Part shown: positions 1-35,706 of the stretch, piece after piece | How positions within the stretch are numbered: the first letter of the stretch is position 1 | Layout: each line of letters begins with the position of its first letter | Source of the DNA: a virus | Strand: one strand, 5' to 3' | DNA: 35,706 bases | Virus record (IMG/VR): IMGVR_UViG_3300020172_001970 | Span: 1 to 35,706 of that record | Position numbers and translations under genes: made by a program | Notes under the pieces: model-generated | Told to the model about the DNA's origin: nothing | The model's database searches: none | Seen by the model: the letters and a program-made list of their open reading frames with translations, nothing else

Positions 1-2
1 AG

Positions 3-1151
3 ACCGATGAAAACGGACCTGGACTTGCTTGGGACGATTTTTTTAGCACTGTTTCTACTTTTATTGATCGTTCATGTACTGGCAAATTGGCTAGAGACAC
101 CGTAAAAGAACTAATGAATCAATCCACCGTGGAACAGTGGAATAATTGGTATCGTAGGATATTGATTAAAGATCTTAGATGCGGTGTCAGTGAAAAAACT
201 ATTAATAAAGCAGTAAAAAAACATGATAAGTATACTATTCCTATTTTCAGTTGCCAACTTGCTCACGATAGTGCAAACCATGAAGCTAAGGTGATAGGAA
301 AAAAACTTATTGAAGTTAAACTAGATGGTGTTAGAATTCTCACGATTGTTTATCCTAACGGTAGAGTTGACCAATTTAGTCGTAATGGAAAACCATTATA
401 TAATTTTGATCAAGTCAGGCAACAGTTTTCATTTATAGCTCATACACTCAACACCCCAATGGTGTTTGATGGTGAAATCATGAGTTCATCATTTCAAGAC
501 TTGATGACACAGGTAAATCGTAAAGAAAATGTCTCAACCAATGATGCAGTTCTTTACTTATTTGATATGATCCCATTAGAAGACTTTGAAAAGGGAAAAT
601 ATAATGTTCCACAACAACAACGTTCTTCTGAGTTAAAAAACTGGTTTGCAGATAAGCTTTTCCTACAATTACTCAATGTAAAAGTAGTAAAACAAGAATT
701 GGTTGACTTGGATACAGTTGACGGGTATAAAAGATACTTGACAATCAACCAATCAGCAATTGATGGTGGATATGAAGGCATAATGATAAAGGATCCTTAT
801 GCACCATATGAAAATAAACGTTCGACTTTTTGGTTGAAACTTAAACCATTTATTGAAGTGACATTAGAGATTGTTAAGGTCGAAGAAGGAACAGGAAAGT
901 ATGAAGGTACAACCGGTGCGCTGGTATGTAAAGGCATCGACGATTCGAGAGAAATCTTGGTTAACGTTGGTAGTGGCTTTAGTGATCAGCTTCGATTTGA
1001 TATATGGGAATCTAGTAGCAGAATACTTGGTGAACTGGTTGAAATCCGTGCTGATGCTATAACTCAATCTCAAAATAGCGATGGTATTTATAGTTTAAGA
1101 TTCCCTAGATTTAAAGGTTTTAGAGGTTTCACACCAGGTGAAAAACTTTAA
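3..1151 (+). CDS. ATP-dependent DNA ligase, T4 gp30-like (5' end outside window)
   Basis: Seals nicks in duplex DNA using ATP through an enzyme-AMP intermediate, in replication and repair. The adenylation motifs are visible: motif I EVKLDGVR with the AMP-accepting lysine near position 320, motif III VFDGEIM, motif IV YEGIMIKD and motif V FWLKLKP, followed by an OB-fold-type C-terminal region. The segment before the lysine, with RRILIKDLRCGVSEKTINK, is like the T4/eukaryotic ligase N-terminal domain. The reading frame is open from base 3 without a stop, so the TTG at 87 is not the true start and the N-terminus lies upstream of the window. The 3' end overlaps the tail of the opposite-strand endonuclease gene by 4 bases. 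The family call is firm; the closeness to T4 gp30 is inferred from motif layout. Confidence 0.93.
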   Translation, partial: TDENGPGLAWDDFFSTVSTFIDRSCTGKLARDTVKELMNQSTVEQWNNWYRRILIKDLRCGVSEKTINKAVKKHDKYTIPIFSCQLAHDSANHEAKVIGKKLIEVKLDGVRILTIVYPNGRVDQFSRNGKPLYNFDQVRQQFSFIAHTLNTPMVFDGEIMSSSFQDLMTQVNRKENVSTNDAVLYLFDMIPLEDFEKGKYNVPQQQRSSELKNWFADKLFLQLLNVKVVKQELVDLDTVDGYKRYLTINQSAIDGGYEGIMIKDPYAPYENKRSTFWLKLKPFIEVTLEIVKVEEGTGKYEGTTGALVCKGIDDSREILVNVGSGFSDQLRFDIWESSSRILGELVEIRADAITQSQNSDGIYSLRFPRFKGFRGFTPGEKL

Positions 1152-1831
1152 AGTTTCCTTCTAGCTGCCTTACAAGTTTTACTATCATAATGTTGGTGAA
1201 TATTTTGTTCACCAACTCTAATTTCTTTACATAGAATACAACAAGCGGAAGCCATTGTATTTTTAATTTTTTGAATTGATTCAACGTTAGTCATCGGATT
1301 ATTATGCAACATTCTTTTTTTAGTAGCAAGTCTCTGTGAGTCTGGCATAAGTTGACCCCGAGGTCCCATCCTGGCTTTTGATTCTGATGTGTGGGTTTTG
1401 TTATAAAAAGGATTTTCATCTCCTACACGCGATGAACCGTGCATTGGATTTTTTGATCCTGCTACCCGCAACCTTCGGTTTAAACGTTCTTCAACACTGA
1501 ATGTTGCCCCTGAACCACCATCTAACCCATTTTCAGGTTTAAGATTGGCCCAAAAATCTGAAAATTCTACATCAAATAAATCAGATAATGCAATCGCAGT
1601 ATTGACTAACTCATTTATATCAGTATATAATTTATACCAAATGGTATCGACATGCTTTTTACCATATTTTGCTATGTGATTACACCATTTTTTACCAGAA
1701 CCTTTATATTTAATAGGATCTTTTCTTGATGTTTTGCATAGATATTTCATACCGGTAATGCTATGCTGTTTAATCATTAAAAATGTTGGTTTAAATTTTT
1801 GTCGAGCTGTTTCTGAAATATAAATATTCAT
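1148..1831 (-). CDS. homing endonuclease, GIY-YIG-like (Seg/Mob type) with NUMOD3 motifs
   Basis: A 227-residue mobile endonuclease expected to cut a specific phage DNA site and spread its own gene. The N-terminal part has the phage variant of the GIY-YIG core (ITGMKYLCKT at 25-34, KYKGSGKKW at 41-49). The glycine usually found in YLGKT is a cysteine here. The middle has NUMOD3-type DNA-binding motifs (NPMHG near 129, NPFYNKTHTSESKARM near 140) and the end has a Cys/His cluster (CCILC... H..H... C) that may bind zinc. The start is placed at 1831 because GGAGG lies 7 bases upstream; an in-frame ATG at 1852 overlaps that ribosome site. It lies antisense between the ligase and small plus-strand genes, with a late promoter and structured leader upstream. 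Confidence 0.82.
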   Translation of the reverse strand: MNIYISETARQKFKPTFLMIKQHSITGMKYLCKTSRKDPIKYKGSGKKWCNHIAKYGKKHVDTIWYKLYTDINELVNTAIALSDLFDVEFSDFWANLKPENGLDGGSGATFSVEERLNRRLRVAGSKNPMHGSSRVGDENPFYNKTHTSESKARMGPRGQLMPDSQRLATKKRMLHNNPMTNVESIQKIKNTMASACCILCKEIRVGEQNIHQHYDSKTCKAARRKL

Positions 1832-1856
1832 GCTGATGTCCTCCAATGACATTAGA

Positions 1857-1884
1857 GTAGTTGGGACGGCAATCCGCGAACTAC
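1857..1884 (-). promoter_or_regulatory. structured leader hairpin of endonuclease gene 1 (copy 1)
   Basis: Read on the minus strand, a 6-bp outer stem GTAGTT/AACTAC closes an inner GGA/TCC stem with loop TTGCCG. The same 28 bases recur exactly at 9936-9963, and a variant with compensatory stem changes lies at 5845-5875. The outer stem begins 5 bases after the late-promoter octamer, which is where a T4-type late transcript would begin, so the hairpin would be at the very 5' end of the mRNA. It could instead be a DNA operator for autorepression. Confidence 0.6.
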
Positions 1885-1889
1885 ACCCT

Positions 1890-1897
1890 TATTTATC
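1890..1897 (-). promoter_or_regulatory. T4-type late promoter GATAAATA
   Basis: The octamer GATAAATA on the minus strand differs from the T4 late promoter TATAAATA only in the first base. It lies about 58 bases upstream of the endonuclease start at 1831 and directly before the conserved leader hairpin. Late promoters of this kind are recognised by a gp55-like sigma factor with the sliding clamp; neither is in this window. Confidence 0.65.
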
Positions 1898-1936
1898 CTT
1901 ACCTATATTATATCATAAATTGAATTGAATGTAAAA

Positions 1937-1944
1937 TATAAATA
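1937..1944 (+). promoter_or_regulatory. T4-type late promoter TATAAATA
   Basis: Exact match to the T4 late promoter octamer, 22 bases upstream of the ATG at 1967. By T4 spacing the transcript would start near 1950, inside the left arm of the hairpin at 1944-1968. Confidence 0.6.
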
Positions 1945-1968
1945 TTGTAGTTATTAAGGAACTACAAT
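1944..1968 (+). promoter_or_regulatory. hairpin with the ribosome-binding site in its loop
   Basis: A perfect 9-bp inverted repeat, ATTGTAGTT (1944-1952) and AACTACAAT (1960-1968), leaves a 7-base loop ATTAAGG that holds the Shine-Dalgarno bases, while the first two bases of the start codon at 1967 are in the right arm. Transcripts coming from upstream would carry the whole hairpin; late transcripts starting near 1950 would lack most of the left arm. Confidence 0.5.
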
Positions 1969-2170
1969 GCGAGATTTACTCGATTTACTAGAAGCAAAAT
2001 CAAAATGCCAGACACCTGGTGCCAATTATAAATTTGAAACACACGGTAAGAAAGTAATTTCTACTGTAACATTGCCATTTAATTTAGAACTAACCGAAAC
2101 CCAAGTTAAGAAACTTGAAGATGAATTACATGATGCATTGGAAGGTGTATTCAAACAATTTTTTAAATAA
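1967..2170 (+). CDS. small phage protein, unknown function
   Basis: A 67-residue protein (MRDLLDLLEAKSKCQT...) with no family I recognise. It is mixed in charge and soluble, with a probable C-terminal amphipathic helix (TETQVKKLEDELHDALEGVF). The start has AAGGA five bases upstream, set inside a hairpin loop, and is preceded by a perfect late-promoter octamer. It is the first gene of the run of small plus-strand genes after endonuclease 1. Expression is probably late. Confidence 0.7.
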   Translation: MRDLLDLLEAKSKCQTPGANYKFETHGKKVISTVTLPFNLELTETQVKKLEDELHDALEGVFKQFFK

Positions 2171-2172
2171 TA

Positions 2173-2201
2173 TTGACAACACCCTTTTAGTAATGTATAC
2201 T
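2173..2201 (+). promoter_or_regulatory. sigma-70 promoter
   Basis: TTGACA (2173-2178), 17-base spacer, TATACT (2196-2201). It lies in the short gap before the ATG at 2229 and starts 3 bases after the previous gene's stop codon. This is a consensus host promoter, so probably early. Confidence 0.8.
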
Positions 2202-2228
2202 ATCATCTAATTTAACTCAGAGAACATT

Positions 2229-2417
2229 ATGGAAACAATATTGGTATTTGTATTTGTATTAGTTGTATTAGTTGTATTTGGACTAATTCTTGTAATATCA
2301 GGCTGGGTATTTTTTTGGATGGAAAGTATATTCAACAACACATTCAAAGCTTGGCTGGCATCTATTTTATTAATGGAAAGCATACTTGGTTTAGTTTATG
2401 TTTATCTAAACTATTGA
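2229..2417 (+). CDS. small membrane protein, two helices
   Basis: A 62-residue, very hydrophobic protein. Residues about 4-30 (ILVFVFVLVVLVVFGLILVI and on) and about 41-60 form two likely membrane helices, separated by a short loop with aromatic and charged residues. It has no recognisable family. It has its own consensus sigma-70 promoter (2173-2201), which suggests early expression and a role in the host inner membrane; small early membrane proteins of T4-like phages often have accessory roles, but nothing here identifies one. Confidence 0.7.
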   Translation: METILVFVFVLVVLVVFGLILVISGWVFFWMESIFNNTFKAWLASILLMESILGLVYVYLNY

Positions 2418-2441
2418 CATTTCTATAAAAACTGCTATAAT
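2414..2441 (+). promoter_or_regulatory. sigma-70 promoter overlapping a stop codon
   Basis: TTGACA (2414-2419), 16-base spacer, TATAAT (2436-2441). The TGA stop of the preceding gene (2415-2417) lies inside the -35 box. It drives the gene starting at 2468. Confidence 0.82.
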
Positions 2442-2467
2442 ACATTTTTAGAATAATTAGGTACACT

Positions 2468-2662
2468 ATGCCATTTAAAAACGATTTAGAAGTATACCAA
2501 GCATTGATTGCAGGTGAAACTGTTGTAAGAACTGACGAATACAACTATATTCAATTTAAAATCATCAATGCTGATCTTAATAAATCATATGATTCAGGAA
2601 AAACATGGTGTTCATCGCACCTTGATGTTAAATCCTGTGTATTAGCGATCAAACCTGCTTGA
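2468..2662 (+). CDS. small phage protein, unknown function
   Basis: A 64-residue protein (MPFKNDLEVYQALIAGETVV...). I see no known domain. The layout (YQALIAGETVVR, then a hydrophilic stretch and WCSSHLDVKSCVLAI) resembles small phage proteins in which an aromatic-rich domain reads a short modified region, but no function can be assigned. It has its own sigma-70 promoter 5' and its TGA stop lies in the next gene's -35 box. No strong Shine-Dalgarno sequence is visible (only AGGTA). Confidence 0.68.
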   Translation: MPFKNDLEVYQALIAGETVVRTDEYNYIQFKIINADLNKSYDSGKTWCSSHLDVKSCVLAIKPA

Positions 2663-2687
2663 CATTTAACAAATAACCTGTTATAAT
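2659..2687 (+). promoter_or_regulatory. sigma-70 promoter overlapping a stop codon
   Basis: TTGACA (2659-2664), 17-base spacer, TATAAT (2682-2687). The TGA stop of the gene ending at 2662 is inside the -35 box. It drives 2715-2996 and probably the coupled genes that follow. Confidence 0.83.
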
Positions 2688-2714
2688 ACAATTTTAACAC
2701 ACTGAGATAAACTT

Positions 2715-2996
2715 ATGGCTATTGAAATCGAACAATCAATTGTTGACTCACTTAAAAATTTAATTGAACGAGAAGCATATAGCCGTTCTACACCAAACAG
2801 GGTTTTTGAAGAGCGATATGACTATTTAACTAGCACAATTAAGTATGAAGCTGCACAGGCTCAACTATTTTATGATGAGATTAAAGATGGTGGTTTAACA
2901 GCCAATACCATTGAAGCGGAAGGCTTTTTACGAGCTATGCGTGTGATAGAAGCAATAGTTGAAGATGCAAACGAAATCAACGATGACGAGGATTAA
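2715..2996 (+). CDS. small acidic phage protein, unknown function
   Basis: A 93-residue, acidic, probably all-helical protein with an acidic end (EIVEDANEINDDED-like). No family is recognised. A perfect sigma-70 promoter lies upstream. It begins a compact run of genes (2715-4181) with gaps of a few bases or short overlaps, so it is likely the first gene of an early operon. Confidence 0.75.
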   Translation: MAIEIEQSIVDSLKNLIEREAYSRSTPNRVFEERYDYLTSTIKYEAAQAQLFYDEIKDGGLTANTIEAEGFLRAMRVIEAIVEDANEINDDED

Positions 2997-2998
2997 TT

Positions 2999-3154
2999 AT
3001 GGAACTAATTAGAAATGTTTTGGTATCACTATTTTTTATGGTTGCAATAACTGCCTTAGTAATTGTTCTTGCATATGCAAAAATTGGTCCGGTTGAAAAT
3101 GCACCAACTGCTGAAACAACAGAAGTAGAAATTACCAAAGTTGCAGCACAATGA
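2999..3154 (+). CDS. small membrane protein, single helix
   Basis: A 51-residue protein: MELIRNV, one membrane helix at about 8-27 (VSLFFMVAITALVIVLAYA), then a polar acidic tail. It starts 2 bases after the preceding stop codon and its own TGA overlaps the ATG of the next gene (ATGA at 3151-3154), a sign of translational coupling. The tight packing is the main support. Function is unknown; the N-in, C-out topology is only inferred from the basic N-terminal end. Confidence 0.65.
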   Translation: MELIRNVLVSLFFMVAITALVIVLAYAKIGPVENAPTAETTEVEITKVAAQ

Positions 3155-3306
3155 ATCATTCAGAACCATTAGAAAGATGCCCTAAATGCAATGGGGCATT
3201 GCTTCATTTTAGATCAATGAATAAGAAATGTTGTTCTGATTGTAGAACTGAATTTGACTGGCATCTAAAAGAAAACCAGAAACCATTAATTCAACATCAA
3301 CGATAG
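3151..3306 (+). CDS. small zinc-ribbon phage protein
   Basis: A 51-residue protein with two cysteine pairs, CPKC (10-13) and CC..C (26-31), spaced as in a zinc ribbon, followed by an end FDWHLKENQKPLI. Short zinc-ribbon proteins with this kind of end are common in T4-like and other phages, where they are of unknown role. The start overlaps the previous stop (ATGA) and the next gene follows 2 bases after the TAG. Confidence 0.72.
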   Translation: MNHSEPLERCPKCNGALLHFRSMNKKCCSDCRTEFDWHLKENQKPLIQHQR

Positions 3307-3308
3307 AT

Positions 3309-3530
3309 ATGGCCCGACTATTTCAACTTCCAGGTACTAATGCTAATATAATTATCAATTTGGATCAAATTGTTTATGTTAAATCGCCTAGAATTATAAA
3401 TCTAGATGATCAAGATAAGCAATATACTATTGTTATGTCAACCGGGGAAGAATTTTTAGTGTATGACACAAATTATTGGCAAACCAATATGTATCCATAC
3501 GATAAGTTTATGAAACGGTGGGCTGGTTAA
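3309..3530 (+). CDS. small phage protein, unknown function
   Basis: A 73-residue protein (MARLFQLPGTNANIIINLDQ...) predicted to be mostly beta strand, with a pattern of a small barrel: INLDQIVYVKSP, then YTIVMSTGEEFLV. No known family. It is packed between the zinc-ribbon gene and 3532-3795 with 1-2 base gaps, so it is probably co-transcribed. Confidence 0.72.
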   Translation: MARLFQLPGTNANIIINLDQIVYVKSPRIINLDDQDKQYTIVMSTGEEFLVYDTNYWQTNMYPYDKFMKRWAG

Positions 3531-3531
3531 T

Positions 3532-3795
3532 ATGGCTAATGTTTATTACGAAATCTCTGATATATTTGTTGACAGTTATGGTGGGAAATACTTTTCTAGA
3601 TATAACTGTTTAACCACACCAGACAATAATATCGTAATCGATTTTAATTATAAATTAGTTATGGACTCGATTAGAATTTGGAGGCAAGATGGGAGTGAGG
3701 TGAGGTTTTTAAAAAATCATTATATTGACCCAAAACTAGCAATTGTTGATCCAGTTGAATTTACATTAATAGTATTGAAGAGTACGCCAATATGA
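3532..3795 (+). CDS. small phage protein, unknown function
   Basis: An 87-residue protein (MANVYYEISDIFVDSYGG...), beta-rich and similar in style to the preceding gene product. No family recognised. It starts 1 base after the preceding TAA and overlaps the next gene by 4 bases (ATGA at 3792-3795), so translation is probably coupled to the bL12-like gene. Confidence 0.72.
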   Translation: MANVYYEISDIFVDSYGGKYFSRYNCLTTPDNNIVIDFNYKLVMDSIRIWRQDGSEVRFLKNHYIDPKLAIVDPVEFTLIVLKSTPI

Positions 3796-4181
3796 CAGAA
3801 GAAACACTAGAAGATGTAATAAATGATGGCGTTATATTCGTTAGAAGCTTAACCAAACATTATGGTGCTGACAAGGCAATGGAGGTTTGGGAAGCTATGA
3901 ATGTAGCACTTGGTGAAGAAGTAAAAGGTCGGGTATTCTTCAAAATGATTGAAGGAAGTTCAGACAGTCAAGTGAAATTTAGATTAGGTAATATTAAAAA
4001 TTGGGGGAATCTGGTCACTGCGGTCAAAATAGTTCACCAATATACCGGTTTTAGACTTAAAGAATCAAAAGATTTGGTTTATGACTCTGAACATGTAATG
4101 AGTACCATTACGATTAGTGATTATCGCCAACGTATAGAATTTATGAGAGAGTTAGCGAACATCGGAGCTAAAATAGTGTAA
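3792..4181 (+). CDS. protein with ribosomal bL12 C-terminal-like domain
   Basis: A 129-residue protein. Residues about 60-129 follow the pattern of the bL12 (L7/L12) C-terminal domain: a strand (VKFRL), a helix (NLVTAVKIVHQYTG), the signature-like RLKESKDLV (88-96; bacterial bL12 has GLKEAKDLV), then a helix ending LANIGAKIV, as in bL12 LEEAGAEV. The N-terminal 60 residues are not the bL12 dimer domain. In bacteria this domain binds elongation factors at the ribosome stalk; phage-encoded bL12 homologues are known from aquatic phages. The fold match is visible by eye; ribosome binding here is inference. The start overlaps the previous stop codon. Confidence 0.68.
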   Translation: MTEETLEDVINDGVIFVRSLTKHYGADKAMEVWEAMNVALGEEVKGRVFFKMIEGSSDSQVKFRLGNIKNWGNLVTAVKIVHQYTGFRLKESKDLVYDSEHVMSTITISDYRQRIEFMRELANIGAKIV

Positions 4182-4195
4182 TTAAAAGGACAAGG

Positions 4196-4534
4196 ATGTC
4201 AAACATACAAATAACACAGCAAACAATTACCGCTAAACCAAGAAAATTAAAAGCCAGTTGGACTAAACAGGTACAAGAGGAAATAGATCTTGTAAAACAG
4301 GTACAAGAGGAAATAGACCGTCAAATTTTATGGGGTGTTCGTAAAACAACGGGGTGGCAAGAAGTAACACTTCCATATCCAATATATGGAATAACTAAAA
4401 ACATAATTAATAAATGGTGTTCAGAAAATTTAAAAGGTTCTGTTGACGGATATCGAGAGACGTGGATTTTTGAATTACCAGAAGATGCCACCTGGTTTAC
4501 ACTACGGTGGTTTGAACAAGAACAAGAAAAATAA
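4196..4534 (+). CDS. small conserved phage protein with internal duplication
   Basis: A 112-residue protein. The C-terminal part (TLPYPIYGITKNIINKWCSE ... GYRETWIFELPEDATWFTLRWF) is of a type seen in many T4-like phages, role unknown. The N-terminal part carries two copies of KQVQEEID in tandem, from a 30-base direct repeat (4265-4324). AAGGA lies upstream of the ATG at 4196. It has two tryptophan-rich stretches and no membrane segment. Confidence 0.72.
   Translation: MSNIQITQQTITAKPRKLKASWTKQVQEEIDLVKQVQEEIDRQILWGVRKTTGWQEVTLPYPIYGITKNIINKWCSENLKGSVDGYRETWIFELPEDATWFTLRWFEQEQEK
4265..4324 (+). repeat. 30-base tandem repeat, two copies
   Basis: Two adjacent 30-base units begin with AAACAGGTACAAGAGGAAAT at 4265 and 4295. 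The first 23 bases are identical, so the duplication is recent. It adds ten codons and keeps the frame. Confidence 0.9.
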
Positions 4535-4564
4535 AAAACTAATACTTAATTAAAAGGAATTAAT

Positions 4565-4876
4565 ATGAAATCAGTATATGTAATATATTATATAGACACC
4601 CACAATGATCTTATCGAGTGTGAAGTATTTTCTAAATTAGAATATGCTCAAAAATTTGAAGAAGATTTAGTACAATTATATGGGGATGAGGATGGAGTAA
4701 TTGGTTTTTTTCAAAAACCAATTGATATTATTAGTTGTACCAATAGAAATTCTAATGTAAATTCAGATACAGGTTATATTGCTGAAAGCAAATATGGTAC
4801 CCATATTTTGACCGGGGAATATATAAACATTGATCACGATTCCGACTTCTGGAATGATGACCAACCTGAACTTTAA
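4565..4876 (+). CDS. phage protein, unknown function
   Basis: A 103-residue acidic protein (MKSVYVIYYIDTHNDLIECE...). The start of the protein, a strand followed by a helix (SKLEYAQKFEEDLVQLYG), is ferredoxin-fold-like, as in many small phage proteins, but no family is recognised. The ribosome site AAGGAA is 7 bases before the ATG. It ends 21 bases before the tail of endonuclease 2 on the other strand. Confidence 0.7.
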   Translation: MKSVYVIYYIDTHNDLIECEVFSKLEYAQKFEEDLVQLYGDEDGVIGFFQKPIDIISCTNRNSNVNSDTGYIAESKYGTHILTGEYINIDHDSDFWNDDQPEL

Positions 4877-4897
4877 AAGAAAATTAACAATGACATC

Positions 4898-5818
4898 TTA
4901 TTTTTTGTATTTTCTGGTAATTCTAGAGGGGTTATCTTTGCATGATTTTATATGTCTAGTAATTCCTGGACCGTATCCAAACTGCTGTTGACAGAACTGA
5001 CATGTTTCTTTAGGAATAGTTTTACCTTTTAATGAAGAATCAATTTTTGATGGATTTTTATCACACATGGATTCATGGGATTTAATAACGTTTGACCCAA
5101 GTTCTTTGGAGCAAAAAATACAAATATCTAATTTGTAATCTGCTTTTACTGGTTTAGTCTTCTTATTTGGATTGTTTTTGCAATAATATGTTTCATGAAA
5201 TAAAACACCACTTCCCTTACTAAACACCATATTGCAATATTTACATTGAACCTTTGTAAAAGTTTTTCCAGTTAACTCATGAACTTTTTTATTTGGATTT
5301 TTATTACAACTGAGTTCATGTAGTTTTATTGCACTATTTATAGCGAATTTATCACCACAAAATTTACACGGTATTGTTTCATATATTTTTCCAAATGGTC
5401 CCCAATTATTTACTCCACTGGTTTTATTTAATAGTATTCCTGTATGTATATCAATTCTACCATAATGTTTTATTAAAATAATCTCGTACTCAGTAGCGGT
5501 ATCTTTTGAAATATTATCAGTGAAAATTATAATTAAATTTGAATTAGGTGTGTTTACGTTATTATGTTTTTCAGTAGGTCTACAAGCACGGCCTTCACCG
5601 ATATAATATAAACTACCCGCTGGACCAAATTCATCATCAAATTCACGTAAGTATCCGTATACACAACACCCGTTAATTTGCTGTAAACTATTGATAGGAA
5701 CAGGATTAAAATAATCTTTTACATCCTTTGGTAATTTTTTAATGTCTTCAACAAAAAAATTTGGCGATTGGTTGACATTATTATTAAACTGTGCTAAAAT
5801 ATAATTACTAAATAACAT
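4898..5818 (-). CDS. GIY-YIG homing endonuclease with four zinc fingers
   Basis: A 306-residue protein. Residues about 50-135 form the GIY-YIG nuclease: VYGY (53-56), YYIGEGRACR (71-80) with candidate catalytic arginines 77 and 80, a conserved glutamate in TATEYEI (110/112), and asparagine in LLNKTSG (131). The rest is a repeat of four Cys2-His-Cys fingers (C151/C154/H167/C171; C192/C195/H208/C213; C233/C236/H248/C252; C273/C276/H289/C293), each followed by NP, the likely DNA-reading part. The start at 5818 has AAGGAG 8 bases upstream. A late promoter and structured leader lie upstream, as for the other two endonucleases. The modular build is unusual; nuclease activity is inferred from motifs. 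Confidence 0.85.
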   Translation of the reverse strand: MLFSNYILAQFNNNVNQSPNFFVEDIKKLPKDVKDYFNPVPINSLQQINGCCVYGYLREFDDEFGPAGSLYYIGEGRACRPTEKHNNVNTPNSNLIIIFTDNISKDTATEYEIILIKHYGRIDIHTGILLNKTSGVNNWGPFGKIYETIPCKFCGDKFAINSAIKLHELSCNKNPNKKVHELTGKTFTKVQCKYCNMVFSKGSGVLFHETYYCKNNPNKKTKPVKADYKLDICIFCSKELGSNVIKSHESMCDKNPSKIDSSLKGKTIPKETCQFCQQQFGYGPGITRHIKSCKDNPSRITRKYKK

Positions 5819-5844
5819 TGTTGATGCTCCTTCAAAGCGTTAAA

Positions 5845-5875
5845 GTGGTTGGGAATTGGTAGTTCCGTGAACCAC
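5845..5875 (-). promoter_or_regulatory. structured leader hairpin of endonuclease gene 2 (variant)
   Basis: On the minus strand the outer stem is GTGGTT/AACCAC, the inner stem GGAA/TTCC. Relative to the copies at 1857-1884 and 9936-9963, the third outer pair is G-C instead of A-U and the inner stem has one more A-U pair, so pairing is kept although the bases differ. It starts 3 bases after the late-promoter octamer at 5879-5886. Confidence 0.6.
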
Positions 5876-5878
5876 ACT

Positions 5879-5886
5879 TATTTATC
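5879..5886 (-). promoter_or_regulatory. T4-type late promoter GATAAATA
   Basis: Octamer GATAAATA on the minus strand, 60 bases upstream of the endonuclease start at 5818 and next to its leader hairpin. Confidence 0.65.
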
Positions 5887-5911
5887 AAAATTAATCTATA
5901 AAGGGAATCAA

Positions 5912-6295
5912 ATGACACAAACAATAATCGAAGATCAACGTAAATTCATGTTAGCATGTGAACAAGATGTAGACACCTTCAATGAATCACAATATAATCT
6001 ATACTTGAATCTTATCAGAGAAGAATTCAACGAACTACAAGTTGCAATTGATGATAATAACTTGGTAGAAGTTACTGATGCAATTTTAGATATGATTGTA
6101 GTAGGTGTCGGAGCATTGTTATCAGCTGGGGTCGATGCTGAAGGTGCATGGAATGAAGTTATTCGTTCTAATATGAGTAAAATCGACCCAGAAACAGGTA
6201 AAGTTAAAAAACGGGAAGACGGCAAAGTGTTGAAACCAGCATCGTTCTCTCCACCAAATCTTGCACCATTTGTATCACATATCGTGGGGGAATAA
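5912..6295 (+). CDS. MazG-like nucleoside triphosphate pyrophosphohydrolase
   Basis: A 127-residue protein of the all-alpha NTP pyrophosphatase (MazG/PRA-PH) group, which splits NTPs or dNTPs to monophosphates and pyrophosphate; phage members are thought to alter host nucleotide pools or ppGpp. The metal-binding pattern is EEFNE (37-41) followed by E53, D56 and D60 in EVTDAILDM. The end SNMSKIDPETGKVKKREDG is typical of phage members. The ATG at 5912 with AAGGGAA upstream is preferred over an in-frame TTG at 5849, which lies in the endonuclease leader region. The lipoprotein gene follows directly. Confidence 0.88.
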   Translation: MTQTIIEDQRKFMLACEQDVDTFNESQYNLYLNLIREEFNELQVAIDDNNLVEVTDAILDMIVVGVGALLSAGVDAEGAWNEVIRSNMSKIDPETGKVKKREDGKVLKPASFSPPNLAPFVSHIVGE

Positions 6296-6667
6296 ATGAA
6301 AAAAATATTTATAACTATTGCATTATGTACTTTTATTACAGGATGCTCAACTATGTTCACTGGAACTACATCAAATGTTAATATTACTAGTACACCATCC
6401 GGTGCGGATTGTGAACTAGCTGGACATGGAGTTCATACTCCCGGAAATGTTGTTATTCCTAAGAGTAGTGCGAATTTAAATGTAAATTGCGAAAAACCTG
6501 GTTATATTCCGTCATCGGTTCCAGTGAATTCTACCTTCAATTCAACAACCTTAATTAATATTTTAACTGGATATTTTTTAATTATTGGAACTATTGTTGA
6601 TTTTGCATCTGGCGCGGCCTGGGAATATCCAAGCCATGTTAATGTTAATTTACCAAGCCAACAATAA
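6296..6667 (+). CDS. lipoprotein with PEGA-like domain
   Basis: A 123-residue protein with a lipoprotein signal peptide (MKKIFITIALCTFITGC) and lipobox ITGC, so Cys17 would be acylated. Residues 27-75 read like a PEGA beta domain (VNITSTPSGADCELAG ... CEKPGY). The end has a hydrophobic stretch (INILTGYFLIIGTIVDF) and SGAAWEYPSHVNVNL, as in Gram-negative envelope lipoproteins. The gene starts immediately after the MazG stop codon. It probably acts in the host envelope, for example in superinfection exclusion or lysis, but this is inference. It looks host-derived. Confidence 0.8.
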   Translation: MKKIFITIALCTFITGCSTMFTGTTSNVNITSTPSGADCELAGHGVHTPGNVVIPKSSANLNVNCEKPGYIPSSVPVNSTFNSTTLINILTGYFLIIGTIVDFASGAAWEYPSHVNVNLPSQQ

Positions 6668-6690
6668 TTAGTTAAAATAAAGAGGAATAT

Positions 6691-7533
6691 ATGGCACAAC
6701 ACTCAACATATTGGTCAAATTCAAAGATAGCAAAATGGTTGTCTGGTAGTGAAAAACCGGAATTTGCTACTGCACGTCAATGGCGTGAATGGAAAAAAGA
6801 AGCAAAAGCGAAACATCCTGTGAGATACTGGTTGGCGGAAGAAGGGTTAGGTAAACTTCAAGATATAGTTTATTGGCCTTATAACACATTTCATTCTTTC
6901 CGTTATTACATCAATAATCGTTGGGTGGTTAAAAGCCATGCTTTAACCGCACATCCAAAAGATATTAAACCAGGAAACTGGCAAGATGTTGGGTACCGTT
7001 TCTTGCCATGCTTGTTCAATGAATTAGTTGACTTTGTTGAAGTAGAAACTGCGTGGATGCATGTAGTTTGGGATAATGATGCCCGAAAAAAATATTGTGT
7101 TCCTTGGTGGAGAACTTCTTTTTTCAGATGGAGAACATGGCGCTGTCCAGAAGCTGGATTGGATTATTTAGATTGGGCTTCAAAGTTAACTAATGAAGAA
7201 TGGTGTGATAAAACCGATCCAGAATATGGACAACCAACCAATCAAGCATTAGCTGCTATGGAAATTAAAGAATTATATACATGGTGGAAAGAAGTATATC
7301 CAAATAGACCAGATCCATATGATGTAAGTGGATGGTCTGAAATTTGTAATAGAAAACGTCAAGGAAGTGATGATATTATGTCGCTATTTGATTACGATGA
7401 TGAAACACCGGAAGAACGAGCTGTACGATCTGCTACTCATGTACGATTGAGTGAAATTGAAGCTCAATATGAACAAGAAGAAGAAGATATGCTTGTTAGA
7501 TTGGTTAAAGTTAGAAAAAGTTTATGGACGTAA
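6691..7533 (+). CDS. conserved phage protein, unknown function
   Basis: A 280-residue protein very rich in tryptophan and aromatic residues in its first 200 residues (WREWKKEAKAKHPVRYWLAE, WRTSFFRWRTWRCP), followed by a charged, helical, acidic C-terminal end. The type is familiar from other large phages, where it is of unknown function. It has a good ribosome site (AGAGGAA) and overlaps the next gene by 10 bases. There is no membrane segment and no catalytic motif that I can name. Confidence 0.8.
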   Translation: MAQHSTYWSNSKIAKWLSGSEKPEFATARQWREWKKEAKAKHPVRYWLAEEGLGKLQDIVYWPYNTFHSFRYYINNRWVVKSHALTAHPKDIKPGNWQDVGYRFLPCLFNELVDFVEVETAWMHVVWDNDARKKYCVPWWRTSFFRWRTWRCPEAGLDYLDWASKLTNEEWCDKTDPEYGQPTNQALAAMEIKELYTWWKEVYPNRPDPYDVSGWSEICNRKRQGSDDIMSLFDYDDETPEERAVRSATHVRLSEIEAQYEQEEEDMLVRLVKVRKSLWT

Positions 7534-7712
7534 AACAATCTAAAAATTTTTGTACTTGTGGTAGTGAGCGTAAATACTGTCAACGACATGACGCTTACTA
7601 CTGCGAACTATGTAATAAATGGTTAGAACCAACATGTGATGACCCAGATTGTTGGTTCTGTCCAGATAGACCTGAGAAACCTAGTCAAATAATATATAAT
7701 CAAACAACATAA
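7524..7712 (+). CDS. small cysteine-rich zinc-binding protein
   Basis: A 62-residue protein with three Cys/His pairs: CTCGSERKYCQRH, CELC and CDDPDCWFC, so probably a small zinc finger with two sites. It overlaps the preceding gene by 10 bases in another frame, with AAAAAG-type sequence before the ATG at 7524. No function is known. Confidence 0.7.
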   Translation: MDVKQSKNFCTCGSERKYCQRHDAYYCELCNKWLEPTCDDPDCWFCPDRPEKPSQIIYNQTT

Positions 7713-7724
7713 CATGGAATTATA

Positions 7725-8915
7725 ATGGCAAAAGTAGCTAAAAAAACAAAGAAAACTAAAATTACTAGTGTCACTATACGTGAAAATCGTAATAAAGATT
7801 GGAGCCCACGTTGGGATGATACCGACTCATTATCTTCTACTGAGTTCTTAAAGCATTATCATAGTGCAATGCATTATTATAACATCCAATTTAGTGGTAA
7901 AGATCTAAAACCGGCAGTATTGACATGGATGAATGAGAATGGCTATGAAAAAGATGTCATCACCGAGTTTAAGAAATCAAAAGACTGGCGTGTAAGTACA
8001 ACGATGGGTGCAATAGCAAGTTGTTTATCCCGTGGTATGCCAGAACAACGTGATGATTTCAATAGTGGGACCAATACCAAAGAATGGTTAGTAAAAGCTA
8101 TTAATAAAGTAATTGAAGATAGCAAAAACGATGTTGAAGTTGATGAAGAAACAGAAACTAAACCAACCGCACCGGTTGTTAGCATCCAAGAACGGGTTCG
8201 TGAAGCAACATTCAAGATGACCGAAGAAATCGAAGATGCAATTGAAGTTTGGATGGAAACACCAGAAAAATTCGATCCAAAACAATTTAAAATACTTAAT
8301 CTACTCAAAGGTAAAGAAGTAAAAGCCGCTCATGCACGGGTTATTAAAGAGTATTACTCAGTTGGATTGAAAGAATTGTCAGATGTCATTGAAGGTAAAG
8401 ATGACGACCTTAAAGAGGGTTACAAACATCGAACTAAAAAGCAAATAAATAATTTATTAGCATTTTACAAGGAAATTGACTCAGCTTGTACTATGTTAAT
8501 GGAAGAAGCCAAGGTTTTACGTAAACCACGGGCTAAAAAAGCTGTTCCAAAAGACAAAATAGTGGAAAAACTCAAGTTTTTGAAGACTTTTGAACCATTA
8601 AAACTAGTATCAGTCAACCCAACCGATATTTTGGGTTCAAAAGAACTATGGATATACAACACTAAGACCAGAAAGCTTGGTAAATACATTGCTGATGATA
8701 TGACTGGTCCTCTTGGAATTAAAGGAACTACTATTATTGGTTATGATGAACATAAAAGTATTCAAAAAACCATTAGAAAACCAGATGAAAAACTCAAGGA
8801 ATTCAAATCAGCTGGGAAAATAGCTCTCAGGAAATTTTTAGATGATATCAATTCTACCGATACCAAAATGAATGGTAGAATTAATGAAGATATAATTCTA
8901 TTAAAGGTTTTGTAA
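7725..8915 (+). CDS. conserved phage protein, unknown function
   Basis: A 396-residue protein. It has a lysine-rich start (MAKVAKKTKKTKITSVTIRE), a first domain to about 130 (helical, with MHYYNIQFSGKDLKPAVLTW), an acidic linker, a helical middle (KEVKAAHARVIKEYYSVGLK) and a C-terminal domain with LWIYNTKTRKLGKY, IKGTTIIGYDEHKS and LRKPDE/LRKF-type patterns. Proteins with this ending are common in aquatic T4-like phages, unknown in role. Its position among early genes and its basic regions would suit nucleic-acid binding; this is a guess. A 14-bp inverted repeat follows the stop codon. Confidence 0.8.
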   Translation: MAKVAKKTKKTKITSVTIRENRNKDWSPRWDDTDSLSSTEFLKHYHSAMHYYNIQFSGKDLKPAVLTWMNENGYEKDVITEFKKSKDWRVSTTMGAIASCLSRGMPEQRDDFNSGTNTKEWLVKAINKVIEDSKNDVEVDEETETKPTAPVVSIQERVREATFKMTEEIEDAIEVWMETPEKFDPKQFKILNLLKGKEVKAAHARVIKEYYSVGLKELSDVIEGKDDDLKEGYKHRTKKQINNLLAFYKEIDSACTMLMEEAKVLRKPRAKKAVPKDKIVEKLKFLKTFEPLKLVSVNPTDILGSKELWIYNTKTRKLGKYIADDMTGPLGIKGTTIIGYDEHKSIQKTIRKPDEKLKEFKSAGKIALRKFLDDINSTDTKMNGRINEDIILLKVL

Positions 8916-8918
8916 AAT

Positions 8919-8956
8919 AATCGTATCATATAATGTAAATACTATATGATACGATT
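8919..8956 (+). promoter_or_regulatory. 14-bp perfect hairpin, terminator or start-codon control
   Basis: AATCGTATCATATA (8919-8932) and its exact reverse complement (8943-8956) flank the loop ATGTAAATAC. It starts 3 bases after the stop of the preceding gene and is followed by TTCTATTTTAATT. The loop contains TGTAAATA, 7 of 8 bases of the T4 late promoter, and the right arm contains the ATG at 8946. It may be a weak terminator or a hairpin that blocks translation of read-through mRNA. Confidence 0.5.
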
Positions 8957-9290
8957 TTCTATTTTAATTGAACAGCATAATAATGATATGCATAAAATTA
9001 ACGAACAACGTCGTTGGTGGTTATTTGCAAGTTCTATGGTGTTTTCCGGTGTTATTTTTTTAATTTTTGGCTGGGATTGGATATCTGAATTTAATCATAA
9101 ATCATTATGGTGGGTGATTATTTCACTAATGCTGATAATTTGTATGAATTGGTGGTATTGGACTATGAAAGTAATATCTCATTTATTAGTTCACCAGTGT
9201 TCTGAATATGACATGATAGCTGAATTATTGAATGAAATAAAAGAACTAAAAGAACATATCAAACAACTTTCTATTGACAACAAGCAATAA
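8946..9290 (+). CDS. membrane protein with coiled-coil tail
   Basis: Up to 114 residues: a charged N-terminal part, two membrane helices (about 25-43, WLFASSMVFSGVIFLIFGW, and about 54-75), and a helical C-terminal segment (IAELLNEIKELKEHIKQL) that looks like a coiled coil. The start is uncertain: the ATG at 8946 lies in the hairpin arm with no Shine-Dalgarno sequence. An ATG at 8988 (residue 15) is an alternative. No family is recognised; it may be an inner-membrane accessory protein. Confidence 0.7.
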   Translation: MIRFSILIEQHNNDMHKINEQRRWWLFASSMVFSGVIFLIFGWDWISEFNHKSLWWVIISLMLIICMNWWYWTMKVISHLLVHQCSEYDMIAELLNEIKELKEHIKQLSIDNKQ

Positions 9291-9359
9291 TCACGATATT
9301 ATACATTTTTTTCAACTTAAACAACCCAACCAATGAATAAAATAGGCTTTGCATGTAAA

Positions 9360-9899
9360 TTATTTTAGTTCAGGGGACACTTCAAAAAAGCAATGTTTTC
9401 TGCTGTATAATAAATAACATACATTTCTGCTAATACCATATTCTAAACTGATACTAGAATATGATTGACCATTATTCATTTTGGTAATAACTTCTTTATA
9501 TAAATAATAATTTTTTAAATTTTTTGTTCGAATTATTGTCATTCGTTTTTCGGATGAACAAGGGTTTGGTTTATTAAACATTGGATTATTAACACCAGTC
9601 CGGGATTCTGATGACACGGTTGCGCCACCATTACCGCCGAATGTGGTATTAACTAAAATTCCTCCGTCAATTATTCTACCATAGTGGGCAATAAGATGAA
9701 TTTCCAATTCCCAAGCTTCATTTTCGGTTAAATTCTCTTGTATAATTTGAATTCGTTGTGGATTTCTTGGGCGCAAATCACATCCGTTTTTTCTACGATG
9801 TGTTGCCCACGCTCGACGCTTTGAACCTTTGCCGATATAATATGGTGTTTGATTTTTGCGAATGTATTGGTAAACGTAATAAATATTGTTACTGGACAT
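9360..9899 (-). CDS. GIY-YIG homing endonuclease
   Basis: A 179-residue protein with a clear GIY-YIG core: YVY (8-10), YYIGKGSKRRAW (20-31) with candidate catalytic R28/R29, glutamate in EAWELEI (64/66) and asparagine in LVNTTFGG (84). It is followed by a part of a NUMOD3-like motif (NNPMFNKPNP) and a helix-turn-helix-like end (SSISLEYGISRNVCYLL). GGAGG lies 7 bases before the start at 9899. It is inserted antisense, with the same leader and late promoter as endonuclease 1. The predicted role is gene homing. Confidence 0.87.
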   Translation of the reverse strand: MSSNNIYYVYQYIRKNQTPYYIGKGSKRRAWATHRRKNGCDLRPRNPQRIQIIQENLTENEAWELEIHLIAHYGRIIDGGILVNTTFGGNGGATVSSESRTGVNNPMFNKPNPCSSEKRMTIIRTKNLKNYYLYKEVITKMNNGQSYSSISLEYGISRNVCYLLYSRKHCFFEVSPELK

Positions 9900-9935
9900 A
9901 ACAGTTCCTCCGAATTGTGATAAGATATGTTTAGA

Positions 9936-9963
9936 GTAGTTGGGACGGCAATCCGCGAACTAC
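9936..9963 (-). promoter_or_regulatory. structured leader hairpin of endonuclease gene 3 (copy 2)
   Basis: Identical over 28 bases to 1857-1884 (outer stem GTAGTT/AACTAC), and likewise 5 bases after the late-promoter octamer. The two endonucleases it precedes have different protein sequences and architecture, so the leader is better conserved than the genes. Confidence 0.6.
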
Positions 9964-9968
9964 ATCTT

Positions 9969-9976
9969 TATTTATC
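9969..9976 (-). promoter_or_regulatory. T4-type late promoter GATAAATA
   Basis: GATAAATA on the minus strand, 69 bases before the ATG of the endonuclease at 9899, abutting its leader hairpin. Confidence 0.65.
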
Positions 9977-9992
9977 ATCTGACAAAAACCTA

Positions 9993-10021
9993 TTGACTTT
10001 TGCACAGTATTTTTATATAAT
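9993..10021 (+). promoter_or_regulatory. sigma-70 promoter
   Basis: TTGACT (9993-9998), 17-base spacer, TATAAT (10016-10021), 30 bases before the ATG at 10052. It drives 10052-10612 and probably the two genes after it. It faces away from the endonuclease promoter. Confidence 0.78.
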
Positions 10022-10051
10022 AAAGTATCTAAACTATTCTTTACACACTAA

Positions 10052-10612
10052 ATGAACATTTTTTATCTATCAGAAAACCAACACTTATGCGCTCAGTATC
10101 ATAATGACAAACACTGTGTCAAAATGATACTTGAATATTCACAATTGTTATCTACTGCACACCGGGTTCTTGACGGTACGATGACTACTGGTATTAACAA
10201 CAATGGTAGAAAACAAACAAGTTATGTACTTGCTGATAGTCGTGACAATATTCTTTATCGTGCTACCCATCTCAACCATCCTTCATCAATCTGGGTAAGA
10301 CAATCAACTGAAAATTATATGTGGTTAGCAGAATTGTTGGTTCAATTATGTAATGAATATACATATAGATATGGAAAAGTTCATAAATGTGAACAATCTG
10401 GATTGGTCAATATTCTTGCAACCACTATCCCTAATAACATACCACATCACAGTTTTACCCAACCTACCCCGGCAATGCCAACTGACTGCATATTACATAA
10501 TGACTCAATGTTATCATACAGAAATTATTACATAATCAAAAAGAAACATATCGCAAGTTGGTGTGGAAAAATTAATAGCCGTCAAGTGCCAGACTGGTAT
10601 AACTATGAATGA
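10052..10612 (+). CDS. conserved phage protein, unknown function (CAQYHNDKHCVKM type)
   Basis: A 186-residue protein of a family found in many T4-like and other phages, marked by MNIFYLSENQ, CAQYHNDKHCVKMILE, SQLLSTAHRVLDG, NHPSSIWVRQSTENYMWL, and an end PVPDW-like (RQVPDWYNYE). Histidines and charged residues in the first motif are so regular that an enzymatic role is likely, but I know of none established. A consensus sigma-70 promoter and no ribosome site stronger than none precede the ATG. The next gene begins within a few bases. Confidence 0.82.
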   Translation: MNIFYLSENQHLCAQYHNDKHCVKMILEYSQLLSTAHRVLDGTMTTGINNNGRKQTSYVLADSRDNILYRATHLNHPSSIWVRQSTENYMWLAELLVQLCNEYTYRYGKVHKCEQSGLVNILATTIPNNIPHHSFTQPTPAMPTDCILHNDSMLSYRNYYIIKKKHIASWCGKINSRQVPDWYNYE

Positions 10613-10627
10613 GGGAAATAGTATGGA

Positions 10628-11014
10628 TTGGATGAATGTATTGGGCTTGCTGACATGTGCCCTATCGTATTGGATATATACTATCATTATATCAAAACAG
10701 GAGAATATATCACACCCGATGACCCAAGGATCGAGGCAGTTGTTAATAGTTGGCGATCTGTCCTTCCTGTTATTCATTATTCTATTAGTCGTGAAGATAT
10801 TCTTTCCGGCCACCGGGCTGATGATAAACCAGACCTTGAATTATTATTGGAGTCTGGTCTAAATAAACAAAAATTACGCGCCCATTCGGACTTTTATTGG
10901 AATGACGCTGTTAACGATTGGGCATTAAGCCATTCAGTATGGGCAGATATAATGTGCGAGTCAAAAGGAAAAAATTTAGCTAGTTTCATGTTGTATGAGT
11001 ACGCAAAAAAATGA
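10628..11014 (+). CDS. conserved small phage protein, start uncertain
   Basis: A 128-residue frame (TTG start, next in-frame ATG about residue 9) with the phage-typical phrase TPDDPRIEAVVNSWRSV and ILSGHRADDKPDLELL; no known function. The stop overlaps the next gene's ATG (ATGA at 11011-11014). The start is odd: the frame has no ATG after the stop at 10619-10621, while GAGGGA at 10611 sits best for the ATG at 10623, which opens another frame (79 residues, two hydrophobic stretches, to 10862). Either TTG is used, or translation shifts frame, or there is an indel in the sequence. Confidence 0.7.
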   Translation: MDECIGLADMCPIVLDIYYHYIKTGEYITPDDPRIEAVVNSWRSVLPVIHYSISREDILSGHRADDKPDLELLLESGLNKQKLRAHSDFYWNDAVNDWALSHSVWADIMCESKGKNLASFMLYEYAKK

Positions 11015-11250
11015 TTATAGATATTGATAAAATGTTTTTTTATAAGAACGCTAAATGGAAACTTGAATTTGCGTGGATTCCTAAACGATGTGCAATTTCT
11101 AAAAAATTAATTTGGTTAGAAACTGGATATAAAGGAGTTTTTATATGGAATCAACTAGTAGATATGGGAATGAATAAACTAGAGTTGAAGGAATCACGAT
11201 GGCTTACTAAACGAGAATTTATTTTCGGTAAAATAAAAGGCACGATATAA
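11011..11250 (+). CDS. small conserved phage protein
   Basis: A 79-residue protein: FAWIPKRCAISKKLIWLE and a tail ESRWLTKREFIFGKIKG. Short proteins with this WIPKRC/KLIWL pattern are found in several T4-like phages, function unknown. It is translationally coupled to the previous gene by an ATGA overlap and ends at a strong bidirectional terminator. Confidence 0.75.
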   Translation: MIIDIDKMFFYKNAKWKLEFAWIPKRCAISKKLIWLETGYKGVFIWNQLVDMGMNKLELKESRWLTKREFIFGKIKGTI

Positions 11251-11275
11251 AAAAGGGGCTGTTATAGCCCCTTTT
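11251..11275. terminator. bidirectional rho-independent terminator
   Basis: A perfect 10-bp stem AAAAGGGGCT/AGCCCCTTTT with loop GTTAT lies between the plus-strand gene ending at 11250 and the minus-strand gene ending at 11278, and it has T-rich tails in both directions. It separates the two converging transcription units. Confidence 0.88.
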
Positions 11276-11277
11276 AG

Positions 11278-11649
11278 TTATTTTGATTTAGGTTTTGGTT
11301 TTCTTCCACGTTTTTTAGTGGAAACTTTTGGTTGTGGTTTAATAGGTTCTACAATTTCTTGTTTAATTACTGAAGATGCTGGAGTTGGTTTTTTAGTAGC
11401 TTTTTTAAGAACTTCTATAAGGTCTTCTACATCAACTCTTCCATCTTTATTGATATCAGCAGCTTCTTTTACTTTTTTAGTTACACGTTGCTTAACTTCT
11501 TTAACATCATCTAAATTGATAACGTTGTCGTTATTAATATCTACAACTTTCTTAACTCGTCTAACAACTTTCTTTGCTTGTTCTTCAACGACAGCAACAT
11601 CTGCTTCAACTTTTCCTAATCCAAATAATTTTTTAATAAATTCAAACAT
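11278..11649 (-). CDS. dockerin/EF-hand-like protein with basic tail
   Basis: A 123-residue protein. Two 12-residue calcium loops are present: D37-D48 (DINNDNVINLDD) and D65-D76 (DINKDGRVDVED), 28 residues apart and each followed by a helix, as in a dockerin pair. The N-terminal part is a basic helix (LFGLG, KKVVRRVKKV), the end is lysine/proline-rich with RGRKPKPK, like an AT-hook. The start at 11649 follows AAGGAG, and a perfect late promoter lies at 11667-11674. In bacteria dockerins bind cohesins; here no partner is seen. Calcium binding is a strong guess, function unknown. Confidence 0.78.
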   Translation of the reverse strand: MFEFIKKLFGLGKVEADVAVVEEQAKKVVRRVKKVVDINNDNVINLDDVKEVKQRVTKKVKEAADINKDGRVDVEDLIEVLKKATKKPTPASSVIKQEIVEPIKPQPKVSTKKRGRKPKPKSK

Positions 11650-11666
11650 AAATTCTCCTTGTTCTT

Positions 11667-11674
11667 TATTTATA
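11667..11674 (-). promoter_or_regulatory. T4-type late promoter TATAAATA
   Basis: Perfect TATAAATA on the minus strand, 17 bases before the ATG at 11649, with AAGGAG between them. Confidence 0.78.
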
Positions 11675-11957
11675 ATTGGTCTAATGTCTTGAGTGAAGAA
11701 ACTGGCATATCCCAAATATGTTTATTTTCAACACCTTTCTGTTGAGCAAATCTTTTTACATCACAATTATTACATACGTGATAATGATTGTTATTTAATC
11801 TATTAGGATCCATACTTCCTCGTTCCCGTTGAAATAATTCACTACAACAATCACATCTAAACGTAATTATTGACTTCTTTCTGGAATATGTATGAGTATT
11901 TCCTAATTTACTAATACGTTGATACTCAGTTAAAATATAATCTGTTTTGATAATCAT
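11670..11957 (-). CDS. small zinc-finger phage protein
   Basis: A 95-residue protein with two Cys pairs, CDCC (35-38) and CNNC (62-65 region), and HVCNNCDVKRFAQQKGVENK. This type with HVC..CD.KRFAQ.KGVE is common in T4-like phages of unknown role. It ends inside the late promoter of the next minus-strand gene (11667-11674). No Shine-Dalgarno sequence is seen before the ATG at 11957. It could bind nucleic acid. Confidence 0.72.
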   Translation of the reverse strand: MIIKTDYILTEYQRISKLGNTHTYSRKKSIITFRCDCCSELFQRERGSMDPNRLNNNHYHVCNNCDVKRFAQQKGVENKHIWDMPVSSLKTLDQL

Positions 11958-11973
11958 CTAGTATTTACATTAA

Positions 11974-22705
<10,732 letters not shown>

Positions 22706-22728
22706 ATTTCATCATTATCAATTATAAC

Positions 22729-22736
22729 GATAAATA
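22729..22736 (+). promoter_or_regulatory. T4-type late promoter GATAAATA
   Basis: GATAAATA lies 18 bases before the ATG at 22755, just after the hairpin of the giant gene. Confidence 0.75.
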
Positions 22737-22754
22737 TGTAAAAGAGAGCAAAAA

Positions 22755-23303
22755 ATGACAATATTACAATCAATCAATTTAGGTAATTATGCAAATGATG
22801 GTACGGGGGATGATCTCCGTACCGCTTTTCAAAAGGTAAATGCTAATTTCGATATTCTTAGATATGAAGTTACTGGTGCTACTAACATGGGTAACGGAAT
22901 TGGTTTATATGCTAGAAAAAACGATGTTAATCTTGAATTTAAATCATTAACTAGTAATGATAATAGTATAACAATAACTCAATCAACAAATACTGTAGAT
23001 TTACATGCAGTTACTAGTTTAGAAACTGATACTTCACCTATGTTAGGTGGTGATCTTGGATTAAATGGGCATATTATTAAAGCAATTAATGGGGGCGGTA
23101 TTGAATCTAATATATGGGGGATTGATATCCAATTGCTGAATTCAATTGTAGAATTATTAATAGCTTCTGGACCATCAAATATTGATTTAGGTACATTTGA
23201 AACACCATTCGGTTATACCACTTTATTGCCTAGAGGCACTGACATTGATATGGGTTCGTTTTTAATCCCAAAAATAACTAATATGGATTTTGGTTCATTT
23301 TAA
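22755..23303 (+). CDS. tail-fibre-associated structural protein
   Basis: A 182-residue protein whose first 35 residues (NYANDGTGDDLRTAFQKVNA) repeat the opening motif of the giant protein, so the two may attach in the same way. The end is a low-complexity region with three repeats of the type D(I/M/F)(D/G)xGxF(L/E) ending in GSF. It has its own late promoter. The role is inferred from the shared N-terminal motif and position. Confidence 0.78.
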   Translation: MTILQSINLGNYANDGTGDDLRTAFQKVNANFDILRYEVTGATNMGNGIGLYARKNDVNLEFKSLTSNDNSITITQSTNTVDLHAVTSLETDTSPMLGGDLGLNGHIIKAINGGGIESNIWGIDIQLLNSIVELLIASGPSNIDLGTFETPFGYTTLLPRGTDIDMGSFLIPKITNMDFGSF

Positions 23304-23304
23304 A

Positions 23305-23312
23305 GATAAATA
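23305..23312 (+). promoter_or_regulatory. T4-type late promoter GATAAATA
   Basis: GATAAATA lies 20 bases before the ATG at 23333. It begins 1 base after the preceding stop codon (TAA, 23301-23303). Confidence 0.75.
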
Positions 23313-23332
23313 ATAAAAATACTGGAGATAAT

Positions 23333-23569
23333 ATGATTGAAAATCAGGAACCATCTACTAACCTAGAAACAGAAACACCATTAATTTACACATCTAAAGG
23401 AAACATTCCGGTGGATTCATTACGATATGAGACTAATTGGACTGTTTCGAGTGAGTATATTATGTTTACTGAATCATGGTATCTAGAAGATGAATTAGTT
23501 AAGTCAAATTCTCATGCGTATGGAGCAAATCCACTCGGTCAGCTTTCATCTGACAATGGCACATTTTAA
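23333..23569 (+). CDS. small protein of tail cluster, unknown function
   Basis: A 78-residue acidic protein (MIENQEPSTNLETETPLIYT...), with GNIPVDSLRYETNW and an end of polar residues. Small proteins with this GNIPV..L.YE pattern accompany tail genes in aquatic T4-like phages. GGAGA lies before the ATG and a late promoter precedes it. Confidence 0.7.
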   Translation: MIENQEPSTNLETETPLIYTSKGNIPVDSLRYETNWTVSSEYIMFTESWYLEDELVKSNSHAYGANPLGQLSSDNGTF

Positions 23570-23584
23570 ATTTAAGGAAAACTC

Positions 23585-24043
23585 ATGTCAAATTCACCTG
23601 GCTTATGCCAATCATTTAAAAAAGATTTATTAAACGGCGTTCATGCCTTTTCAGTAGCATCTGGCGGGAAGGTTTCAGCTGATGCTTTTTACGGTGCATT
23701 GTATTCTGCAACAGCTAATTTATCACCAACTTCTACAACTGCATATACAACACAAGGCGAGGTCAGTGCATCTGGTTCTTATGTTGCGGGTGGAGTAGAA
23801 CTAACAAATTCAACGGCTCCAAATGCATCATCAGGTACTGCTTATTGGACTCCATCGGCTAATATTATAATTACATCATTTACTGCATCTAATTTTGATT
23901 CTTTATTGATCTATAATAACACAGTCACTGGAAAAAATGCAGTAGGTATATTTTCTTTCAATCCACAATCTATAACAGCTGGTACCTTTACATTAACTAT
24001 GCCAACTAATAGTAATACCACAGGGTTAATCCGTATAGCGTGA
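23585..24043 (+). CDS. phage structural protein of tail cluster
   Basis: A 152-residue protein. It begins with CQSFKKDLLNGVHAF, continues with a threonine/alanine-rich part (ALYSATANLSPTSTTAYTTQ) and a beta-rich end. This is a well-known phage pattern (short Cys-x-SFK-x-LLDG start and ALYT..A.L), usually near tail or fibre genes; its exact role is not known. AAGGA lies before the ATG. Confidence 0.78.
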   Translation: MSNSPGLCQSFKKDLLNGVHAFSVASGGKVSADAFYGALYSATANLSPTSTTAYTTQGEVSASGSYVAGGVELTNSTAPNASSGTAYWTPSANIIITSFTASNFDSLLIYNNTVTGKNAVGIFSFNPQSITAGTFTLTMPTNSNTTGLIRIA

Positions 24044-24050
24044 GGTATAT

Positions 24051-24242
24051 ATGATTACTGAACTAGATAATGGATATATAAGTGATAGTTTTGAAATTGA
24101 AAAAAATGGTTATAAATTTTCAGACGCATTAGTTATGTTAAAATCTGAACATGATTCACTAACTGAAGAAGAAATTTCTACATTAAAACAAGCAAGATTC
24201 GATAATTGGTATGCAATTATAACAGCAATACCTGAAGAATAA
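24051..24242 (+). CDS. small protein of tail cluster
   Basis: A 63-residue acidic helical protein (FSDALVMLKSEHDSLTEEEI ... QARFDNWYAI). The EEEI...R..NW..II pattern is seen in other phage tail clusters, possibly as a small chaperone or structural partner of fibres; unproved. It lies 7 bases after the preceding gene and 19 bases before the large fibre gene. Confidence 0.72.
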   Translation: MITELDNGYISDSFEIEKNGYKFSDALVMLKSEHDSLTEEEISTLKQARFDNWYAIITAIPEE

Positions 24243-24261
24243 GTTTAAATTGGAGTAATGA

Positions 24262-27200
24262 ATGGCAACAAGATATTGGGTTAGAGGTACCGGTACATGG
24301 GATACAACTTCTACAACTAACTGGTCGGCTACAAGTGGTGGCGCAGGTGGTGCTTCTATCCCAACATCTGTAGATGATGTTGTTTTTGATGGCAATTCCA
24401 ATTCTACAGGTAGTAACTTTGCATTGAATAGTGCTACATTTAATGCTGGTACTAATACCTCTCAGATACTAACCTCTGCTATTTCCCCTGATGGTATTAC
24501 AACTGTCAACTGTATTGCTGAAACTGCTGTTGCTGGCGAGCATTATGCATTGGATAGAAGTATTGCTGTTACTGCTGGCACTGTTTATACTTGGTCATTT
24601 TATGCTAAAGCATATACGGGTACAGCAAGGAAAGCATATGTTCGTATAGCAACTGCCGCAACAGCATCTTTTAGTGTTGATTTAACAACAGGAATTGGTT
24701 CTGGTTCTGGTACTAATTACATATCATCTGGTTCACAATTATTAGCCAATGGGTGGGTTAGATGTTGGGTAACATTCGTTGCTGCTTCTACTGGTAATAT
24801 CGTAGCAAGAGCGCAATTTGTTAGGGCAAGTGATAATTTATCAATATATACTGGCGAAACAACTGCAGGGATGTATTTGTGGGGCGCACAGTTTGAAAAA
24901 GGATTTACTGCCACTGGATATGTACCAACATCAGGAATTGCGGTTAATACTGAAAATAACTTATTAACTTATAGTCAACAATTTGATAACGCAGCATGGA
25001 ATAAAACAAGTGTTAGTATCAGTTATAATTTGACGTTATATTCTCAACAATTCTCAAATTCATACTGGGATAAAGCGGGTGGATTGGTTTCTGTTATTGA
25101 TAATTTTACCACCGCACCAGATGGAACAAGTACTGCTACAAAGTGGACTGAAACCGCCGGAACTGGGTCTCATCACATTCATGATACTGCTGGTTCATAC
25201 ACACCAGTAGTCGGACAATCATACACAATGTCTTGTTATTTAAAACAGACAGAAACGGCACCTGACCGTTATGTACAAATGGTGTTCTGGTCTGGTGGAT
25301 TTGGCTTAACATCATATGCCAACTTTGACATGTTATTAGGAACGGTAACATTTCAAGGAGCAGGGTTATCACGAACACCTACTATTACTTCGGTTGGAAG
25401 TGGTTGGTATCGATTAACAATTACTGCCCCTGCAACTGCAGCTGTTGCAAGTGGATGGCAGGTAGCTTTTATATCAAGTGGAACATCAGTTCGTGCTGAA
25501 TCATATACTGTAGCAATTGGAAATGAAGAATCTTATTATATATGGGGAGCGCAAGTTAATGTAGGAATAACTGCAGAAACATATACTGCAACTACGACTA
25601 CATCCCTGCCAATAAAAGTCACAAGTCCGTCTGGATTAGCAACTTCCGAAAAATTAATTGAGAATACTTCGACAGGGTGGCATTATATAAGCCCTACAGG
25701 TAGTATAAGTTTAACTGCCGGTCAAACAGTCACATACAGTGTTTATGCAAAAGCAGGTGAACGTACATTTTTACAATTAATTCAAACAGGTGTTGGGCCA
25801 GGTACTATAAATTTAGTAGCAGGTTTTGATTTAGTTAATGGTGTTGTTGGAACACCAAGCGCTGGTACTTCTTCGTCAATGCAAGCAATGGGAAATGGTT
25901 GGTATAGATGTATCTTTACAACTCCTATTTCAACTTCAAGCACTTCAACAGCTCAAATAAGAATTTCTCAAAACAGCTTAAAAACTCCATCATCTTACAC
26001 CGGTGATGGTTATTCAGGTATCTATATCTGGGGTGCACAACTTGAACAAGGTTATATAGCATCTGGATATGTGCCAACTACAACCGCTGCTATTACACAT
26101 GCATTAAGTAGTACATCACCATTTACAGTATCTATTCTTGGAACATCTGGTGCACCAGTGACTTGTGGAGATTTTTCTGCTAGTAATTTAGACGGTACAA
26201 TGATTGTAATTACTACATCGACATCATATCTTGGAGTTTATGGTAGTTTTACTTTACCGTCTACTAATTTTGCTTGGACTGGTACCCCTAGTGGAACTTT
26301 AGCATTCAAATCAACGAGTATTGGCAAAACTATTACAACTAATGGAGTTTCTATAACTTCTACATCAGTAACATATGATGGCGTGGGAGGCGAATGGACA
26401 TTAGGTTCAGCATTCACTTCTACTGGTAATACAATGTCGTTGATTAATGGGTCATTAATCACCAACAATTATAATGTTACTTGTGCTAATTTTAACTCGA
26501 ATAATAGTAATGTAAGAGGTCTAAACTTAGGATCTTCTATATTCGCTATTCTCACAAACACTACAGGAACTTGGGGATTAGGCACTGCGACAAATATGAC
26601 ATTTAATGCTGGCACATCTACTATTGTGATGTCAGGGTCTAATCAGACATTTAATGGTGGTGGGTTTACGTACAATAATGTATCTTGGACTAATACATCT
26701 GCAAGTCAAGCAATGGTTATTAATGGAGTTAACACTTATAATAATCTAACTTTTGCATCGGCATCCGCAACCAGTAGAACTTCAATTCAATTCGGTAATA
26801 ACCAAATTATCAATGGCACGTTGACATTTGGATCATTAAATACGCCAATTAGACGTATGCGGGTTAGAAGCACCGTTACAAATACTGCTATTAATTTAAC
26901 AGTTGCAACAGTTGCAACTTTATCTGATGTAGATTTTCAGGATGTTAATATACTTGGGACATCTGCACCATGGTCAGGAACTAGATTAGGTGATGGTGGT
27001 CATACTTCTGGTGTAAATTTTACTACTGCAAAAACAGTTTATTGGAATTTGGCAGCAGGTGGATCATGGCAATCAACCGCATGGGCAACAACTCCATCCG
27101 GAACACCTGATGCAAATAATTTTCCATTGATGCAAGATACCGCAATTATTGCAAATACTGGATTGGATTCTGGTGCTACCATATCTTCTGGTACAAGCTG

Positions 27201-29127
27201 GCAAATGGGCACCGTTGATATGTCATCAAGATCTTTACCAATGACATTTAGTATTGGTGGGACTGGTATTACAATCTATGGTGATCTTAGATTAAGTTCT
27301 GCGGTAACAACCGCTGCTACCACAGGGATTATATATTTCGGTAAATATGCTGAAACTAATAATATATCATTGGGTGGTTCTTCTATTGCTTCTGAAGTTC
27401 AATTTGTTGGCGGGAATGCGACTTATAACATCTTAGATAATTTTATCACTACTTCTACAGTAGGAACAACTCTCACAGCTGGTTCACTTAATTTAACAAA
27501 TAATACTTTAACTACTGTTGCTTTTAATAGTTCAAATAGTAATACCAGAGCAATTAATTTTGGTACTGGTAAAATTGTTTGTCCATTTGTTGCATCCAGT
27601 ACAGCAACAACTGTTGTTTGGGATACAAGTACATCAACTAATCTTACCTATACCGGAACACCATTACTTGAATTAACAGGTAATTCTACACAAGGTACAA
27701 GACAAATCAAATTAGCCCCATCCCCCGCTTTATCACTTAATTTAAATGTAACTACCGGTTCTGATTTAATAGGAATAGCAACAACAGGTGGATATCTTGG
27801 CTATTGTAATTTCACAGGATTTTCTGGGGCTGTAACTTTTCAAAACAGTATAGGTATTAATGGTGATTTTACTTTATCACCAACAATGACAACTATTGGT
27901 TCTGTAACTGCATCAGTAACATTTAATGCAACATCTGGCTCTTACAATATAACAACATTTGGAAAAACAATAGATTCTTCTGTTTATTTTGGCACTACCG
28001 TTGGAACTTCAACATTTAATTTAATTGATTCTTTAACTGTTGGTACTACTAGAACAACATCACTTGGGTCTGGTACATTAAATTTAAATAATAACACAAT
28101 AACAACTGGAATATTTACATCATCTAATAGTAATACCAGAGCAATATTATTTGGAACCGGTTCTATTATTGTAACCGGAAATGCTACTACGGTATGGACC
28201 ACTACAACTGGGACAAATTTATCAATGTCCGGTTCCAGAACTGTTAATTTTTCTTACGAAGGTTTAACCGGTTTCAGAACTATTTCTGGCCCAAATTCCA
28301 CGACCGCCACAGAATATAATGTGGTAGATTGGAACATTATTTCTGGTAGTGATGTATTAATTTTAGGTGGAACTAGATGTAGAAATTTAGATTTTACTGG
28401 GTTTTCTGGGTCATTGAATACTACCAGTATACAAATATTTGGTTCGTTGACATTATCAGCAACTATGACTCCACCATCTAGTTCTTCTGTTCTTCAGATT
28501 GGTGGTACAGTAATGCAATCTAATATAACAACGAATGGAGTAACCCTTGATTGTCCAGTTTTATTTAATGGTACTACTACTGTTAAATTATTAGATGCAT
28601 TAACCATTGGGTCAACAAGAACATTGACAGTTACATCTGGAACAATAGATACTAATAATAAATCATTAACAACTGGGTCATTAATTACGACTGGTACTAC
28701 AAATAGAAATATTATAATTGGTACTAATACATTAACATTGACTGGTGCAGGCACTGTATTTGATCCTGGAACCGGCTCAAATTTGACAATATCTGGTGAT
28801 TATATAATCTCAACAACATCATCAGCTGCTAAAACATTTTCTGGGGGTGGATTAACATATCCAACGTTAAACCAAGGTGGTACTGGTGCATTGACAATTA
28901 CTGGTGATAATACATTTAGTAATATTACAAACACTGTTCAACCTACTACAGTTACATTTACATCTAATTCCACTAATAGTTTTAATGATTTTAAGTTATC
29001 AGGAACTAATGGGAATTTAGTAACTATTAATAGTTCAATAGCTGGCACCGCAGCTACCTTGAGATATTTAGGTAGCAATATTGTTATCTGTTCGTACTTA
29101 AACATAAAGGATTCTAACGCAATATGA
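24262..29127 (+). CDS. large tail-fibre/adhesin protein, N-terminal part of split fibre
   Basis: 1621 residues. It begins with a short motif (ATRYWVRGTGTWDTTSTTNW) typical of phage fibre proteins. The first third has three LamG/carbohydrate-binding-like domains, each ending in YxWGAQ (MYLWGAQF, YYIWGAQV, IYIWGAQL). The rest is a repeated beta-solenoid, with units such as FNSSNSNTRAINFGTGKI and FTSSNSNTRAILFGTGSI. It ends in CSYLNIKDSNAI, and the next gene starts with TTWFASTTSINSGNNTGWSF; in related fibres these form one stretch, so a frameshift may have split the gene. TTGGAG precedes the ATG. It likely binds host surface glycans. Confidence 0.85.
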   Translation: MATRYWVRGTGTWDTTSTTNWSATSGGAGGASIPTSVDDVVFDGNSNSTGSNFALNSATFNAGTNTSQILTSAISPDGITTVNCIAETAVAGEHYALDRSIAVTAGTVYTWSFYAKAYTGTARKAYVRIATAATASFSVDLTTGIGSGSGTNYISSGSQLLANGWVRCWVTFVAASTGNIVARAQFVRASDNLSIYTGETTAGMYLWGAQFEKGFTATGYVPTSGIAVNTENNLLTYSQQFDNAAWNKTSVSISYNLTLYSQQFSNSYWDKAGGLVSVIDNFTTAPDGTSTATKWTETAGTGSHHIHDTAGSYTPVVGQSYTMSCYLKQTETAPDRYVQMVFWSGGFGLTSYANFDMLLGTVTFQGAGLSRTPTITSVGSGWYRLTITAPATAAVASGWQVAFISSGTSVRAESYTVAIGNEESYYIWGAQVNVGITAETYTATTTTSLPIKVTSPSGLATSEKLIENTSTGWHYISPTGSISLTAGQTVTYSVYAKAGERTFLQLIQTGVGPGTINLVAGFDLVNGVVGTPSAGTSSSMQAMGNGWYRCIFTTPISTSSTSTAQIRISQNSLKTPSSYTGDGYSGIYIWGAQLEQGYIASGYVPTTTAAITHALSSTSPFTVSILGTSGAPVTCGDFSASNLDGTMIVITTSTSYLGVYGSFTLPSTNFAWTGTPSGTLAFKSTSIGKTITTNGVSITSTSVTYDGVGGEWTLGSAFTSTGNTMSLINGSLITNNYNVTCANFNSNNSNVRGLNLGSSIFAILTNTTGTWGLGTATNMTFNAGTSTIVMSGSNQTFNGGGFTYNNVSWTNTSASQAMVINGVNTYNNLTFASASATSRTSIQFGNNQIINGTLTFGSLNTPIRRMRVRSTVTNTAINLTVATVATLSDVDFQDVNILGTSAPWSGTRLGDGGHTSGVNFTTAKTVYWNLAAGGSWQSTAWATTPSGTPDANNFPLMQDTAIIANTGLDSGATISSGTSWQMGTVDMSSRSLPMTFSIGGTGITIYGDLRLSSAVTTAATTGIIYFGKYAETNNISLGGSSIASEVQFVGGNATYNILDNFITTSTVGTTLTAGSLNLTNNTLTTVAFNSSNSNTRAINFGTGKIVCPFVASSTATTVVWDTSTSTNLTYTGTPLLELTGNSTQGTRQIKLAPSPALSLNLNVTTGSDLIGIATTGGYLGYCNFTGFSGAVTFQNSIGINGDFTLSPTMTTIGSVTASVTFNATSGSYNITTFGKTIDSSVYFGTTVGTSTFNLIDSLTVGTTRTTSLGSGTLNLNNNTITTGIFTSSNSNTRAILFGTGSIIVTGNATTVWTTTTGTNLSMSGSRTVNFSYEGLTGFRTISGPNSTTATEYNVVDWNIISGSDVLILGGTRCRNLDFTGFSGSLNTTSIQIFGSLTLSATMTPPSSSSVLQIGGTVMQSNITTNGVTLDCPVLFNGTTTVKLLDALTIGSTRTLTVTSGTIDTNNKSLTTGSLITTGTTNRNIIIGTNTLTLTGAGTVFDPGTGSNLTISGDYIISTTSSAAKTFSGGGLTYPTLNQGGTGALTITGDNTFSNITNTVQPTTVTFTSNSTNSFNDFKLSGTNGNLVTINSSIAGTAATLRYLGSNIVICSYLNIKDSNAI
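27535..28145 (+). repeat. beta-solenoid repeat units with shared DNA
   Basis: Two adjacent solenoid units share 20 identical bases, AATAGTAATACCAGAGCAAT, at 27535-27554 and 28126-28145. The encoded SNTRAI is common to both. Confidence 0.7.
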
Positions 29128-32100
29128 CAACATGGTTTGCTAGTACTACATCTATAAATTCTGGTAACAACACCGGGTGGAGTTTCACTGATGCTGCAAC
29201 TGACTCGTTAATTGGTAAAGTGTTGACTACCGTTCAACAACCATTATCAGCTAATATATCTATAGAATTATCTGGTGCTTATACGACAGCTACTTTGAAT
29301 TCGATTGAATTGAATGAAGTGGTTGAAGATATTGCATTATCTAGTCAAATATTAACTAGTACTATTGGAACAATAACATTTGAAATATCGTCAATTTTAA
29401 CTGGGATATCTTCCACATTATCCGCTAGTAGCCAATTAGAAACCATAGTAGGAATGCCATTAACTGGTAAAGAAATAATCACTAGGAATGGAGTGATGTC
29501 ACCTAGTATGACTGTTAACAGATCACTTGATAGTCAACAATCTATTACTAATTATGGGCTATTTGACACTAGAATAACCGTTGGTACATCTGGACATCAA
29601 TTTAACACAGAATCCGGTATTATCATTGCATCTGATGTTATAAAATTTTGGAGTGTAGAATCAAATTACTCATTGGGTACATTTTATGAGCGAGAGTTGA
29701 TAAGTCTTCAATTGCCTGTCGTGAAATTCGAAGGGATTACGTATACTCTTATTGCTGGTGAATTACCACCAGGTATTCGACTAAAAGATTCAATGTTAGT
29801 TGGAACACCATATGAAGTTCCAAGACTTACTACATTTAAATTTTGTATTAGAGCAAGTATATTTTCTGTAATTTCTGATAGAACATTTACAATTACAATA
29901 GACGGGGCAGATGCTCCAACATTTACAACGGCAAGTGGATTTTTAGATATTGGGCTATATCATCAACTTTTTGTATTAGATAGTACATATGTTGATTATC
30001 AAATTGAAGCATATGATAATGATACTGCAACTGGTCAGAAATTAAGTTATTTTATAGCAGATAATGAAGGAGTATTACCACCTGGCCTAACTTTAACAAC
30101 TGATGGTAGATTGGTTGGTTTTGTTGAACCTACTTTATCTATAAAACCAGAAGATGGCACTGGCTGGTATGATAATGGTGTTTACGATATAATTGCATAT
30201 GATTTTGGGTATAGGCCAACAAATGGATATGATAGTTATATCTTCGATATACCAAATTATGATTATAGTTTACCTTCTAGTACTCCAAAAAAATTAAATA
30301 GAAATTATGAATTTACAGTCACTATTACAGATGGTGATTCAATAGCAAAACGTACTTTTAAGATTTTTGTAGTAGGAGACGATTATTTTAGGGCAGATAA
30401 TAACACATTATTAGACAATACTGGCTTATTTACTGCTGATGTGACTTATTTAAGATCTCCTATTTGGGTTACAAAAAGCGATTTAGGAACATTTCGTGCT
30501 AATAATTATATAGTCATATTTTTAGATACTTATAATAGAATTAATGGTACGCCAGTGAGCTATACATTTGTAGATGCACATGCATCATGGATACCACTAC
30601 ATGTATATACTGTAAATGATTTAATTCTAATCAATGGTAAACAATTTATTTGTATAAAAAATCATATATCAGGAGAAACAATCGATATTACTAGTTGGGC
30701 TTCATATGGATTACCACCTGGTATGAAGTTTGATTACAGTACAGCTGATATATATGGACGAGTTCCTTATCAACCTGCCATAACAGAAACATATAGATTT
30801 ACTATCACCGCAACAACATTTGATGATTCAGGTGAGGAAGATGCATCAGCTACTAGAACATTTACACTTAAACTAATTGGTGAAATAGACAGTGTTTTAA
30901 CATGGATAACACCAACAAATCTAGGGTCTATAAATGCCAACTGTATATCAACACTAAAAGTAGAAGCATCAAGCAATGTCACTAATGCAATTGTATTGTA
31001 TACAATAGAAGATGGATCGTTACCTAACGGATTATCATTAACATTAGATGGTGAGATTGTTGGTACGGTGACACAATTTACAAATGATATTAATTTAAAA
31101 GGTCTTACAAATTTTGACCATACTAAACTTGATACAGTATTTGATGGTGGTGCTACAACGTTTGATAGATCATTGATTAACAATGTTAATTTAAAAGGTC
31201 TTACAATTTTTGATTATATTAAAAATGATACATTATTTGATGGTGGAACTACAACATATGATAGAATATCAACAGTCACTATTAAAGCTCGTGATATATA
31301 TGCGTTTTCCGAAATTAGTAGAACCTTTACTATATTTGTTGATACACCATATCAGATTAATTATAGTAATATAAAAGTTAAACCATTATTAAAAATGTCA
31401 CAGCGTGATTCATGGAAATTATTTATAAATGATACTAGTATTTTTACACCTAATAGTATATATAGATTAAATGACACAAACTTTGGTGTTCAAACTGATC
31501 TTTCTATGATGATATATGCAGGAATTGAATCAAAAGATACTGAAACATATATAAGTGCAATGGGTCTTAACCATAAAAGAAAAAGATTTCAATTTGGTAC
31601 TATTAAAAAAGCAACTGCAATCGATACTGTTACCAAAAATAAAGTTTATGAAGTTGTATATATTGAAATGATAGACCCATTGGAACCAAATAATAAAAGA
31701 TTACCTAATAAAATATCTGGTGGGCAAGAAACACCAGATATTACAACTGACAATAGTTTATCATTTTGGGACATGACATTGGATCAACTCAATAGTACTG
31801 ATCCTGACTCGACTAGACCTAATTATATTATCAGTGCCGATAGTACTGGGTATCAATCTTCTAACTCTAATCCAACTATATATTACCCTAATAGTGTTAG
31901 TAATTGGAGAGATAGATTAAAAAACTGGAGTGATATAGATCCATTTGATCCGTCTAAGACTATTTCATTTGCATCAGAACGCAATTATCTACCATTATGG
32001 ATGAGAAGCATACAACCTGGAACAAAAACGGAGTTAGGGTTTACATTAGCAGTGCCATTATGTTATTGCAAAATAGGAATGGGTGATGATATTATGTTAA

Positions 32101-32228
32101 ACATAAAACATAGTAATTTTGATTTCAAACTTTTAGATTATACAGTTGACAGATATATAATTGATTCAGTTGATGGTAGTAAAAACGATAAATATTTAAT
32201 ATTTAGAAACGATAGGATAACAATATGA
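29124..32228 (+). CDS. tail-fibre-like protein, C-terminal part of split fibre
   Basis: 1034 residues. The ATG overlaps the stop of the previous gene (ATGA at 29124-29127). After TTWFASTTSINSGNNTGWSF it has a beta-rich stretch, then at least three putative Ig-like (He_PIG-type) modules marked by GELPPGIRLKD, GVLPPGLTLTTDGRLVG and DGSLPNGLSLTLDGEIVG. A short direct repeat (96 bases) follows, then a C-terminal domain rich in Tyr, Asp and Asn. Proteins of this type are baseplate or fibre parts in T4-like aquatic phages. It may be made from its own start or be joined to the previous protein by frameshifting. Confidence 0.82.
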   Translation: MTTWFASTTSINSGNNTGWSFTDAATDSLIGKVLTTVQQPLSANISIELSGAYTTATLNSIELNEVVEDIALSSQILTSTIGTITFEISSILTGISSTLSASSQLETIVGMPLTGKEIITRNGVMSPSMTVNRSLDSQQSITNYGLFDTRITVGTSGHQFNTESGIIIASDVIKFWSVESNYSLGTFYERELISLQLPVVKFEGITYTLIAGELPPGIRLKDSMLVGTPYEVPRLTTFKFCIRASIFSVISDRTFTITIDGADAPTFTTASGFLDIGLYHQLFVLDSTYVDYQIEAYDNDTATGQKLSYFIADNEGVLPPGLTLTTDGRLVGFVEPTLSIKPEDGTGWYDNGVYDIIAYDFGYRPTNGYDSYIFDIPNYDYSLPSSTPKKLNRNYEFTVTITDGDSIAKRTFKIFVVGDDYFRADNNTLLDNTGLFTADVTYLRSPIWVTKSDLGTFRANNYIVIFLDTYNRINGTPVSYTFVDAHASWIPLHVYTVNDLILINGKQFICIKNHISGETIDITSWASYGLPPGMKFDYSTADIYGRVPYQPAITETYRFTITATTFDDSGEEDASATRTFTLKLIGEIDSVLTWITPTNLGSINANCISTLKVEASSNVTNAIVLYTIEDGSLPNGLSLTLDGEIVGTVTQFTNDINLKGLTNFDHTKLDTVFDGGATTFDRSLINNVNLKGLTIFDYIKNDTLFDGGTTTYDRISTVTIKARDIYAFSEISRTFTIFVDTPYQINYSNIKVKPLLKMSQRDSWKLFINDTSIFTPNSIYRLNDTNFGVQTDLSMMIYAGIESKDTETYISAMGLNHKRKRFQFGTIKKATAIDTVTKNKVYEVVYIEMIDPLEPNNKRLPNKISGGQETPDITTDNSLSFWDMTLDQLNSTDPDSTRPNYIISADSTGYQSSNSNPTIYYPNSVSNWRDRLKNWSDIDPFDPSKTISFASERNYLPLWMRSIQPGTKTELGFTLAVPLCYCKIGMGDDIMLNIKHSNFDFKLLDYTVDRYIIDSVDGSKNDKYLIFRNDRITI
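31091..31264 (+). repeat. 96-base repeat in fibre gene
   Basis: Copy 1 starts at 31091 and copy 2 at 31187 (TAATTTAAAAGGTCTTACAA is in both). The encoded pattern NLKGLT..FD and FDGG(A/T)TT(F/Y)DR is repeated. Copy 2 ends at 31264 and is shorter. Confidence 0.8.
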
Positions 32229-32800
32229 GTAGTAATATAAACTTTTCATCAATTGATGAAGCTTTCCCAGTAGCAGGACAAGATAATAATACACAAGGAT
32301 TTCGTGATAACTTCAATGCTATTAAAATAGCATTAGAAAGTGCTAAATCTGAAATTTCAGATTTACAAACTTATTCAGTATTAAAAGCAAATTTAAGTGA
32401 CAATTCAGTAGTCATTAACGATTTGTTAGGCAGTACTGTTAGTAATGCAGTAGATAATAAATTTTACGGTGCAGTTCATACTGAGACTGTAGCATCATTA
32501 ACTGATATTGATTTAAATAATGGGCCATTTCAAAAATTTACATTGACAGGAAATGCAACATTGCGGTTTAACAACTGGGCTGCATTGAATGAATATGGAA
32601 TTGTTAGAATTCATCTTAAAAGTGATGGTAATGGTACTAGAACACCTACCCTGACCACTGTAAATGCAGGGACTATGGCGTTTGAATCATCATTCCCAAA
32701 CCCGTTTACTCTTAATACAAATGGTAAACATAAAGTAATTGAAGCATGGAGTTATGATCACGGTACTAATGTTTATATCAGATACTTGGGTGAGTATTAA
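32225..32800 (+). CDS. phage structural protein of tail cluster
   Basis: A 191-residue protein. The start, INFSSIDEAFPVAGQDNNTQ and GFRDNFNAIKIALESAKSEI, is typical of T4-like aquatic phages, where this stretch precedes a coiled coil; the end is beta-rich. It is coupled to the previous gene (ATGA at 32225-32228). A structural role in the tail or fibre base is inferred from its position. Confidence 0.8.
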   Translation: MSSNINFSSIDEAFPVAGQDNNTQGFRDNFNAIKIALESAKSEISDLQTYSVLKANLSDNSVVINDLLGSTVSNAVDNKFYGAVHTETVASLTDIDLNNGPFQKFTLTGNATLRFNNWAALNEYGIVRIHLKSDGNGTRTPTLTTVNAGTMAFESSFPNPFTLNTNGKHKVIEAWSYDHGTNVYIRYLGEY

Positions 32801-33030
32801 TGCATCCATTGATTAATAATCTTTCAGAAATGAAAGATGCTGAAATTGAAGCTAAAATCGCTGACTTAAGTAAAAAGTACTTTATGACTCAAAATTTTGG
32901 GGTACAACAACAAATTTCAGTAGTATTAGAAACGTATAAAGAAGAAATTTCCAACCGTCGCCGTGATGAATGGCAACGCATGGTGGAAAATAGAGACAAA
33001 GGACTTGACAAACTTATCAATATCAATTAA
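32800..33030 (+). CDS. small conserved phage protein
   Basis: A 76-residue helical protein (MHPLINNLSEMKDAEIEAKI ... YFMTQNFGVQQQISVVLETY ... NRDKGLDKLININ). The type with SEMKD.EIE.KI.DL..KYF is widespread in T4-like aquatic phages; role unknown. Its ATG overlaps the previous stop codon (TAATG). Confidence 0.78.
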   Translation: MHPLINNLSEMKDAEIEAKIADLSKKYFMTQNFGVQQQISVVLETYKEEISNRRRDEWQRMVENRDKGLDKLININ

Positions 33031-33039
33031 AATGCATAT

Positions 33040-33549
33040 ATGCGATTAGATAAGTTTAACAACCCAATTTTTAATGAAACCGATGTTTTCAATATCCTTT
33101 ACCAAGGAAATACATCGGTTTTACCTCATTTAACAGTCGATATTAATAGAGAGTTAGTAAATCTAGAAAATATTGCCGACCTTCAGTTTAAAAATTTACC
33201 AGAATATGAACAGCTCACGTCAATAGCAGAGTTTGACAATCAATGCCAACACCAGTGGTTTATACCCGATGAATATACAAAGATTGATATACAAGAATAT
33301 TGTCTATCTAAATGCAACTCGTCGGACGAAAAAACCCGAGTACTTGATGAACTTGCAGAATTTAATAGATTAGGCATGATGAAATTACTTCAATGGTGTA
33401 AATATTTCGTTGATACCTGCACTGAAAATAATATAGTATGGGGTGTGGGACGTGGTTCTAGTGTGGCTAGTTATGTTTTATATTTAATTGGTATACATAG
33501 GATTAATTCTATTAAATATAAGTTAGATTGGAAAGAATTCTTAAGATAA
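33040..33549 (+). CDS. stand-alone DnaE-like (C-family DNA polymerase) fragment
   Basis: A 169-residue protein. Residues about 100-169 match the region of bacterial DNA polymerase III alpha just before the catalytic site: VLDELAEFNRLGM, QWCKYFVDTCTENNIVWG, GVGRGSSVAS (135-144; DnaE has GPGRGSGAGS), VLYLIGI, and LDWKEFLR (DnaE LLFERFL). It stops just before the PDFD motif with two catalytic aspartates, and lacks the PHP and fingers domains, so it cannot polymerise alone. The GRGS loop in DnaE contacts the incoming nucleotide. It may bind nucleotides, or regulate the host replicase, or be a remnant. The ribosome site is weak. Confidence 0.8.
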   Translation: MRLDKFNNPIFNETDVFNILYQGNTSVLPHLTVDINRELVNLENIADLQFKNLPEYEQLTSIAEFDNQCQHQWFIPDEYTKIDIQEYCLSKCNSSDEKTRVLDELAEFNRLGMMKLLQWCKYFVDTCTENNIVWGVGRGSSVASYVLYLIGIHRINSIKYKLDWKEFLR

Positions 33550-33559
33550 GGAGATAACA

Positions 33560-33871
33560 ATGAAAGAACAACAACGAGTAGTTTATCGTTCAATGCAAGG
33601 AAGAGAAGTTGATATGAATAAACTAATGAATCAAAATGAATTAACTGTTGCAGTAGGTAATGTAAAAGTTAATGCCAGAGGTGATGAATTAGGTCCAGGT
33701 GGTAGAATTATTTCTAAAATTGAAGAGGTAGTAATGCCAAGTCAACACATTCAAGATGAAATAATTAATAAACAGCAACAAGTTGTACAACAATCGTTGC
33801 CAAAAGAACAACCAGCAAAAGCATCAAAAATTAAAGATGTATCGAATATGGACCCAGAAGGAAACGAATGA
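33560..33871 (+). CDS. small conserved phage protein
   Basis: A 103-residue protein with a conserved start (YRSMQGREVDMNKLMNQNEL, then NVKVNARGDELGPGG), followed by a glutamine-rich linker and a charged end. The type is common in T4-like aquatic phages, role unknown; R-x-M-Q-G-x-E-V-D-M and NARGD.LGPGG are its marks. AAGGAGATAACA precedes the ATG, and its end overlaps the co-chaperonin (ATGA). It may work with tail or capsid assembly; uncertain. Confidence 0.78.
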   Translation: MKEQQRVVYRSMQGREVDMNKLMNQNELTVAVGNVKVNARGDELGPGGRIISKIEEVVMPSQHIQDEIINKQQQVVQQSLPKEQPAKASKIKDVSNMDPEGNE

Positions 33872-34257
33872 GTAATATAAAATGTACAAATGTAGTTCCA
33901 TTACATGATCATATTATTGTCTCTGATATGAATTTTGCAGAACAAGTAACACAAGCTGGTTTAATTATTGGCAGTGATAATGGTAAATCAGAAGGCATTA
34001 AACCACGGTGGGCTAAAGTATTTGCCGTTGGTAGGGATCAAACTAAAATTAAAATAGGTGATTGGATCTTAATTGAACATGGTAGATGGACTCGTGGCGC
34101 AAAAGTAGAACTTGATTCTGGCATCATTGCTGATATTCGTCGTGTAGAAAATAAATCTATAATGATGATTTCTGACGAACAACCAACAGATGTATACCTT
34201 GGTCATTCAAACAAATCAACAACCCAGACATTTGACTTTAGCAAGCCAATGTTTTAA
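33868..34257 (+). CDS. GroES-like co-chaperonin (gp31-like)
   Basis: A 129-residue protein with GroES-like features: VPLHDHIIV (10-18), a mobile-loop-like EQVTQAGLIIG (25-35), and KIGDWILIEHGRW with a beta barrel. T4 gp31 replaces host GroES on GroEL to fold the major capsid protein, and this protein may do the same. It follows the 33560 gene with an ATGA overlap and ends 6 bases before a terminator-like hairpin. It is longer than host GroES (about 97 residues) as gp31 is. No host partner is visible. Confidence 0.85.
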   Translation: MSNIKCTNVVPLHDHIIVSDMNFAEQVTQAGLIIGSDNGKSEGIKPRWAKVFAVGRDQTKIKIGDWILIEHGRWTRGAKVELDSGIIADIRRVENKSIMMISDEQPTDVYLGHSNKSTTQTFDFSKPMF

Positions 34258-34262
34258 TCAAT

Positions 34263-34286
34263 TACAGGGTCTTGACAGACCCTGTA
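34263..34286 (+). terminator. terminator-like hairpin with a -35 box as its loop
   Basis: TACAGGGTC (34263-34271) and GACCCTGTA (34278-34286) form a perfect 9-bp stem. The loop is exactly TTGACA, the -35 hexamer of the promoter that follows. The bases after the stem are TTTTCTTG, a weak U-tract. It ends the co-chaperonin operon. Confidence 0.68.
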
Positions 34287-34300
34287 TTTTCTTGTATAAT
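34272..34300 (+). promoter_or_regulatory. sigma-70 promoter in the terminator hairpin
   Basis: TTGACA (34272-34277), 17-base spacer, TATAAT (34295-34300), driving the clamp loader gene. Both hexamers are perfect. The inverted repeat around the -35 box could be an operator as well. Confidence 0.85.
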
Positions 34301-34330
34301 ATATTTTTTAAATAAACAAAAGGATTGGAA

Positions 34331-35251
34331 ATGGCTACAAAGGAATTGTGGGTGGAAAAATATCGCCCTAACACTTTAGATGGATACGTTTTTAGAGATA
34401 ATCATCAAAAAGCTCAGATAGAATCATGGATTAAAGATAATTCAATCCCGCACTTATTATTAAGTGGTAATGCTGGTATTGGTAAAACTACATTGGCAAA
34501 AATATTGTTTAATTTATTAAACATTAATCAATATGATATACTAGAAATCAACGCATCGCGTAATAACTCAGTAGATGATGTGCGTGAGAAAGTTATGAAT
34601 CACATCCAATTATTACCATTTGGTGAGTTCAAGGTTGTTTTATTGGATGAGGCTGATTACTTATCCCCAAATGCACAAGCAGCATTACGTGGTATAATGG
34701 AGGATTATCAAGATCTTGTTAGATTTGTGTTGACATGCAACTATCCTAATAAAATTATTCCTGCAATTCATAGTAGATGTCAAGGATTCCATATTGAAAA
34801 AGTTGACCAAACTGAATTCACTGCCCGAGTTGCAACTATTCTTATTTCTGAAAATGTATCATTTGAATTAGATACATTAGATACTTTTATTAAAGCATCT
34901 TATCCAGATTTAAGAAAGTGTATCAATATGGTTCAGATGAATAGTTTAGATGGAATGTTAATCACACCACATTCCAATGATAATGGTTCTGCTGATTATA
35001 AAATTGAAATGGTGCAGTTATTCAAGACTGGTAAGATCACTGATGCACGGAAATTATTATGTAAGCAAGCAAGACCAGAAGAAATGGAAGAAATTTACAG
35101 ATGGTTATACGATAATATTGAAATATTTGGGACAGAAGAAAACCAGGAGAAAGCTATTTTAATAATCAAACAGGGGTTAGTTGACCATACACTGGTGGTT
35201 GACCCTGAAATTAATTTATCAGCAACATTAATAAGGTTATCACATATATGA
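34331..35251 (+). CDS. clamp loader large subunit (gp44-like AAA+ ATPase)
   Basis: A 306-residue AAA+ protein that loads the sliding clamp onto primer-template DNA with ATP. The motifs are: Walker A GNAGIGKT (46-53), Walker B VVLLDEAD (102-109), sensor-1 LTCN (134-137), the clamp-loader signature SRC (148-150), and WVEKYRP at the start. Length is close to T4 gp44 (319). Its own consensus promoter precedes it. An in-frame TTG at 34325 exists, but the ATG at 34331 is preferred since AAAGGA sits 7 bases before it. The next gene starts at an ATGA overlap. The partner subunit gp62 is not seen. Confidence 0.93.
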   Translation: MATKELWVEKYRPNTLDGYVFRDNHQKAQIESWIKDNSIPHLLLSGNAGIGKTTLAKILFNLLNINQYDILEINASRNNSVDDVREKVMNHIQLLPFGEFKVVLLDEADYLSPNAQAALRGIMEDYQDLVRFVLTCNYPNKIIPAIHSRCQGFHIEKVDQTEFTARVATILISENVSFELDTLDTFIKASYPDLRKCINMVQMNSLDGMLITPHSNDNGSADYKIEMVQLFKTGKITDARKLLCKQARPEEMEEIYRWLYDNIEIFGTEENQEKAILIIKQGLVDHTLVVDPEINLSATLIRLSHI

Positions 35252-35451
35252 CAGAAACCGCTACTATAACTCTGGTGAAAACAATAAGTTGGCGAGTAAT
35301 TGCTACAATTGCCTCCTTCTTTGTATCGTATTTTTTAATCGATGATGTTGTAATTGCTGGGAGTATTGCTGGTATCCAAGTAATACTACACACTATCTTA
35401 TATTATATCCATGAACGATTGTGGATAAAATTAAAATGGGGTAAGATATAA
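35248..35451 (+). CDS. DUF2061 membrane protein
   Basis: A 67-residue protein with a short start TETATITLVKTISWRVIATI, two likely membrane helices (IATIASFFVSYFLI and the AGSIAGIQVILHTILYYI region), and HERLWIKLKWG at the end, the DUF2061 pattern (SWR...T...S......AG.I...E...H...YY.HER.W). Members occur in bacteria and phages, function unknown. It is coupled to the clamp loader by an ATGA overlap and ends at a strong terminator. Confidence 0.85.
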   Translation: MTETATITLVKTISWRVIATIASFFVSYFLIDDVVIAGSIAGIQVILHTILYYIHERLWIKLKWGKI

Positions 35452-35453
35452 AA

Positions 35454-35476
35454 AAAGGGGGCAGTTAGCCCCCTTT
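35454..35476. terminator. bidirectional rho-independent terminator
   Basis: Perfect 9-bp stem AAAGGGGGC/GCCCCCTTT with loop AGTTA. On the minus strand it is followed by a run of seven T, a strong terminator for PhoH; on the plus strand by TTTCTG. It separates converging genes. Confidence 0.9.
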
Positions 35477-35479
35477 CTG

Positions 35480-35706
35480 TTATTCACCGTAAATTGATAA
35501 AATTTCCACGATCACTGGATGGCGTTCTATATCCTCAACACCAAACTCCATAAGATCAATTAATGTAGCATTACTATTTTTTAATCTACGAATGAAATCA
35601 TCTAAACCATTTTCACCTAACCGATCTGCTTGATTAAGATCTCCAGTTACTACTAATTTTGAATTATCTCCAATTCTAGTGAGTAACATTTTCATTTGAT
35701 TAACAG
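35480..35706 (-). CDS. phoH: PhoH-like ATPase, C-terminal part (continues beyond window)
   Basis: The C-terminal part of PhoH, a putative ATPase (RNA or nucleotide-related role) common in T4-like aquatic phages. The visible end contains LTRIGDNSKLVVTGDLNQAD, a PhoH signature, then the helix GLDDFIRRL and the usual end (DIERHPVIVEILSIYGE). The frame is open to the right edge (VNQM before the ATG at 35695), so that ATG is not the start. It ends 4 bases from the bidirectional terminator. Confidence 0.93.
   Translation of the reverse strand, partial: VNQMKMLLTRIGDNSKLVVTGDLNQADRLGENGLDDFIRRLKNSNATLIDLMEFGVEDIERHPVIVEILSIYGE

Follow-up and report, generated by a model that had tools for sequence, protein, structure and literature searches.

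A two-hairpin element at the start of homing endonuclease genes in T4-like phages that may encode a late antisense RNA

The stretch of viral DNA examined here, the window, is 35,706 nt long and carries three homing endonuclease genes on its minus strand: gene 1 (1148-1831; 227 aa, NUMOD3, GIY-YIG-like), gene 2 (4898-5818; 306 aa, GIY-YIG-like with CxxC repeats) and gene 3 (9360-9899; 179 aa, GIY-YIG-like). A sequence-only reading had called all three GIY-YIG genes and had noted a late promoter box and a hairpin ahead of each. The likeness to homing endonucleases stands (NUMOD3, PHROG 314/655), but the three proteins remain below the threshold of the Pfam GIY-YIG model. The hairpins, here called hairpin 1, are real and lie where they had been placed on the minus strand (1857-1884, 5845-5875 and 9936-9963), as judged by folding and by matches to a covariance model, R1; copies 1 and 3 share one sequence, from which copy 2 departs in the way described earlier, with G-C for A-U in the outer stem and one more pair in the inner stem. 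The box GATAAATA was likewise recovered by a box search on the minus strand at 1890-1897, 5879-5886 and 9969-9976, as the predicted late promoter of endonuclease genes 1, 2 and 3 respectively. Folding energies of hairpin 1 in the window (-8.9 and -8.4 kcal/mol) were equalled by 4 of 200 shuffles, and the hairpin pattern occurred in none of 100 shuffles. Model R1, whose seed of 75 relatives included two window copies and left the third outside, scored the three copies at 85, 74 and 61 bits.

These hairpins are only half of a larger element, two parts of which had been overlooked. The first is a covarying hairpin 2, set between hairpin 1 and the start codon, where it takes in the Shine-Dalgarno sequence; in copy 1 it occupies 1833-1855 on the minus strand, with the Shine-Dalgarno GGAG at 1841-1844, as placed by the R1 alignment and pair counts. 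The second is a conserved TATTTA at the start of each coding sequence. Read on the plus strand this is TAAATA, a predicted late promoter of an antisense RNA, found at 1821-1826 within the octamer TATAAATA (1819-1826, inside the start of endonuclease gene 1), at 5809-5814 within ACTAAATA (5807-5814) and at 9880-9885 within AATAAATA (9878-9885). All three assignments draw on the sequence and the R1 match, which for copy 1 ends at 1821, and the first also on spacing statistics. The predicted +1 positions are 1832, 5820 and 9891, and matches of the antisense model, R2, start exactly there. Antisense RNA 1 is predicted on the plus strand at 1832-1884, with hairpin 2' followed by hairpin 1' (R2 1.3e-15; fold -16.4 kcal/mol), antisense RNA 2 at 5820-5875 (R2 1.3e-16; -16.6 kcal/mol) and antisense RNA 3 at 9891-9963 (R2 7.9e-9; -20.3 kcal/mol), the last having a long hairpin-2' loop that spans the Shine-Dalgarno sequence and the AUG. 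The window also contains two perfect sigma-70-type promoters (TTGACA/TATAAT) among small plus-strand genes, at 2414-2441 and 2659-2687, and a sigma-70-like promoter (11/12) at 5772-5800, which lies inside endonuclease gene 2 in the antisense direction and reads across the element toward a PRA-PH-domain (pyrophosphohydrolase-like) gene.

Related copies number at least about 200, from IMG/VR together with one Rhizobium and one Variovorax phage isolate, and an alignment of 75 of them gives the shared layout TAAATA-N5-hairpin1-N-hairpin2-C-N5-TATTTA. The hairpin core was located in at least 119 stretches of IMG/VR, with at least about 80 copies having the full cassette, and a covariance-model search found 113 copies in 39 whole records, the highest copy number being 13 in each of two contigs (361 and 333 kb). 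The cultured phages in which it was found, Rhizobium phage RHph_I1_18 and Variovorax phage V45v66, have one copy each. Searches of the genomes of T4, Acidovorax phage ACP17, Sinorhizobium phage phiN3 and Aeromonas phage avDM2 found no element, and one pattern run against GTDB genomes gave no match. Rfam gave no match for the window at gathering score and none for the elements of eight loci at E up to 1, nor did the open-licence papers searched contain a description, in keeping with the earlier remark that the element was undescribed. Evidence for covariation of hairpin 1 was thin from three copies, but covariation is upheld across the roughly 200 related ones. It is strong in both hairpins, and in hairpin 2 was seen at five of the five pairs first counted; that stem continues through C50-G74 (TCTA with CAGC, TTTA with CAAC) and U51-A73, and pair 52-72 is A·C on the endonuclease strand in 148 of 149 cases. 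Hairpin 1 has an additional pair, R23-Y42, between two bulged C residues. Hairpin-1 loops within one genome differ no more than chance would have it (6 identical pairs against 7.1 expected), so that pair-specific recognition is not indicated.

Almost wherever the downstream gene could be identified it was a homing endonuclease or a remnant of one, and the families (GIY-YIG, HNH) are unrelated. Most of the 128 downstream proteins match homing endonuclease, HNH, NUMOD3 or GIY-YIG families, although only seven reach the Pfam GIY-YIG model, and several others are short reading frames resembling frameshifted endonuclease remnants. The proposed association with GIY-YIG genes thus holds, but HNH genes carry the element too. 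The relatives found in phage genomes covary and are endonuclease-linked, which bears out the suggestion of a covarying, transferable unit tied to endonuclease genes at late-promoter spacing. Some endonuclease genes in the same genomes are without it. At four loci (L216, L166, L217 and L261) the endonuclease gene is apparently frameshifted or truncated, yet element and antisense promoter are intact. The elements at two further loci (L269:7385-7441 and L303:1248-1304) precede a reading frame of 581 aa with no obvious endonuclease character, and there the sense TAAATA is absent. One phage contig has a permuted tmRNA match (92.5 bits; L034:3911-4304) directly adjoining an element, as well as a Polynucleobacter-1 RNA at 8395-8551 and a tRNA with anticodon CTA at 5169-5243. 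Of 33 records, 11 had Gp23 above the cut-off. A homologue of T4 gp55 was present in 10 of 23, both isolates included, while none was found in the 35,706 nt window fragment; these homologues indicate that the bearers are T4-like phages whose late transcription is of the T4 type.

The intermediate that a functional RNA helix usually tolerates is G·U, and an A·C on one strand is a G·U on the other. On the endonuclease strand of 150 distinct elements, which are related copies so that alignment cells are not independent, the mismatches were A·C 109 times, G·U three times and other combinations eight times, with the loop-closing pair and pair 52-72 omitted. All ten pair positions at which A·C and G·U differ lean the same way. 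The alignment had been fitted to the endonuclease-strand model, so the count is if anything biased against the antisense result. A second set of 52 distinct elements was retrieved through hairpin 2 and the antisense promoter, which left hairpin 1 free except for its last two bases; its antisense hairpin 1' has 22 G·U and no A·C (loop-closing pair omitted), while hairpin 2 is not independent in this set as its letters were fixed by the search pattern. RNAalifold gave -15.97 kcal/mol for the antisense strand of 123 sequences against -10.45 kcal/mol for the sense strand of the same sequences. In the antisense alignment 97.5% of cells are paired and both partners vary in 16 of the 19 pairs, a number reached by none of 500 shuffles. 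As the mRNA strand tolerates A·C and hardly ever G·U, selection acts on an RNA antisense to the endonuclease, and maintenance of the structure on that strand is well supported by these comparisons. Counts of this kind can reveal the working strand of an RNA.

The TATTTA motif lies exactly 5 nt past the element in 108 of 150 copies, and 145 have it no more than 12 nt from the hairpin, although the original hairpin-core scan had not selected for it; in the two isolates it is displaced to 12-14 nt. It occurs in all three reading frames (108/19/18), the start codon floating around it, and is therefore kept as DNA or RNA and not as protein. The first 20 nt of element-less endonuclease genes from the same genomes were without it in 20 of 20 cases. 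On the other strand it reads TAAATA-N5-purine, the layout of a T4 late promoter, and it looks like a late promoter for the antisense strand. On the sense side 122 of 151 copies have TAAATA at a distance of 5 nt from hairpin 1, and the base before it (A 109, C 13) is more constrained than that before its antisense counterpart (A 83, G 15, C 7, T 3). The marks of T4-type late promoters, a TATAAATA-like octamer at the -10 position and the gp55 sigma in the phage, are present, with TAAATA on both strands and the gp55 homologue in ten of the 23 records. With both promoters of the late type, timing gives no reason for one RNA to restrain the other. An extension of the TAAATA/TATTTA pairing beyond six pairs was considered and rejected, since it shows no covariation.

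Probably the best explanation of these observations is an antisense RNA, laid out like IS10 RNA-OUT or P22 Sar, that restrains translation of the endonuclease. Each element would be a small gene for an antisense RNA, nested within a homing endonuclease gene at its 5' end, with its T4-type late promoter TAAATA on the opposite strand at about codons 2-4 and the RNA starting five bases on. The RNA would be about 55 nt long with two conserved hairpins, possibly followed by read-through; the terminator scan after hairpin 1' flagged nothing and there is only a U-rich tail. It would be the complement of the endonuclease mRNA over the 5' leader and the Shine-Dalgarno region; that mRNA itself would start from the second, facing late promoter at the other end of the element. 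A Shine-Dalgarno-like tetramer lies within the element in 147 of 150 copies, and loop 2' would carry the anti-Shine-Dalgarno sequence with which the RNA most likely pairs with the mRNA. Such pairing could block ribosome binding or invite double-strand cleavage, and so keep the endonuclease low. Conservation of TAAATA at a fixed spacing and complementarity to the ribosome-binding site are well supported on present counts; transcription of the antisense strand, the precise 5' and 3' termini of the RNA, repression and physiological purpose are what we infer from the sequence. A wider proposal, that these late-promoter antisense RNAs form a widespread family, move as a cassette with unrelated endonucleases and act in trans between the many copies in a genome (up to 13), each selfish gene thereby restraining the others, is rather doubtful.

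The sequence-only reading had proposed a leader structure of the endonuclease mRNA that could protect the 5' end or regulate translation; in the form weighed here, hairpin 1 would shield the 5' end and hairpin 2 would throttle the ribosome-binding site. The sense TAAATA at 5 nt from hairpin 1 (122/151) and the overlap of hairpin 2 with the Shine-Dalgarno sequence fit such a leader, and ribosome-binding-site hairpins are known for T4 I-TevI and Aeh1 mobE (PMC2988022). However, the mismatches on the endonuclease strand are A·C and almost never G·U, which places the structure on the opposite strand, the fold on the endonuclease strand is the weaker one, TATTTA in three reading frames is left unexplained, and 9 of the 52 elements of the second set have no sense TAAATA. 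We therefore consider an mRNA leader unlikely. About as improbable is that the opposite-strand RNA is the 5' leader of the neighbour's late mRNA, the endonuclease bringing an outward promoter that repairs expression of the neighbour. Neighbour promoters inside T4 endonuclease genes have been described (PMC2988022), and 51 of 78 neighbouring genes share the orientation of the antisense RNA, but the other 27 run the opposite way with the element still intact, and neighbours in the window sit in a region with strong sigma-70-type promoters. Wobbles on the endonuclease strand were A·C 14 and G·U 0 where the neighbour runs with the endonuclease and A·C 41 and G·U 1 where it runs against it; this shared pattern indicates that the element does not depend on the neighbour, and antisense structure kept whichever way the neighbouring gene runs makes the leader of a neighbour unlikely.

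A terminator or insulator on the antisense strand, stopping transcripts that run against the endonuclease, would account for the U-rich stretch after the hairpin, but nothing terminator-like was flagged in the scan and a terminator needs neither invariant bulged bases nor an almost invariant U·G pair nor a fixed promoter spacing, so that we hold it very improbable. An I-TevI-type switch, in which read-through RNA pairs UAAAUA with UAUUUA to form a three-way junction over the start while the late mRNA is without the 5' half, has the precedent of I-TevI (PMC2988022) and the complementarity of two hexamers on either side of the hairpins. It is extremely unlikely, given that the base outside the hexamer does not covary, that the promoter shows no matching change in the three elements with TACTTA and that TATTTA persists where the sense TAAATA is missing. 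A DNA operator bound by the endonucleases, offered earlier on the model of I-TevI, which represses itself at its own late promoter (PMC2988022), is scarcely credible, as it predicts neither stems that vary freely with pairing kept nor strand-specific wobbles and the element is common to unrelated endonuclease families.

Antisense control of the endonuclease would have two close parallels. IS10 RNA-OUT is an antisense RNA of the transposase; its promoter points outward from within the gene of a mobile-element nuclease, at the 5' end, and the structured RNA spans the translation start. The element appears to share this placing of the promoter within its target gene and the structured antisense RNA over the translation start, and is unlike RNA-OUT in its two hairpins with bulged G residues, its late promoters on both sides and its many endonuclease families. 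P22 Sar is a short two-hairpin RNA of a temperate phage, antisense to the ribosome-binding site of ant. The predicted RNA of the element is similarly short, two-hairpinned and antisense to a ribosome-binding site, and differs in its target, in that P22 is temperate and in having no sequence match in Rfam. An opposite-strand promoter in the 5' end of the target is predicted, as a motif, in 145 of 150 elements, complementarity to the translation start region holds in 147 of 150, and wobble direction and fold energies make the antisense RNA the structured partner; membership of an Rfam family was not found (window at gathering score; eight loci, E up to 1). The sar gene of P22 is listed as an antisense regulator (PMC5415839). 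Restraint of homing endonucleases by mRNA hairpins and autorepression is already known; control by antisense RNA was not described in the open-licence papers searched. Here a structured antisense RNA, with two facing late promoters, appears to be a means of control common to many unrelated endonucleases of T4-like phages; it is testable in the two cultured phages, and the covariance model can be used for annotation.

Ribosome-binding-site hairpins occur at T4 I-TevI, I-TevII, I-TevIII and segB and at Aeh1 mobE, the T4 type being a single mRNA-strand hairpin present only in early RNA, half of which is removed by the late promoter (PMC2988022). The element resembles this group in that a phage homing endonuclease gene has both a late promoter and an RNA structure where it begins. 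Its sense promoter, however, is upstream of both hairpins and not within one, so that both lie wholly downstream, and they are selected on the other strand. In three element-less endonuclease genes (L240, L249 and L251) a late promoter sits within a hairpin beside the ATG whose pairing is perfect or nearly so (-27.8, -24.5 and -22.9 kcal/mol), as in T4 I-TevI and mobE. From these I-TevI-like hairpins at element-less genes of the same genomes, the phages seem to have solved a single problem in two ways.
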